In this document: in pieces, positions 1 to 49,365 of the stretch
Layout of the letters: each line of letters opens with the position of its first letter
How positions within the stretch are numbered: the first letter of the stretch is position 1
Virus record (IMG/VR): IMGVR_UViG_3300047171_000109
Span: 1-49,365 of that record
From: a virus
Strand: one strand, 5' to 3'
Length of the DNA stretch: 49,365 bases
Notes under the pieces: generated by a model
Told to the model about the DNA's origin: nothing
Database searches by the model: none
Seen by the model: the letters and a program-made list of their open reading frames with translations, nothing else
Program-made: the position numbers and the translations under genes

Positions 1-10
1 TCTCTGGCTG

Positions 11-40
11 TTGACACCAGCCCAGCCGGGCACCTACAGA
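11..40 (+). promoter_or_regulatory. Possible promoter of the tRNA-Thr gene
   Basis: A TTGACA hexamer (11-16) is followed after 18 bases by TACAGA (35-40), ten bases before the tRNA starts. The -35 is perfect and the -10 weak. It lies in chromosomal DNA outside the prophage. Confidence 0.35.
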
Positions 41-49
41 CGCGCCAAC

Positions 50-121
<72 letters not shown>

Positions 122-451
122 TACCAAATTGCTTAGAGATCAAAGGCATTTGGCGACCTGGGCTCCTGCGGCATTGCCTCACAGACGCGAACCTTGCGCG
201 AACATGGAGCAGATCGCGCCAGGAAGTGGTGCAAATCTGGTGCAGAGGGTTCGCGGAATGTTCGTGTTTCGGTGACCGCCTAACTTTTGAGGCGTGGCCG
301 TGTCTGGGCTAGGTTTCGCAGCCCAATGGGCTGTGGAGAACCTGGCTATTTGGATCCTCGCGCCGGAAAACCGCTTGACACATAGGGCCACTGGCCCTGT
401 TTAGGTTGCGTGGCCGGGGCAACGGTGCCCAGCCGGAAGAGGCCCAAAATC
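122..451. other. Non-coding attL-side phage DNA
   Basis: No convincing gene is seen between the tRNA and the first plus-strand ORF. The stretch probably carries the phage arm of the attachment site, where integrase and excisionase would bind. Near its right end it carries a promoter/palindrome candidate, listed separately. Two GCGAAC words at 186-203 are loosely spaced and form no clear symmetric site. Confidence 0.5.
375..403 (+). promoter_or_regulatory. Candidate promoter with a palindromic operator in its spacer
   Basis: TTGACA at 375-380 is followed after 17 bases by a poor -10 (TGTTTA, 398-403). The spacer holds a perfect inverted repeat, AGGGCCA-C-TGGCCCT (384-398). A palindrome in that place would let a dimeric repressor block polymerase. 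The HTH protein encoded at 642-872 is the natural candidate for autoregulation (inference). Confidence 0.4.
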
Positions 452-637
452 ATGCCAATTCAGATCGATCGCAGCAGCTGTTATCACTTCCCGAGCTACG
501 CTGAAGCGCGTGCGTTTGCTGACCTGCATGACCTTGAATTGGTTATTGACCAGGGCGTTAACCTCGACTCGCGTAACGGCAACGAAACATGGGACAGCAC
601 CCGTTTTGTGGCGTGCGACAGAAAGGCATGGCTTTAA
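452..637 (+). CDS. Unknown 61-residue protein at the left prophage edge
   Basis: The ATG at 452 gives a 61-residue acidic protein containing YHFPSYAEARAFADLHDLEL. I do not recognise the family and see no membrane segment or signal peptide. It is followed five bases later by an HTH gene in another frame, so the two probably form a small operon behind the palindromic promoter near 375. The arrangement (small unknown protein, then XRE-type HTH) resembles some toxin-antitoxin pairs, but nothing in the sequence shows toxicity. In the excised circular phage it would lie just downstream of the integrase across attP. An upstream in-frame start at 410 exists but adds a basic, low-quality extension. 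Confidence 0.5.
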   Translation: MPIQIDRSSCYHFPSYAEARAFADLHDLELVIDQGVNLDSRNGNETWDSTRFVACDRKAWL

Positions 638-641
638 CGCC

Positions 642-872
642 GTGTCCCCCGACGACCTTCGCGCCGCGCGAGCCGCCCTCGGCCTGAGCGCGGAGGGCTT
701 CGCCCGCCTTGTGCGCGTAGAGAGCGGGCGGACAGTGAGGCGCTGGGAGGCGGGCGAACGCGACATCCCTGGCCCGGTGGCGGTGCTGGTGTCCGCGCTC
801 ATGGACAGCCGATCCGTGCGCCAATATTTCGGCGTGGCGGTTGAGGCGGATTCGACGCAGCAGCCCGAATAG
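642..872 (+). CDS. Small XRE-type helix-turn-helix protein
   Basis: From a GTG at 642 the frame gives 76 residues. It begins VSPDDLRAARAALGLSAEGF and continues with TVRRWEAGERDIP, the classic pattern of an XRE/Cro HTH where the recognition helix is followed by RRWE.G. It is likely a DNA-binding regulator or antitoxin. The open frame extends upstream to 510, but that part overlaps the preceding gene and looks non-coding, so the GTG just after the upstream stop is preferred. The stop lies two bases from the convergent stop of the late operon. The palindrome at 384-398 is a plausible binding site. Confidence 0.6.
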   Translation: MSPDDLRAARAALGLSAEGFARLVRVESGRTVRRWEAGERDIPGPVAVLVSALMDSRSVRQYFGVAVEADSTQQPE

Positions 873-874
873 CC

Positions 875-2962
875 TCACGGACACTGGCTGGCGCTGCTGG
901 GACAGGCGCCGTCGTCGGTGGCACTTGTCGGCAGGTAGCCCTCGGTGAGGCCGTAGCTGATGGCGGGGCTGGCGGGTGACGAGGTGGAGAGGGCGAAATT
1001 GGTGGTGGGGTTGATCAGGTCGGGGTTGGTGGCGAACTTGTTCTGGCTCGCGAGCACCACGCCCGTCGTCATGGTCTCGCTAGCGACAGCGCTGCCTGAG
1101 TAACCGGTCTGATAGGTGCCGGTGCCGCCGAGCGCGCCGCCGCTGGCGGTGCTGGTGAGCTGGGAGGTGATCTCCGCCAACGTGGCGCCGAAGCTGCTGC
1201 CTGCTGACAGATAGGTGCCCTGCGCCAGCAGGTTTCCGGCCGTCGCGCTGACCGTGAGCACGCCGGCGGTGGATAGGCTGGCGGTGATCTGCTGCGATTG
1301 CTCGTAATTGAAGAGCAACGGCTGCCCGGCGCCGACGCCGACCAGCGATGGTGCGGCGCCGATCGTATAAAGCAGATTGCTCTTGTAGGTGTTGTTCTGG
1401 TCGTTCACGGCGGCATAGGCGCCATTGCCCGCGATCAGCGGCACCACCTGGCCGCCGCAATAGGTGTTGCAGCCGCTGGGGGTGTTCGTCGTCTGGACCG
1501 CGACCGCGATATTGTTGATCCACAGATTATTGTCGCCGCCCGCCTGGCTCAGCTCACCCAGGCCGTAGGAATTGTTGCAGATATCCTGTGCATCACCATA
1601 GCCTGTGTTGTTGGCGACCGTCACATTCGATGCGCTGAACACATGGATGCCACGCCCGCCGTTGCTGTAGGTGAGGTTGCCGCTGGCGAGCGACTGATAG
1701 GGATAGACCAGCGTGTGGTTGGTCTCATCGAGCCAGGTATCGAAGATGATGCCGTTGCCATCGGTGTGGCTGCCGCAGGCGACCGTGCCGCCATTCGCCG
1801 GCGAAAGAATCTGGTTCCCGTGCACATTATTGTATTGTACAAGAATGTGGAATGGATACCCGTACGTGGTGTCCATCCCGCTCGGCGTATAGGTGCCGGT
1901 GCCGCCGGCGTAGGTTGACCCCGAGGCGCAGTTCGCGTTGCCCGACTCGATGCACTGCACCACCACCATGCCGATGCCTGAACCCTGATAGCCGCTGGTC
2001 CAGGCATTATTCTCCACAGTGTTGTGGAGAATGTAATACCACTCTTTATTGTTTAGGCTGATGCCTGCCAGATTGCAGTTCTGCATGATATTGTTGAGCA
2101 GCCAGATGTGGTGCGAAGACTGGCCGGTGCCATAGGTGTCTCCGTCTGACCCGACACAGGCATCGGCCAGGCCGCCGAGCGTGCTGGTGTTGTTGCCATC
2201 GAAATTAAAACCGTCGAACACCACGAAATTCGCCGGCTGCTTGATGCCAACCAGGTGGCCGCCGCCGCTCGCCAGGATGTGGCAGGTATCAAGCCCCTGG
2301 CATCGATAGACGAGATAGCCCCCTGCGGTAGGGCCAGCGCCGCCCGCGGTGACCAGCAAGCTGCCGGTGTAGGTTCCGGCCGCGACATTGATGCAGACGC
2401 CGCCGGTGCCGTTTGTCTGTGCTGTTTGCGCATGGGCGAGCGTTGCCCAGGGTGCAGCGCTGGATCCGGTGCCGGTCGTGTCGCTGCCGCTCGTCGCGAC
2501 ATACTCGTTCGTCGTGCAGGTATAGAACGGGGCGGCATAGACGGCCGCACTCGGGCCGGGGGTTTGCACCGTGGTCGAGGAACACGTGATGGTGGTGTTC
2601 AGCGGCAGAGATGAGCTGCCCTGTGTTGCCGTGATAGTGAGCGCATATGAGGTGCAGGCCAGTGCGCCATTGGTTTGCAGCGTGCTGCCGACGAGCGTGA
2701 AATTGGATGCGCTGGCGCCGGAGAGAGCAAGCGAGCCGCTAAAAGACCCACTGCTCATGGCAACGGTGATCGTGCCGACCGTGGTGCCGGTCGGCGCACC
2801 AGAAACGAAGCTGGACGGGGCTAGATTGACCGCGGTAACCGTGGGCGAGCTGCTAACACCGAACGTGAGCGTGCCCGAGAGGGTGCCCGGCAAGCCGCCT
2901 GTTTGCGCGAAGGCGCCAAGCGAGCTTGCAAGCCAGATCAGCGCAGCGGTGAGAGAATTCAT
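875..2962 (-). CDS. Secreted right-handed beta-helix protein, end of late operon
   Basis: A 695-residue protein. The N-terminus (MNSLTAALIWLASSLGAFAQ) is a Sec signal peptide with a likely cleavage after AFA. Residues about 30-130 look like an Ig/cadherin-type beta domain. From about 150 the protein is typical of pectate-lyase-like parallel beta-helices: Asn-rich repeats such as HHIWLLNNI, NNVHGNQI and NNTGYGD. Cysteines are numerous, which fits disulfide bonding outside the cytoplasm. It is the last gene of the long minus-strand operon, where tail fibre or spike genes usually sit, and its ATG overlaps the stop of the preceding gene (ATGA). It could be a polysaccharide-binding or depolymerising spike, or an exported lysogenic protein. 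No catalytic residues were identified. Confidence 0.72.
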   Translation of the reverse strand: MNSLTAALIWLASSLGAFAQTGGLPGTLSGTLTFGVSSSPTVTAVNLAPSSFVSGAPTGTTVGTITVAMSSGSFSGSLALSGASASNFTLVGSTLQTNGALACTSYALTITATQGSSSLPLNTTITCSSTTVQTPGPSAAVYAAPFYTCTTNEYVATSGSDTTGTGSSAAPWATLAHAQTAQTNGTGGVCINVAAGTYTGSLLVTAGGAGPTAGGYLVYRCQGLDTCHILASGGGHLVGIKQPANFVVFDGFNFDGNNTSTLGGLADACVGSDGDTYGTGQSSHHIWLLNNIMQNCNLAGISLNNKEWYYILHNTVENNAWTSGYQGSGIGMVVVQCIESGNANCASGSTYAGGTGTYTPSGMDTTYGYPFHILVQYNNVHGNQILSPANGGTVACGSHTDGNGIIFDTWLDETNHTLVYPYQSLASGNLTYSNGGRGIHVFSASNVTVANNTGYGDAQDICNNSYGLGELSQAGGDNNLWINNIAVAVQTTNTPSGCNTYCGGQVVPLIAGNGAYAAVNDQNNTYKSNLLYTIGAAPSLVGVGAGQPLLFNYEQSQQITASLSTAGVLTVSATAGNLLAQGTYLSAGSSFGATLAEITSQLTSTASGGALGGTGTYQTGYSGSAVASETMTTGVVLASQNKFATNPDLINPTTNFALSTSSPASPAISYGLTEGYLPTSATDDGACPSSASQCP

Positions 2963-3897
2963 GGCAGAGATACTCCGGTGACACTAACGCCGCTTGAGAT
3001 TGCAGTAGGATCGACGTAGATGCCGCTGGTGAAAATATCCGCATAATTGTAGGTTGATGCGTTGCACCAGGTGATCGATGTGCCGGTGGCAGTTCCGAAT
3101 GTGGACACCGGATTACTCGTGGAAGCGACGCCGTCAACCCAGACATTCGTGGCGCCGCCTGAAGTAATGGACACAGCCATACGATGGGCGTGGGTAAGGG
3201 TGAAATCGCTCGTTCCAGTGGCATCGGTCGCCGTCTCGGTCACGACGCTCGCACCGCCGGTCGGCTGCGCAGCCAGTGTATTTGCAGCGCTATTGTTGCT
3301 GATGGCCGTGCCACCGACCGCATAGCCGTAGGTTTGGTTCGACGTGAAATTCGCTACATGAGCGAACGTCATGCCCATGGTGAATGGGAGCGGGATGCTG
3401 GTGATCGTGGCAGACATGCCATGCGTGCCGCTGGATGCGCAGGCCATCATTGGCAAGCTATTCCAGCCGCTCAAGATGAAATATGGCGCGTTGGCATAGG
3501 CAGCCGTCATTGGCGCGGAAGTCGAGCCGATTTGCTGATAAACCTTCGTGACGCGCATGATACCGCCATAAGCGCAAGCACCCGCACCATCAGCCGAGCA
3601 CAGCGCGGAAACAGTGATGCCGCCAGTGCAATACGATGTGCCCGATGAAACATCGAGGTGACCGGAAGGTAGAACCTTGACGCCAGTGCAAGTATTTGTG
3701 TTGTCACTTAAGTCTGCAGCAACCACTTGGCTGCTGGCTAGCGCCGCACTAGCCGCGCTCAATCCCCAATAAAGCGAGATGGTCGATTCTTTGTCCGCCG
3801 GACCAATATAAATTATCGGATTGAAGGTGATGGTCTGCGCGCTCGCATGGTGGAACGCGAGCAGAGGCGCGAACGGCGCGAAAAGAAAACGGGTCAT
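2959..3897 (-). CDS. Secreted unknown protein (concanavalin-like or beta-rich)
   Basis: The ATG at 3897 gives 312 residues starting MTRFLFAPFAPLLAFHHASA, a clear signal peptide with cleavage near ASA-Q. An earlier in-frame start at 3933 would bury the signal, so 3897 is chosen. The mature part is Ser/Thr/Gly-rich and beta-prone, with several cysteines. A central stretch (TLTHAHRMAVSITSG then TNVWVDGVA) resembles a laminin-G or concanavalin-like lectin fold, but this is weak. It overlaps the next gene by four bases. It sits in a run of five signal-peptide genes at the end of the late operon. Confidence 0.62.
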   Translation of the reverse strand: MTRFLFAPFAPLLAFHHASAQTITFNPIIYIGPADKESTISLYWGLSAASAALASSQVVAADLSDNTNTCTGVKVLPSGHLDVSSGTSYCTGGITVSALCSADGAGACAYGGIMRVTKVYQQIGSTSAPMTAAYANAPYFILSGWNSLPMMACASSGTHGMSATITSIPLPFTMGMTFAHVANFTSNQTYGYAVGGTAISNNSAANTLAAQPTGGASVVTETATDATGTSDFTLTHAHRMAVSITSGGATNVWVDGVASTSNPVSTFGTATGTSITWCNASTYNYADIFTSGIYVDPTAISSGVSVTGVSLP

Positions 3898-3910
3898 GGG
3901 CAAAGCCTGA

Positions 3911-5206
3911 TCACCTTCCAAAGAAAAGACCATTCCAGATCGTGCTGTGTTTTATCAGACCTTCACCGGCAGGGTTTTCGTGAAGACCTTCATGAGTAGA
4001 AGCACTTGTTCCGGTCGTCGCGGAAAAGCACGTCGGAGAATTGTTGCTGTTGACTGTGCTCGTCACGGCGCCCGTAGTTAGGCTGCAAAAAATCGGCCAA
4101 AGACCCGTATTATTCGGGTCGATTGCGCCATTTAGATCAATCACATTGACCTCACCAGCAATCCCGGCCAAAACAAGTGCGTTAAATCCGGTTCTGATTG
4201 ATTCTTTAGAGCTTACTGTCTGATTTCCGGTGGTCAGATCACCATCGGTTGAAGTCGTATATGGCGTCAGCGTTACACCATAGACTGGTAGAGGCGCGAA
4301 AACGGCGGCCATAGCCGTTCTGTTGCTTGCGATCTGCGCCGCAGTTTGCCCGAGGTTTATAGCGTCGTTAATGCCGTCTGCATCGACAACGAAACTGCAC
4401 CATTGAGCGATTTGTGCTCTCAAAGCCGTGTTGCCGAGAGTGGTGGTTAGAGCATCGCCGGGTATGCCCATTTTGATGTAGGCAAAAGACGGGCCAAAAA
4501 AGCGCGCTAGATCGCCCGTGTCACCGCTAGCATCATTCTGTGTGTCCCAAACTCCCGCTAGTTTGCTGTCGCCAATGAAGCACCCGGAAGGACGGGTGGT
4601 TTGAACCAGAGTCCCTAAATCTGGCGCCACCTGAATTGCAGACCTGTTCGTTACTGCAGCGCAAGAAACGGTGCTGTCTGTAATTCCGCTTGTGCCATAA
4701 TTGACTTGGTCGAAAGTGCCGCTTTGATTTGCGCTCAAAGTGAGCGTTAGTATGCCAGCAGTATTGTGATACCAACGCCTTTCCCAGTATTCCGCACCAT
4801 CAGGTATAGTGACGGGAATCGGGTCGGGTATAATGATCGTTGCGCTTGCAACGTTTACGGAAGAAGCACCAGAAAATGTCTCTGGTGTGCATGTGCCTGC
4901 TGGGTATTCTATCGATTCGGTTATTGTTGCTGCTGCTCCGGTCCCAGTGTCACCACTCCCGGAGGCATTTACGTAAAAGTTTCCGAAAGGAAGCCTGGGG
5001 TTTACTAATTTGCCACGTGCAAAATGTGCATTACGGGACATCATATACGTGTTGGTTGTGGCGAACGCGCCCGCGATCCCATTTCGCGTCGAGGCATTGG
5101 CCAGATACGGCGCAGGAATCAAAGTTGTTACAGACGGTATCGGCCCGGCATTTGCCGCCGAAGATGATAGTAAAAACGAAAGAAAAGACTTTTGAAATAC
5201 TTTCAT
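3911..5206 (-). CDS. Secreted SGNH/GDSL-type hydrolase-like protein
   Basis: A 431-residue protein with signal peptide MKVFQKSFLSFLLSSSAANA. After a beta-rich N-terminal half the motif CFIGDSKLAGVWD matches SGNH block I (nucleophile Ser in GDS). Near the C-terminus STHEGLHENPAGEG resembles block V, with the catalytic His after a short acidic stretch. Such enzymes act as esterases; in phage tails they deacetylate surface polysaccharide (family knowledge). The coding sequence looks clearly poorer in G+C than its neighbours, with many AT-ending codons, which suggests separate acquisition. ATG 5206 follows a GGGGA Shine-Dalgarno. It is the only gene of the cluster with a recognisable active site. 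Confidence 0.66.
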   Translation of the reverse strand: MKVFQKSFLSFLLSSSAANAGPIPSVTTLIPAPYLANASTRNGIAGAFATTNTYMMSRNAHFARGKLVNPRLPFGNFYVNASGSGDTGTGAAATITESIEYPAGTCTPETFSGASSVNVASATIIIPDPIPVTIPDGAEYWERRWYHNTAGILTLTLSANQSGTFDQVNYGTSGITDSTVSCAAVTNRSAIQVAPDLGTLVQTTRPSGCFIGDSKLAGVWDTQNDASGDTGDLARFFGPSFAYIKMGIPGDALTTTLGNTALRAQIAQWCSFVVDADGINDAINLGQTAAQIASNRTAMAAVFAPLPVYGVTLTPYTTSTDGDLTTGNQTVSSKESIRTGFNALVLAGIAGEVNVIDLNGAIDPNNTGLWPIFCSLTTGAVTSTVNSNNSPTCFSATTGTSASTHEGLHENPAGEGLIKHSTIWNGLFFGR

Positions 5207-5207
5207 C

Positions 5208-6149
5208 TTATGTCCCCTGATGCACGGCTACGTTTCCGACATTGGTGCAAAAAATGGTCACATTCGTATTCGGTGGCGGCTCAGAGAGGTTCCAGTCCCA
5301 CCCACCGGGGATTGGAGTTGAGTTTGCGCTCGCCGTGCCCCCGTCCTGGCGCATGAAGCAACTCTGAATATTCGGCACAATAGAAAGAAACCTAACGGTG
5401 CTCGAAGTTGTCCAAACAACGGTTGAGGTGTTGACGGCCACAGACACATTTGTGTCAGTCGAGGTCTGCTGTGTGGGTGCCGAAATTGTCGCCGTGGTGT
5501 TCGATGCCAGCGCGACCGTTTGCGTGCCGCTGAAGCTGACCGCCGGCAGTGACGCGACCACGACATTAACCGAGGCGTTGGTGATGTGTTCGGGCACCCC
5601 GCCATCAGCATTCAACGTCGGAGAGGTTAGCGCGCCGGAGCTGTTCGGAAACCCCATCTGAAGCGCGGCCGAGGGCACTGCGCTGCCCGTCGTGCCGGTG
5701 CCTGGGATCGTGAGGCTACCAGCGATCGTGGCCGTGCCGCCGGAGGCAAGCGCCATTGTCCAGGTGCCGCTTTGGCTCACCTGCAGAGCGCCGGCTGTAA
5801 TCAGCGCATCGAGCGCTGACGTGATAGGAAATTTGTTGGTGCTGCTGACAGCAGCACCGCCATAAGTCATGTAGAATGGCCAAGCGTTCGCCACGCTTGC
5901 CGGCGTGCCCTGATTGCCCGATCCGCCGCCCCCGCTACCGCTGCAGCCGGTGATGCAGTCCATTTCCAGAATATGGCTGGCATCGAGAGCGGGGACAGCA
6001 AAATTGCCGTCCGGCAAAATGCCGAGATTGATATAGGCGCGGCTGGGGATTTGTGCCGGCGACGTGTATTCCGGTCCGAGCGCCGCTGTGGTGAACAGCA
6101 CAAACACAGCCAGGCACGCGAACGCCGTTCGCGTAGCGCGCACTCTCAT
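5208..6149 (-). CDS. Secreted unknown protein with Gly/Ser linker
   Basis: The ATG at 6149 is preceded by an AAAGG Shine-Dalgarno seven bases away and gives 313 residues. The N-terminus MRVRATRTAFACLAVFVLFT is a signal peptide; cleavage probably follows TTAALG. A short Gly/Ser linker (SGSGGGGSG) follows at about residues 73-81. The rest is a low-complexity, Thr/Ser/Ala-rich beta-repeat sequence of the kind seen in phage fibre or baseplate wedge accessory proteins. One copy of the palindrome GCGAACGCCGTTCGC (6118-6132) lies inside the signal peptide codons. I do not recognise a family. Confidence 0.6.
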   Translation of the reverse strand: MRVRATRTAFACLAVFVLFTTAALGPEYTSPAQIPSRAYINLGILPDGNFAVPALDASHILEMDCITGCSGSGGGGSGNQGTPASVANAWPFYMTYGGAAVSSTNKFPITSALDALITAGALQVSQSGTWTMALASGGTATIAGSLTIPGTGTTGSAVPSAALQMGFPNSSGALTSPTLNADGGVPEHITNASVNVVVASLPAVSFSGTQTVALASNTTATISAPTQQTSTDTNVSVAVNTSTVVWTTSSTVRFLSIVPNIQSCFMRQDGGTASANSTPIPGGWDWNLSEPPPNTNVTIFCTNVGNVAVHQGT

Positions 6150-6160
6150 GGGACGGCCTT

Positions 6161-8101
6161 TCAGTTGAAGCATGAGGATTTTCCATCCACACCGGCGAGC
6201 CACCAGATGGTGAGCGCCGCGCCGGTGACGGACGCGGCCGTGCTGAGCGTCATCGAGGCCGTGCCGGGCGTGCCGGCGCCGATCGCGACCGGCGCCGAGG
6301 CTGCCAGGCTGATCCGCGTGGGCGACGCGCTGAGTGGGTTGGCGCTGTTCGCGCCGGTTTTGTAGGTGACCGCAACCGAGCTGCTGCCCACCGGGATCGA
6401 CGCGGATCCCATTTCGCAGGGCAGACGGGATCCGTTCGCCACCACGCCCACATCGCCGATGATACGCGTCGGCGGACCGGTGCCGACATCGTCGAAATCG
6501 AAACCGTAATTGCCGGCGGCCATCACCCCATCCAGAACTGCCGATCCGTTGTAATTGGGACCGAAATAGATTCCGGATTGATAATTCGGGCCCCAGGGCG
6601 GCGCGCCGGGCCAGGTGCCGCATATCTGGCTAGGCGGCGTGCCGACGCAATCCCCCGGATCCCCGGTATAGAACGGATTAAGGTATTGCCCCACGGTTTC
6701 GTTGGCCATCATGAAATGGCCATAACCGGGGGCGGCGCCCGCGCTCTCCACTTCGATTGCCGGGTAGATCGTGCTGGGCGGCGAGCCAGGCACCGCGGCA
6801 CTGGAGGCGCTGTTCCCCATCAGCTGACCGTTGCTTAACTGCACCCAATCCCAGCAGCCCTGCAGATAGACGCCGCGCTGCTGATTGCGATTGATATTCA
6901 TATTGTTCAGCGACACGTGGGTGATGGTGGGCAGGCCGGCATAGGTGGACGTGTTCGGCGCCGGCGGCGACGTGCCGCTATACGTGCCGTTCCAGAACGT
7001 GCCGGCCGCGCAACCGCCGTTGATGGAGACGCCCTCTATGCCAAAAGGCGAGCCGCTGCCTTCCAGATGCACCTGGAAAATCTGGCCGGGTGAGCCGTTC
7101 GCGCCGCCCCCGCAGGTCGTGTCGAGATCAATGCCGATCGCCTGGTTATTGTCGTAATTATTGCTGACGAAATCCACGGTTCCGACGCTGTTCGGCGCGC
7201 AAGGATCTATCAGGATATTTCCATCGCTGGTCTGCCCGGTTCCCAGAGACACGCGGGCGCCGGCGGCACTGACGAATTCCCAGGCTGCGCGCGGCACAGG
7301 CTGCGCCGAACCCGAATGCAGGCACGTATCGCCATAGGCGATGAGATAGTTCACCCCGTTGATGTAATAACAGTCGTTATACGGGTTCGATGCGTTGATG
7401 TTATAAAGATACACGTATCCGGTGTTGACCAGACAGACCGCGTTGAAGGACTGCTTGATAATCAGGTTATAGGCCTGCATGTTCGAGCCGTTTTCAAAAT
7501 CCACGGCGCATCCGGCAGTGGGCGACGGGCTGATCGCATTTTGCGTGAGGTTCATGTTGGCGACGCAGCCGCCATTGCCCGCATACGTCTGCGAAAAGAT
7601 ATGAGCGCCGCCGGTATACTGGCCGCGGATCGTGGTGGCGAACTCGGCCGCGCCCATAAAACACACGACTTGGCTGCTGACGACGATCGGCGATGCGAAC
7701 TGATAGGTTCCAGCGCCAAATTGAAGCACACCGCCGAGCGTGGGCATGGACGCCAGACAGGTTGGCAGGTTGGCGGTGTTGGTCGCCGCGCTGTTTCCGG
7801 GAGTCACGTTGCATTCCGCCGCGCTGGTGGTCGGCATCAGGCGGATATTGTGCAGCAGCGGCATCACCTGCAGGCCGAGCAGGCCCGAGATGTTTGCGGG
7901 GCCTGTCAGGTTCAGCGTGCCGGAGAGATCGAGATTGCCCCAATCGGTGATCGTGACCGGCGAAGAGGATGTGCCTTCCGTGACATTGCCGAACGCGCTG
8001 AAGCCATAGGGCAGGGTGGTGGGCACGCCGGCGCGGGCGGCAAAACATACGCAGCAGAGCGCGATGGCTGCGATCGTGCGCAGGCACAGGCGGCCGATCA
8101 T
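6161..8101 (-). CDS. Secreted beta-helix tail-spike-like protein
   Basis: A 646-residue protein. The signal peptide MIGRLCLRTIAAIALCCVCF ends near AARA-G. The segment VLQFGAGTYQFASPIVVSS corresponds to the usual entry into pectate-lyase-like tail spikes (P.G.Y....I.....). It is followed by repeated Asn/Gly-rich beta strands up to about residue 480 and a C-terminal beta domain. Beta-helix spikes bind and often cleave capsular or O-antigen polysaccharide, but a Sec signal is not normal for a spike assembled in the cytoplasm. The ATG overlaps the stop of the upstream gene (ATGA), so the two are translationally coupled. Confidence 0.7.
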   Translation of the reverse strand: MIGRLCLRTIAAIALCCVCFAARAGVPTTLPYGFSAFGNVTEGTSSSPVTITDWGNLDLSGTLNLTGPANISGLLGLQVMPLLHNIRLMPTTSAAECNVTPGNSAATNTANLPTCLASMPTLGGVLQFGAGTYQFASPIVVSSQVVCFMGAAEFATTIRGQYTGGAHIFSQTYAGNGGCVANMNLTQNAISPSPTAGCAVDFENGSNMQAYNLIIKQSFNAVCLVNTGYVYLYNINASNPYNDCYYINGVNYLIAYGDTCLHSGSAQPVPRAAWEFVSAAGARVSLGTGQTSDGNILIDPCAPNSVGTVDFVSNNYDNNQAIGIDLDTTCGGGANGSPGQIFQVHLEGSGSPFGIEGVSINGGCAAGTFWNGTYSGTSPPAPNTSTYAGLPTITHVSLNNMNINRNQQRGVYLQGCWDWVQLSNGQLMGNSASSAAVPGSPPSTIYPAIEVESAGAAPGYGHFMMANETVGQYLNPFYTGDPGDCVGTPPSQICGTWPGAPPWGPNYQSGIYFGPNYNGSAVLDGVMAAGNYGFDFDDVGTGPPTRIIGDVGVVANGSRLPCEMGSASIPVGSSSVAVTYKTGANSANPLSASPTRISLAASAPVAIGAGTPGTASMTLSTAASVTGAALTIWWLAGVDGKSSCFN

Positions 8102-9042
8102 GCGCCGGTAACCTCCAGCACACCGCCGCTGATGACGATTTCGCCGCTGGCGGGGCTGACCGGGTTGTTGGCGTTGGCCAGCAGATACTGGCCCATGGCG
8201 GTGAGCATGGCAGGCATGAAATTCTCCAGCACGATGTTCGCGCCGATGAGCGCGGTGATCGTGAGATTGCCGGATGTATCGAAGGTGGGCGCGTTGCTGT
8301 ATTGCGGCGGCCCGGTGAGTTCCCAGCTGGCGCCGTCACCGTTCAGCGTTAGGCGATATTCTGCGGGTTTGCCCGGCTGCAGCGTGATGCTGGCGTTAGA
8401 GCCGTTCACCATCACGCCAGTCTGCGGCTGGAACGTGACGGCGGCGCCCCCGAGCAGCTGGATGCCGATCACGTCACCGGCCACGGCCTCGAGCGCACCG
8501 CCGCTGACGATTTCGGCAATGGCGGCGGTATTGTTTGTGAACTGGACGAGCCGGCCGATATCGCCCGCGGCGAAGGTGTAGCCCTTTGTCTCCGCAGAGA
8601 CGCTCGACCAGCCCTGAAGGCCCGCGCCCGCGGGGCCAGGCGGCCCCTGGATGACGATCAAATCGGTCGAGAATGTCTTGTTCGGGCCAAGTGGCCAGAC
8701 CCGCAGCCAGATGTTGCGGTTCACCACAATGCCGCCGACCGTGGTGAAGGCGACATCGATCGCGTAGTCGGCGACCGGGTTGGTTACCACGCCGCCGCTG
8801 ATCTGCCAGGTGAGCGCGGTGCCGCTCGATTGCAGCGGGCCTATCGTGAGCGTATCGGGCGAGGCCGAAATGGTGACGGTGCTGGCGACGATCGCGTCGT
8901 TTCCCGCATCCGCCAGGAAGGCTGTGCAATCAAAGGTGTAAGGGATCGAATCGGCAACCGCCTTGTCGCCCCAGCGGAGTTCCAGGCCACCCTGGCCCCC
9001 GACCGGAAGGTAACATGTGTAGCCCTGGGGCGTGGCCAGCAC
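8098..9042 (-). CDS. Tail fibre or virion surface protein with short collagen-like segment
   Basis: A GTG at 9042 gives 314 residues with no signal peptide. The first 120 residues look like a beta-sandwich (TVTISASPDTLTIGPLQSSG). A short collagen-like segment IQGPPGPAGAGLQG follows, a feature common in trimeric phage fibres. The C-terminal half has a motif seen in virion proteins that adsorb small ligands (LEAVAGDVIGIQLLGGAAVT). The position after the baseplate genes fits a fibre or fibre-connector role. It lies two bases from the previous stop and overlaps the next gene by four bases. Confidence 0.55.
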   Translation of the reverse strand: MLATPQGYTCYLPVGGQGGLELRWGDKAVADSIPYTFDCTAFLADAGNDAIVASTVTISASPDTLTIGPLQSSGTALTWQISGGVVTNPVADYAIDVAFTTVGGIVVNRNIWLRVWPLGPNKTFSTDLIVIQGPPGPAGAGLQGWSSVSAETKGYTFAAGDIGRLVQFTNNTAAIAEIVSGGALEAVAGDVIGIQLLGGAAVTFQPQTGVMVNGSNASITLQPGKPAEYRLTLNGDGASWELTGPPQYSNAPTFDTSGNLTITALIGANIVLENFMPAMLTAMGQYLLANANNPVSPASGEIVISGGVLEVTGA

Positions 9043-9043
9043 C

Positions 9044-9442
9044 TTATCTGCGCCGGTTCGCTTGAAAAAACTGCTGCATCGCCTGGCGCAGCTCAGTATC
9101 CGTCTGTTTCAGGTCGGCGAGTTCGCTATGGAATTCCACCAATGTCTCGCGGGTGATCGCCTCACTGTTTTCGATCGCCGCCAGACGTGCAAATATCTCT
9201 TTTTCATGCGCCTCCAGCTCATCAATGCGGTGCCCGTTCAGCTCGATCTCCTTGTTGGTGACGGGCAACGCTAGGCGGATATCCTCCAGCTGGGCGCGGG
9301 TTTCGGCCTGGGCGGCTTTCAGATCGACGGAGAGCTGATGATCATTCATCAGCCACGCCGCGCAGATCACGAATTGCACCGCGAAGATCGCGATCGATCC
9401 GAAACTTATTTTCGGATCGATGAGGTCCTTGAGCGCGTTCAT
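9044..9442 (-). CDS. Membrane-anchored coiled-coil protein (possible spanin or holin-like)
   Basis: The ATG at 9442, with an AGGAAAA Shine-Dalgarno, gives 132 residues. One membrane segment (SIAIFAVQFVICAAWLM) lies at about residues 14-32. The remainder is a highly charged, almost purely helical coiled coil (LKAAQAETRAQLEDIRLALP to the C-terminus). A single N-terminal membrane helix plus periplasmic coiled coil is the design of inner-membrane spanins (Rz type), but the gene is not next to an obvious endolysin. It could also be a tail accessory membrane protein. The upstream start at 9484 lacks a ribosome-binding site. Confidence 0.55.
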   Translation of the reverse strand: MNALKDLIDPKISFGSIAIFAVQFVICAAWLMNDHQLSVDLKAAQAETRAQLEDIRLALPVTNKEIELNGHRIDELEAHEKEIFARLAAIENSEAITRETLVEFHSELADLKQTDTELRQAMQQFFQANRRR

Positions 9443-9486
9443 AAACGGTTTTCCTGCTGCGAGCGGCATTGATTGTGCGGCCATAA

Positions 9487-10068
9487 TCAGTATCCGATAG
9501 CCATCCAGTTAAACCCGAACTGGCCGATGCCGCCCGACGTAAATGTGGTGTCGGCCTCGAATTCGGTCGCATTGATCACGCTGCACCCGAAAGATGCCGA
9601 TTCGCTGATTGGCGAGCCGACGCCCCCATTAATTCCCCAGCACTGCGTGGCAAAACCACCGAACGGGAAAGGATACGTGAACGGGCCGCCACCGGTGGAC
9701 GGAATGCCGATGATTCCACCCATGATCTGGATGATTTTTCCCGGCACCGGCACGGTAAGCTGCCAGTTATCGCCGCTGGTTGTTGTGGTAGGCACCGCTG
9801 TGCTGGTCGTGAAGGTGAGGCCTTCAAAGAACGTGGCCAGCTGCACCAGGTTGCCGATTTGCATGCCCGGGCTGGGGTTCAGCAGCTTGATCAGCGTGGA
9901 GAGTTCACCGCCGACCTTATCGAGCCAGTAGCCTGGCACGATGGTGCCTTTGGTTGTGCCGACGTTGCCGACGGAAAACCAGCCTTCCGAGCCGCTGGTG
10001 GGCGCCGCATCGGGCACGGAGGCCGCGTCGCTATCGAACAGCATCGCGCCGGTGGCCGATAGCGGCAT
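9487..10068 (-). CDS. Probable tail fibre or tail collar protein
   Basis: A 193-residue protein directly after gp48. The N-terminal half (FDSDAASVPDAAPTSGSEGW) resembles the baseplate-attachment end of short fibres. The C-terminus ends GGIGQFGFNWMAIGY, a terminal aromatic/Gly pattern seen in many phage tail fibres. The short length suggests a baseplate-bound fibre base rather than a full fibre. It begins four bases after the gp48 stop. Confidence 0.55.
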   Translation of the reverse strand: MPLSATGAMLFDSDAASVPDAAPTSGSEGWFSVGNVGTTKGTIVPGYWLDKVGGELSTLIKLLNPSPGMQIGNLVQLATFFEGLTFTTSTAVPTTTTSGDNWQLTVPVPGKIIQIMGGIIGIPSTGGGPFTYPFPFGGFATQCWGINGGVGSPISESASFGCSVINATEFEADTTFTSGGIGQFGFNWMAIGY

Positions 10069-10072
10069 TGTT

Positions 10073-10657
10073 TCAGCTCCCGTAAACGAAATTGAGCGTG
10101 GTGTGCGGCGGTGCGATCTGGTTCATCACGCATTCCAGCTGCGTGTTGTCGGCCCAATCGACCAGGCGATCGCCGGCGGCGCTGACGCCGGCGCGGAAAT
10201 AGATGGGCGTGATGGTTTCGGCCACGTTGATCGTCCATTCCCAGGAGCCGATGGCGCCGCGGGTGATGGTGATCGTCCAGCCGAGGGCGGCGGCGACGGC
10301 GATGAAATAGGCCTCGCTCTGGCCGCCCACCTGCGCGATTTTCGCCAGCAGCGCATTGCGGCGCTCCTGGATGCTGGCGCCCAGCGGCGTGCAACAGTCC
10401 GGCAGGCCGTAATCCATTTCCCAATTCGGCAGCAGAATATCCGTGGTTGAGGGCACGGTTTCCACTTCCGACAACACAGCCGCCTGCGCGTGCAGATCGG
10501 CAAACGCCGCGGCGCAGCCGGCCAACAAATCGGCGGCATTGACGCCGGCGAGGGCCACGCCCGGCGGCACGCGCGCCTGCATGGCGGCAGCGAATTCGGC
10601 GGCCGTGGCATAGGCCAGCGGATTGCCGAATTGCACGGGCGAGATCGTGGCGGACAT
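10073..10657 (-). CDS. Mu gp48-like baseplate protein
   Basis: The ATG at 10657 gives 194 residues, coupled to the upstream baseplate J-like gene through a one-base overlap. The protein begins MSATISPVQFGNPLAYATAA. It contains RRNALLAKIAQVGGQSEAYF and a WTITITRG stretch typical of the DUF2313/gp48 family (about 180-200 residues), which connects baseplate wedges to the tube. The longer open frame upstream to 11683 is a shadow over gp47. Order and length match Mu-like phages. Confidence 0.82.
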   Translation of the reverse strand: MSATISPVQFGNPLAYATAAEFAAAMQARVPPGVALAGVNAADLLAGCAAAFADLHAQAAVLSEVETVPSTTDILLPNWEMDYGLPDCCTPLGASIQERRNALLAKIAQVGGQSEAYFIAVAAALGWTITITRGAIGSWEWTINVAETITPIYFRAGVSAAGDRLVDWADNTQLECVMNQIAPPHTTLNFVYGS

Positions 10658-11790
10658 CAGGGTGCCGTGACGGTGAGCGCGCCGAGCTGGGCCAGATGAT
10701 AAGTGGCCGAGGCGATATCGGCCGTGGGCGCCGTGAGATCGAAACTGATCACGCCGAGCGATTGGGCAATGGCGTCGGAAATCCGTTCCACCGGCAGCGC
10801 GCCGCCGGTACTGCCCGGCTGGATCCCGTCCCCATACGGCGCGTTGCCGGGCGTGGTGGCGGCAAACAAATTGAGCAGGCTCGCGCTGATATTGGCCTGC
10901 ACCTGGGCCAGCGTGTAGCCGGTGGCGACGACGCAATTGGTGACGGTGACGGCGATGCTGTCGATCGTGAGCGTCTGATTTTGCGCGCTGCTCACGTCTG
11001 CCGGCATTTGCGCGTTGACGTAGGTTTGCACGGTGGTGAGATCGCCGGACAGCGGCAGGATGTTGCCGACGCCGCGGCCATCGAACACGAAAGAATAATC
11101 CACCGTGCCGCCGCCGCGATTCTGCGGCCACACCCAAGCGCGGGTGACGCCGGCAGTCGCCTCCTTGACCCAGGTAACGTAATCTCGTTTGGCACCGCCC
11201 TGGGGCGGCTGCTGCATGCGCGAAAGGATCGCCTGGCGGTAGGACGTGTCGCTTTCCATGTCGATGCCGCCGGTAAGGCCGCCGGAGGCCACCACTACCT
11301 GCGCATTGATGCCGGCGACGGCGACGGAGAGCGTGAGTGACGTGCCGGCCGGCTGATTGGAGAGGCTGCCGCCGGTGATCGCCGTGACGCTGCCGGTGCC
11401 AACGCCGCCGCTGATAGTGACGGCGGCGCCGAGCACATATTGCTCGCCACCATTGGAGGTTTCCAGAACGGCGCCGGCCGGCACGGTGTAGCCGTTTGTG
11501 CCAGAAAAGCTGACATTGCCGGCGGCGGGCACGGCCTCCTGCCGATAGATGCCGAGCGGATTGCCCTTCAAGTCGAGATAGATGCCCGAGGCGCTGGAAA
11601 CAAAGAACTGCGTCGCGATGAAATCGAGATAGGCGTATTCGTTGACAAGTTCCTGCGCCAGCACGATCGCGACGATGCCGCACACGCTGCGGCGAAGCGT
11701 GGGATCGGTGCCGGGCAGCGCCGCCTGTATCTGCTGGGTGACGCGCTGAATCAGGTTGGGCAGCGTGGGGCGCGGAAAAACCGTGGCCAT
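10657..11790 (-). CDS. Baseplate wedge protein J-like (Mu gp47 family)
   Basis: A 377-residue protein starting MATVFPRPTLPNLIQRVTQQ. The family marks are visible: the early helix SVCGIVAIVLAQELVNEYAY, then GIYLDLKGNPLGIYR, AAGNVSFSG, the VPAGAVLET strand and the late SDAIAQSLGVI region. Baseplate J proteins form the wedge ring that holds the sheath in its extended state. It lies between gp46 and gp48 homologues, exactly the Mu order, with overlaps or gaps below ten bases. Confidence 0.9.
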   Translation of the reverse strand: MATVFPRPTLPNLIQRVTQQIQAALPGTDPTLRRSVCGIVAIVLAQELVNEYAYLDFIATQFFVSSASGIYLDLKGNPLGIYRQEAVPAAGNVSFSGTNGYTVPAGAVLETSNGGEQYVLGAAVTISGGVGTGSVTAITGGSLSNQPAGTSLTLSVAVAGINAQVVVASGGLTGGIDMESDTSYRQAILSRMQQPPQGGAKRDYVTWVKEATAGVTRAWVWPQNRGGGTVDYSFVFDGRGVGNILPLSGDLTTVQTYVNAQMPADVSSAQNQTLTIDSIAVTVTNCVVATGYTLAQVQANISASLLNLFAATTPGNAPYGDGIQPGSTGGALPVERISDAIAQSLGVISFDLTAPTADIASATYHLAQLGALTVTAP

Positions 11791-11797
11791 GACTGCC

Positions 11798-12295
11798 TCA
11801 GTTCAAGCTGGTGACGGGCGTGAGCGTGCCGAGCGTGCGATCCCACAGGAAAGCGTAGGCGGTGGGCGCCGTGCTGCCTGGCACGGCGCGGGTGATCACC
11901 ACGTTCATCGCCAGGCCGTTCGAATCTATCCAGGATGTGGTGACGACAATCGACGAGGCGATGCCATCCAGGATCATCCACTCAAGAGAGTCGTAGGCGG
12001 CGCCGGCAATGAGGTTCGCGTTCTGCTGCGTGGCTGTACAACGCAGGAACAAATACAGTTTCGATCCCAGATAATCGGGCGAGCCGTCCGGCAGCGGCGG
12101 CAAATATGGGTCGCCGCACCAGCCGCGGCGGTAGCTGGACCCGTCCGGAATCGCGTCGTCGGCGTCGGCGAGGCGATCGCACATCAGCGACAGGATCACG
12201 GCCGTTTGCAGCGTGGAGTCGAGCGCGATATCGCCATTGGCGATGGCGAGATCGGCGCCGCTGCCGTCGGCGCTGAGAAACAGGCCGATATCCAT
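11798..12295 (-). CDS. Mu gp46-like baseplate protein (GPW/gp25-related)
   Basis: The ATG at 12295 gives 165 residues: MDIGLFLSADGSGADLAIAN, then STLQTAVILSLMCDRLAD and SSYRRGWCGDPYL. The RRGWWGD-type motif is diagnostic of gp46 proteins of Mu-like phages, which attach wedges to the hub. The start overlaps the gp45 stop by one base. The in-frame start at 12328 would add a basic extension that overlaps gp45 further and is less likely. Confidence 0.87.
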   Translation of the reverse strand: MDIGLFLSADGSGADLAIANGDIALDSTLQTAVILSLMCDRLADADDAIPDGSSYRRGWCGDPYLPPLPDGSPDYLGSKLYLFLRCTATQQNANLIAGAAYDSLEWMILDGIASSIVVTTSWIDSNGLAMNVVITRAVPGSTAPTAYAFLWDRTLGTLTPVTSLN

Positions 12296-12780
12296 CAGGT
12301 GCCGCCCGTGAGGTAGGAGTCGGGCCATTGCTGATTTGGCGGCAGCGTCACGGAGCCGTCGATATTGTGCGTATGGCCGTTGAACGCGACCAGCGCTTCT
12401 TCATGGATCAGGCGCCTCATCGCCGCTTCCGTCAGGCCCCACTGGAACATAGGCGTGACCACATTGACGCCGGTGAGGCGCAGCAGGATAAGCTGCCCGC
12501 CACGTGAAAGGCCGCATTCGCCGGGCTGGAGGTTGGCGACCGCGTCGGCAGTGTTGTCGCCGCCCAGCGCCACCTTGTGGCTGCCGCCGCGCAGCACGTG
12601 CACCTCCAGGCAGTCGGAGCCGGCGACGGGGCTGGCCACGTATCCCGGCGGCAGAAGCAGCTCGATCAGATCGTGCGTATCCTCATCGAGGCCGCTGATC
12701 TGCACCAGCGTGCGGCCGGCAACCTTGCTGAGTGTTACGCGCGCACGGGCGACATGCGTATCGAGATCGGCCTTGCTCAC
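12295..12780 (-). CDS. Mu gp45-like baseplate spike protein
   Basis: A GTG at 12780 overlaps the hub stop by two bases and gives 161 residues. The core (VRVTL then the GLDEDTHDLIELLLPPGYVA stretch) is an OB-fold followed by a beta-helix with the late motif GHTHNIDGSVTLPP, typical of central spike proteins where His residues bind metal. It should form the trimeric membrane-piercing tip of the contractile tail. A longer open frame to 13002 is out of phase with the hub coding sequence and is rejected. Confidence 0.82.
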   Translation of the reverse strand: MSKADLDTHVARARVTLSKVAGRTLVQISGLDEDTHDLIELLLPPGYVASPVAGSDCLEVHVLRGGSHKVALGGDNTADAVANLQPGECGLSRGGQLILLRLTGVNVVTPMFQWGLTEAAMRRLIHEEALVAFNGHTHNIDGSVTLPPNQQWPDSYLTGGT

Positions 12781-13916
12781 GGCGTAACCCCGCTCCAATT
12801 GGGCGCGGAACCGCCTTTGCCTTTTTTGCTGTGCAGCTTTACTTCGCCTGGGTCGGGCGTATAGCCGCTGGGCGGCCCCACGCGCAGCTTCGTGCGCTTG
12901 CCGACTCCCGGCGCGATCGAAAATGTGGTTTCCACAATGAGCATATCCTGCTGCAGCTGGAGAAACGGCGCGTTGACCGACACCAGCGTGTTCGGCTGCC
13001 ACAGCGTGTTATCCGGCTGGCGCCAGCCGGCGACGGTGATGTCGGCCTGCGCGGCGCGGCCGGCGGCGTAGGCGCATTCCCAGTTCGCGCGGCGCTGCAT
13101 GCCGGCCTGATCGAGCTGCGCCTCGGCGATGGAGATTTTTGGGCGGTAGCGCGGCACGCCGCTATCCGTGGCCGTGGCGCGCATGCTGGTTTGCACCGGC
13201 GCCGGCGGCGAGCCGGTGCTGCCCCCATTGGCGCCTTCCCAGCTGCTGACTGTGCTGCCGAGCGCCTTCTGGCCCTTGACGATGTAGACCGAAAACCGTT
13301 TTTCGACGTTCAACATGGCGCTGGCGGCGATGATGTTCTGGCCTTGCACCAGCCTGCCGCTGGCACGCGTGGTGCCCGTGGTGGCCAGCACCAGGTTGCC
13401 ATACTGGTCGTCCGTCAGCAGCACGCCGGCGAGGCGGCCGAGGCGTTCCAGGAAGGTGAAGGCGGTTTCGCCCCGTTGCAGCGTGGCATCGGGAAAAATC
13501 TGCGAGGCGTCGGTTTGCACCATCACGCCGATGGTGAACGGCGCGCAGATGGCGCGGGCAATTTGTTCCAGCGTGTAGCCCTTGAACTGGCCGCTGGAAA
13601 TGTCGGGCGTGCATTCCACCAGGTCGCCGGTTTTGCTCGCCCCACGGATGGTGACGCGATGCTGGCGCTGGTCGAAATCGGGCGCGTATTCGTCGACATA
13701 GCCCGTAAGAACGGTATCGGTGCCTATCTTCACCACACAAGGCGAGAAGGGCGTGATCTGCCACAGCTGGCCGTTGGTGACCCAGGCATCGGTGACGGCG
13801 ATCGAGAACACGGATTTCAGGCGATCGAGCGCGCGGCTGACGGTGATTTCCAGCCAGCCCGCGAAGACTTTTCCGTTAACCAGAAGGGTAATCTGGTCCG
13901 AATTCGTGCCGCTCAT
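12777..13916 (-). CDS. Baseplate hub protein (Mu gp44 / P2 gpD family)
   Basis: A 379-residue protein beginning MSGTNSDQITLLVNGKVFAG. The N-terminal FxGWxxxxVxRSxDxxxxxF-like pattern appears as GWLEITVSRALDRLKSVFSI. DQRQHRVTIRGASKTGDLVE and the central RGETAFTFLERLGRLAGVLL are signatures of the hub family that forms the trimer around the spike. It follows gpN apart from a small interposed gene and is coupled to gp45. Confidence 0.9.
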   Translation of the reverse strand: MSGTNSDQITLLVNGKVFAGWLEITVSRALDRLKSVFSIAVTDAWVTNGQLWQITPFSPCVVKIGTDTVLTGYVDEYAPDFDQRQHRVTIRGASKTGDLVECTPDISSGQFKGYTLEQIARAICAPFTIGVMVQTDASQIFPDATLQRGETAFTFLERLGRLAGVLLTDDQYGNLVLATTGTTRASGRLVQGQNIIAASAMLNVEKRFSVYIVKGQKALGSTVSSWEGANGGSTGSPPAPVQTSMRATATDSGVPRYRPKISIAEAQLDQAGMQRRANWECAYAAGRAAQADITVAGWRQPDNTLWQPNTLVSVNAPFLQLQQDMLIVETTFSIAPGVGKRTKLRVGPPSGYTPDPGEVKLHSKKGKGGSAPNWSGVTP

Positions 13917-13917
13917 G

Positions 13918-13932
13918 GCGAACGCCGTTCGC
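13918..13932. repeat. Dispersed palindrome GCGAACGCCGTTCGC (copy in the gap)
   Basis: A 15-bp inverted repeat (arms GCGAACG/CGTTCGC) lies just upstream of the hub ATG. Identical or one-base-different copies occur at 6118, 14067, 20988, 25045, 29628, 40243 and 44232, with variants at 32824 and 43786. Its presence both inside genes and between genes argues for a dispersed motif rather than one operator. Confidence 0.8.
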
Positions 13933-14136
13933 CTAGGTGCGCTTGCCGTCGCCCGGTTCGCAGATAAAGGATTTCAAGCTGATCCGCGGATCTCCCAGCT
14001 TGAGCGCGGCCGCCTGGCGCTGCGCATCCACCAGACAGGACATGGAGGTGTCATAGACCCAATCCGGCGAACGGCGTTCGCGGCAGGTGTCGCCATGGAC
14101 GCAGAGGATCAACACCAGGTGGTAGAGGGTGACCAT
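13933..14136 (-). CDS. Small Cys-containing protein, possibly exported
   Basis: The ATG at 14136 gives 67 residues (MVTLYHLVLILCVHGDTCRE and onward) with a short hydrophobic N-terminus and four cysteines. The cysteine spacing suggests two disulfides if exported. A 51-base longer start at 14187 would read through a REP-like repeat and is not favoured. It contains one dispersed palindrome (14067-14081) in its coding sequence. Function unknown; it is inserted between gpN and the hub gene, where Mu has no gene. Confidence 0.5.
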   Translation of the reverse strand: MVTLYHLVLILCVHGDTCRERRSPDWVYDTSMSCLVDAQRQAAALKLGDPRISLKSFICEPGDGKRT

Positions 14137-14170
14137 GGGTTTCGGCTTTCGCTGTGCGATGGCTGGCGAT

Positions 14171-14189
14171 GGGGGGCTGAAACCCATCC
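14171..14189. repeat. REP-like intergenic repeat, degenerate copy
   Basis: A GGGCTGAAACCCAT hairpin lies between the gpN stop and the small Cys protein. It resembles the better copies at 21011 and 26233 (GGGCTGAAGCCCA core). This word is a frequent intergenic repeat in proteobacterial chromosomes (established knowledge). Confidence 0.5.
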
Positions 14190-14196
14190 TATGGCG

Positions 14197-15468
14197 TCAT
14201 GCGGGGAGGTAGACGCCCTGGGTGGGCATGAAGCTGGGGTGGATGGCGGTGTTCAGCGCCGCCAGCGTGTCCCACTGCGTGGCGTCCTGCAGGAGCATCT
14301 GGGCGAGGAGCTGGGCGGGCAGGCTGGTGGCCGTGGCGTAGGGGGCGAGCGTTGGCAAAGATTGCGCGCGCTGCACCAGATCGGCGGTAGAGAGGCCGAC
14401 CAGGCCGAGCAGGCCCTGATACAGCGCGTCGTTATCGGCGTTGGCGGCCGCCAGAATCTGCGCCTCGATCAGGCCGAGCAGCTGCGTTTTGGCGGCGGCG
14501 GCGGCGTTGCTGCTGGTCCAGCTCGTGTTGGCGAAAATCTGCGCGATGGCGATGGCGGCAGCGCCCTGCACCAGGCCAGTCAGCTGCTGCTGCAGTTGCA
14601 GCTGCAGCGGCACCTGCAGGCCGCTGGAGGCCGGCAACGTGCTGCCCCAGCTGGCCAGCGGCAGAAGCCCCTGTGTGGGGTCCGGCGGCATCAGCGTGAT
14701 CGTGCTGGTGATGCCGGTAACGGCATCAGACGTGGCGATCGCTGGCGTGGCCGTGATGGCATTGACCGCGGCCATGAACGCGTCCGTCACGGCAATGGCC
14801 ACCGGATCGCCGGTGAGGCCGGTGATGGCGCTGGTGACTTGTGTGGGCCCGTCGGCGAGGCACGTGCCGATGGCGGCCAGCTGCAGGCCGATCTGGGCGG
14901 TAACGGCGGGCGGCAGCCCCGCGAAGCCGGCGACCACGGTGTTTAGGTAGCCGGTGGCCAGGCCCAGCAGCACGCCGGGGCGCATCGCGATCAGCTCGGC
15001 CACCGCAAAGGTGTTCACCGCGATCGCCAGCAGCGATTGGAGGCCGGAGATAGCTGAGGCCGCGGTATCGGCCATGATGGTGGGGCTGGGCGTGAGGCCC
15101 GATTCCACGAAATCGAGATCGAAATAGGCGATGCCGCCGGCGGAAATCGCCTCTTTCATCGAGATGTGTCGGCAGTTTACCGAAACGGTGCCGAGATAGG
15201 GATGCACCAGCGTGCCCGGCCCGTATTGCCGGCAGGCCTGGCGCAGCGCGTCCCTGTTGGAAAAATATTCCTGCGTGAACGGATCGGCCAGAATGAAGGC
15301 GCGGATGCGAAACCCGTCGGCCTCGCGGCCCAGATCCTCGGTGCTTGGCGTATCGCGCTGCGGGTATTGACGCACATCGACGCGGCGGCCGCCCGATTCC
15401 TCGTGTTCCTCGATTTCGAAGGGCACGCCGCGGAAGCTGGCGGGGAGAAGGCTATCGCGCCACGCCAT
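14197..15468 (-). CDS. Mu gpN-like DNA circularisation / tail protein
   Basis: The ATG at 15468 gives 423 residues beginning MAWRDSLLPASFRGVPFEIE. The sequence SFRGVPFEIEEHEESGGRR and the following YPQRDTPSTEDLG are diagnostic of the DNA circularisation N-terminal domain (gpN). The C-terminal 200 residues are Ala/Leu-rich and helical. In Mu the protein is a baseplate/tail component that also helps protect DNA ends. The start overlaps the tape measure stop by one base. The extra open frame to 15753 overlaps the tape measure gene and is not coding. Confidence 0.85.
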   Translation of the reverse strand: MAWRDSLLPASFRGVPFEIEEHEESGGRRVDVRQYPQRDTPSTEDLGREADGFRIRAFILADPFTQEYFSNRDALRQACRQYGPGTLVHPYLGTVSVNCRHISMKEAISAGGIAYFDLDFVESGLTPSPTIMADTAASAISGLQSLLAIAVNTFAVAELIAMRPGVLLGLATGYLNTVVAGFAGLPPAVTAQIGLQLAAIGTCLADGPTQVTSAITGLTGDPVAIAVTDAFMAAVNAITATPAIATSDAVTGITSTITLMPPDPTQGLLPLASWGSTLPASSGLQVPLQLQLQQQLTGLVQGAAAIAIAQIFANTSWTSSNAAAAAKTQLLGLIEAQILAAANADNDALYQGLLGLVGLSTADLVQRAQSLPTLAPYATATSLPAQLLAQMLLQDATQWDTLAALNTAIHPSFMPTQGVYLPA

Positions 15469-17306
15469 CAGAACAGGCCATCCATCCAGGCCTGGCCGAG
15501 ATTGGTGCGGACGTCGCCGACATTGCCGGAATGCCGGGTTTCCAGCATGGCGCCGACCGGCATGTTCGGCAGATGGAGCGTGATATCCACCTTGCCGTTT
15601 TGAGTTTCGGCCGGCGGGACCGCGGACGCGTAGGCGGGGCGCGCCTCGTTGGTGGTGCCTGAGAGCGGGCCGTAACCTGGCCGTTCGCTCCAGATCGGGC
15701 GCGGCAGATAATCGGTGGCGCGATCGATGACGTGCGCCGCCTCGCCAGACCACGATGCACCTTCCTCGACGTGACGGCCTGCGGTGCGGCCGCCGCCGGC
15801 CGGTGCCGTGCCATAGTCGTGGCGGCCGCCGGAAGCGGGATGGCGGCGCCGATACATTTCATCGGCCTTCTGCTGGTAGTCGGGCGCGTTGACGTCCATG
15901 CCGACCAGAACCGGCAGGAGCGGCGCCACCTCGGACATCACCACAACGCCCGTGCCGATGATCGGAAGCGCTTTTGCGACCGTGGCAACGCTTCTGATCA
16001 CGCGGCCGGCCTGTGCAGCTTCGTGCGCCGCAACCGAACCAGCCTTTCCTGCTTCGCCGCCGTGGCCGCCGACACCGCTCAATGCGGCGGCCGCCTCTTC
16101 CTCTTTTCCGGCTGCGGCAGCTGCCGTTCCAACGCCACGCCAGGCGGCGACAAGCTCGGTTCCGATCTTGAAGGTGAGTTCGCCTACGGCTTTGCCGAGC
16201 CCGATCGCTTCCTTGATCGGCTCGGCCAGGAACAGCACGCCCTTTAGCGCCATCACGGCAGCCAGGCCTTCGATGGCCACTTTCGGGCCGCCGATTGCGT
16301 CCACGAATTCGCCGGCGTAGTGGCCGGCGGTGCGCAGATCGGCGCCGATTTCGGCGAAAGGCAGTTTTTCCAGCCAGCGGGCGAATTCACCGACGCCGCC
16401 GGCGATATCGCCGGTGATCCATTCCCGGTTCGCCAGCACGAACTCGGTCGACTCCTCGATCACCGGCGCCAGAACGCCGGCGAGCTTACCGCCTAGGAGA
16501 TCGGTGAACCCGCCGACGGCGAGGTTCAGCTTCTTCTGGTCTTCGTTGTAGCGCTCCAGATTTTCGCCGTAGGGGCCGAAATTGATGGTGTATTCGCCGG
16601 CCTCCTTCATGCTTTCGCGCAGTTTTTCACCGCCCTTGCTGAGGAGCGGAATCATGTCCATGCCCGCGCGGCCAAACAGGGCGAAAGCCATGCGCGCGCG
16701 CATGGTGGCGCTGGTGGTATGCTCGAACGCGTCGGCCAATGCCGGCAGGGCATCGGCGCCGTTCTTGAAGCTGCGCGGATCGAGGTGCAGCTGCGCGAAC
16801 AGCGCGGCCGCATCCTTATTCTTGCCCGCGCCGGCCTCGGCCAGAACGCGGCTCAGGCGGCCGACGGAGCGTTCCATCAGGCTGACATCGGTATCGGTCA
16901 GCTTGGCTACAGCGCGCAGGCGGTTCAGCTGATCCACGGGCACGCCAATTTCGGTAGCCGCGTGCGCCAGCAGGGCGAAGGATTCGGCGACGTGTTCCGT
17001 GGTTTCAAAAATACCGACCAACGATCCGGCCACGCCGAGACCGGCCAGTAATGGCACAAGCTCGGTCGCCGAATGCGCTACCTCGCCGATCGAGGCGTGC
17101 AGGCCACCAAATTTTTCGCGCGTGATGTCGATATGTTCGCCGAAGGCCGCCCACATATGGGGCTTGTGCAGATGGCCTTCCTCATGCGCCGCGTGCCCGG
17201 CTTCCGCGCCCAGCTCGCGCAGATGCGCCTTGATCTTTTCGATCGTGGCCGTGGCATCGTCGGTGGCAGCGATGATGGCACGGAAAACCTCATTCGCGTC
17301 GGCCAT
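15468..17306 (-). CDS. Tail tape measure protein
   Basis: A 612-residue, Ala-rich, mostly helical protein. It follows the tail chaperone pair, as tape measure genes do. A hydrophobic segment (LVPLLAGLGVAGSLVGIF) lies at about residues 84-101. The next 250 residues carry a helical pattern with LNRLRAVAKLTDTDVSLMER, similar to Mu-like and lambda-like tape measures (family-level resemblance). At roughly 150 nm per 1000 residues the tail would be short for a myovirus, near 90 nm (inference from length only). The gene begins inside the last 17 bases of the frameshifted chaperone ORF. Confidence 0.85.
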   Translation of the reverse strand: MADANEVFRAIIAATDDATATIEKIKAHLRELGAEAGHAAHEEGHLHKPHMWAAFGEHIDITREKFGGLHASIGEVAHSATELVPLLAGLGVAGSLVGIFETTEHVAESFALLAHAATEIGVPVDQLNRLRAVAKLTDTDVSLMERSVGRLSRVLAEAGAGKNKDAAALFAQLHLDPRSFKNGADALPALADAFEHTTSATMRARMAFALFGRAGMDMIPLLSKGGEKLRESMKEAGEYTINFGPYGENLERYNEDQKKLNLAVGGFTDLLGGKLAGVLAPVIEESTEFVLANREWITGDIAGGVGEFARWLEKLPFAEIGADLRTAGHYAGEFVDAIGGPKVAIEGLAAVMALKGVLFLAEPIKEAIGLGKAVGELTFKIGTELVAAWRGVGTAAAAAGKEEEAAAALSGVGGHGGEAGKAGSVAAHEAAQAGRVIRSVATVAKALPIIGTGVVVMSEVAPLLPVLVGMDVNAPDYQQKADEMYRRRHPASGGRHDYGTAPAGGGRTAGRHVEEGASWSGEAAHVIDRATDYLPRPIWSERPGYGPLSGTTNEARPAYASAVPPAETQNGKVDITLHLPNMPVGAMLETRHSGNVGDVRTNLGQAWMDGLF

Positions 17307-17529
17307 AGCGCTTGATTACGCGGCCGACCGCGCCTTCGAACTGGGCGAATTCCCGGATGTCGAGGCCCCAGACGAAGCTTTGGTCGCCGCACCATTTTCC
17401 GGCGAGGATGATTCGCTCGAAGAGTTCCCCGACGCCGTGCGATGGAAAAAAATTTTCATAGCTTCCACCGCCTGGTAGATATCGACGGCCTGGAGCGCGT
17501 CGATGGTCGACTCGGGCACCTTGGCGCAA
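17290..17529 (-). CDS. Tail chaperone frameshift extension (C-terminal part)
   Basis: This -1 frame follows the chaperone frame. It is probably expressed only as a fusion to the upstream chaperone by ribosomal frameshifting at 17445-17451, not from its own start. The meaningful part is the last 50 residues, beginning PSHGVGELFERIILAGKW and ending KRYGRRE. That composition matches the second halves of gpE/E'-type and gpGT-type proteins that load the tape measure. The open frame runs to 17290, overlapping the tape measure start. Confidence 0.7.
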   Translation of the reverse strand: MRQGARVDHRRAPGRRYLPGGGSYENFFPSHGVGELFERIILAGKWCGDQSFVWGLDIREFAQFEGAVGRVIKRYGRRE

Positions 17530-17726
17530 TGCGCGATCAACAGCCGCATGGCAGCCATATCCACGATCTGGCGACGGTTGCCCGTGTGCGCCTCGATTAC
17601 GGTGCTGAACGGGTAGCCGGCCTGCAAAATCGCGCGGCCGGTCGGCGGTTCCAGCACCAGTTCGGAAACCTTGTTTTCCCAGGCCTGTACCGGCTCTTCC
17701 AGGCGGATCGTGATGGGGCTGTGCAT
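17316..17726 (-). CDS. Tail assembly chaperone (Mu gp41-like)
   Basis: A 136-residue protein, MHSPITIRLEEPVQAWENKV, followed by LRLEPPTGRxx-like text (LVLEPPTGRAILQAG), characteristic of phage tail assembly chaperones of the gp41/TAC_7 type. These coat the tape measure during tail assembly and are not in the virion. Residue 94 falls in the T-TTT-TTC slippery run where a -1 shift would make a 145-residue product. The unshifted C-terminus is Ser/Ala-rich and looks dispensable. Its start overlaps the Shine-Dalgarno and stop region of the tube gene. Confidence 0.83.
   Translation of the reverse strand: MHSPITIRLEEPVQAWENKVSELVLEPPTGRAILQAGYPFSTVIEAHTGNRRQIVDMAAMRLLIAHCAKVPESTIDALQAVDIYQAVEAMKIFFHRTASGNSSSESSSPENGAATKASSGASTSGNSPSSKARSAA
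17445..17451 (-). promoter_or_regulatory. Probable -1 ribosomal frameshift site in tail chaperone
   Basis: Read on the minus strand the codons are ATT TTT TTC, giving the slippery heptamer T-TTT-TTC. A -1 slip continues as CCA TCG CAC and stays open to 17290. Both conserved tail-chaperone frames overlap exactly here, just upstream of the tape measure gene, as in lambda (G/GT) and P2 (E/E'). No downstream pseudoknot was worked out. Confidence 0.68.
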
Positions 17727-17730
17727 ACGC

Positions 17731-18096
17731 CTACATCTCCTGCGCGCTGAGGGCGGAGAAGGTGACGGTCGTCATCGCCTCCTTGACATCGATTGAGGGG
17801 TCGTCGCCGCTCTGCCAGGCGCCGGGCAGCATGTAGGTGCGGCCATTATCCAGCAGCGCCACCAGCGTGACGTTGTTCACGCCCTTCAGCGCCGCGACGC
17901 TGATCGAGCCGTCCGTCACCATCTCGCATTCGATCGACGACATGCCGTATTTGCTGGTGTAGCCCAGCGGGCCGGATAGACCAACCTTGTCGTCGCGCAG
18001 CAGGCCGCCGAGCTTGATCTTGAAATTGCCGCCCAAACGATACGGCACGCCGCCGATCATGAAGCTTAGCGTGCCGCCAAGGAAGGTGTTTGCCAT
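17731..18096 (-). CDS. Tail tube protein (Mu gpM-like)
   Basis: A 121-residue protein beginning MANTFLGGTLSFMIGGVPYR, with LGGNFKIKLGGLLRDDKVGL and ending TVTFSALSAQEM. The length and the G..f.i.G......g.f.i..g pattern identify the Mu-type tube family that polymerises inside the sheath. It follows the sheath gene by 12 bases with an AAAGGG Shine-Dalgarno, and precedes the chaperone. Confidence 0.88.
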   Translation of the reverse strand: MANTFLGGTLSFMIGGVPYRLGGNFKIKLGGLLRDDKVGLSGPLGYTSKYGMSSIECEMVTDGSISVAALKGVNNVTLVALLDNGRTYMLPGAWQSGDDPSIDVKEAMTTVTFSALSAQEM

Positions 18097-18108
18097 GTGC
18101 CTGACCCT

Positions 18109-19638
18109 TTATGCGGCGTTGGCGAGCACGGCGGCGGCCGCGGCGCTGTAGTTACGGAACTGGATCGTGTTGTTGATCTGGATCAGACCCTGGACGATGT
18201 AGGGTGCGAAGGTGATGTCCAGCTGGTTCGGGTAGGTGGGATCGATCATCGCCGTGGTGGCGGCCAGGAAGGCGCTGGCATCTTCCACCAGACCATCCGT
18301 TTCCAGCTGCTGGTAGATCGCGGCCAGCTCGGCCAGCGCCGATTTCGGCGTGACGACCGGGATGCCGGGCGCGAAGGAGTTCCCGTCGCTCGCCAAGAGG
18401 CTGCGCGCCCATTTTTGGGCCTCGGCCGTATCCAGCGCGTCGGCGATCGCCATCAGCGTATACATGGTGGTGGTGTCGAAATAGCTCTGGTCCGGCGTGC
18501 CGGACGAATTTGTCTGATAGGTGGTGGGCGCGCGCAAGACCATCGGCGCGTTGCTGCCCACTTGGTATTGCGCGAGCGCCAGGCCCTGCCCGAGCAAGGT
18601 CTGCCATGTGGTTTTGCTGAAATTGCCGCCCACATCGGCCTGCGCGGTAATCGGCGGCGGCAAGAAGAAATTGATGCCGAGATATTGCAGCGGAAGATTG
18701 GGTTGCGCGCGCAGACTAGGGGCGCAGGCGCCGCAATAGGCGGCGGCCGCTTCCCAAACCGGCGAGGGCGAACCGTTTTCGTACGCGAACACGGTGCTGT
18801 GCGGATCGTCGTTGGTGACGCCGAAGGCGGACAGATTGGCGACGGTGTTGGACAGGGCCGTCCAGACATGACCCCAGCTTTTGCGATTGGGCGCCCAGCG
18901 GCCGCCATTGAAGCTCATCAGCGACGCGAAGGCTGACATGCCGCCTGTGGTGGCATAAGGATGCACAACGAAGCGCATGGGCGTATCGCCGAGCAGGCTC
19001 GCGATACCGAGAAGCAGCGGATCGGTGGCGCCGCCGGACATGGCGACGATCGACACAGAGACGCCCGCCGGCAAGGTCTGCCCCCCGGCCAGGCCGAGAT
19101 AGTTGATCCGCAAATCGATATCGTTACCCAGCGTGCCGCCATTTATCGCGGTGACCGTGACGACGCCGAGCAGAGCCGTCGCGGTGACGGGGAGCGAAGG
19201 CATCGCGTTGATCGCGGCGGCGAGGTTCGCGGCGATGGCGGTGGCCGAATTGCCGCTTGCGACACCGACCTGCACGAGCTGGCCGGCGATATACGCGAAG
19301 AGCGTGCCATTGCCGGTGGCGGGGCCGACGAAGCTGAAACTTCCGGAGGCCTTTGTGGCACCCGTTCCGTCCGCCAGCGGCAGGCAATAGATTGGCCCTG
19401 TGGGATCGTTGGCAAAATAGGCCTGGAACATGCGGCAAAGATGGCTGCCGGCGCCAAACAGGCTGATTGCCTGCGGCACGGAGGTGACGGGCGTAAGCGT
19501 CGTCGGCTGCGGCGTGATTGTCTGGCCGATCAGCAAAGTCGGCTGCGTGACGTTGTTGACGCCGGCCTGGGTATTATCAAATGCCGTCTGATTGAGCGGA
19601 TAGAGCAGGCCCGGCGTGTCCGCGACGAAAGCAGCCAT
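18109..19638 (-). CDS. Contractile tail sheath protein (Mu gpL-like)
   Basis: A 509-residue protein. The N-terminus (AFVADTPGLLYPLNQTAFDN) and NVTQPTLLIGQ resemble Mu sheath. The middle GLAGGQTLPAGVSVSIVAMS to PLLLGIASLLGDTPMRFVVH matches the sheath core, and FAPYIVQGLIQINNTIQF is close to the conserved C-terminal strand that links neighbouring subunits. Presence of sheath, tube and J-type wedge proves a contractile (myovirus-type) tail. Confidence 0.92.
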   Translation of the reverse strand: MAAFVADTPGLLYPLNQTAFDNTQAGVNNVTQPTLLIGQTITPQPTTLTPVTSVPQAISLFGAGSHLCRMFQAYFANDPTGPIYCLPLADGTGATKASGSFSFVGPATGNGTLFAYIAGQLVQVGVASGNSATAIAANLAAAINAMPSLPVTATALLGVVTVTAINGGTLGNDIDLRINYLGLAGGQTLPAGVSVSIVAMSGGATDPLLLGIASLLGDTPMRFVVHPYATTGGMSAFASLMSFNGGRWAPNRKSWGHVWTALSNTVANLSAFGVTNDDPHSTVFAYENGSPSPVWEAAAAYCGACAPSLRAQPNLPLQYLGINFFLPPPITAQADVGGNFSKTTWQTLLGQGLALAQYQVGSNAPMVLRAPTTYQTNSSGTPDQSYFDTTTMYTLMAIADALDTAEAQKWARSLLASDGNSFAPGIPVVTPKSALAELAAIYQQLETDGLVEDASAFLAATTAMIDPTYPNQLDITFAPYIVQGLIQINNTIQFRNYSAAAAAVLANAA

Positions 19639-19647
19639 TGTTTGCCC

Positions 19648-20268
19648 CTATGGTGGTGGCAGGAGTGTTTCGGTGACGAATTCCGTCGGCACGGGCGGCG
19701 TGCCGGCCTGGCCGGCGACGATCGTGGTCACCACTTTTTGCAGCGGTTGGATGACGGGCTTCGGCAGGCCTGGCGCGCCCGCCTGGCCGAGCACGCTGCC
19801 GGTGCGGGCGCCGTAATTATCGATGTAACGCAGCGTGATGGCGGTGATGTGCTCGACCAGATACAACTCGCCGCTGCGCGTGTGCTTCTGCATTTCCTCG
19901 ATATCGGTGGGCGGCGGCGCGAAGGCGCTACCGATCCAGACCGGATCTTCGAACAATGCATCGCGCACCTGCTTGCGCATGATGTCGGTTTGCAGCACGG
20001 CGGCCGCCGCGTCGGTGCTGCGATAGATCATCTGGATCTGCAGCGTGAGACTTGCCCAGAAGCCCGGGCGGCCGCCGGCGTCGGCGCGCCCAGTGCGCTG
20101 TTCCTTCGAGAAAATGTTGATCTGCGCGAAGACGTCGTCGGGCACCGGATCGATGGGCGAATCCTGCACGTTCAGCCCGGCGATGGTCGCCTGGCTTTTC
20201 AGCACCGCCACGGCGCCCTGGCGGATTTTGACGTCGAGCGGGAGCGTGTCGAAAAAGCTTTGGCTCAT
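19648..20268 (-). CDS. Probable tail terminator / tail completion protein
   Basis: A 206-residue protein, MSQSFFDTLPLDVKIRQGAV, lying between the FII-type joiner and the sheath. This is where Mu-like and other myophages encode their tail terminator or completion protein. The central YRSTDAAAAVLQTDIMRKQV and a later ITLRYIDNYG strand fit a small alpha/beta terminator fold, but no diagnostic motif was recognised. The start overlaps no other gene and is two bases from the joiner stop. Confidence 0.55.
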   Translation of the reverse strand: MSQSFFDTLPLDVKIRQGAVAVLKSQATIAGLNVQDSPIDPVPDDVFAQINIFSKEQRTGRADAGGRPGFWASLTLQIQMIYRSTDAAAAVLQTDIMRKQVRDALFEDPVWIGSAFAPPPTDIEEMQKHTRSGELYLVEHITAITLRYIDNYGARTGSVLGQAGAPGLPKPVIQPLQKVVTTIVAGQAGTPPVPTEFVTETLLPPP

Positions 20269-20643
20269 TTATGCCGCGCCGTAGACCGGCGGCGCTTCCG
20301 GGAGCGTGGCCATGACATCGCTGGCCAGCACGATGTGCAGCAGGATGTGGCCGTGGCCATCTTCCAGCGCCTCGGCGATGCGCCAGAGGCGGCCGCGAAT
20401 GCGCAGGCGATCGTTTTGCGCCGGCAGCGCCGCGGGAAACTGGCTTGCCTGTATTCCGAGAGCGGTTTTGGTGTCGGTGACTTCGTCGCCGCCGGTGAAG
20501 GTGGTTTCGACGTATTTGTCGGTGTAGACGCCAATAAGGCCGGGCACGGCGCGGCCGCGCTGCGGCAGGAAATCGAAGGGCTCGCCGAAGGCCTGCATGC
20601 AGGGACCGACGACCAGTGCGTCGAAATCGAGCGGGCCCGTCAT
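20269..20643 (-). CDS. Head-tail attachment protein (lambda FII-like)
   Basis: A 124-residue protein starting MTGPLDFDALVVGPCMQAFG, with RLWRIAEALEDGHGHILLHI near the end. The short length, the F.e.......p.......p....G......y....... pattern and the location between capsid and tail genes fit lambda gpFII-type proteins that cap the connector and bind the tail. Overlaps the upstream gene by four bases (ATGA). Confidence 0.7.
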   Translation of the reverse strand: MTGPLDFDALVVGPCMQAFGEPFDFLPQRGRAVPGLIGVYTDKYVETTFTGGDEVTDTKTALGIQASQFPAALPAQNDRLRIRGRLWRIAEALEDGHGHILLHIVLASDVMATLPEAPPVYGAA

Positions 20644-20966
20644 GCGGCAGGTGTCACGCCTCTGATTTCGGGCCCGTGTTGCAACGGCGTTGACTGGATC
20701 ACCGGCGGTGCGGCGGTCGGCGGCGGCTGCGCTATTTTCACATCCGTCGCCGGCGCGGCGGCGTCGGTTTCCGGTGCGGGCGCTTCAGGTTCGGTTTCAA
20801 CCGCGGGCGCGGCGGCCTCGATTTCCGGCTCAACGGTCTCGCCAAGGCGCTTCAGCTCGACCGCCAGCGCGGCCGACACACGCGCCATCTGGTTTGCGGG
20901 AAAGGGCGCGTGGCCTGAGCCTGTATAGAGATCGCCCTTCGGCACGATCTCGACGTGCTGAGTCAT
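20640..20966 (-). CDS. Small Ala/Pro/Glu-rich protein downstream of capsid
   Basis: A 108-residue protein with a GGAAAA Shine-Dalgarno before ATG 20966. The first 45 residues are ordered (MTQHVEIVPKGDLYTGSGHA) and the remainder is a low-complexity Pro/Ala/Glu tail. Comparable small proteins follow protein E genes in lambda-like heads, where FI helps packaging; an FI-like role is possible by position only. No motif is recognised. Confidence 0.5.
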   Translation of the reverse strand: MTQHVEIVPKGDLYTGSGHAPFPANQMARVSAALAVELKRLGETVEPEIEAAAPAVETEPEAPAPETDAAAPATDVKIAQPPPTAAPPVIQSTPLQHGPEIRGVTPAA

Positions 20967-20987
20967 GAATTTTCCTTTTGCGGGCCG

Positions 20988-21002
20988 GCGAACGGCGTTC
21001 GC
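20988..21002. repeat. Dispersed palindrome GCGAACGGCGTTCGC (intergenic copy)
   Basis: This perfect 15-bp copy sits between the capsid stop and the small Ala/Pro gene, immediately beside a REP-like hairpin (21011-21028). The two dispersed motifs lie nine bases apart, as they do less tightly near 14067/14171. Confidence 0.8.
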
Positions 21003-21010
21003 TACGTGAT

Positions 21011-21028
21011 GGCGGGCTGAAGCCCACT
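21011..21028. repeat. REP-like hairpin GGGCTGAAGCCCA
   Basis: Inverted repeat GGCGGGCT-GA-AGCCCACT, one of three related copies in the window (others near 14171 and 26233). It is intergenic and follows the capsid gene, where it could stabilise the 3' end of capsid mRNA or act as a weak terminator. This short word recurs between genes in many proteobacteria. Confidence 0.65.
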
Positions 21029-21044
21029 CTAAGATGGCGCCTTA

Positions 21045-22112
21045 TCAGTCGCCGAGGGCAAGCAAGCCTGTGCGCAGCGTTTCCGGCCGGTTGCAGACGT
21101 GCAGCGGGAAGCTGTCCACCTCGAATTCCTGGAAAGCGTTCTTGCCGCTGGGGTCTGGCAGGTTATAGACATACATCGGCAGGCCGGGGCGGTTCACGTC
21201 CTGGAACGTCTCGCCAGGCGCGTAATGCACGTCGAAAATGCCGTCGCCCTCCGCAATAAAGAACTGGCAGCGGTTGGTGCTGATGCCGATCGTGGTGGCG
21301 TCATCCGAGCCGCGATAGTTGATCCAGGTGACGCCGCCAAACTGCATCTCGCCGAAGGCCTTGTCCTTGCGCAAATCGGCAGCCAACACGCTGTATTTTA
21401 CCGATTCGACGACATCAGGATGGTTGACCAGCGCATCCCAGAAATTATCGCCGCAGAGGGCGACGATGTAGCTCTGGCCCTCGACGAAGCCGCCCTGCGC
21501 GCTGCGTTTCATGCTGCGGACCGTGGCGGAAATAACACTGCGGAGCGAGCCATCCGTCTGGTCGGCCGTCAGGGCCTGTTTCAGATCGAAATTGATGGCG
21601 GCGGGCTGTGCCACGTTGAACGCCGCGAAGTAGTTGACGATCACGGTTGTGCCGTCGGCATCGAGCAGAACGCCGGTGACCGCCCCAAGGCGGTGATTTT
21701 CCCAGGTATATTCGATCTGCTTGGTGAGGCCGGTCGGCCCCATCAGCTTGCGGGCCACCAGGTCCTGCAGCGTCATCAGCTGCATCGGCTCATCGTAGCT
21801 GCGCACGTTCTGCATCTCGTCCGCCCGGATCGTGGCCTTCTGGGCCAGACGCGGAATGGTGAAATAGGTCGCGTTTCGCTTTTCTTCCTGGCGGATCGCG
21901 GGCGGTGCGCCGCGCGGGCTGGTTTGGATGAGGTTCAGGATGCCCTGCAGCCGATCGACGGCAGCCGCAGTGGTGAGCAGCGGGTTGGGCCTAAAGATCT
22001 TCATCTGGCCGAGGCGGTTCGGCAGATACGGATATTTGTTGACCAGCCTGGTCAGCGTGAGATTGCTGAACGGTTCTCCGCGAAAGACGTTCAAACCCAA
22101 CGAGCCGGACAT
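21045..22112 (-). CDS. Major capsid protein (lambda gpE family)
   Basis: A 355-residue protein with an excellent AAGGAG Shine-Dalgarno. MSGSLGLNVFRGEPFSNLTL and NKYPYLPNRLGQMKIFRP, then a VRS-type segment (MQNVRSYDEPMQLMTLQDLV) are typical of the protein E capsid family (about 340 residues, HK97 fold). The C-terminal half contains FWDALVNHPDVVESVKY and the APGETFQDVNRPGLPMY segment, also characteristic. It forms the icosahedral shell and is stabilised by the decoration protein encoded just upstream. Confidence 0.93.
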   Translation of the reverse strand: MSGSLGLNVFRGEPFSNLTLTRLVNKYPYLPNRLGQMKIFRPNPLLTTAAAVDRLQGILNLIQTSPRGAPPAIRQEEKRNATYFTIPRLAQKATIRADEMQNVRSYDEPMQLMTLQDLVARKLMGPTGLTKQIEYTWENHRLGAVTGVLLDADGTTVIVNYFAAFNVAQPAAINFDLKQALTADQTDGSLRSVISATVRSMKRSAQGGFVEGQSYIVALCGDNFWDALVNHPDVVESVKYSVLAADLRKDKAFGEMQFGGVTWINYRGSDDATTIGISTNRCQFFIAEGDGIFDVHYAPGETFQDVNRPGLPMYVYNLPDPSGKNAFQEFEVDSFPLHVCNRPETLRTGLLALGD

Positions 22113-22149
22113 TCCTTACTCCTTCTTTCTCGAACGCAGCCGGATGATC

Positions 22150-23055
22150 TTAGCGCGGAATGATGTTGAGCGCGCGCAGCTGGCTGTAGGCCGTTTGCAT
22201 CTGCGCGGCCGTGGTTCCGGCGGGGAATTGCAGCGAGCTGGCGGCCACCTCCGCATGGCGCATGATCGCGGCCATTTTCAGCGTGCCCCCGGCAGGCACG
22301 AAATCGGTGTTGTAGATGATGCCGGCGACGGGTGCGTTGCCTGTCCAGAACGTGACGTAACCGGTGCCGGTGCCGACGCCGATGGTGAAGGTGTCACCTG
22401 CCACGAAGGCGGTGCCGCCGGCGGTGATCAGGAAGCCGATCTTGTCCTCGTAGTAGGTTCCGGTTTTGCCGGCCGCGAGCTGCGTGCCCTTGGGATCGAC
22501 CACGGTGAAGGTGGTGGCCGCCGTGAACACCACCACGTAGTTTCCGGAAGTGGCCGTGGCGGCCTGCACCGTTTCGACGTTGGTGAGCGTGCCGTTGCCG
22601 GTGTTGCCGCCGGTTTTGGGGGCGACGACGGGCGCCGCGCCGTTCGCGATGGTGATGGTAAACCCATCGCCGGCGACGAAGGCGGTGCCGCCGGCGTTCA
22701 GCTGAAAGCCTATGCCATCGAAATACGCGGTGCCGGTTGCGCCGGGGGCGAGCACGGTTCCGTCGGGCTCCGTGACGGTATAGGTGGTGGCACCGGTGAA
22801 GGTGACGGTGTAAACGCCGGTCTGCACACCGATCAGGCTGGCCTGGACATTGGTGACAGTGCCGTTGCCGGTGTTGCCGGACCCGGCCACCACGGTTTCA
22901 GAGCCGGCCTCATAGGCGAACACCGTGCCGGCCTGGACGCTGAGATCGAGCGATCCGGCCGTATTGTCGAAGGTGACGACATCGCGCGACACGCCGTACA
23001 GCTCGCGCAGCAGGAATTCGCCGGTATAGAATTTTTCTTGAATCTGCGAGACCAT
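22150..23055 (-). CDS. Head decoration protein (lambda gpD-like) with two inserted repeats
   Basis: A 301-residue protein; lambda D is about 110. The N-terminus (EKFYTGEFLLRELYGVSRD then VTFDNTAGSLDLSVQAGTV) and C-terminus (GIIYNTDFVPAGGTLKMAAI and VAASSLQFPAGTT) form a complete D-like protein. Between them are two tandem copies of about 90 residues (60-136 and 150-226), each beginning GNTGNGT and ending TAFVAGD.FTI. The inserted repeats are beta-rich and probably project from the capsid surface. The duplication is recent enough to keep strong similarity. It precedes the capsid gene directly, as D precedes E. Confidence 0.88.
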   Translation of the reverse strand: MVSQIQEKFYTGEFLLRELYGVSRDVVTFDNTAGSLDLSVQAGTVFAYEAGSETVVAGSGNTGNGTVTNVQASLIGVQTGVYTVTFTGATTYTVTEPDGTVLAPGATGTAYFDGIGFQLNAGGTAFVAGDGFTITIANGAAPVVAPKTGGNTGNGTLTNVETVQAATATSGNYVVVFTAATTFTVVDPKGTQLAAGKTGTYYEDKIGFLITAGGTAFVAGDTFTIGVGTGTGYVTFWTGNAPVAGIIYNTDFVPAGGTLKMAAIMRHAEVAASSLQFPAGTTAAQMQTAYSQLRALNIIPR

Positions 23056-23096
23056 GACGGGCGCCTTTCAGGCTTTCAGCCGGTGACGACGAGGTT

Positions 23097-23672
23097 TCAG
23101 AGGGCGAACGGGTCTTTCGCGCGGGCGGCTGCCCGGTCCCACCCCGCCTCGATCTGCTGCTGGCTGGATTGCGCCGGGGGCGCGGCGCCGACATGGCGGT
23201 TCGCCTCGGTTTCCATGCGGCTGGTGAGGCTTGCGGTTTGGGCCACCGGCGCGGGCATCATGTCGAGCATGGCGATGATCTTGCCGCGGCCGAAATCGGT
23301 GGTGAGCGCCATTTTCAGCGCGAAATCGGCGTGGGCGGCGGCTTTCGGGTGCGACATGATGCGCGCAATGCGGGAGCGTTCGCGCATGCGGGCGGCGCGG
23401 GCGTTCGCCTTCTTGCCGGTTTTCTTGATTTCGGTTTCGTCGGACTCGTCGTCGCCGTCCTCGTCGCAATCGTCCTCGTCTTCCGTGCTGGCGGCGGCGG
23501 CGGTGGTGGCTTCGGGTTCCTTGTCGCCCTTCTTCATGTCCTCGTCATCGCCTTCGGCTTTCGGATCCTTGGCGTCCGGCTCGGCCGTTTTTGCGGCCGG
23601 CGCGGCTGCGCCGCCGATGCCGACGAAGGAGGCGGCGGAGCTGAGCGCGCCGCGCTTGGAAAACAGTCTCAT
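23097..23672 (-). CDS. Probable scaffold-like acidic protein
   Basis: A 191-residue protein, ATG 23672 with AGGAG. Residues 30-90 are very acidic and disordered (Asp/Glu/Lys-rich), followed by a basic helical region (RAARMRERSRIARIMS) and an Ala-rich C-terminus. A charged, helical protein between the S49 protease and the decoration/capsid genes is the usual scaffold position in lambda-like heads. Here a lysis-like pair separates it from the protease. No family motif is recognised. Confidence 0.5.
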   Translation of the reverse strand: MRLFSKRGALSSAASFVGIGGAAAPAAKTAEPDAKDPKAEGDDEDMKKGDKEPEATTAAAASTEDEDDCDEDGDDESDETEIKKTGKKANARAARMRERSRIARIMSHPKAAAHADFALKMALTTDFGRGKIIAMLDMMPAPVAQTASLTSRMETEANRHVGAAPPAQSSQQQIEAGWDRAAARAKDPFAL

Positions 23673-23682
23673 GATGGCTCCT

Positions 23683-24261
23683 TCAGGAAGTTTTTAGAGC
23701 GGCAAGCGGCGCGCCGGGGTTTTCCAGCTCGGCCCGGTTCAGATCGTCGGCCGTGACGGAGTCGGGCGGCGGCAATTGCACGGGCGGCGCCGGGCGTATG
23801 TCGGGCGCGGCCTGGTCGGCTGGCGGGGTTGGCATGAGGCCCGCATGCATCAGGCCTTTTGCGAGTATGGCGCTGGGATAGACGTAGTCGGCGCATTCCT
23901 CGGCAATGATCGCAGCGACCAGGTCTGACATAATCCGCCAGCTGCGCGTATCGAAAGCCTCATAGGCCTGAATGCGCGTACGGCCGGCGACGAAGGCGAC
24001 GTAGCTCGCTGTCTGGTTTTCCTGCGGGGGCGCCCAGCGGCGAATGGCTTGGGCGATGTTCTGGCAGCCATCTTTCTCGTGATAGCTGATCAGGGTGAGC
24101 ACGATCGCGCGAATGCCCCATTCGGGCGCGGAGAAGGTGCAAAAGGCGTCGTCGTTGCCCGGCCAGATCTCTTCTTTCCACACCGGTGCGCGGGTGCTGC
24201 GGCGGATATTGCCCGGGTTATTGTTCCGGACGCCGCGCGGCGGTGTGGAAGACTCGGACAT
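23683..24261 (-). CDS. Muramidase-like protein (RNNNPGNIR family)
   Basis: A 192-residue protein containing GVRNNNPGNIRRSTRAPVW, then EWGIRAIVLTLISYHEKDGC and IRRWAPPQENQTASYVAFVA. This ordered set marks a phage peptidoglycan hydrolase-like family (often annotated structural protein P5 or lytic transglycosylase-like). A substrate is assumed, not shown. The C-terminal 55 residues are Pro-rich. It sits between head genes, next to a membrane protein at 24277-24876, so it may serve either lysis or DNA-entry through the wall. Confidence 0.68.
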   Translation of the reverse strand: MSESSTPPRGVRNNNPGNIRRSTRAPVWKEEIWPGNDDAFCTFSAPEWGIRAIVLTLISYHEKDGCQNIAQAIRRWAPPQENQTASYVAFVAGRTRIQAYEAFDTRSWRIMSDLVAAIIAEECADYVYPSAILAKGLMHAGLMPTPPADQAAPDIRPAPPVQLPPPDSVTADDLNRAELENPGAPLAALKTS

Positions 24262-24276
24262 GGCCGGGCGCCGGCG

Positions 24277-24876
24277 TTACAGCGCGGCCGCTGCGGCGGA
24301 GATGGCGGCGGCGAGCAGATCGATCTGCGCTTTGTGCTCGGCGCTCATTGTGGTGGTGGGCAGCGCGTTGATGAGGGCTGTGCCGTCGGCCAGGAAGCTG
24401 GCGAGCGAGGTGGGCGGTGTTGCCGGGTTGAGGGCCGCGACATCCGCCGAGAAGGCGTTTTCGAAGTTCACCACAGCTTCGGGCGGGTTTGGCACCTCGA
24501 TCGCGATGATGCTTTTGGCGATCGGCCAGAGGGTTTGCACCTGGCCGACGACGGCCGCCCATTTCGCCTGCGGCGTGCTGACGGGCGCGCCGGCGGTGGG
24601 CGGCTGGCAGGCGGAAAGGCTGGCGGCGATACCCGCCGCAAGGAGAACCGGGACGAGTTTCAGCGCCGTTGGCGCGGCGGGCGGCGTGGCCGGCGCATCG
24701 GCGTTGGTGGCTTTGCCGTAATTGCCAGCGAGCGCGTTCAGCACGGCGCCGATTTTGCCGGCGATGCCGCTGGTGGGCTGGAAGAAAGCCATGGCGTGGG
24801 TGATGGCAACCAGCGCGGCCAGGCCGGCCATAACCGGCGCCTGGTACGGCGCCGGGATGAGGTTCATGATGTCCAT
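24277..24876 (-). CDS. Membrane protein with an internal lipobox-like signal (lysis-associated candidate)
   Basis: A 199-residue protein with an AAAGGA Shine-Dalgarno. One membrane segment lies at about residues 15-35 (VMAGLAALVAITHAMAFF). A second hydrophobic stretch (LVPVLLAAGIAASLSACQPP) at about 74-93 ends in LSAC, a typical lipobox. This looks like a holin-type head fused to, or overlapping in origin with, a lipoprotein (o-spanin-like or DUF-type) signal. The C-terminal 100 residues are soluble and Ala-rich. It is adjacent to the muramidase-like gene. Alternatively the lipoprotein starts internally at a non-ATG codon. Confidence 0.52.
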   Translation of the reverse strand: MDIMNLIPAPYQAPVMAGLAALVAITHAMAFFQPTSGIAGKIGAVLNALAGNYGKATNADAPATPPAAPTALKLVPVLLAAGIAASLSACQPPTAGAPVSTPQAKWAAVVGQVQTLWPIAKSIIAIEVPNPPEAVVNFENAFSADVAALNPATPPTSLASFLADGTALINALPTTTMSAEHKAQIDLLAAAISAAAAAL

Positions 24877-24890
24877 GTGTGGTTCCTTTG

Positions 24891-24936
24891 TGAGACCCCC
24901 ACCCCGGCCCTCCCCGCAAGGGAGAGGGAGGAGTTA
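24891..24936. repeat. Dispersed GGGGAGGGCCGGGGTGGGGGT-type repeat
   Basis: Minus-strand text CTCTCCCTTGCGGGGAGGG followed by CCGGGGTGGGGGTC is the well-known intergenic G-rich repeat of many proteobacterial genomes. It lies between the protease stop and the start region of the membrane protein gene and forms a stem from CTCCC/GGGAG arms. Confidence 0.65.
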
Positions 24937-25815
24937 GGGGAGTGAGGCGAGCAGCTCGGCGAAGGCGGCGTCGGGCGACATCACGGCGTCGACCAGGCCG
25001 AGTTTTTCGGCGTCGGCCGCGAGGAACGTCGCGGCTTCGGTGTCGCGAACGGCGTTCGCTGTGATGCCGCGGTTGCGGGCCACGGTTTCGACGAACATTT
25101 CGCCGAGCGCATCTATCTGCGCCTGGAAGTTTGCGCGGGCGTCGCGCGGCAGCGGCTCGAAATCGTTGCCATCCGATTTCCGCGCGCCGAATTGAATGAT
25201 GTTGATCCTGATTCCGGCGTTGCTGAGTGCGACCGACAGGTCCGCAAACATGGCGATGACGCCGATACTGCCGGCGCCGCCGGTGCAGGGGGCGACAATG
25301 CGATCGGCGGCGCTGGCCAGCAGGTAGGCGGCGCTGTAGGCACCTTCATCCAGTATCGCCCAGATGGGTTTCGTTCCGCGTGCGGCGTAGATGGTGTCCG
25401 CCAGGGTAAATGATCCGGGCACCTCACCGCCGGGGCTATCGATCTGGAGGACGATGGCGCGGATGTCGGGATCCTGCAGCGCGTCAAGGAAGCATTCGCG
25501 CAGGCCGTCATATCCTGTCATGCCGGAAAACGGTTGCAGAAAGCCTAGTTTTTGAACCAGCGTTCCCTCGACCGGGATGATCGCGATTCCTTCCTCGACC
25601 GAATAGACCTTACCTTCGGCCGGATTGCCGAACAGTTCACGCACATCCATAGGCGCCTGGCCCATCATGAAGAGTTCGGGCGGCTGGCCGCCGTGCGATA
25701 TTTCCGCCACGCCCAGGCGCCCTTCGATGGCGGCGGTGATGATTTCCGCTTTGATCGGGTGGATCAGCAGCGGCGTGTTGAAGATGCGTTGGGCGAGATG
25801 CGGGAAGCGGTTCAT
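24934..25815 (-). CDS. S49-family capsid protease (SppA/gpC-like)
   Basis: A 293-residue protein from ATG 25815. VQKLGFLQPFSGMTGYDGL, IVLQIDSPGGEVPGSF and GAYSAAYLLASAADRIVAP are signatures of peptidase family S49. Ser161 is the likely nucleophile and Lys213 (in GARKSDG) the general base; their separation of 52 residues is the same as in S49 SppA enzymes. In lambda-like heads the enzyme matures the prohead by cutting scaffold or portal. The palindrome at 25045-25059 lies inside the coding sequence. The longer frame to 25881 overlaps a small upstream ORF and is not used. Confidence 0.88.
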   Translation of the reverse strand: MNRFPHLAQRIFNTPLLIHPIKAEIITAAIEGRLGVAEISHGGQPPELFMMGQAPMDVRELFGNPAEGKVYSVEEGIAIIPVEGTLVQKLGFLQPFSGMTGYDGLRECFLDALQDPDIRAIVLQIDSPGGEVPGSFTLADTIYAARGTKPIWAILDEGAYSAAYLLASAADRIVAPCTGGAGSIGVIAMFADLSVALSNAGIRINIIQFGARKSDGNDFEPLPRDARANFQAQIDALGEMFVETVARNRGITANAVRDTEAATFLAADAEKLGLVDAVMSPDAAFAELLASLP

Positions 25816-25889
25816 CTGGGCACCATGACGGCGGCGATCGCGGCGAGCATGGCCAGGATGAGGCAGGCCGCATCCTTCCAATCGGCCAT
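25812..25889 (-). CDS. Possible 25-residue membrane peptide
   Basis: The ATG at 25889 gives MADWKDAACLILAMLAAIAA followed by VMVPR and a stop that overlaps the protease ATG (ATGA). The peptide is one hydrophobic helix with a short charged N-terminus. The perfect four-base coupling to the protease gene supports it being translated. Its role is unknown. Confidence 0.42.
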   Translation of the reverse strand: MADWKDAACLILAMLAAIAAVMVPR

Positions 25890-25941
25890 GTGCGCGCTCC
25901 GGGATTGCAGTGGTGAAGTAAAAGTTTTTTGGTTTTTTTCT

Positions 25942-26193
25942 TCAGAAAAGAACTTCGCCTTCCACGTGATCGGCGACGCGGTCGCGCGCTTGGGCGAGCA
26001 GGGTGATCGCGTCGGTGAGCGCCCGGCTGCCGCCGGCGGCTTCGACCGCCGTCATGGCGTCGCAGATGGCGATTTCCGCCGGTGTGAGCCAATGAAGATC
26101 GATGCGCGTGGGTATGCCGTCGGGCCGCTTGGCGGGGCGGATGCCGCCGCTTTCCTTCCATGCGGCGAGGGCCGCTTCGTAGTCTGCGCTCAT
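25942..26193 (-). CDS. Small helical unknown protein
   Basis: An 83-residue protein, MSADYEAALAAWKESGGIRP, with a predicted helical C-terminal half (AEIAICDAMTAVEAAG). Nothing identifies a family. It lies in the portal-to-protease interval where tailed phages often place small accessory head genes, and it is followed downstream by an A-rich stretch. Good reading frame and start support it being real. Confidence 0.5.
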   Translation of the reverse strand: MSADYEAALAAWKESGGIRPAKRPDGIPTRIDLHWLTPAEIAICDAMTAVEAAGGSRALTDAITLLAQARDRVADHVEGEVLF

Positions 26194-26232
26194 GGCCTCG
26201 ACCTTTTATTTCGCTTTGGTGAGTCTTGCGAT

Positions 26233-26250
26233 GGTGGGCTGAAGCCCACC
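26233..26250. repeat. REP-like hairpin GGTGGGCT-GA-AGCCCACC
   Basis: A perfect 8-bp-arm inverted repeat between two small head genes, the best of three related copies (others near 14171 and 21011). It may act as an mRNA stabiliser or attenuator within the late operon; the unit is common between chromosomal genes of proteobacteria. Confidence 0.72.
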
Positions 26251-26475
26251 CTACGAAGATTGCGGCGCCTTGTCCGTAATGACGTCTTTCACTTCCTCCA
26301 AAGACAATTCGTAGGTCGCCGAGCCGAAGGACGATGCGTTCGATACCTTGATTCCGGTAACTTTCGGAACGTTGCCGGCCAAGAAATTGACGCGGGCCCA
26401 TTCCTGCATCGCCTCGATGACCGTCTCTTCCGAAATTGTCAGTTTCGCCGCTCCACGAAGCATTTTTTGATCCAT
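26251..26475 (-). CDS. Small unknown protein downstream of portal
   Basis: A 74-residue protein, MDQKMLRGAAKLTISEETVI, with ATYELSLEEVKDVITDKAPQ near the end. The start lies nine bases after the portal stop. No membrane segment or signal is visible and I do not recognise the family. Its stop borders a REP-like hairpin. Confidence 0.52.
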   Translation of the reverse strand: MDQKMLRGAAKLTISEETVIEAMQEWARVNFLAGNVPKVTGIKVSNASSFGSATYELSLEEVKDVITDKAPQSS

Positions 26476-26483
26476 CTCGTTTG

Positions 26484-28166
26484 CTAGGCGGGTTGGGGCT
26501 TTTCTTCGTCATGCTCGGCGTTGGTGGGCCGGTAAACCTGCGGAAGCGGGATGTCCAGCTCATGGAATAATTCCAACTCGCTCTTGCGTCCTTCAAGAAC
26601 GTCTACATAGTATTCGCCGCTGATTTCGGCGCAGGTTTGTTCCAGCGTGCCGAAACCGGCGTCCAGCCCCAGCACCTCGCCCTGGCGTTCCTTGACGGGA
26701 TCGACCCAGCCTCGGCCGGGGCCGATCCACTTGGCGCGGGCGAAGGCGGCGCGGTGCTGAACGTAGTCGTCGTGCGTGAAGCCGGCGGGCAGCAAATCCG
26801 GGTTTTGCGCGCAGAATTCTTCAACCCAGGCGTCGTAGATGGGCGCACAGAAACCCCAGGCGAAATCGTGGCGCCGGCGAATCAGCGTTTTCCAGGCCTG
26901 CAGCATGGCGCCGCGGAAGCTGGAGTAGTTGAGTTTCGAGAAATCGTTACTGATCTCTTCGGCACTCTGGCCCGTGGCCGTGGCGACTGAGCGAATAAAA
27001 CTCGACTGGAACTGGTCGAAATTCTCGCCGGCGCCGGCGACGTTGCCGACCGTATCGACTTTTTCACCAGGCGCCAGCACGGGCAGAACCACGCCATTCA
27101 GGGCGGCGCCGCCGCCGGCGTGGTGGCTGGCGCGGAGTTCCTGATACATCGACGCCGGGAAGGAGTCGCCGCTGGCAGAATCGAAACCGGCCTCCATCGC
27201 GTCGCGTACTGCGGCCTCATCGTACGGGCTGGTGACGAACATGCCGTAGACCGTGCGCAGCAGGGCCGCGGCCAGGGTGTAGTCGTCGTAGCGGTGCAGA
27301 TCCTTCAGCCGCGAGATCACCGAGATAAAGATGCTGTTGCCGCGGTGCTGGCCGGCGCGTTCCTTGTCGAAATCGTGCACGAAGATGCGGCGCGCCCATT
27401 CGGTTTCGCGCGGGATGCGCTGCCAGGTGACGGATTCGGCGGCGTTATACCAGTCGTACTGATGGGCCTCCGTGATGTGATAGGCGATGGGCGCCTGCAG
27501 GTCGTCGATTTCCACGCCGCCGCGAATGCTGCGCGTATCCACGGCGCGGTTCGGGTTGCACAGCCGATCGGGGTCGATCATCTGCACCGTGGTGGCGTAG
27601 CGGGCCGCGCCCCTGCCCTGCCGGCCGACCATCCAGGGCAGCATGGCGGTGACATCGCCTTCCACCAGTTTCGTCGCCAGGCCCTGGTAGAGAAGCTGGG
27701 TAATGGTGCTGCTGCGCTCAGCGTCGCACCAGTGGGCGGGATCGTCGGCCCACATGCGCCATTCCGCCAGCGCCACGCTGGTGAATTCCTTGGCCCAGGT
27801 GCGATCATAGGTGGGGCCGAGCTTGCGTTGCAGCACGCGCCAGCCCGGCTGCGGCACCGGAAAGAAGTGCGCGCCCACCGCCGCGTCGGCGATGCGCTGG
27901 ATGCTGCCGCGTGCCCAGGGATCGTTGCGGTAGAGATCGCGTGCCCGGGCGACCACCAGGTCGCGGGAAAAATTGATTTCCGCGTCGGGGCTGCGCACGG
28001 CGGGCAGCCAGCTCGCCATATCGTGGGCGCGCGGCATGGCGCCGTGATAGGCCCATGCGGATTCGCCCCAGCCCGCGCCGATATTGGCGCGCATGCGCAC
28101 ACGCGCGATCTCCCGCGCCGTGACGGGGCGGCCATCGGCGTGGACCAGGCCCTGGATGGCGCCCAT
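26484..28166 (-). CDS. Portal protein (lambda gpB family)
   Basis: The ATG at 28166 gives 560 residues. It contains the portal marks EINFSRDLVVARARDLYRND, GSIQRIADAAVGAHFFP, then SRLKDLHRYDDYTLAAALLR and a long helical domain with QSAEEISNDFSKLNYSSFR. These belong to the lambda-type portal family, which forms the dodecameric DNA entry gate. An upstream frame to 28238 is out of the coupled arrangement and begins with a basic stretch, so it is not used. The start overlaps the previous gene stop by one base. Confidence 0.92.
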   Translation of the reverse strand: MGAIQGLVHADGRPVTAREIARVRMRANIGAGWGESAWAYHGAMPRAHDMASWLPAVRSPDAEINFSRDLVVARARDLYRNDPWARGSIQRIADAAVGAHFFPVPQPGWRVLQRKLGPTYDRTWAKEFTSVALAEWRMWADDPAHWCDAERSSTITQLLYQGLATKLVEGDVTAMLPWMVGRQGRGAARYATTVQMIDPDRLCNPNRAVDTRSIRGGVEIDDLQAPIAYHITEAHQYDWYNAAESVTWQRIPRETEWARRIFVHDFDKERAGQHRGNSIFISVISRLKDLHRYDDYTLAAALLRTVYGMFVTSPYDEAAVRDAMEAGFDSASGDSFPASMYQELRASHHAGGGAALNGVVLPVLAPGEKVDTVGNVAGAGENFDQFQSSFIRSVATATGQSAEEISNDFSKLNYSSFRGAMLQAWKTLIRRRHDFAWGFCAPIYDAWVEEFCAQNPDLLPAGFTHDDYVQHRAAFARAKWIGPGRGWVDPVKERQGEVLGLDAGFGTLEQTCAEISGEYYVDVLEGRKSELELFHELDIPLPQVYRPTNAEHDEEKPQPA

Positions 28167-28372
28167 CAGCCGTAGAGTGCGGCTTCGTGCGCGGCGCGGA
28201 ACTTCGCTTTGGCTTTCTGGAAGGTATCGACCGCGCAATCCAGGAAACGCACCTTGCGCTGCAAATCCTCGATTTCGGCCTGCAGCTCGGCCCGCATATC
28301 GGCCGCGGCTTCGATCACCGCGTCGTAATCGAAGTTTTGAGGCAGGCCTTCGGCCGGTTCGATATCCATCAC
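28166..28372 (-). CDS. Small coiled-coil protein between gpW and portal
   Basis: A 68-residue protein, MMDIEPAEGLPQNFDYDAVI, whose remainder is one long charged coiled-coil helix (AELQAEIEDLQRKVRFLDCA). The start overlaps the gpW stop (ATGA) and the stop overlaps the portal start, so it is translated in a chain with them. Function unknown. Confidence 0.6.
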   Translation of the reverse strand: MMDIEPAEGLPQNFDYDAVIEAAADMRAELQAEIEDLQRKVRFLDCAVDTFQKAKAKFRAAHEAALYG

Positions 28373-28671
28373 GTATACACCCTTATCGCGCGGCGGCGGC
28401 CGCCTTGGCCGAGCAGCTGGCGCAGCTCGCGTATGTGCTGGCGCAGGGCGGCTTCGTTGGCGCGTTGGTAAGTGACCGATTTCTGCCCGGAGCCTTCGCC
28501 GTAGCTCACCGTGACGGCCTTGCCGCCGGTGATCAGCGTATCGAGCGCCACCAGCGCGTTGTTCAGCATCGTTTGCAGCTGGGCGGGCGGCAGGCTGCTG
28601 AAGGCGCTGCCGCCCGCGGCCAGCAGGGCACAGGGATCGTTGATCAGGATGACGCTGGTCGGGTTGATCAT
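28369..28671 (-). CDS. Head-tail joining protein (lambda gpW-like)
   Basis: An ATG at 28671 overlapping the terminase stop by one base (TGATG) gives 100 residues: MINPTSVILINDPCALLAAG, LPPAQLQTMLNNALVALDTL, VTVSYGEGSGQKSVTYQRAN. gpW-type proteins are short, alpha-beta, act after packaging and bind the portal. The long upstream frame to 28905 is a shadow over the terminase gene. Confidence 0.82.
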   Translation of the reverse strand: MINPTSVILINDPCALLAAGGSAFSSLPPAQLQTMLNNALVALDTLITGGKAVTVSYGEGSGQKSVTYQRANEAALRQHIRELRQLLGQGGRRRAIRVYT

Positions 28672-30869
28672 CACGGTCCTATGCGGCGGGCGGCGTTGGC
28701 TTGGGCGGCGCGCGAAGCGGCGGCAGCGGCGACCTTTTGCGTGAAGGACAGGCGGGCGGCTGGCACCGTCTCCCGCGGCGGCTGCGCTGGCGGCTTGACC
28801 GCCGCGGGAGGTTGCGCCGGCGCGGCCTGAGGCACGCCCGTCGCACTCGGCTGTGGGGCGCTGGGAAGCCCCACAAGGGTGTTCTGATCCCACTCCCGCG
28901 CCCAAGGGGGCGGGCGGCCCCAGTCGAAGGCACTAGGTGCGAAGAGATGGGCGACGGTGCCTGTCATCACCAGAAGATCCCAGGCCTCGTTGCGGGCGGT
29001 GACCTTCTCCCAGTTGCCACGCTTGTCGCGGCGCTCGGCGACCAGCTGCTCGAAGAAGCTGTGCGGCGGCGCCGGCGAGAGGAGCGCCGCCGGGATGTGC
29101 ACGTAGCCGGGGCCGATCTCGCCGGTCGCGAGCTGGGCAGCGGCCTGATCCTTGAACCAGTTCGGCGCGAACAGGCCCACCGGCACGTCACCACGGGCGC
29201 CGCTGCGGCGATCGGCGCGGGCATCGGGCCTGACGACCTGCAGCGGCCGCGGGTTTTTGCTGACGCTGCCGCCCCGCAGCGGCAGCAGGCGGTAGGCGGG
29301 GCGGCCGGCAATCAGGCCCATAGAGCGGGCCCGGTTATCCTTGCGGGCGCGGCGCCAGGCTTCCAGGCCTTGGACGGCCACGCCCGCCTCGCCCTGGCTG
29401 TCGTAACCGACGCCCAGCACGCGCATGACGCGGCCGGAGCCATCGGCCAGCTTGAATTCGGCGGCGGCGGCTTCGCGCAGCATCGTGTCCCACGCCGCGC
29501 CATCCGTTGCCGGCAGCACGTCGCGGATCACCTGGTGGCGGATGATCCAGGATTCGCGGCCGGCGCCGAAGCCGCGGAACAGCAGCTCAAAGCGGTTGGC
29601 CTGCACGTCGATCGCGCAGACGATGAAGCGAACGCCGTTCGCCACCGTGTCGAGGGCGAGCTGCGCGTCGGCGCGTGCCACCAGCGTGGCGGCATCGACC
29701 GAGCCCACCGATTTCGGCGGGTCGTAACCGCAGCCGACCTGTTTGACCACCACCTGGCGCAGCGAGGCGTCGCTGCCGGTATCCTCGAATTCGCGCTGCG
29801 CTTTGGCGAGGCTGGCGGCCAGGCCGCCGATGCCGCCGAAGAGGAAGGGCGACATGATGCCGACGATCCAGAAGCCGGCGATGTCGCGCCGCGCGAGCTG
29901 GCCGGTGATCTCGCCGGTTTCGGGATCGATGTGCTGACCGAGGCCGACCCAGCGGCCGGTGAGGTTCATGCCGCGCCGTTCGTGATCGGCGATGAGGCAG
30001 CCGTTGTGCGGGCAGAGCAGATGCGCGGAGAAGGCGATCTGATCGAGCGGCAGTTTTTCGTTGTACTCGAGCGTGGTGACGTAGGCGGCCCCAGGGTTCG
30101 GGCTGCTCCACATTTCGCAATGCGGGCAGCGCCACCACCAGATGCGGCGATCGCTGTCGCGATACAGCGACATGATGCCGGCGTTCCATTTTTCGGGCTT
30201 CGCGCCTTCCGCGCGATCGGGGTGAGAGAGGCAGAAGAGTTTCGATTCGCGGCCGAAGGTGGAGCGGCGCACGTCGAGCAGGGCTTTCGGGTCGGCGTAG
30301 CCGCCATCGGTGCTGCCGATCGTGTAACCGTCGTATTCGTCGGCGATGATGCGGCCGGCGGCCTTGTTGGTGAGGTTGGCGAAGGTGGCGGGGAGCAGCT
30401 CGACGGCCATGCCGAGGAAGCCTTTGAATTTCAGGCTATCATCGGTGCGGTTGGGGCCGAGGCGGCGCTGCAGTTCCTTGTGCTGGGCGATCATCGGGTT
30501 GATGGTGCGCTTGACGTAGGCTTCCAGCGCCGGTTGCGCCTGCATATACCACAGCAGATTTGCAGGATCGGTGCAGGCGAGTTTCAGAAACCAGTTTTCG
30601 GCAATCGCCGTGCCGCCGCACTGGCCGGGTTTCGCGAGGGCGACCGTGGTGTGCTCGGCATCGTCGAGCGCGTCCATGATCTCGACCAGGTAGGGCGCGA
30701 CATCGTGGTTCCAGCGGCCGACATAGCCGCCGCCTTCGTTGAAGAGATAGCGGTTGGCGGCGGCGTAATCGGCGGTGCTGATTCGCTGCGGCGGCAGGAA
30801 AGCGTCCAGCGCGCCGGCGACCAGGGCGCGGGCATCGGCGTAGTTAAAGCAGGGCGGGCTGGTCTGCAT
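28671..30869 (-). CDS. Terminase large subunit (lambda GpA family)
   Basis: A 732-residue protein. STADYAAANRYLFNEGGGYV and TTVALAKPGQCGGTAIAENW (Walker-A-like region KPGQCGGT), PANLLWYMQAQPALEAYVKR, EYDGYTIGSTDGGYADPKAL and CPHCEMWSSPNPG with a later CPHNGC are standard GpA features, including a zinc-binding pair. The C-terminal nuclease region includes ICAIDVQANRFE-type text (VCAIDVQANRFELLFRG). It powers packaging and cuts cos-type ends. It overlaps the TerS stop by 26 bases. One dispersed palindrome (29628-29642) lies in the nuclease part. Confidence 0.93.
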   Translation of the reverse strand: MQTSPPCFNYADARALVAGALDAFLPPQRISTADYAAANRYLFNEGGGYVGRWNHDVAPYLVEIMDALDDAEHTTVALAKPGQCGGTAIAENWFLKLACTDPANLLWYMQAQPALEAYVKRTINPMIAQHKELQRRLGPNRTDDSLKFKGFLGMAVELLPATFANLTNKAAGRIIADEYDGYTIGSTDGGYADPKALLDVRRSTFGRESKLFCLSHPDRAEGAKPEKWNAGIMSLYRDSDRRIWWWRCPHCEMWSSPNPGAAYVTTLEYNEKLPLDQIAFSAHLLCPHNGCLIADHERRGMNLTGRWVGLGQHIDPETGEITGQLARRDIAGFWIVGIMSPFLFGGIGGLAASLAKAQREFEDTGSDASLRQVVVKQVGCGYDPPKSVGSVDAATLVARADAQLALDTVANGVRFIVCAIDVQANRFELLFRGFGAGRESWIIRHQVIRDVLPATDGAAWDTMLREAAAAEFKLADGSGRVMRVLGVGYDSQGEAGVAVQGLEAWRRARKDNRARSMGLIAGRPAYRLLPLRGGSVSKNPRPLQVVRPDARADRRSGARGDVPVGLFAPNWFKDQAAAQLATGEIGPGYVHIPAALLSPAPPHSFFEQLVAERRDKRGNWEKVTARNEAWDLLVMTGTVAHLFAPSAFDWGRPPPWAREWDQNTLVGLPSAPQPSATGVPQAAPAQPPAAVKPPAQPPRETVPAARLSFTQKVAAAAASRAAQANAARRIGP

Positions 30870-31437
30870 CTTTCGGGTCCGATGCGGCTTTCAGGGTCTC
30901 CTGTGCGGTGGTGACGAAGACGCGCTGGGCTTCCGCGATGCGGGCCTGAATGCTGCGGATCACCGCGTCGGGAATGGCCGCGTTGCGCAGTTCCTGGCGG
31001 ATGGCGGCATCCATGTCGCGGCGGAGGGCGGCGAAGGCGGTGTAGACGGCGGCGCGGACTTTGGCGGTTTCGACGAGGAAGCCCGCTTCGATGGCTTCTT
31101 CGCGTTCGAGCTGGCGGAGCTTGGCGAGGGCAACGCGGTCGCGCGGTGTGAGGGCGGCGTCTTCGGGCGGCGCGATCTCGGGCAGCGTGTATTGCTGCAT
31201 GAGTTCGTCGCGCGCCTGGCCGGCGGCGATGCGGGTTTCGTCGATCTGCCGCAGGAAGGCGGTGACGGCGGCGGGGTCGAATTCGTAGGCGACGCCGTTT
31301 GTGCCTTTGCGGAGCACGGGGAATGCATCGCCGTGCTTGCGGAGGAGCTTGTCGAGGGTGGGCAGCGAGGTGCGCAGGATGGTGGCGAGTTCGGCCTTGT
31401 TGACCACGCCGGCGGCGCGTTCGGGTGCGTCAGACAT
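30844..31437 (-). CDS. Terminase small subunit (Nu1-like)
   Basis: The ATG at 31437 with a GGGGG Shine-Dalgarno gives 197 residues. The N-terminal helix-turn-helix VVNKAELATILRTSLPTLDK followed by LLRKHGDAFPVLRKGTNGVA matches the Nu1-type DNA-binding head; the rest is a charged helical oligomerisation part. It would recognise cos. It is next to TerL, as in lambda. Confidence 0.82.
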   Translation of the reverse strand: MSDAPERAAGVVNKAELATILRTSLPTLDKLLRKHGDAFPVLRKGTNGVAYEFDPAAVTAFLRQIDETRIAAGQARDELMQQYTLPEIAPPEDAALTPRDRVALAKLRQLEREEAIEAGFLVETAKVRAAVYTAFAALRRDMDAAIRQELRNAAIPDAVIRSIQARIAEAQRVFVTTAQETLKAASDPKDADQPALL

Positions 31438-31687
31438 GAACACCCCCAACAACTTAAAGGCGTTTTCGCAAGCCAGTCACACCGAAATAAAGCGCGGCGC
31501 GAAATACCCGCGGGGCGCGGGACCGGTAGGAAGGACCCAAGCGTTTTGGGAATGCCTGTGATTCGGGAGGCGCATTGCTTGTGGAATGCTGCGGGGCTTG
31601 TCGCACTACAGCGGCGCGGCTGATGCGCGTCGGCCTGTGTTTGGTTTGCGGCCAGCACTCTCGCGGACCGAAGGGAGTTCCTGTGGG
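31438..31687. other. Non-coding DNA upstream of TerS, candidate cos region
   Basis: There is no credible gene in these 250 bases on either strand. It holds two short inverted repeats: CCCGCGGGGCGCGGG (31507-31521) and CCCAA-GCGTT-TTGGG (31536-31550). Lambda-type phages with Nu1/A terminases carry cos immediately upstream of the small subunit gene, so this is the natural place for it. No direct evidence of a nick site is available. Confidence 0.42.
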
Positions 31688-32395
31688 CTATTTGTCGGCG
31701 ATTGCTTCGCGCAGGCGCTTGATGAGGCATTCGGCGAACTTTGTTTTAGCGACCAGGGTGACGCGTTCGCGGAAGCCGAAGCGTGGTTCGTAACGTGTTG
31801 TGCTTTCGAAGCTGAAGAGGCGCAGCACGTGGTGGCCCGGCAGACGCTTGAAGAAGCCACCTGGCCCGCGGCCGCCGATCCCCTTGTCTTTCAGGTAGAA
31901 ATAGCCGGTGTCGCGCTTGGCGCGGGCGGCATCGTAAGCTTTTTTGCGGCGCTTCTGCCCGGTGGTCAGCTCACGCGTGCTATCGGCCAGCGCAATTATG
32001 CGGCTGACCGCGCCGTAAGGAATGTTGCCGAACTGGTTGCGATCGATCTTGCTGGGCAAGATCAGCGCCGTCGCCTCAGGCTTGCGGGTGTTTTCGCTGG
32101 GCAGGCGCGTGCCGCCGATCTCTTCGTGCAACAGATACTGGGCCTGGATGGGTTTGACGAACACCGCCGAGGCCAACGTGGTTTTCGTCGCCGACTGGAT
32201 CGACAGGCCCCTCATCGTAAACGGCGAGGGGCGATCGAAGATTTTCGGCAGATCGCCGGTAACCTCCGCCTGCGCCAGCTTCGCCACATCCGTCAGCGCG
32301 CGGGCCGTGGCGAACGGCACTTGCTTGGCGGCAACGGCATCGAGGCGTGCGGCGAAGCGGGCGACGTCGAAATTGACGCTGATCGCGATCGGCAC
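31688..32395 (-). CDS. Minor structural protein, first gene of late operon
   Basis: A GTG at 32395, spaced seven bases from a GGGGG Shine-Dalgarno, gives 235 residues. It contains FATARALTDVAKLAQAEVTG, LPKIFDRPSPFTMRG and VKPIQAQYLLHEEIGGTR. The FDRPTPFT-type motif recurs in phage proteins encoded near terminase that are annotated as minor tail or structural proteins. The longer frame to 32506 would start upstream of a transcription terminator and is excluded. This gene is the first after the candidate late promoter. Confidence 0.62.
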   Translation of the reverse strand: MPIAISVNFDVARFAARLDAVAAKQVPFATARALTDVAKLAQAEVTGDLPKIFDRPSPFTMRGLSIQSATKTTLASAVFVKPIQAQYLLHEEIGGTRLPSENTRKPEATALILPSKIDRNQFGNIPYGAVSRIIALADSTRELTTGQKRRKKAYDAARAKRDTGYFYLKDKGIGGRGPGGFFKRLPGHHVLRLFSFESTTRYEPRFGFRERVTLVAKTKFAECLIKRLREAIADK

Positions 32396-32411
32396 GGCCA
32401 CACCCCCGATT

Positions 32412-32441
32412 AAAAAACCCGCCTCAATTGCTTGAAGCGGG
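32412..32441 (-). terminator. Intrinsic terminator in the leader of the late operon
   Basis: On the minus strand CCCGCTTCAA-GCAA-TTGAGGCGGG forms a ten-pair stem with one G-T pair and a four-base loop, followed by TTTTTT (32417-32412). It lies about 15 bases after the likely transcription start of the late promoter and before the first late gene. Such a placement would abort transcription unless an antiterminator acts. Confidence 0.82.
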
Positions 32442-32463
32442 CGCAGCACTCCGATGGTGACGT

Positions 32464-32493
32464 TTTTTAGGCAAAAACTGGGAAGGGTGTCAA
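32464..32493 (-). promoter_or_regulatory. Candidate late promoter (pR'-like)
   Basis: Minus-strand TTGACA (32493-32488), an 18-base spacer, then TAAAAA (32469-32464), a good sigma70 match. It lies at the very end of the upstream regulator gene (stop at 32490) and about 25 bases before the terminator hairpin. Transcription would start near 32457 and would read the whole packaging, head and tail operon if it passes the terminator. Confidence 0.66.
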
Positions 32494-33104
32494 GCAGCAG
32501 TGCCAACCGCTTCAGAAACCAAACGAATTGCGGGAACCGGCAGAGTGATCCAACCCGCGATTTCCGCGTATCGGTAGAGCGACTCGCACACGTGATCCTT
32601 CACCTTTCGATGATCCATGCGCAAATGCTGGGCCAGCTGGCTGGGCCCGTAATTATCCACGGCTACCGAAAACACCACGTCGCATCGCGACTTGCCGGCG
32701 CCGACCACGATGCGTGCCTGCTCATCGCGCCACGGAATATAGTGGTTGCGGTAGGAACGTCGCAGCGATGCCGGCCAATCTTCCGCGCTGCCACCGCCGA
32801 CCGCGCCGAAGCGGCTGGTGGTGGCGAACAGCGTTCGCGTGATCGCCTCGAACACCTTGCCGATCTCCTGGGCAGCCCGCAGCTGATCGGCTGTCATCTG
32901 GCCGCGATCGAACATGCGCTGCGCCACGCAGGCGCGCGCCTTGTGCAGCGTTTCGGGCGTTGCCGCCTGTTCAAGCTCGGCACGGCGACATTCGCGTTCA
33001 TGCGCCACCAGGCGCTTGCGCCGCGCCTCCGCTTCGCGCAACCGACCCCATTCCTCGCGGTGCATTTCCACCGTGCGTTGCCCGAAACTTCCTGCCTGCG
33101 CCAT
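32490..33104 (-). CDS. Candidate late-gene regulator upstream of late promoter
   Basis: The ATG at 33104 has a GGGGG Shine-Dalgarno and gives 204 residues. The N-terminal third is charged and helical (MHREEWGRLREAEARRKRLV). The C-terminal section NYGPSQLAQHLRMDHRKVKD followed by ESLYRYAEIAGW resembles a helix-turn-helix with a short wing, as in ArpU/RinA-type or sigma4-like late regulators (weak). Location is telling: it ends exactly at the candidate late promoter and precedes a leader terminator, the position of antiterminator Q in lambda-like phages. It also follows the GTTACC cluster, which may be its control region. A variant of the dispersed palindrome is at 32824. Confidence 0.46.
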   Translation of the reverse strand: MAQAGSFGQRTVEMHREEWGRLREAEARRKRLVAHERECRRAELEQAATPETLHKARACVAQRMFDRGQMTADQLRAAQEIGKVFEAITRTLFATTSRFGAVGGGSAEDWPASLRRSYRNHYIPWRDEQARIVVGAGKSRCDVVFSVAVDNYGPSQLAQHLRMDHRKVKDHVCESLYRYAEIAGWITLPVPAIRLVSEAVGTAA

Positions 33105-33399
33105 GATTTCCCCCGATTTGAGCAATATCAACGCTGTTACCTGCGTTACCTAAAGTGTTACCTGAGGCGGCCAAATAACCCCTTATTATATCTATCTCTT
33201 TTCTAAGAAGGTAACAGGTAACGATGGTAACGCCTGTTTATGCCTATAGAACCGATGTGCGGCGGTGCGCTTTATGCGGTAGGAGACATGACGTTACCTA
33301 CGTTACCCGCGTTACCTCATTGATTTCATTGGGCCACACCGTTACCTCAGGTGTTACCTGCGTTACCACGCCGCAAGCGGCTGGAAACGCTGCATTATC
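33105..33399. other. Non-coding iteron-like control region
   Basis: No gene is seen in these 295 bases. They hold the hexamer cluster described separately and a strongly AT-rich centre (33170-33210). The stretch separates the helicase stop from the late-regulator gene and may hold an origin or a complex promoter. Confidence 0.7.
33136..33367. repeat. Cluster of twelve GTTACC/GGTAAC hexamers
   Basis: Plus-strand GTTACC occurs at 33136, 33145, 33157, 33293, 33302, 33311, 33341, 33353 and 33362; the inverse GGTAAC at 33210, 33217 and 33226. Seven of the plus copies read GTTACCT. Spacing between neighbours is 9, 12, 9, 9, 12 and 9 bases within groups, and 7 and 9 for the inverted trio. Groups flank an AT-rich segment (33170-33210, including CCTTATTATATCTATC). 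Chance clustering at this density is not credible. It looks like binding sites for a protein, as in phage or plasmid origins with iterons and a melting region. Confidence 0.9.
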
Positions 33400-35349
33400 C
33401 TACCATGGCGGTTTCTCAAACTCGCTGGCGGGCATTGGTTTTTCCTCCAAACCCAGATCGGCTGCACTCACCCAAATTGCACGTGTGGGCAGCGCGCCGA
33501 TCTTCATTGTCTTGCCAGAGGTGCGGCTGCTGGGCAGTTCAAGAAGGCCGGCATGCCAGCGCATCCCTTCCCACTCGCTGCCGTTGAACAGCGCCTTCAG
33601 CTCCTTGTTCGAATTCGCGAACCATACGCCGGCGGGCATGGCTTGGTCGGCCACGAGGTCGGAGTCGCCCGCGGCGCGCGCGGCCGTGCGCGCGGCCTGC
33701 ATGGCCTCGGCCGTGGACACGGTTTTAATGCCGTGCGCGGCCAGCACGCGGCGCGCGCGATCGGCGCCGATATTGGCCACGCGAGCCGCGCCATCGCGAC
33801 CGATGCGCCGCTCCATTTCGGCGTCGGTCTCGCCGGCGTGCAGGCAGATATCCATCAGGCTGGCCACCGGTTCGCGATCGGTGCTGCGATCCATCTGCAG
33901 GGCCGTGCTGAGCAGAAACTGCACCAGGCGGCGCGCGCTGCCTTCCTCGGCCACCATGTCGGCGGTGCGCACCAGCTTATCCAGCCCGGCCACGCCCGCG
34001 CGCGCATCCAGCACGTTCGGCACGCCTTCCTCGGTGAGGATCCACCAGCCGGCCAGGATGGCGCCGAACTGGTCCATCTCGCGTGGCTTGCAGCCGATGC
34101 GGCCGAGCTGATCGCGAAACGCCGCCAGGCTGGCGCCATATCTTTCGAAGGATGACAGGGCGCGGGACCAGAGTTTTGGCCCCGAGCGACGCATGCCCTC
34201 GGCCAGTTTTTCGTGGGCCACGGTGTGATCGGCGCCATCCTCCGGCGCCCGGAGTTTTATCAGCACCACGCGGCCCAGATGCGTATCCTTCATTTCCGGA
34301 TGGTGCGTCGCGGCGAAGAAAAAACTGCTGGCGATTTCGATCGCGCGCGATTTGCCGTCCGGGCTGCCGCGCGTGCCCTGCGTGCCGGTGCCGCCCGAGG
34401 CCGTCAGCACCATGTTCATCACCGATTCGGCCAGGCGCTTGTCCCGCGCCTCATCGTTTTCGTCGATAAACACGGGCATGGCGATGCCGGAAACGTCGCC
34501 CTCGATGCCCGCCTTGCTCGCATCGTTCTTGTACAGGTTCAGTGGGCAGCAGGCGACAAGCACCTGCATCAGCGCCGATTTGCCGCAGCCGCCCGGCCCG
34601 AAAATGAAGGCCGACGGGCGCCAATGCGCGGCCGCGCCCAGATAGGCCGTGCCCAGCACACCGATCACGGCGATCGCGCCGCCCTCTGCCGCGAAGCGGA
34701 ACAGCGATTGCAAATTTTGCTGCAGCGCGCGGCCAACCGAGGCATCGCATGGCGTATCCGGCCGGGGCTCGGGGGGCGCGGCGGCCCAGATCATGTTGCC
34801 GTCGCGAAACCCGGCTTTCTGCCACCCCGCGCCCACGCGCACCACGTCGCCGCAATGCACTGCGAGATCGGTTTGCCCATGCGGCCACACGCCGGGGCGG
34901 CGCACGCGCATGTGCTTGCCGAACATGCCGGCGGCAAAGCACTGGCTGCCGAGGTAGTTGGCCGCCGCATTGATGGTGAAATCAACCGTTACGTCCTGCG
35001 TCAGGATCTGGCCGTTATCGTCCCGGCGCGGTTTGCCGGCTTCATCGAGCACGGGCACGGTTTGTTTTTTCGGAAAATGCGCGCGCAGCCAGGAATCGTC
35101 GTGGCCGAACAGGTTCAGCAGATCGTGCCGGCTGCCGAGCTGCTTGGCGGTAAGCTCCCGTTTCTGGCCGATGCAGTCGGTGAACACCAGGCGGCCATCG
35201 ATATGGCCGAGCGCGTGCACCGGGCACGCCCTATCCGCATCGTCCGCCGGCGGTTCGGGCGGTTTTTTGCCTTTGCCGCCGTCGATCAAGGCAAACGCCC
35301 GATCGGCGCCCGCGATGGCCTGACGCACTTTGTCTTCGCCGGTCGGCAC
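33400..35349 (-). CDS. Phage helicase/primase-like ATPase (DUF927/D5-related)
   Basis: A GTG at 35349 overlapping the preceding stop by one base gives 649 residues. Walker A FGPGGCGKSAL lies at about residues 250-259 and Walker B FIDEND at about 294-299, followed by GGTGTQGTRGSPDGKS and a long helical C-terminus. DUF927/D5-like proteins of this size are replicative helicases in phages and plasmids. The frame before 35349 overlaps another gene and begins with no signal. The gene sits in the early leftward operon with a Toprim primase, and ends just before the iteron cluster, so it is a likely user of that site. Confidence 0.78.
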   Translation of the reverse strand: MPTGEDKVRQAIAGADRAFALIDGGKGKKPPEPPADDADRACPVHALGHIDGRLVFTDCIGQKRELTAKQLGSRHDLLNLFGHDDSWLRAHFPKKQTVPVLDEAGKPRRDDNGQILTQDVTVDFTINAAANYLGSQCFAAGMFGKHMRVRRPGVWPHGQTDLAVHCGDVVRVGAGWQKAGFRDGNMIWAAAPPEPRPDTPCDASVGRALQQNLQSLFRFAAEGGAIAVIGVLGTAYLGAAAHWRPSAFIFGPGGCGKSALMQVLVACCPLNLYKNDASKAGIEGDVSGIAMPVFIDENDEARDKRLAESVMNMVLTASGGTGTQGTRGSPDGKSRAIEIASSFFFAATHHPEMKDTHLGRVVLIKLRAPEDGADHTVAHEKLAEGMRRSGPKLWSRALSSFERYGASLAAFRDQLGRIGCKPREMDQFGAILAGWWILTEEGVPNVLDARAGVAGLDKLVRTADMVAEEGSARRLVQFLLSTALQMDRSTDREPVASLMDICLHAGETDAEMERRIGRDGAARVANIGADRARRVLAAHGIKTVSTAEAMQAARTAARAAGDSDLVADQAMPAGVWFANSNKELKALFNGSEWEGMRWHAGLLELPSSRTSGKTMKIGALPTRAIWVSAADLGLEEKPMPASEFEKPPW

Positions 35350-35843
35350 TACGAAAGCTCGAAGAATTGGCAGGGTTTTTCGCAGACGGGTCGCTGCAAA
35401 AGAGCCACTAAATCGAACGGGGAAACACAGATCGCCGAGCAAAGGAGATACATCAGCTCTGGCTCGAAACCGCGATCGTCGAGCAAAACAAATACGTCCT
35501 TACCCTGTCCGGCGGCATAACCCGCCTCGAGATGAGCCGAGCGGCCGCATGGCAGCAGTAATACGCACGTATCGCACCAATCCAGAGCGGTTTTGTCCGA
35601 CAAAAAACCCCGTTGCGCAACAGCGTTGGTCGTTATCGACCGTGCGAACTGCGCAGCCGACCACACTTGATAATGTTCGGACACTTCTCGCCAGGCAAAC
35701 CCATGCTCCCCCTCGCTGGGATTGCGGAAATCGTAAACGTCGTGGCCGGCGTTCCGGATAATTTCACAAAGAGTGGGCTGATCCTCATTCCGCCAGCTAG
35801 ATGCCACATAAACTCGCCGACGTTTAAGAACCGATTTGCTCAT
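35349..35843 (-). CDS. Nucleoside 2-deoxyribosyltransferase-like protein
   Basis: The ATG at 35843 (overlapping the Toprim stop) gives 164 residues. RRVYVASSWRNEDQPTLCEI, VYDFRNPSEGEHGF and DWCDTCVLLLPCGRSAHLEA followed by GYAAGQGKDVFVLLDD match nucleoside 2-deoxyribosyltransferase-like folds. The Glu in SAHLEAGYA corresponds to the catalytic position of this superfamily. Reactions include base exchange in nucleosides; some relatives process nucleotide signals. Its position between primase and helicase suggests nucleotide supply or metabolism in phage replication. Confidence 0.7.
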   Translation of the reverse strand: MSKSVLKRRRVYVASSWRNEDQPTLCEIIRNAGHDVYDFRNPSEGEHGFAWREVSEHYQVWSAAQFARSITTNAVAQRGFLSDKTALDWCDTCVLLLPCGRSAHLEAGYAAGQGKDVFVLLDDRGFEPELMYLLCSAICVSPFDLVALLQRPVCEKPCQFFELS

Positions 35844-36895
35844 TGCACCCTCAGACAATCGTTAAAATCTTTGCCGATCGGTGCGCGGGCGACGCGCACG
35901 TCGGGCACCGATCCGGCGAAGTGGTTGATGGCGCGCTGCAGGCCGATCGCCGCACCCGCATTCTCGCCGTCGTTGTCGCCCAGCAGCAGCACGCGGCCGA
36001 TCTGCGGCGGCAACGCCACGCTCGCCATGTTCGCCAGCGACACGCCGCACAGCACGCGCAGTTCAGGGCAGGCGATGGCGACCGACAGGCAGGTTTCGAT
36101 CCCCTCCCCGATCACCACCAGCTCGCCCGGCGGCGCATCCTTCAGCGACTTGCCGGAGGCGCCGCGCCACAGGCGAATGGTGCCGCCACGCGGCCGGCCG
36201 AGCGTTTTCTTGGCATCCTTCAGCGCGGCCTTGCCCCACGCCCCGCCCTGCTGCGCGAGATAGGTGCGGTGCACCGCATTCGTGCGGCCATCCATGCAGG
36301 TGATCGCGCCCAGCAGCGCCGGCAGGTCGGCCCCCGCCTCCGCGCAAAAACAGGCCGGATGGAAGCGCAGCGAGCGCGGCTGGCGGCCGAGACGCGACAG
36401 ATCGATGCCTCGCCCGCGCAGATAGGCGTCGGCCGGCGTGCCAGCCAGGCCGGCGCGGGCTTCGGCGAACCAGCGCAGGGCAGAGGCGCGGCGCTTGGCC
36501 TCATCGGCCTCGGCGGCCTTCTGCGCCCGTTCCGGCACGTGGGCGGCGACCGGCGCGGGCACGGCGCCGGTGCCCAGGCCAAGCCAGCGCAGCGACCAGG
36601 CATAAGCCGCCTTGCGATCACCGCGATAGAGCACGGCCGCCACCAGATCGAGCGCGTCGCCCGACTCGCCGGTGGAAAAATCGGCCCACACGCCGGCCTT
36701 CTCGCCCCGCAGATGCACGCGACAGGATCCGTTCTTGTTCGGCGCCGCGCCATGCACGCCGGCCACGCACCATTCCTGCCCACCCGGCCGATCGAGCCGG
36801 CCGTTGGGCAAAATTTCCCGCACCAGGTCGCGCACGCGGCCGGCCAGCCTGCGACTGACGTCTTCGGCATCGATGCGCGGCGCCATGCTGCCCAT
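35840..36895 (-). CDS. Toprim-domain primase
   Basis: The ATG at 36895 overlaps the GcrA stop by one base and gives 351 residues. The N-terminal part has ACVAGVHGAAPNK-like text and VWADFSTGESGDALDLVAAV, a phage primase mark. The Toprim fold follows with GELVVIGEGIETCLS (Glu264) and LLLGDNDGENAGAAIG (Asp cluster 306-309). No N-terminal zinc cysteines are seen. It should make primers for leading or lagging strand synthesis together with the helicase. The start at 36946 would read into GcrA and is rejected. Confidence 0.85.
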   Translation of the reverse strand: MGSMAPRIDAEDVSRRLAGRVRDLVREILPNGRLDRPGGQEWCVAGVHGAAPNKNGSCRVHLRGEKAGVWADFSTGESGDALDLVAAVLYRGDRKAAYAWSLRWLGLGTGAVPAPVAAHVPERAQKAAEADEAKRRASALRWFAEARAGLAGTPADAYLRGRGIDLSRLGRQPRSLRFHPACFCAEAGADLPALLGAITCMDGRTNAVHRTYLAQQGGAWGKAALKDAKKTLGRPRGGTIRLWRGASGKSLKDAPPGELVVIGEGIETCLSVAIACPELRVLCGVSLANMASVALPPQIGRVLLLGDNDGENAGAAIGLQRAINHFAGSVPDVRVARAPIGKDFNDCLRVQ

Positions 36896-37389
36896 CAGGC
36901 GCGCCGCCGCACGGTGATCCAGGCCCGCCGCTGATGTTCCGCGCAATAGGGCTTCAGTTTTTCGGCCGGCGCGCTGCAGAACCGAAAACTTGGCGAACCG
37001 GGATCGCCTTCCGGCCAGCAGCAGGCGCGGTCGGGCGGCGGCTTTAAGGCAACCGGGACGAGGATTTTCGGCGGCGCAGCCGCGGGCGCTGCAACCGGCA
37101 GCGCTTTCGATTGCAGCTGTTCCTTCGCGGGCGCTTTCGAATGCGGCTGTTCTTTCGGAGGCGCTGCGATCGAGGGCGGTGGTGCAATCGTGGTTTGGCC
37201 GGCGCGCACGCGGCTACGGCGCCCCGGCACGCGCGGCACGAGCGATTTGATATTGAGCCGATGAACTTTGCCGGCAACTGCATTCGGTGAAATGCCCATA
37301 CGCGCGGCGATGGCATCGAAACGTGCCCCCCCCTCACGCAACGCCCTCAGCTCTGCAATGCGCGCCTCCGTCCATTCTGCGTCAGGCAT
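36895..37389 (-). CDS. gcrA: GcrA-family cell-cycle regulator, phage-encoded
   Basis: A 164-residue protein: WTEARIAELRALREGGARFD, then AIAARMGISPNAVAGKVHRL (helix-turn-helix), a Pro/Ala/Lys-rich linker (45-120) and the C-terminal RACCWPEGDPGSPSFRFCSA followed by KLKPYCAEHQRRAW. That is the complete GcrA architecture. GcrA binds sigma70 holoenzyme and acts at GANTC sites methylated by CcrM to control cell-cycle genes in alphaproteobacteria (established). A phage copy could redirect host or phage promoters at methylated GANTC. It lies between a triple-HTH protein and the primase. Confidence 0.87.
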   Translation of the reverse strand: MPDAEWTEARIAELRALREGGARFDAIAARMGISPNAVAGKVHRLNIKSLVPRVPGRRSRVRAGQTTIAPPPSIAAPPKEQPHSKAPAKEQLQSKALPVAAPAAAPPKILVPVALKPPPDRACCWPEGDPGSPSFRFCSAPAEKLKPYCAEHQRRAWITVRRRA

Positions 37390-38593
37390 GTGCACGCTCC
37401 AACGGCCTTTTGCCGGCGAGTTTCAGCGCGCGGTTGCGCCGCATGCGTGCCTGATTTTCCTCCATCTCCGCGCGGCGCGCGGTTTCCGCGGCATCGACGA
37501 TTTCGCGTATGGCGGCCGCTTCCGCCGGCGTCGGCGTGTGGGTGGTAACGACCGCGATTGCCGGCGGGCAGAGCGTTACGCCCTTTTGCGCGATATGCGC
37601 GGCGATCGCCGCGGCCTCGGCCGCGCGTTTTCGCTCAGCCGGCGTCGGGATGCGCGGCGGCGGCGCAGCGGCACTTTGCGGCGGCTGATACGCCGCTAGC
37701 TTTGGCGGCGCGCCCTTGGCCGGAACCGGCGTTTTGCGCGCGGCCGGCGCGCCGGTTTTCGCAGGCGCAGGCGCGGCCGCGGGCGGCGCTGCGGGCGGCT
37801 GTTCGTCAAGCCCCAGCTCTGCGCCCCAGGCGCACATCCGCGCCAGCGTAAGCCGAGGGCCGGCCTGCATGTTCAGCAAGGCGAGAATACCTGCGCGCGG
37901 TTTGTCGGCGCGCCAGGTGGCGCGCAAAATCGCCTCGCGCGCCTTCGTGCGCAGCTCGGCATTGTCCGCTGCCGGCGCGGCGCGGCCGTTGAACCCAGGC
38001 GGTCGCTTCAGGCCAAGATCATAGGCCATGATACTCAAATCGTCGCCGCACAGCTTGCGGCCAGGCAACGCATTCAGCAGCGGCAGCAGATCCACGTTCA
38101 GCATGCCCGCGGGATAGTGCTCGCGCAGCAGCGCGTCGCGCTCGGCCGAGCGGCGGCGCGCCATCGATACGGGCTGCCCCGGCCCCGCGTCTCGCTGCGC
38201 GTCGTGATACCGCTTGGTGGCTGCCGCCTTGAAACCTGGCGGCCGCTTCAATCCCGCGACATTCGCGGCCCGCGCCACATGCTTCAGCTCGAAAGGCGGC
38301 CCGGGCAGCGCGTTGATCAGCGGCAAAATCTCGGCGGCCGGCGTGCCGGCCGGATAATGCTCGCGCAGCACATCGATGCGCGCGGCCGAGTATTTCGGCG
38401 AAAGCGACGACGGCACAGGCTTTGCCGCTGGCGCCGGCACGGCTTTCAGAGGCACCGCCGGATTTGGAGGCAGCGGCGCGATGCACGCGATCAGACGCTC
38501 GACGTCGGCGGCGAGATTACGCAGCGAGGCGACGATACGCTGGCAGACCGGGCCGACATCGGCCTCATGCGGCATCTGAAAAATGCCGGGCAT
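37382..38593 (-). CDS. Protein with three tandem GcrA-like helix-turn-helix repeats
   Basis: An ATG at 38593 overlapping the upstream stop by one base gives 403 residues. Three similar units occur at about 69-121, 147-201 and 216-266. The first two share ...LREHYPAG....(I/L)LPL(I/L)NALPG and end GLKRPPGF; the third has AGILALLNMQAG.RLTLARM. Each looks like a Myb/GcrA-type HTH that would read a DNA half-site. The C-terminal 130 residues are Ala/Pro-rich and basic. Three DNA-binding units in one chain suggest binding to repeated sites, such as the GTTACC cluster (speculative). No known family was recognised. Confidence 0.58.
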   Translation of the reverse strand: MPGIFQMPHEADVGPVCQRIVASLRNLAADVERLIACIAPLPPNPAVPLKAVPAPAAKPVPSSLSPKYSAARIDVLREHYPAGTPAAEILPLINALPGPPFELKHVARAANVAGLKRPPGFKAAATKRYHDAQRDAGPGQPVSMARRRSAERDALLREHYPAGMLNVDLLPLLNALPGRKLCGDDLSIMAYDLGLKRPPGFNGRAAPAADNAELRTKAREAILRATWRADKPRAGILALLNMQAGPRLTLARMCAWGAELGLDEQPPAAPPAAAPAPAKTGAPAARKTPVPAKGAPPKLAAYQPPQSAAAPPPRIPTPAERKRAAEAAAIAAHIAQKGVTLCPPAIAVVTTHTPTPAEAAAIREIVDAAETARRAEMEENQARMRRNRALKLAGKRPLERAHA

Positions 38594-39102
38594 CACGCGC
38601 CGTCCAGTCGATGCGGCAGCATCTTGCCGGTGGCGCGGATCAGGATCGAGCGGCCGTGAAACGACTTTGTGCGCGAAATATAGCCGAGCTTTTCAAGCTT
38701 GCCGAGCATCGGCGGAATTTTCAGATAAAGCCCATCGATCTGGGCCGCGATTTCCTCGTTGCTCGGCGCGAAATCATAATCTTCCGCCCAGCGCAGCAAC
38801 GCGGCGTAAAGCCGCCCGTGCGTGGTGCCGGCCAGGTCGGTGGGAAGCTTTGGGTCGGCTGGCAAGTCAGGCGGCGGCGAGTCCCGATGCCGCCGCACCG
38901 CGCAGCGCGGAATGCCCAGATGCCCGCACATCATCCGCCAACTCAACCGGCCGGTATCGGGATTGATCAAGCCCCGCGCGTGGGTAAATCCGCCGCTCAC
39001 ACGAACTTGCGTGGACAGCATCTCCGCAACCTCGGCACTTACAACGGCCACGCCGCGTTTGCGGGGCGTGGCGCTGGCGGGGCGGATTTCCTGTGGCTGC
39101 AT
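38593..39102 (-). CDS. Winged-helix DNA-binding protein
   Basis: ATG 39102 with GGAGG Shine-Dalgarno gives 169 residues. The C-terminal section FAPSNEEIAAQIDGLYLKIP and MLGKLEKLGYISRT has the pattern of a winged helix, and the protein ends KMLPHRLDGA. It could regulate replication or act as a replication initiator adaptor (DnaA/O-type), which is an inference from its place before the primase and helicase genes. It follows the CII-type gene. Confidence 0.55.
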   Translation of the reverse strand: MQPQEIRPASATPRKRGVAVVSAEVAEMLSTQVRVSGGFTHARGLINPDTGRLSWRMMCGHLGIPRCAVRRHRDSPPPDLPADPKLPTDLAGTTHGRLYAALLRWAEDYDFAPSNEEIAAQIDGLYLKIPPMLGKLEKLGYISRTKSFHGRSILIRATGKMLPHRLDGA

Positions 39103-39130
39103 CGGGCGATCCTCCATTCCTTCGCACGAA

Positions 39131-39177
39131 ACCCCGGTGCCGTTTGCCGCCAAGCATCAGCGGCACCGGGGTTTTTT
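39131..39177 (+). terminator. Strong hairpin with T-run on the plus strand
   Basis: ACCCCGGTGCCG (39131-39142) pairs perfectly with CGGCACCGGGGT (39161-39172) around an 18-base loop, and six T follow on the plus strand (39172-39177). On the minus strand only TTT follows, so it is primarily a terminator of rightward transcripts although all genes around it are leftward. It may protect the leftward operon or act as an attenuator between CII and the winged-helix gene. Confidence 0.7.
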
Positions 39178-39669
39178 CTAAGACGCGTTATCCTGTCGGC
39201 GTTTTTGCGGGCCGCGCTGCGCCAGGCCGCGGTTCTGCAGCACGCCGAGCGCCAGGCCGACGGCATTGCTCAAATCACACAAATCGCCGATCAGCAGGTC
39301 GGTTTCGGCGAGCGTCAGGCCGCCGCCAAGCGCCGTGAGCGCATCGCTCAGCGTTTTGCCGCAATCCTTCGCCACCTCGGCCAAAGCGCGGGCAACATCG
39401 CCCTCGCCCAGCTCCATCGGTAGCAGCACGAACCCTTGCAGCCGCGCCAACTCGCGCGTGATCAGCGGATCGTTGCCGCATAATTCCAGATCGAGCACAA
39501 CATCGGCCGGCATGAACCGATCCGGGCAATTCGCATTGCCATACTCGTTCAATTTCGAAGGCGCCACACGCGTGGCGGCCGAGCACGCTTCCTGCCCACC
39601 CAAGCCCCGTAGCAGCACTTTTGTTGCCGTTTTCAGCCCCGCACGGGCCAGATCGTCCGACGCGCGCAT
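39178..39669 (-). CDS. Phage regulatory protein CII (CP76-like)
   Basis: A 163-residue protein. GLKTATKVLLRGLGGQEACS, then ATRVAPSKLNEYGNA and FMPADVVLDLELCGNDPLIT are typical of the CP76/CII-type phage regulators that bind near early promoters and influence the lysis-lysogeny decision. Residues 25-90 hold the HTH-like body and the C-terminal tail is helical. It is the first gene of the leftward operon after the moron genes; the Cro-like gene lies 1.5 kb upstream on the same strand. Confidence 0.76.
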   Translation of the reverse strand: MRASDDLARAGLKTATKVLLRGLGGQEACSAATRVAPSKLNEYGNANCPDRFMPADVVLDLELCGNDPLITRELARLQGFVLLPMELGEGDVARALAEVAKDCGKTLSDALTALGGGLTLAETDLLIGDLCDLSNAVGLALGVLQNRGLAQRGPQKRRQDNAS

Positions 39670-39754
39670 CTAGCGGCACACGGCCGGAGCGGGCTTTTGC
39701 CACGCCCCGGCCCCGCCTACGCTGCGGCTGTGCAGACCAGCAGCGGAGAGGAAA

Positions 39755-40066
39755 ATGAGTGACGACCCAACGGGCGAACTACCCAAGCGCGTGGCATCGC
39801 TCGAGGCGAAGATTACCACGCTGGAAACCCGGATGATCGTAGCGAGCGGTACCGCGATCGCAGGCACGCTGCTTTCGCAGGCGCTTCTGGATCTGCTGGA
39901 ACGCGTGTTGCCGCCCGGCTTTCGCAACGAGATCATCGACGGTCTGCTTCTTGTGCTGGAAAACAACAGGGAAGGCCTTCCGGACGCGTCAAAAGCCGAT
40001 CTCGATTTTGCGCGAGCCAGGCTCCAAGCTCTGCTGCGACCTTATCCAACCAATGCGCCGGAGTAG
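39755..40066 (+). CDS. Small coiled-coil protein, moron-like
   Basis: A 103-residue protein with GGAGAGG before ATG 39755. VASLEAKITTLETRM at the N-terminus forms a short coiled coil, and VASGTAIAGTLLSQALLDLL is a hydrophobic helix that may enter the membrane. The gene runs rightward, opposite to CII and Cro, only 85 bases from the CII start. It probably is expressed in the lysogen with the next gene. Function unknown. Confidence 0.55.
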   Translation: MSDDPTGELPKRVASLEAKITTLETRMIVASGTAIAGTLLSQALLDLLERVLPPGFRNEIIDGLLLVLENNREGLPDASKADLDFARARLQALLRPYPTNAPE

Positions 40067-40242
40067 CGCCGCGCGGTGCGGGCGTTCTGCGCCACATGCC
40101 CGGCCGAAACCGTTTCTTGTGCCGCGTCATGCCGCCCCCAAAAGGACCGGGAATCCCATGACGCACCGCAACATGGGCGGCATTTTTGCGCCCACGGATC
40201 GTTGTGGGTGTGGCAATGGCGGCGGGAGGATGGCAGGGTAAC

Positions 40243-40257
40243 GCGAACGGCGTTCGC
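40243..40257. repeat. Dispersed palindrome GCGAACGGCGTTCGC upstream of the WYL-like gene
   Basis: A perfect copy lies 13 bases before the ATG at 40271. The position would suit an operator, but eight other places in the window carry the same motif, so a regulatory role cannot be claimed for this copy alone. Between 40067 and 40242 only a 27-codon ORF (40158-40241) was seen; it is not supported further. Confidence 0.75.
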
Positions 40258-40270
40258 GGGGGAGGCGGGG

Positions 40271-41188
40271 ATGGCACGGCAAAGGCGGCACAAAGCGCCG
40301 GAACCGACGGCGACGGAAAGCGCGTGGATGGTGCTGGCGGTTATCGCGATCGTTGTGGTGCTGGCCGTCTATCACTGGTACGCGGCGCTCGACCCGGAGG
40401 TAAGAACGGCGCTGAACGCCGGCTTGGCCCTGATCGCATTCTTTGCCGTCGTTTTTGGCGTGGCCTCGCTGTTGAAGCGCCCAAAACGTGGCCAGAAGCT
40501 TTCTATCCCGCCCGCCATGCCGCCGCCGCAAGCTGTGCCGTTCGAAATCATGCAGCCGGCTGTGCAGCAGCCCTTCGGCCACAAGGGCATCGCGGCGCCC
40601 GCGCGCGCGCCGCCGCCGGGCGTGATCAACGTCAGCGGTGCGCCGGAAATCCTGCTCATTCACCGCAACCGGGCCGGGCGCTACGTGGCGCGCCAGGTCA
40701 CCGTCTACACGGTTCGGCTGCGCGCGCCGGCGTTTACCCAGATCGAATCGATCGAGGGGAACTGCCACGCCACCAACAAAATCCAAACCTTCGACGGCGC
40801 CCATTGCCGCAGGTTCATCGACATGGAAACGGGAAACGATATCCCGAATTTCATCGCGTGGGCACGGGCGCCGGAAGGCGCGGACAGCCTTTCCGATACC
40901 GATGCCGGCGATTCCACGCTGGCCATCACAAAGGCGAACTGCGACGTTCTCCTGCGCTACAAAGACAGTGCCGGCCACGCGACCGAGAGGCTGATCACCA
41001 TCAAATCGGTAGACGGCCACTACACGAGGGCCGGCGAGCCGCACGTGGACGTTCTGCATGCCTACTGCCATTTGCGGAACATGCCCCGCAGCTTTGTGTG
41101 GGACCGCGTGATTACGATGGCAGACGCGTCTACGGGGGAAATCATCGACAGTCCCGCAGAGTGGCTGGGGATTGCGCGCGGCCATTAA
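40271..41188 (+). CDS. Membrane-anchored protein with two WYL-like modules
   Basis: ATG 40271 with GGAGGCGGGG gives 305 residues. Two hydrophobic segments lie at about 19-37 (WMVLAVIAIVVVLAVYHWY) and 47-68. A Pro-rich linker leads to two similar soluble units: about 126-190 (EILLIHRNRAGRYVARQVTV, later CRRFIDMETGNDI) and about 225-290 (DVLLRYKDSAGHATERLITI, HVDVLHAYCHLRNMPRSFVW, DRVITMADASTGEI). The second fits the WYL-domain pattern (Y...G...R.I.P...., AYC.LR..R.F...RI). WYL domains sense ligands and are common in phage-defence regulators. The gene runs rightward between Cro and CII and converges on cro, overlapping it by four bases. Confidence 0.66.
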   Translation: MARQRRHKAPEPTATESAWMVLAVIAIVVVLAVYHWYAALDPEVRTALNAGLALIAFFAVVFGVASLLKRPKRGQKLSIPPAMPPPQAVPFEIMQPAVQQPFGHKGIAAPARAPPPGVINVSGAPEILLIHRNRAGRYVARQVTVYTVRLRAPAFTQIESIEGNCHATNKIQTFDGAHCRRFIDMETGNDIPNFIAWARAPEGADSLSDTDAGDSTLAITKANCDVLLRYKDSAGHATERLITIKSVDGHYTRAGEPHVDVLHAYCHLRNMPRSFVWDRVITMADASTGEIIDSPAEWLGIARGH

Positions 41189-41457
41189 GCGGCGATCTCC
41201 TTCGCAGGAGCGCGGCGATTGGACGCCAGTTTGGCAAGATCGCTCGCGGATGCACCGATGATGTTCCGACGATACGCAGCCTGTTCGATACCGGCCCAGA
41301 ACTCCGGCGGAATGAAACGCCGATGCCGCCACACACGCACACGGGACAGCTTGACGCCGACGTCCACGGCGAAATCGGCGTCGCTCGGCCAAAGGCGAAT
41401 GATGTCGGCTAACGTCTCCATATCGAGAGAATTGCGCAACGCAATTGATTTGTCCAT
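41185..41457 (-). CDS. Cro-like repressor
   Basis: A 90-residue protein from ATG 41457, MDKSIALRNSLDMETLADII, then VDVGVKLSRVRVWRHRRFIP, an HTH of the YdaS/Cro type in which the recognition helix precedes an RxxIP turn. It starts 57 bases from the divergent CI gene and has operator 41431-41445 inside its first codons. It would drive the lytic choice by repressing CI and is read leftward, toward CII and replication genes. Confidence 0.72.
   Translation of the reverse strand: MDKSIALRNSLDMETLADIIRLWPSDADFAVDVGVKLSRVRVWRHRRFIPPEFWAGIEQAAYRRNIIGASASDLAKLASNRRAPAKEIAA
41431..41445. promoter_or_regulatory. Operator ATTGCG-N3-CGCAAT in the cro gene start
   Basis: ATTGCGCAACGCAAT, six-base arms with a three-base centre. 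The same form occurs at 42632-42646 and 42665-42679, so this is the best candidate for the CI/Cro recognition site. It lies in the first codons of cro and in the path of leftward transcription. Confidence 0.78.
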
Positions 41458-41477
41458 GCCCAAATGCGGGCATCCCC

Positions 41478-41492
41478 ATTGCCTTACGCCGG
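41478..41492. promoter_or_regulatory. Degenerate operator overlapping the CI promoter
   Basis: ATTGCCTTACGCCGG shares eleven of fifteen bases with the perfect operator at 42665-42679. It covers a weak -35 (TTGCCT, 41479-41484). A -10-like TACGAT (41501-41506) follows 16 bases later, only eight bases before the CI ATG. A third imperfect inverted word, ATGCGGGCAT, lies at 41464-41473. Confidence 0.5.
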
Positions 41493-41514
41493 GCGGGGAT
41501 TACGATGTGAAATC

Positions 41515-42189
41515 ATGAAGCTATCCAAACCGAATGAGCGGCTTCGTTACGCCCGAGAGAATGCTGGCTACCTTACGCCGAAAGCCTTTTCGAGCGCGCA
41601 CGACATCCCGCAGCCGACCTATCACCTGCACGAAAGCGGGCGCCGCGCGATATTGCCGGCCGTGGCCAGTAAGTATGCCGAGGCGCTGAATTGCTCGGCC
41701 AGCTGGATTCTCACAGGAGAAGGCGACCCACCGGAACCGCCGGAGCCGATCGCGCCGCCGCCGCCGTTCCGCATAGCCGAACTCGACGTCCGGGCGTCGG
41801 CCGGCGCCGGCGGAAACGCGCTTCGGATCGACAATCTTTCGACCGAAACCGAAATCTGGCAGGTGCCGCAGGACTTCATGCGCGCGCAGACGACGGCGAG
41901 CCCCGACAATATCCGGATCATCCGGATTTATGGCGATAGCATGGCACCTTTATTTCAGCCCGGCGACCGTGTGTTGGTGGACCTGAGCGACGTGAAGCCT
42001 AGCCCCGCCGGCGTCTTCGTTCTGTGGGACGGCCTCGGGATCGTGGTTAAGAGGGTGGAATTCGTCCCCTATTCGGCGCCGCCGACCGTCAAGCTGATGA
42101 GCGCGAATGCAGACTATGCCACCTATGAAAGGCCGCTGGCCGATATCCACATCAATGGGCGGGTGATCGCAAAATGGCAGTGGACATGA
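41515..42189 (+). CDS. CI-type repressor with S24 peptidase domain
   Basis: A 224-residue protein. The N-terminal HTH is MKLSKPNERLRYARENAGYL to PQPTYHLHESGRR. A Pro-rich linker (70-85) leads to DVRASAGAGG, with Ala96-Gly97 as the likely autocleavage bond. The S24 core has YGDSMAPLFQPGDRVLVD (Ser142 nucleophile) and GIVVKRVEF (Lys179). RecA-stimulated self-cleavage would induce the prophage (family knowledge). There is no Shine-Dalgarno, and the promoter candidate puts the transcript start next to the ATG, so the mRNA may be leaderless. Confidence 0.88.
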   Translation: MKLSKPNERLRYARENAGYLTPKAFSSAHDIPQPTYHLHESGRRAILPAVASKYAEALNCSASWILTGEGDPPEPPEPIAPPPPFRIAELDVRASAGAGGNALRIDNLSTETEIWQVPQDFMRAQTTASPDNIRIIRIYGDSMAPLFQPGDRVLVDLSDVKPSPAGVFVLWDGLGIVVKRVEFVPYSAPPTVKLMSANADYATYERPLADIHINGRVIAKWQWT

Positions 42190-42632
42190 AGGTGTGGCTG
42201 GTGGCCGGGCTGGTCGCGTTCGGCCACCAGGCGGCCTCCGAGACGTTGGGCGAGCGTCTTTTCAAGTGCCGGCAGATGAACGCGGACACCGATCGGCTAA
42301 CCTGCTATGATCAGGCCATCGACGCCGGCGAGCGCGCCGCGAACGACGCTCGAAAAGGCGAAACCGTAGCCGGCGAGTGGGATGGAAACGGCCTTACCGT
42401 CACCCGGCCATTTCATATTTCAGGGCCGTGGGAGCTGCGCTGGACGTCGGAGGATGGATTTTTTGCCGTCCTCAAAAGCCCCAGCGGCGAGACCATTGAC
42501 GCCCTTGCCGAGCAAAGTAAGGGCGGAGACGGCCATACCTACGTGCCGAAAGGCGGCGATTATACCCTTGAGATACACGGGTTCGGCGAGTGGCACGCAC
42601 AGGCAGTGGTAGTGTCAAAGTTATCCAGGTGA
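42186..42632 (+). CDS. Periplasmic protein coupled to CI (VasI/TagO-like N-terminus)
   Basis: ATG 42186 overlaps the CI stop (ATGA) and gives 148 residues. MKVWLVAGLVAFGHQAASET is a signal peptide. RLFKCRQMNADTDRLTCYDQ carries the C...DRLxCYD motif of small VasI/TagO-type periplasmic proteins. The C-terminal part WELRWTSEDGFFAVLKSPSG and later GGDYTLEIHGFGEWHAQAVV is a beta-sandwich-like unit. Because it is co-transcribed with the repressor it would be made in every lysogen: superinfection exclusion or envelope modification is a reasonable guess but not shown. Confidence 0.62.
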   Translation: MKVWLVAGLVAFGHQAASETLGERLFKCRQMNADTDRLTCYDQAIDAGERAANDARKGETVAGEWDGNGLTVTRPFHISGPWELRWTSEDGFFAVLKSPSGETIDALAEQSKGGDGHTYVPKGGDYTLEIHGFGEWHAQAVVVSKLSR

Positions 42633-42646
42633 TTGCGTAGCGCAAT
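42632..42646. promoter_or_regulatory. Operator ATTGCG-N3-CGCAAT (right cluster, copy 1)
   Basis: ATTGCGTAGCGCAAT, perfect six-base arms, immediately after the stop of the CI-coupled gene. It is 21 bp from the centre of the next site, two helical turns, so two repressor dimers could bind on the same face. Confidence 0.78.
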
Positions 42647-42652
42647 TTCCCT

Positions 42653-42679
42653 ATTGCGTATCGGATTGCGTTACGCAAT
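42653..42679. promoter_or_regulatory. Operators copy 2 (half) and copy 3, with rightward early promoter
   Basis: ATTGCGTATCGGATT (42653-42667) has one good half; ATTGCGTTACGCAAT (42665-42679) is perfect with seven-base arms. A promoter is visible in the same bases: -35 TTGCGT (42654-42659), 17-base spacer, -10 AATAGT (42677-42682). CI bound here would shut off the rightward operon that begins at 42716. Confidence 0.62.
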
Positions 42680-42715
42680 AGTTGGCCATCGCACCCAAGC
42701 GATGGAGCGCACCCT

Positions 42716-43027
42716 GTGGCCGACCCGCTTTCCCGGATCATTCCGGCCGACATCCTGATCTTTATGGGCCGCGACCAGGTGGCGCGGCATCTGTTGCGGG
42801 CGGCGCCTGATGTCCACGGCCTTCTGCGCGGCGTGACGGCCGGCGTGCTTACGCACCCACAAGCCACCTCCGATGCCGCGCTGATCCTGGCCGATCACCT
42901 TCGGGAGCTGCTGGCCAACAGTTTTGCGCCCAAAAGCCGGGAGGGCGTGGGTCTGCAGGCGCTGATCGACATTCTCACCGAGGCGGCGCCCTTTCTGCGC
43001 AACGGCGCCCAGGCGGTGCCGCGGTGA
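42716..43027 (+). CDS. First gene of rightward early operon, unknown
   Basis: A GTG at 42716 with a GGAG-type Shine-Dalgarno gives 103 residues, MADPLSRIIPADILIFMGRD, then a helical core (VARHLLRAAPDVHGLLRGVT) and a hydrophobic stretch SDAALILADHLRELLANSF. No family is recognised. It is the first gene after the right operator cluster and is likely to be expressed early. Confidence 0.55.
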   Translation: MADPLSRIIPADILIFMGRDQVARHLLRAAPDVHGLLRGVTAGVLTHPQATSDAALILADHLRELLANSFAPKSREGVGLQALIDILTEAAPFLRNGAQAVPR

Positions 43028-43296
43028 TGCCCGGCGGCCCCCTTCTCAGCCCGCCGGGCATTGTTTTCAGCACACGTGTGACGCCGCGCGCCGTGCTGGT
43101 CGACCTGACCGGCTTTGGCGCGGCGCAACCGGTGCTCGCCACGGTGGTTGAGGAGTTCCGCGTGGCCGATGCGCTGTATGCCTGCGCGGTGACGTTCGCC
43201 AACGGCGACACGCTGCGCTGCAGCCCGAACATGGTGATCGAGATTGCCGGTCTCGGCAACGTGGTGCCGCTGCGCCGCCCCCGCGCGGCGCAATAG
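43027..43296 (+). CDS. Small early protein
   Basis: The ATG at 43027 overlaps the preceding stop by one base and gives 89 residues, MPGGPLLSPPGIVFSTRVTP, with TRVTPRAVLVDLTGFGAAQP and CAVTFANGDTLRCSPNMVIE. It looks like a small beta-rich protein with an N-terminal helix; no match recalled. Confidence 0.48.
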   Translation: MPGGPLLSPPGIVFSTRVTPRAVLVDLTGFGAAQPVLATVVEEFRVADALYACAVTFANGDTLRCSPNMVIEIAGLGNVVPLRRPRAAQ

Positions 43297-43299
43297 AAG

Positions 43300-43509
43300 A
43301 TGCCGCCGCAGATCACCTGGAATGGCGATTTCACCCGCGGCACCACGCCGGCCGGCCACCTGGTGGCCGTTCTGCGCACCCGCAGCGGCCTGCGCACCTG
43401 CGCAATAAAAATGCCGCCCGGCGGCGACATCGTCGAACTTTACAGCACCGCCCGCGACGATTGCGAAGCGCGGCTGGTGGCGGAGGAGCTTGTTCAATGG
43501 CCAGCCTGA
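43300..43509 (+). CDS. Small early protein
   Basis: A 69-residue protein, MPPQITWNGDFTRGTTPAGH, four bases after the previous stop. It is hydrophilic with an acidic C-terminus. The end overlaps the following zinc-ribbon gene by 13 bases. Unknown function. Confidence 0.45.
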   Translation: MPPQITWNGDFTRGTTPAGHLVAVLRTRSGLRTCAIKMPPGGDIVELYSTARDDCEARLVAEELVQWPA

Positions 43510-43817
43510 TAAAATGCGTTGGTTGTCACAGAGAGTTTCCGGCGCGCGATGGGTTTGTCCGCGGGCTTTGTCCCATGTGCGTAAAAATAGGCATGACCTT
43601 TGAAGAACTGCCTCCCGACGCGCCGAGCTTCGCCCGCGCGATACCCATTGGCGAACTTGCTTCGGCCTGCTTGCGGAAACTGGCACTGAACCATCTCATC
43701 CTTATGCAAGACCGCGTGCCGCCCGGCGTGAATTTTCTCGACGACGCAATCGAAGCGCTCGATATCGCCGACAAGCTGCAGGGAAGCGAACCGCGTTCGC
43801 CGGGGGCTGCGCCATGA
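43497..43817 (+). CDS. Zinc-ribbon protein
   Basis: The ATG at 43497 gives 106 residues. KCVGCHREFPARDGFVRGLCPMC is a CxxC...CxxC zinc-ribbon near the start; the rest is helical and acidic (PPDAPSFARAIPIGELASA). Its stop overlaps the ParB-like start (ATGA). A variant palindrome GCGAACCGCGTTCGC (43786-43800) lies at its end. Such proteins may be DNA or RNA-binding adaptors. Confidence 0.55.
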   Translation: MASLIKCVGCHREFPARDGFVRGLCPMCVKIGMTFEELPPDAPSFARAIPIGELASACLRKLALNHLILMQDRVPPGVNFLDDAIEALDIADKLQGSEPRSPGAAP

Positions 43818-45586
43818 GCGCCACGGCCACGGCCGCCGCGTTTTGGGACGCGTTCGATCGGCTTGCCGGCGACGTTCCCATCACGCAGATCGAAACCGAA
43901 TCGGGCCTCGGCCGCGGCACGCTTTCCAAGGCGCGCGCGGCCGTTACCGTGCCCGGCTCGCTTTCCACGCTGATGGCGGTGGCGCAGCGTTTTGGCGTGG
44001 CGCCGGCGGCGCTGCTGCCCGATTTGGCCGGCGCGCCGCAAACGCCGGATGCAGCCTCGATCTGCGAAATCCAACTCGGCTGCATTCGCGCCAGCGCACT
44101 GAACCCGCGCCGCAGTTTTGACGACGACGCGATCGCGGAGCTGGCAGAAAGCATCGCGGCGCAAGGGCTTTTGCAAAACCTCGTCGTTCGCAAGGATCCT
44201 GATCAGCCGGAACTCTACTGGGTGGTGGCCGGCGAACGCCGTTCGCGTGCGCTGGCGAAGCTGCGGGCCGAAGGCCGGCTGCCGGCCGATCTCGCCGCCA
44301 ACGGCATCCCGTGCCGCATCATCACGCTCGACGATGAGGAGCATGTGGCGCTGGCGCTGGTGGAAAACCTCCAGCGCGAGGATGTCAACCCGATGGAGGA
44401 GGCAGAGGCGCTCGATCGCCTGCACCGCGCAAACCCCGAAAAATGGACCACGAAATTCCTGGCCGAACGAATCGGCAAAACCCAGCGCTTCGTCCAGCAG
44501 CGCCTGGCGCTGGCCGCGAAACTTCCCGACGACGCGAAAGATGCTTTGCGTGGTGGCCGCATTACGATCGAACAGGCCCGCGTGATCGCCAGCGCGCCGG
44601 CCGAGGAGATGGATGACGTCATACGCCGCGCGGTGGACCATCAGATTCCGGCCAAGCACCTCGCGCTCGACGTTAGCCATTCGTTTTTCCCCGCCAAATT
44701 TGCTCTGTTCGATGTCGCCACGTGCGGGTTGGAAACCTGGACCGATCCAAACACGGATGAGGTTTTCTTCCCCGATTTCGACACGGCCATGGCGCTGCAG
44801 GAAGCCAAGGTGAACGAGAAGCAGCAGGCCTATCTCGACGCCGGCGCCGATTTTGTAGAAATCGTGGAATATTTTGTCCCGAGCCATTACCCCGAAGGCG
44901 GCAAAGGCGTTGTGATCTGCTGCGACAATGACGGCGAGGTGTCGATATTCGAGAATCGGCGCCGCGCCGAAGATGTGGCCGCCGGCAAAAGCGAAGCGGC
45001 AGCGCCAAAAGTATCCCATTGGGAAGCAGCGCCAAAAGTATCCCATTGGGAAGCAGCGCCAAAAGTATCCCATTGGGAAATCGAGGCTCGATACCGCGCG
45101 CAATGTGCCGACGCAGCCAGAAAACTGGTGGCGAAGCTGGGCCCGACGTTGTCGCCCACCGATGCGATCGCGCTGTTTCTCTACGGCCTGGCACTACCCG
45201 CCGTTTCCGCCACCAAAAATTATGGCGCCAACGCGGAAGGCCCCGATCAGAAAGCGCTATTCAACGAACTGCGCAGTTTCAAGCTGGGCGACCCCGCGGC
45301 GTTCAAGCACGTGCGCGATTGCGATCTGCCCCTGATGGACAAGGCCTTCAGCCAGGCCGTCGCCGCCATGATCCACGTGGGCACCACCATCAGCCCTGCC
45401 CTGCTGGTGTTGGCGCAGCGGCACAAGATCGCCGTGCCCGCCATTCTGCGCCACACCCCCAAGCAAAAGGCCGAGGCGCTGAAGCGCATCGAGCAGGATC
45501 TGCTGGGCCAGACCGATCTGGAAGATGGCGTCGCCGCCAAAAAGGCCGCGGCCGCCACGGAGGAACCGGAGGATGAGGCCGCATGA
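43814..45586 (+). CDS. ParB-like protein with N-terminal HTH and internal triple repeat
   Basis: A 590-residue protein. The N-terminus (TQIETESGLGRGTLSKARAA) is an extra HTH. The ParB/Srx core follows: ALNPRRSFDDDAIAELAESI, VVAGERRSRALAKL, RIITLDDEEHVALALVENLQ, REDVNPMEEAEALDRLH and a second HTH at about 205-245 (TKFLAERIGKTQRFVQQRLA). Residues 396-422 are three perfect copies of AAPKVSHWE. The C-terminal 160 residues are helical. No ParA is encoded. ParB proteins bind parS sites and hydrolyse CTP; here a role in partition, replication or regulation is open. One dispersed palindrome (44232-44246) is inside the gene. Confidence 0.78.
   Translation: MSATATAAAFWDAFDRLAGDVPITQIETESGLGRGTLSKARAAVTVPGSLSTLMAVAQRFGVAPAALLPDLAGAPQTPDAASICEIQLGCIRASALNPRRSFDDDAIAELAESIAAQGLLQNLVVRKDPDQPELYWVVAGERRSRALAKLRAEGRLPADLAANGIPCRIITLDDEEHVALALVENLQREDVNPMEEAEALDRLHRANPEKWTTKFLAERIGKTQRFVQQRLALAAKLPDDAKDALRGGRITIEQARVIASAPAEEMDDVIRRAVDHQIPAKHLALDVSHSFFPAKFALFDVATCGLETWTDPNTDEVFFPDFDTAMALQEAKVNEKQQAYLDAGADFVEIVEYFVPSHYPEGGKGVVICCDNDGEVSIFENRRRAEDVAAGKSEAAAPKVSHWEAAPKVSHWEAAPKVSHWEIEARYRAQCADAARKLVAKLGPTLSPTDAIALFLYGLALPAVSATKNYGANAEGPDQKALFNELRSFKLGDPAAFKHVRDCDLPLMDKAFSQAVAAMIHVGTTISPALLVLAQRHKIAVPAILRHTPKQKAEALKRIEQDLLGQTDLEDGVAAKKAAAATEEPEDEAA
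44999..45079. repeat. Three perfect 27-bp tandem repeats inside the ParB-like gene
   Basis: Copies at 44999-45025, 45026-45052 and 45053-45079 are identical. Each encodes nine residues and contains TCCCATTGGGA, an 11-bp near-perfect palindrome. Their perfect identity suggests recent expansion or a conserved DNA role, since iterons inside an initiator gene are known from lambda O. Confidence 0.95.
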
Positions 45587-45831
45587 ACCGCGAGCATCTC
45601 AAACCATTCCGCGTGATGCTGGAGGCCGGCAATATGCTGCGCGGCTTCGACAGTTTCCGCGGCGCCAATATTTTCGCGCGCCGCGCCGCGCGCAAAGGCA
45701 CCGCCGGCGACATCACCATTTTAAGCCGCGCCGGCAAAATCCTGGCCACCACGTCGCGCGACGCCGGCGACCGCGTATGGACCGACCACACGAACGGCAT
45801 GCGCCCCCCCCTACGCCGCTTCGTGCGGTAG
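45583..45831 (+). CDS. Small early protein after ParB-like gene
   Basis: Overlaps the ParB-like stop (ATGA). 82 residues, MNREHLKPFRVMLEAGNMLR, with AGDITILSRAGKILATTSRD. Basic overall, possibly nucleic-acid binding, but no family recognised. Confidence 0.48.
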   Translation: MNREHLKPFRVMLEAGNMLRGFDSFRGANIFARRAARKGTAGDITILSRAGKILATTSRDAGDRVWTDHTNGMRPPLRRFVR

Positions 45832-45835
45832 AAGC

Positions 45836-46300
45836 GTGAAACCCCTGCCCGGCATGATCGACCTGTTCGGCGCCCCGCCACGCCCGGCCACGCGGCCGAA
45901 AACGCCAGCCATCACCGCGCCGGCGGCGGCGCGTCTGCCCACGCTGATCGACATACGCGGCGATCGGCCGCCGGCATGGGAGCAGCTGGTGTGCGCCGAC
46001 GGCTTCAAACCCGCGCCGCGTATCATCGTGGCACGCAACTGGACGGGCGTGGTGATCGAGGATCTCTCGCACCCGCGCCTCGGCCGAAAGTTTCTGCACA
46101 GCGACGGCACGATCCAGGATGTGGCGCGCGACACCGCCCACTACCTCACCGTGTTCATGACGGCGGATGAGGCCCGCGCCCTGCACATCCGCTTTCCCCT
46201 GGTCCACGCCGGCGCCGCCGGCACTGATGCCGCGCGCTTCCGCCTGGCCGAACCCGGCGAGGATGCCCCGCTTACCATCAAATTGCCGGAGGGAATGTGA
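45836..46300 (+). CDS. Unknown 154-residue early protein
   Basis: A GTG at 45836 gives a protein beginning MKPLPGMIDLFGAPPRPATR, with a Pro/Ala-rich N-terminus and a core NWTGVVIEDLSHPRLGRKFL and HYLTVFMTADEARALHIRFP. An in-frame ATG at 45854 is an alternative start. It ends at the start of the ASCH gene with a coupled GTG. No family recognised. Confidence 0.5.
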   Translation: MKPLPGMIDLFGAPPRPATRPKTPAITAPAAARLPTLIDIRGDRPPAWEQLVCADGFKPAPRIIVARNWTGVVIEDLSHPRLGRKFLHSDGTIQDVARDTAHYLTVFMTADEARALHIRFPLVHAGAAGTDAARFRLAEPGEDAPLTIKLPEGM

Positions 46301-47022
46301 GCCACACATGCCCCGCCGATGGCTGCGCGATCGTGGTGACCGACCACATGCTGATGTGCCGGCCGCACTGGTTCGCGCTGCCGCGGCCGCTGCGCGACGC
46401 GATCTACGACACGTATCGCCGCGGCCAAGCGGCCGGCACCCATCCCACGCGCGATTATGTCGCCAACGTGCAATCCGCCCGCGACTATCTGCGCCAGGCG
46501 GCCGGCAACGCGCCTGCTGTGGCCGATGGCGTGGCGATGCCGGCCATCACCATCTGGCAGCCCTGGGCGAGCCTGATTGCCGCCGGCTGCAAGCCATTCG
46601 AATTCCGCAGCTGGCAGGCGCCAAGAACGCATCACGGCAAGCGCATCGCCATCCACGCCGGCGCCCGCGCCGCGAGCCGCAATGAGGTGCGCGATCTTAT
46701 CCTGCGCCTGCAATCCTCAGCCTGGCGCGAAACCGGACTGGTGCGCGAGCCGGCGATCGCGCTGCTGGAGAACGCGCTGGCCGCCCTGCCGGCGATGCCA
46801 CGCAAGGCGGTTATCTGCACCGCCCAGCTCGGCACGCCCATGCGCAACGGCGACATGGAGCGCGCCCTCGGCCTGCCTGTGGTCAACGACAGCGACCGCG
46901 ATCAGCACACGATGTGGGGCTGGCCACTCACCGACATCCGCCCGCTCGATCCCACAATCCCTGCCAGCGGCAGCCAGGGATTTTTCCCAGTCACGGTGCC
47001 GCGGAGCCATGCCGAGCCATGA
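46297..47022 (+). CDS. Zinc-finger plus ASCH domain protein
   Basis: A GTG at 46297 overlaps the preceding stop and gives 241 residues. An N-terminal zinc module (CPADGCAIVVTDHMLMCRPH) spans residues 5-25. The ASCH fold follows at about 85-240: ITIWQPWASLIAAGCKPFEF, KRIAIHAGARAASRNEVRDL, KAVICTAQLGTPMRNGDMER and SGSQGFFPV. ASCH domains resemble PUA RNA-binding folds and occur in phages; some degrade or bind RNA (family knowledge). The fusion of a zinc finger with ASCH suggests nucleic-acid targeting. Confidence 0.76.
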   Translation: MSHTCPADGCAIVVTDHMLMCRPHWFALPRPLRDAIYDTYRRGQAAGTHPTRDYVANVQSARDYLRQAAGNAPAVADGVAMPAITIWQPWASLIAAGCKPFEFRSWQAPRTHHGKRIAIHAGARAASRNEVRDLILRLQSSAWRETGLVREPAIALLENALAALPAMPRKAVICTAQLGTPMRNGDMERALGLPVVNDSDRDQHTMWGWPLTDIRPLDPTIPASGSQGFFPVTVPRSHAEP

Positions 47023-47228
47023 AAATCACCAGCCCTGCGCCCGGTTATTTCGGGCCGCCTATTTTGCCCTCACCGCTCGACGATGCCGTAGAGTGCCGCG
47101 CCTTCGCACAGGAAGTCGCCCGCGCCTGCGCCGTTCTGCACAACGATCAGATACCCGACAAGGAAGCCCGCGGCCGCGCGATGAGTGCGCTGAGTATGGC
47201 CTTATCGAAACTGGGAGACGCGCCTTGA
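47019..47228 (+). CDS. Small helical protein
   Basis: ATG 47019 overlaps the ASCH stop (ATGA) and gives 69 residues, MKITSPAPGYFGPPILPSPL, then a helical segment ECRAFAQEVARACAVLHNDQ and RAMSALSMALSKLGDAP. The longer frame from 46914 is a shadow over ASCH. Unknown function. Confidence 0.5.
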   Translation: MKITSPAPGYFGPPILPSPLDDAVECRAFAQEVARACAVLHNDQIPDKEARGRAMSALSMALSKLGDAP

Positions 47229-47566
47229 TCGACCCAATTAACAAACCTTGCAAATGGCGCACCGTGCTCGCGGGTTGGCACAATGGCACGCAGTCGCTTG
47301 AGACTCAGGGCTGCAAGGCGATGCGCGATCTGATGGAAAAATGGCTCATCATGCGCGCCGAAACGAGCGCCTTCGCGGCAATTCTCATCGAGAAGAAAGT
47401 GTTTTCAGCGGAGGAGTTCAGAAGTGCGGTCCACCGCGAGGCGGCGCTGCTCGATAAAAGCATGGAAAGCATGTTCCCAGGCTTCCGAACGACGGAAATC
47501 GGTATCCAGATATACGATCTTAAGCTCGCCAACGAAACCATGCGCAAGTTGGGGTTTCCGCCATGA
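47225..47566 (+). CDS. Unknown early protein, TTG start
   Basis: A TTG at 47225 overlaps the preceding stop and gives 113 residues (LIDPINKPCKWRTVLAGWHN, AMRDLMEKWLIMRAETSAFA, FRSAVHREAALLDKSMESMF). Helical and conserved-looking. An internal ATG exists near residue 33 but would drop the WRTVLAGWHNGTQS segment that looks constrained. Unknown function. Confidence 0.52.
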   Translation: MIDPINKPCKWRTVLAGWHNGTQSLETQGCKAMRDLMEKWLIMRAETSAFAAILIEKKVFSAEEFRSAVHREAALLDKSMESMFPGFRTTEIGIQIYDLKLANETMRKLGFPP

Positions 47567-47733
47567 GCTACCACTGGAGTAACGAGCCGGACGCAGGCGA
47601 CGACGACGAAGACCCGGGCGCGGAGTGCGGTCGCTGGTCAAACGGGCGCCTGACGCAGTCATGTTCAAAAGCGGGCAGCGAAGAATGTGATTTTGAATGC
47701 CCATACCGCAACGATTTTTATGCCTGCCGATAG
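47563..47733 (+). CDS. Cys-rich 56-residue protein
   Basis: ATG 47563 overlaps the preceding stop (ATGA). The protein, MSYHWSNEPDAGDDDEDPGA, has an acidic start and five cysteines (AECGRW, QSCSK, EECDFECPYRN, YACR) in the last 35 residues, a possible zinc-binding cluster. The coupled start and clean frame support it as a gene. Confidence 0.52.
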   Translation: MSYHWSNEPDAGDDDEDPGAECGRWSNGRLTQSCSKAGSEECDFECPYRNDFYACR

Positions 47734-47944
47734 GTCTGCCGCGCCCTGTCCTACCGACGCACAGAGGGCGACGCGCCTTGCATTGTGTCGAGCGGCGGAC
47801 GGTTTTCGCGACGCCATCGGAAAAATAGAGGCCGGCGATGGTGAGAAGACTGAGCTGGAGAACCTTGTGACGATCGCACTGCGCCTTTGTCTGCGGCTGA
47901 ACGATGGCCACGTGTCGGCGCCCGAACGCATGCGGAGCTGGTAG
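47720..47944 (+). CDS. Small unknown protein before excisionase
   Basis: ATG 47720 overlaps the 3' end of the Cys-rich gene and gives 74 residues, MPADRSAAPCPTDAQRATRL, mostly helical (AADGFRDAIGKIEAGDGEKT). No family recognised. Ends five bases before the putative excisionase start. Confidence 0.45.
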   Translation: MPADRSAAPCPTDAQRATRLALCRAADGFRDAIGKIEAGDGEKTELENLVTIALRLCLRLNDGHVSAPERMRSW

Positions 47945-47948
47945 AACG

Positions 47949-48314
47949 ATGTCTGAGCCGGGCATCTGGTCAGCCGAGCGCGAGGCGCACCTGCTGGGTG
48001 TCACCCGCCGAAAGCTCGCCTACCTGCTCACGCGCCACAAGCCGCCCGTCTTGCGCGCCGGGCGCGACATCCTGTTCGATGAGGTCGCCCACCGCTTTCT
48101 GATCGAGGCCATGCGATGCCCCACCGAGCCCCCGGCCTGCGCGTCGTTACCCGCAAGGGCACCGAAACCCTCTACCTTCGCGGGACGGTCCGCGGCATCC
48201 GCGTGTTTGAAAGTGCTGGAACATCCGATCGGGCCCTCGCCGAAGAAGCGCGCGCCGCGCGGGAAGCGGAGGTCTTCCGTGGTGCTGTTCACGGCTTCGC
48301 GCCAGCCGCCGTAA
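47949..48314 (+). CDS. Putative excisionase (AlpA/MerR-like HTH)
   Basis: ATG 47949 gives 121 residues. AEREAHLLGVTRRKLAYLLT and LRAGRDILFDEVAHRFLIEA are a typical winged-HTH of phage excisionases (helix, turn, then R-x-x-I-x-F-D..). The last 66 residues overlap the integrase coding sequence by 199 bases and look basic and unstructured, so the functional protein may be the first 60 residues. Location directly before integrase supports a role in directionality of recombination. Confidence 0.6.
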   Translation: MSEPGIWSAEREAHLLGVTRRKLAYLLTRHKPPVLRAGRDILFDEVAHRFLIEAMRCPTEPPACASLPARAPKPSTFAGRSAASACLKVLEHPIGPSPKKRAPRGKRRSSVVLFTASRQPP

Positions 48315-49201
48315 GCTGGGGCCACGCCGCCCTCTCCTACCTCACCCATGAACGCCGGGCGCCATCGACCATCCTCTTCGTCAAGCGCCTCATCCCGGTG
48401 ATCGGCATGAAACCCTGCCGCGAGATCGACCAGGTGGCCATCGACCTCGCCTGCCGCACCCTATGCCGGCCGGGTGCCAAGCCCGTCACCAGGCTGCGCA
48501 ACGTGGTCGCCCCCGCCCGCGCCGTGCTGATGCACGCGGCGCGGCGCGGCTGGTGCGATGCCCCCCGCTTCGAAATCGCCAAACCCAGCCCCGCCCGGAC
48601 GGACTGGCTGAGCCCGGCCGAGGCCGAGGCCATGATCGCCGCCGCCGGCGACTGGAAGAAGCATCTGCGGCCGCTGCTGGTGTTCCTGTTCTGCACCGGC
48701 GCCCGCCTGGGCGAGGCGCTTACCCTGCAATGGGACGATGTGAACCTCACCCACGCGCGCGCCGTGCTGCGCGATACCAAGGGCGGCGGCGATCGCCAGG
48801 TTGATCTCACCCCGCGCGTGGTCGCCGAGCTGGCCAATCTGCGGCACCGGAAGAACGAGGTGTTCCGCGCCTTCGGCGGCAAGCCCTATCGGCCGACAGA
48901 TCAAAGCCGCACCGTGGGCTATGGCGGCCAGATACGAAAGGGCTGGGCCTCATGCCTGAAGGCCGCCGGCATCAAGCGCCGCCTCACCCCCCACCACGCC
49001 CGCCACAGCTGGGCCAGCTGGCACTACGCCGTCCACAAGGATCTTCTCCGCCTCCGCCACGACGGCGGCTGGTCCCAAACCGCCATGGCCGAACGCTACG
49101 CCCATCTAACCCCGCCCGGCATGGCAGCCGACATTCTCGCGTTCTGGAACGGTGCACCATTCGTGCAGCAGCCCAACACGATGCAAAAGCAGTCCGCTTA
49201 G
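48116..49201 (+). CDS. int: Tyrosine integrase
   Basis: A 361-residue protein. The N-terminus (GLRVVTRKGTETLYLRGTVR) is an arm-type DNA-binding domain, followed by a core-binding helical domain. Catalytic residues are visible: Arg197 in GARLGE, Lys222 in DTKGGG, His293/Arg296 in TPHHARHSW, Trp319 in GGWS (replacing the usual His) and Tyr328 in ERYAHL. It ends 39 bases before attR, and the target is the 3' part of tRNA-Thr. It would be expressed rightward with the putative excisionase. Confidence 0.92.
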   Translation: MPHRAPGLRVVTRKGTETLYLRGTVRGIRVFESAGTSDRALAEEARAAREAEVFRGAVHGFAPAAVSWGHAALSYLTHERRAPSTILFVKRLIPVIGMKPCREIDQVAIDLACRTLCRPGAKPVTRLRNVVAPARAVLMHAARRGWCDAPRFEIAKPSPARTDWLSPAEAEAMIAAAGDWKKHLRPLLVFLFCTGARLGEALTLQWDDVNLTHARAVLRDTKGGGDRQVDLTPRVVAELANLRHRKNEVFRAFGGKPYRPTDQSRTVGYGGQIRKGWASCLKAAGIKRRLTPHHARHSWASWHYAVHKDLLRLRHDGGWSQTAMAERYAHLTPPGMAADILAFWNGAPFVQQPNTMQKQSA

Positions 49202-49240
49202 TTGCTGATCTAATCAAAAGCTTTCGAAAACCCGCGAAAC

Positions 49241-49285
49241 CCCTTGGTAAGGGAGAGGTCGAGAGTTCAATCCCCTCCAGCAGCA
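49241..49285. repeat. attR core: 45-bp tRNA-Thr 3' end
   Basis: Identical to 77-121 and followed by CCA (49286-49288), the CCA of the original tRNA gene that was displaced by integration. DNA after 49285 is chromosomal and carries no visible gene in the 80 bases shown. Confidence 0.92.
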
Positions 49286-49365
49286 CCAGGGTCCAGGTCG
49301 CACGCATGCAGCGCGGCCGGCAACAAACGCGATAGCAATGTGGCCCAGTAGGCCTGGCCGGTCTG

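Follow-up and report, generated by a model that had tools for sequence, protein, structure and literature searches.

A hexamer array 3′ of a helicase gene

The window analyzed in this study is the complete sequence of an IMG/VR virus record (IMGVR_UViG_3300047171_000109; 49,365 bases). The minus strand carries, in order, a primase gene, a 169-aa ORF, a 680-aa helicase ORF, an array of short repeats, a 213-aa ORF, and genes for a minor tail protein and the terminase. The primase (35840–36946, minus strand), identified by Pfam and PHROG matches, has DUF7146 and Toprim_3 domains and is encoded upstream of the helicase in the same direction. The 680-aa ORF (33400–35442, minus strand) was assigned as a putative initiator helicase from its matches to phrog_21086 and phrog_35358 and from an AlphaFold2 (AF2) model, in which an N-terminal domain, an AAA+ core, and a C-terminal domain are distinguished. 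The 169-aa ORF (35349–35858) belongs to the nucleoside deoxyribosyltransferase family and overlaps the helicase ORF at the latter's start; L163 was the only related locus searched in which a relative was found. The 213-aa ORF (32490–33131, minus strand), which the original prediction had named as a late-regulator candidate, comes just after the array and gave no Pfam or PHROG match. Elsewhere in the window, a GcrA-family cell-cycle regulator in the early region (36895–37395) points to an alphaproteobacterial host, and a ParB-like protein (43814–45586) shows an N-terminal HTH-like region and, in its C-terminal half, a triple repeat of about nine residues (AAPKVSHWE).

The array (33136–33367) consists of nine GTTACC and three GGTAAC copies. 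Against an expectation of about 0.06, these 232 bp contain 12 hexamers (log10 Poisson probability about -24 to -26). An exact recount agreed with the copy numbers and positions originally described. Start-to-start spacings of 9,12 / 7,9 / 9,9 / 12,9 define four trios: trio A (33136–33162, plus strand; GTTACC at 33136, 33145, and 33157), trio B (33210–33231, minus strand; GGTAAC at 33210, 33217, and 33226), trio C (33293–33316, plus strand; GTTACC at 33293, 33302, and 33311), and trio D (33341–33367, plus strand; GTTACC at 33341, 33353, and 33362), the last being nearest to the helicase stop. The AT-rich block reported between groups was confirmed between trios A and B (33163–33209, 64% AT); only 0.2% of the 47-bp stretches of this GC-rich record equal or exceed it, and it is proposed here as a DNA-unwinding element. 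Because the helicase gene lies on the minus strand and ends at 33400, the array is located downstream (3′) of the helicase stop, at a distance of 32 bp. The gap is indeed free of genes, but from this stop to the next ORF, which starts at or below 33131, it measures about 268 bp and not 295 bp. Over the whole window GTTACC occurs 26 times, compared with 6.6 ± 2.4 times in shuffles, none of which reached 26; no second GTTACC cluster was found in the window.

Recurrence of the array and its layout

Among phages, the closest match to the helicase was that of Synechococcus phage MinM1, at 29.5% identity. The gap following the MinM1 helicase gene has a similar arrangement of twelve CTCACA/TGTGAG hexamers, and GTTACC is absent from this locus. 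The presence of an array with another hexamer suggested a class in which the layout is constant and the word changes. A viral test set was assembled by helicase homology alone, with no use of the hexamer, and included 80 loci (79 viral loci and MinM1) with enough sequence 3′ of the gene. Strong hexamer arrays were detected at -60 to +450 of the helicase stop in 45 of these loci, vs. 5 of 480 other windows from the same loci; in many of the remaining loci the array was further off. After removal of near-duplicates, two-orientation arrays were present in 43 of 58 viral loci, usually just 3′ of the helicase, and in none of 58 Markov-simulated controls, although statistics across loci are optimistic since the loci share descent. 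About a dozen loci have the array 1–3 kb from the helicase stop. Contigs of bacterial genomes were used as a second set, and a two-orientation array was called in 30 of 53. The loci where no array was called (15/58 viral and 23/53 genome loci) mostly encode helicases of 900+ aa; L208, L229, and L254 also gave no call although their helicases are close in size. The array caller missed the closest bacterial relative (L207, from an Acetobacteraceae MAG), since its sites are divided between two spellings of the word. In L204 (6287 onward), 13 ACTTGA sites in a single direction and in 15-bp steps, unlike the others, begin about 0.9 kb after the helicase gene.

Arrays commonly have 12 sites grouped into four trios and tend toward dyad symmetry; 12 is also the commonest exact site number (12/43 arrays). 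In the viral set, whose loci are related by descent, inner trios were spaced 8–9 bp in 71 of 73 cases and outer ones 10–13 bp in 64 of 83 (Fisher p 8e-24). The same tendency was observed in the genome set, with 9 bp or less in 29/31 inner vs. 15/32 outer cases (p 7e-5). Dyad-symmetric sites were in excess in both sets: 292 of 437 in the viral set (null mean 196, maximum 214) and 124 of 211 in the genome set (null 92, maximum 106). Where a partner site was missing, 11 of 72 mirror positions had a one-mismatch site, compared with 1% in controls. The large gaps show suggestive helical phasing, with a Rayleigh p of about 5e-6 at 10.5 bp and a stronger signal at 11–11.5, but they are not independent of one another. 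The AT-richer side gap occupied the same distal position in 26/26 measured viral arrays but in only 6/14 genome-set arrays, so this bias is kept solely as a feature of the viral set. The array in the window has the twelve sites and roughly keeps the spacing rule, but strand symmetry is absent: its score of 6/12 is no better than chance (133/300 shuffles), because trio D has the opposite orientation to that expected from the dyad pattern and the side gaps are unequal (30 vs. 53).

The hexamer word varies with helicase identity. AGTTAC was found at 49% identity, TCTACA and GTGAGA at about 40%, and CTCACA or GTGTGA at about 30%. Conservation of the hexamers in related phages, by which the original prediction was to be judged, proved too strict a test for the exact hexamer, since the word has already changed at 47% identity; the array and its layout are conserved. 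The GTTAC core was nevertheless present in 16 of 43 arrays, vs. 0.4% of all hexamers.

The helicase and known replication systems

By PHROG search, the helicase matched phrog_21086 (unknown function; E 4e-149) and phrog_35358 (annotated as DNA primase; E 2e-22); Pfam gave no match. Its Walker A motif lies near residues 282–289. Comparison of its sequence profile with solved structures returned P-loop matches only, and no close relatives were obtained from single-protein scans. The AF2 model, built on an alignment of 39 relatives, has a pLDDT of 87. Its top match among solved structures is Cch of SCCmec, an MCM-like helicase (PDB 5dgk; Z 17.1, with 427 residues aligned between positions 68 and 666), at 10% sequence identity and from another element and host; SaPI5 Rep (7om0) scored Z 13.6. 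MCM helicases ranked after Cch, mostly over the AAA+ part only. Judged solely by the fold of this model, which is similar to Cch over the whole protein, the predicted product falls within the Cch/SaPI Rep/D5 group of AAA+ helicases. The C-terminal domain modeled alone (pLDDT 88.7) gave weak fold matches (best Z 4.9), mostly to winged-helix DNA-binding proteins.

It has been reported that PICI origins lie immediately 3′ of rep and contain two iteron sets flanking an AT-rich region (PMC6092414). The SaPI/PICI origins of SaPIbov1, SaPI5, and EcCICFT073 share with the window a primase and an initiator helicase followed at once by short two-orientation iterons around an AT-rich region. At the present locus the array starts 32 bp 3′ of a helicase with the predicted fold of this group, opposite iteron sets (trios A, plus, and B, minus) flank the AT-rich block, and two further trios lie beyond. 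The EcCICFT073 origin, which we read directly, begins right after the primase-helicase gene and has eleven exact GGTAGA sites with spacings of 9,46,22,11,9,31,11,22,46,9. Both arrays are thus built of hexamers (GGTAGA there, GGTAAC here), and that of EcCICFT073 has a mirror layout with 9–11 bp, 22 bp, and 31/46 bp spacings; its order is 2+1+3 mirrored, whereas four trios are found here. SaPIs and PICIs are small satellites, whereas the window represents a tailed phage of full size, which carries terminase and tail genes of its own and a helicase without Pfam match. Assignment of the element to the PICIs was rejected on the same grounds: an element that encodes a terminase and a minor tail protein is a phage and not a satellite dependent on a helper for virion and packaging functions.

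Cch and SaPIbov1 Rep are related proteins, and Cch2 uses its C-terminal domain to bind short iterons that directly follow its gene (PMC7581432). The putative SCCmec origin at cch2 resembles our locus in this position of short iterons, but has only three AAGTG iterons, a D5-type helicase, and an A-family polymerase as primase. In phage P4, iterons required in cis (crr) are likewise located just 3′ of the primase-helicase gene alpha; crr begins 46 bp after alpha, and ten type 1 repeats are annotated. The P4 iterons are 8-bp sites in both orientations with spacings of about 9–18 bp and about 43 bp. P4 differs in its GGTGAACA-type iterons, in crr being a duplicated 120-bp unit, in a separate annotated origin, and in the fusion of primase and helicase. 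With GTTACC as the iteron and a single cluster in the window, the locus does not belong to the P4 alpha/crr/ori type. For the archaeal plasmid pRN1, 166 bp downstream of the replication protein gene are reported to be essential (PMC4234260); this archaeal case is likened to ours by position.

Proposed replication origin and alternative readings

Arrays with a conserved layout and lineage-specific hexamers recur beside genes for homologous helicases. Based on these data, the array is very probably a phage replication origin that depends on a self-loading initiator helicase, as in SaPI, PICI, and P4, but here in a full-size temperate phage. Use of the array as an origin by the replication machinery, one of the readings first offered, is thus well supported, with the adjacent helicase as the natural binder. 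In the proposed mechanism, the helicase encoded at 33400–35442 would recognize GTTACC via its C-terminal domain (about residues 494–666). The twelve sites in four trios would seat two helicase hexamers, with approximately one protomer per site; these rings would melt the AT-rich block separating trios A and B and become loaded. Unwinding would be powered by ATP hydrolysis, and the Toprim primase, encoded two genes upstream, would prime synthesis from what would then be an active origin.

It had been stated that no such system was known for this phage type. The origin type is in fact known from SaPI/PICI satellites and P4 (PMC6092414, PMC7581432); the statement holds insofar as no description for a tailed phage of this sort was found in open-licence papers, and nothing relevant was obtained from that literature on GTTACC or on comparable phage iteron origins. 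New are the full-size phage setting, the hexamer itself, and a geometry that is conserved while the sequence is free. Phages and prophages of full size, from several bacterial groups, are now seen to have a closely similar organization, and more than 40 natural array-helicase pairs are available in which the geometry is constant and the recognized word varies. With these pairs it can be tested directly in what way an origin is read by a self-loading helicase, whether two rings of six account for the twelve sites, and how cross-talk between phage origins is avoided. Array calling beside the helicase offers a simple route to the origins of many uncharacterized phages.

A broader proposal, which we rate at slightly less than an even chance, is that a large unrecognized class of tailed phages starts replication on a standard platform: a 6-bp word set out under a fixed rule in four trios (inner 8–9 bp, outer 10–13 bp), in dyad layout with about 12 sites, which would seat a double helicase hexamer with one protomer per site, the word being rewritten by lineage together with the helicase. 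If so, dozens of natural initiator-iteron pairs would exist, with many mutually blind origins on one geometry.

An alternative is an accessory cis element comparable to P4 crr: the helicase would bind it, and replication would require it but start elsewhere in the phage. P4 offers a precedent, as crr is just 3′ of alpha but more than 4 kb from the annotated origin. Nor is the array marked by skew: in the window the GC skew changes sign about 1–1.2 kb from it (cumulative maximum 32392), with gene direction unchanged there, but no consistent switch at the array was found across 17 relatives, and GC skew was therefore dropped as evidence for an origin. We nevertheless regard an accessory role as unlikely: P4 has a second iteron cluster at its origin, whereas the window has none, and PICI and SaPI origins at the same position 3′ of rep have been reported to be functional (PMC6092414).

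Other candidate binders were compared by their constancy beside the arrays. Since the loci were selected by the helicase, its presence alone proves nothing, and the test is whether another protein is equally constant. Relatives of the primase were found in 26 of 38 array-bearing records; the primase, the 213-aa gene, and the ParB-like gene were all below the helicase. These counts bear on the earlier suggestion of a multi-site control region, in which the 213-aa product or another regulator would bind the hexamers and control the late genes downstream. The array does lie between genes of the same direction, and a weak sigma-70-like match spans 33131–33103. An operator is nonetheless very improbable: relatives of the 213-aa gene are present in only 13/80 loci, whereas arrays track the helicase, and from gene content the array class does not appear to require this gene; several relatives have the array 1–3 kb from the helicase stop, beside other genes; and twelve sites over 230 bp around an AT-rich core would be unusual for an operator. 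Least probable of all, and hardly credible, is a ParB-type centromere read by the ParB-like protein, as the gene exists in the window but is 10 kb away and has relatives in only 3 of 38 array-bearing records (some of them fragments), and the 6-bp sites, short and strictly spaced in trios, do not resemble parS.

Raw triple matches of GTTACC mix arrays with coding tandem repeats; a helicase was near 11 of 26 two-orientation clusters vs. 5 of 94 others. Among GTTACC arrays selected for abutting a large ORF, all ten ORFs checked encode primase/helicase proteins of several families, including VapE-like, DUF5906, DUF927, and Toprim plus AAA_25 proteins; having been found via the hexamer, these cases show breadth, not rate. 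Two such arrays directly follow helicases of the DUF927 (SaPIbov1 Rep/Cch) family (L043:4155–4257 and L051:3330–3550), the layout in L051 being more compact. Dense two-orientation GTTACC arrays of 11–12 sites were also observed in L019, L049, L056, and L116, with no recognized helicase of the query set nearby, and other initiators may share the GTTACC word at these loci.

What the first reader, a model, noticed from the sequence alone, without database searches (positions are those of the whole stretch)
40271..41188. Membrane-anchored tandem WYL-like protein in the immunity region
WYL domains are usually soluble regulator modules fused to HTH. Here two WYL-like units are attached to two membrane helices and no HTH is present. 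The gene is inserted on the opposite strand between Cro and CII, the place where accessory genes expressed in lysogens often land. It may sense a ligand (nucleotide or RNA fragment) at the membrane and exclude other phages, an unrecognised arrangement to my knowledge.
Basis: partly seen in the sequence, partly recalled or inferred. Interest (0 to 1): 0.72.

Follow-up and report, generated by a model that had tools for sequence, protein, structure and literature searches.

The report
Membrane-anchored WYL protein beside phage repressor
A temperate phage carries, next to the switch that keeps it dormant, a membrane protein with two WYL domains (a type known to sense nucleic acids), and relatives sit in the same spot in other phages of acetic acid bacteria; it may be a dormant phage's alarm against other viruses, which is untested.

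Summary
The gene at 40271-41188 (+ strand) encodes 305 residues: two membrane helices, a proline-rich linker and two WYL domains, with no HTH found. Unit 2 is a confidently predicted WYL Sm-fold that keeps four of five ssDNA-contacting arginine positions; unit 1 is a diverged WYL copy that keeps one. Pfam's WYL model misses this protein but matches close relatives above its cut-off.

It is not unique. Acetobacteraceae (pro)phages, including inducible phiAP1 and phiKM1, carry membrane-anchor-plus-WYL proteins with one to three WYL modules at the same place: cII(-), wyl(+), cro(-), cI(+). In 24 of 30 regions fetched, the repressor helix-turn-helix lies downstream on the same strand with an antisense ORF, often cro-like, between; 0 of 8 other WYL loci look so. 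Starting from cII instead, 7 of 50 loci carry it, so it is optional cargo.

Best reading: a lysogen-side cargo protein whose cytoplasmic WYL pocket senses a nucleic acid, probably ssDNA, at the inner membrane, and acts in exclusion or abortive infection: a Rex-like idea in one polypeptide. Architecture and position are shown; expression, ligand and exclusion are inferred. Modulation of the cI/cro switch is the main rival.

The parts
40271..41188 (+). TM-WYL gene, 305 aa: 2 TM helices + linker + two WYL units
40261..40265 (+). GGAGG, likely ribosome-binding site 5 nt before the ATG
   Evidence: read from the sequence printed
40310..40384 (+). TM helix 1 (residues 14-38); N-terminal tail MARQRRHK is basic, cytoplasmic by the positive-inside rule
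40394..40474 (+). TM helix 2 (residues 42-68), followed by basic KRPKRGQK, so the WYL part is predicted cytoplasmic
40475..40645 (+). proline/alanine-rich linker (residues 69-125), low model confidence
40646..40861 (+). WYL unit 1 (residues 126-197), diverged: keeps the R181 equivalent and the Cys, has T/Q/D/H where R204/R208/R211/R214 are expected
40934..41164 (+). WYL unit 2 (residues 222-298), Sm-like barrel, pocket kept: equivalents of R181, R204, R208, R214 present, R211 is V
41185..41457 (-). cro-like gene, convergent with and overlapping the end of the WYL gene by 4 nt; weak YdaS-type match (E 0.003, below cut-off)
41515..42189 (+). CI-type repressor, HTH + peptidase S24 domain
   Evidence: start ATG chosen by reading
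39178..39669 (-). CII-like activator (phrog_101)
39755..40066 (+). small ORF, 103 aa, same strand, between cII and the WYL gene; role unknown
41431..41445 (.). putative CI/Cro operator ATTGCGNNNCGCAAT at the cro 5' end (others at 42632-42646 and 42665-42679); no exact copy lies upstream of the WYL gene
48116..49201 (+). integrase (phrog_1), showing that the phage is temperate

Best explanation
The gene is optional cargo of the phage immunity region, read on the same strand as cI and away from cII, hence not part of the cro-cII lytic operon. Its product sits in the inner membrane by two N-terminal helices and holds two WYL domains in the cytoplasm. Unit 2 has the intact basic pocket and binds a nucleic-acid ligand, most likely short ssDNA produced during infection or DNA damage; unit 1, without the pocket, serves as a structural or dimer partner. 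Ligand binding changes oligomeric or membrane state and restricts an infecting phage (exclusion or abortive infection), as RexA/RexB are proposed to do with two proteins. Shown: architecture, WYL fold, pocket residues, conserved position. Inferred: cytoplasmic side, expression in lysogens, ligand, output.
For: WYL identity of both units. Pocket kept in unit 2 at four of five PafB positions (positions from PafBC); across 42 other non-HTH modules tabulated, the R208 position is R in 37 and the R181 position in 35. Multi-WYL relatives likewise pair intact with degraded modules (L070, L072, L080, L083). Relatives with a TM anchor and no HTH in phiAP1, phiKM1 and IMG/VR phages. Position: 24 of 30 regions (25 of 31 WYL ORFs; 16 of 22 groups) have an XRE repressor downstream on the same strand, 22 of the 25 at 320-450 nt; 0 of 8 control WYL loci do. 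18 of these 25 ORFs have a predicted TM segment. Basic residues follow the last TM segment in every TM member, pointing to a cytoplasmic WYL. cII-anchored survey: 7 of 50 loci, interval 389-2664 nt, so the gene is optional. Precedents: RexA/RexB, Sbash gp30/31, OptE/Cap15, Csx23/Cam1.
Against: No expression, binding or phage-challenge data exist. No sigma-70-like promoter or CII-type TTGC-N6-TTGC site was found between 39670 and 40271. 7 of 25 cI-linked relatives lack a TM segment (two with a Cys-rich N-terminus), so the membrane is not needed everywhere; anchors differ in sequence and number of helices, which speaks against a conserved pore. R211 of the pocket is V and the eponymous W and Y are absent. 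Linkage to the cro-cI switch would also fit a regulatory role. Several long intervals without WYL hold minus-strand ORFs, so 'cargo slot' is only partly shown.
Confidence: 0.42

Rival explanations
1. Regulator of the lysogeny switch: the WYL protein senses ssDNA (damage) or another nucleotide signal and alters CI/Cro action or stability from the membrane, tuning induction or establishment.
For: Tight conserved order wyl-cro-cI; WYL ligand ssDNA is a DNA-damage signal in DriD/PafBC; RexA also biases the lambda switch and interacts with CI and Cro.
Against: 43 of 50 cII loci fetched have no WYL there, so the switch works without it; no HTH; the tethered position makes direct operator action less likely.
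Confidence: 0.28
2. Receptor or DNA-entry exclusion (Sie-type): the membrane part blocks injection of related phages and the WYL part only binds a partner or entering DNA.
For: Membrane anchor, lysogen-side position.
Against: Anchor sequences are not conserved while the WYL module is; Sie proteins as recalled from memory have no sensor domain.
Confidence: 0.12
3. Lysogenic conversion or host-fitness gene with no direct role in phage conflict, e.g. tethering host RNA or DNA at the membrane in an Hfq-like way.
For: WYL is Sm-like, and Sm/Hfq chains rank with WYL chains in VIA-align.
Against: Retained WYL-type arginines rather than a generic Sm face; position with immunity genes.
Confidence: 0.12
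4. Not a functional gene: an antisense ORF of a high-GC phage.
For: Overlapping ORFs on other frames are long.
Against: Codon-position GC of the + frame, ribosome-binding site, homology across many groups in the same frame, confident fold.
Confidence: 0.02

Closest known systems
HTH-WYL(-WCX) transcription factors (PafBC, DriD, CapW/BrxR)
   Same: WYL Sm-fold and arginine pocket; ssDNA is the known ligand of PafBC, DriD and CapW.
   Different: No HTH and no WCX domain here; membrane-anchored; one intact and one degraded WYL in a single chain.
Acetobacter phage phiAP1 'WYL domain protein' and Komagataeibacter phage phiKM1 'regulator YafY'
   Same: Same architecture class (2 TM + WYL) and same place before cro-cI.
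   Different: One WYL only; phiKM1 is annotated from a late start that drops the TM part; 39% identity over the 67-77 aligned residues.
Lambda RexA/RexB and Sbash gp30/gp31
   Same: Gene beside the repressor (lambda), nucleic-acid binding plus membrane part.
   Different: Two proteins; no WYL reported for them in the passages read; rex is transcribed with cI from PRM; exclusion there is shown, here inferred.
S-2TM-beta effectors (CBASS Cap15, Panoptes OptE)
   Different: No cyclase identified among the ten neighbouring proteins searched; the barrel here matches WYL, and homology to Cap15 was not found.
Type III CRISPR membrane effectors Csx23 and Cam1
   Same: TM helices fused to a cytoplasmic ligand-binding domain.
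   Different: Different sensor domains; no CRISPR gene seen among the neighbours searched.

Membership tests
WYL domain superfamily | Sm-like SH3 barrel matching WYL structures | tested here: met
   Units 2 and 1: best 12 and best 15 Foldseek rows are WYL proteins, E 2e-3 to 8e-2
WYL domain superfamily | sequence-profile match | tested here: met
   phrog_6785, PADLOC WYL profiles and own WYL models; Pfam PF13280 is missed by the window protein but exceeds its cut-off in L003, L010, L011, L067
WYL domain superfamily | basic residues and Cys lining the groove (PMC4012209, section 8) | tested here: met
   Unit 2: R, C, R, R, R; unit 1 keeps only R and C
HTH-WYL transcription factor | N-terminal HTH | tested here: not met
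   No HTH family at E<=1; N-terminus is two TM helices
HTH-WYL transcription factor | WCX domain (in most members) | tested here: not met
   Protein ends 7 residues after unit 2; no WCX match
Rex-type exclusion system | lies beside cI on the lysogen-side strand | tested here: met
Rex-type exclusion system | RexA DUF4747 homology and separate 4-TM RexB | tested here: not met
   No DUF4747 match at E<=1 in this protein; one chain with 2 TM
Rex-type exclusion system | excludes superinfecting phage | not testable with these tools
   needs phage challenge
S-2TM-beta (Cap15/OptE) | Cap15-family beta-barrel | tested here: inconclusive
   No Cap15 row among the listed Foldseek or VIA rows; absence there is not proof
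S-2TM-beta (Cap15/OptE) | two-pass TM element N-terminal to a soluble barrel | tested here: met

The most novel reading that the evidence does not exclude
A one-protein prophage sentinel: a membrane effector gated directly by phage- or damage-derived ssDNA through a WYL pocket, that is, WYL used as the switch of a membrane-disrupting exclusion protein rather than of a transcription factor, spread as optional cargo between cII and cro in Acetobacteraceae phages.
Probability: 0.25. Interest if true: 0.82.

Novelty: new variant of a known kind. Interest (0 to 1): 0.6.

Why it matters
WYL domains are known as ssDNA or nucleotide sensors of transcription factors that control damage and anti-phage responses. 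A recurrent family of HTH-less, mostly membrane-tethered, one- to three-module WYL proteins tied to the cro-cI region would be a direct, non-transcriptional use of the sensor, and a Rex-like idea in one chain. It is quickly testable, since phiAP1, with an induced phage and a cured host strain, carries a simple one-WYL member.

Tried and rejected
One search queried the minus strand by mistake and only matched itself; it is not used. (A5) had a frame error in one row and is not used. A reading that wyl and cI overlap by 4 nt (L069, L085) was dropped: the HTH of those repressors starts at residue 112-128 of the longest ORF, so the first part is probably antisense to cro. The CII/pRE-driven transcript idea is kept only as inference: no TTGC-N6-TTGC or sigma-70 match lies in 39670-40271. 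The idea that the anchor is one conserved membrane element was rejected: L010/L011 anchors match phrog_8436, the records of the window, phiAP1, phiKM1, L095 and L013 do not. Distant hits of the L011 anchor in phages were too weak to use. Close relatives of the exact tandem (unit 1 + unit 2) were not found in viral contigs or in 200 genomes of the order. No PDB chain matched by sequence. No plasmid match. Ten non-WYL ORFs from the cII-cI intervals gave no Pfam family above its cut-off. No Cap15 row appeared in fold searches, which does not exclude kinship.

Selection: the 30 regions were picked by hand from strong matches (65 of 397 genomes matched); HTH-WYL regulators were left out, and six such loci plus two loci served as controls. 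Controls hold only about 1-1.5 kb of flank. In the cII survey 50 of 65 places were fetched (the weaker 15 dropped); one (L171) is a 1.1 kb contig end, three others (L146, L157, L178) showed no repressor on the expected strand, so interval lengths rest on 46.

Full report
What is there. The window is a 49,365-base virus record of a temperate myovirus-like phage: tail sheath, baseplate, terminase, portal and capsid genes, an integrase at 48116-49201, and an immunity region with CII-like (39178-39669, -), cro-like (41185-41457, -) and CI-type HTH plus S24 (41515-42189, +) genes. The finding is the gene 40271-41188 on the + strand, convergent with cro and transcribed toward cI. It has coding-type codon composition and a ribosome-binding site. 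Its 305-aa product has two TM helices, a proline-rich linker and two WYL units.

Unit 2 is WYL. Profile matches are phrog_6785 (5.8e-12), PADLOC RTasWYL (3.5e-7) and PADLOC WYL (1.4e-3). Pfam PF13280 does not match the window protein, but in the ten proteins it scores above its cut-off in phiAP1, L010, L011 and L067 and in the two HTH-WYL controls, just under it in L095, well under it in L075, and not at all in L065 and L068. The AlphaFold model is confident over residues 221-300 and weak elsewhere in the soluble part. Foldseek puts PafBC, BrxR and CapW first (E 2e-3 to 2e-2, no row at or below 1e-3). VIA-align gives Z up to 7.0 with Sm proteins, PafBC, CapW-ssDNA and BrxR intermixed, as expected for an Sm-like barrel; Z under 8 alone would prove little.

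Unit 1 is a diverged WYL. It aligns to unit 2 better than 1000 shuffles and scores 27.2 bits against a WYL model built without window sequence, with the best of 2000 shuffles at 10.7. Folded alone with WYL modules as its alignment it is confident (pLDDT 88), and its top 15 Foldseek rows are WYL. That alignment may favour the WYL answer; in the full-length model unit 1 stays mostly under pLDDT 50.

Pocket. PafBC needs R181, R204, R208, R211 and R214 of PafB for ssDNA, as tested in combinations (passages of PMC11804915). My alignment of these positions (placing the PafB numbers on the module motif is my own reading of the spacing) gives R, R, R, V, R in unit 2 and R, T, Q, D, H in unit 1. In relatives with several modules one is intact and others are degraded (L070, L072, L080, L083), although L064 keeps most positions in all three. 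In PafBC too only one of the two WYL domains is essential for ssDNA binding.

Relatives. Acetobacter phage phiAP1 and Komagataeibacter phage phiKM1 carry 2TM-WYL proteins; they belong to the mitomycin C-inducible temperate phages of acetic acid bacteria (passages of PMC8566455; 'WYL' does not occur in that text). IMG/VR phages add L010 (2 TM + three WYL), L011, L013, L095. A profile search matched 65 of 397 Acetobacteraceae genomes, HTH-WYL regulators included, and, with a stricter cut-off and another profile, 4 of 385 genomes of the class, two of them genomes already found in the family search, one WYL-TerB-like and one HTH-WYL by reading. I infer an Acetobacteraceae host for the window; this was not shown.

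Position. In 24 of 30 fetched regions (25 of 31 WYL ORFs) an XRE-type repressor lies downstream on the same strand; its HTH begins 320-450 nt after the WYL stop in 22 of the 25, and at 660, 812 and 1058 nt in the others. An antisense ORF lies between in all of them; it is cro-like by HTH match in some and by reading in others. Two of these repressor calls, L066 and L089, are weak by HMM and rest on reading, and for L066 a sub-threshold S24 match. At 50% identity the 31 proteins fall into 22 groups, 16 of them linked. Not linked: L074, L078, L081, L084, L088, L092. Among 8 control WYL loci none has a separate XRE gene within the 1-1.5 kb held (one weak hit lies inside the WYL protein itself). 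Of the 25 linked ORFs 18 have a TM segment. The topology rests on the positive-inside rule (recalled) and on basic residues after the last TM segment.

Cargo or core part? Starting from cII (phrog_101) instead, 52 of 397 genomes had a match. Of 50 loci fetched, 7 have a WYL gene between cII and cI. In the 46 with a repressor found, the interval is 389-2664 nt; 20 are 826 nt or shorter and leave little room beside cro, and 19 longer ones lack WYL. Some of these hold plus-strand ORFs with TM segments or signal-like starts, others minus-strand ORFs. Ten such plus-strand ORFs have no Pfam family above cut-off. So the WYL gene is optional; that the interval is a general cargo slot is likely but not proven.

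How it may work. I favour a lysogen-side membrane sensor for exclusion or abortive infection (0.42). Precedents in the passages read: RexA binds DNA and RexB is a 4-TM membrane protein, both transcribed with cI, and RexA also biases the switch (PMC11077077); Sbash gp30/31 (PMC6426596); 2TM-barrel effectors OptE/Cap15 (PMC12657218); Csx23 and Cam1 (PMC11229360). Against a conserved pore: anchors differ and 7 of 25 members have none. Switch regulation is the main rival (0.28).

Novelty. The papers whose sections or passages I read (PMC4012209 section 8; PMC6789036 section 9; passages) describe WYL with HTH, WCX, helicase, nuclease, BRCT or TerB partners, none with TM anchors. Searches pairing WYL with membrane terms and with phage, lysogeny or superinfection terms listed nothing on this arrangement (titles and abstract starts seen). 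Supplementary files were not read, so a mention there cannot be excluded. I rate it a new variant of a known kind.

Noticed in passing
window 41431-41445, 42632-42646, 42665-42679: Three exact ATTGCGNNNCGCAAT palindromes (0.03 expected) at the cro start and before the early genes after cI: likely CI/Cro operators.
   Followed up: partly
window 42174-42632 (+): ORF right after cI with a signal-peptide-like start and weak VasI similarity: possible second lysogen-side cargo, in the place of lambda rex.
   Followed up: no
L010:4001-5197: Komagataeibacter europaeus prophage protein with 2 TM and three WYL modules; its anchor and that of L011 match the phage family phrog_8436 of 110 positions.
   Followed up: partly
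L002:4740-5249: phiKM1 'YafY' gene is annotated from a late start; the full ORF includes two TM helices.
   Followed up: yes
L068:5009-5611 and L071:1498-2046: WYL proteins at the same place with a Cys-rich, zinc-ribbon-like N-terminus instead of TM helices.
   Followed up: no
L086:4755-5054 and 5237-5695: Soluble 99-aa WYL gene followed by a TM-WYL gene on the same strand, before cI.
   Followed up: no
L092:917-2146 and 2644-3741: WYL protein next to a protein that by reading looks like a DEDD 3'-5' exonuclease, both with a similar N-terminal stretch.
   Followed up: no
L004:3983-4192: 69-aa lone WYL-like protein beside the primase in Stenotrophomonas phage Stm18 (Autographiviridae).
   Followed up: no
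window 43814-45586: ParB-like protein with three tandem copies of the peptide AAPKVSHWE.
   Followed up: no
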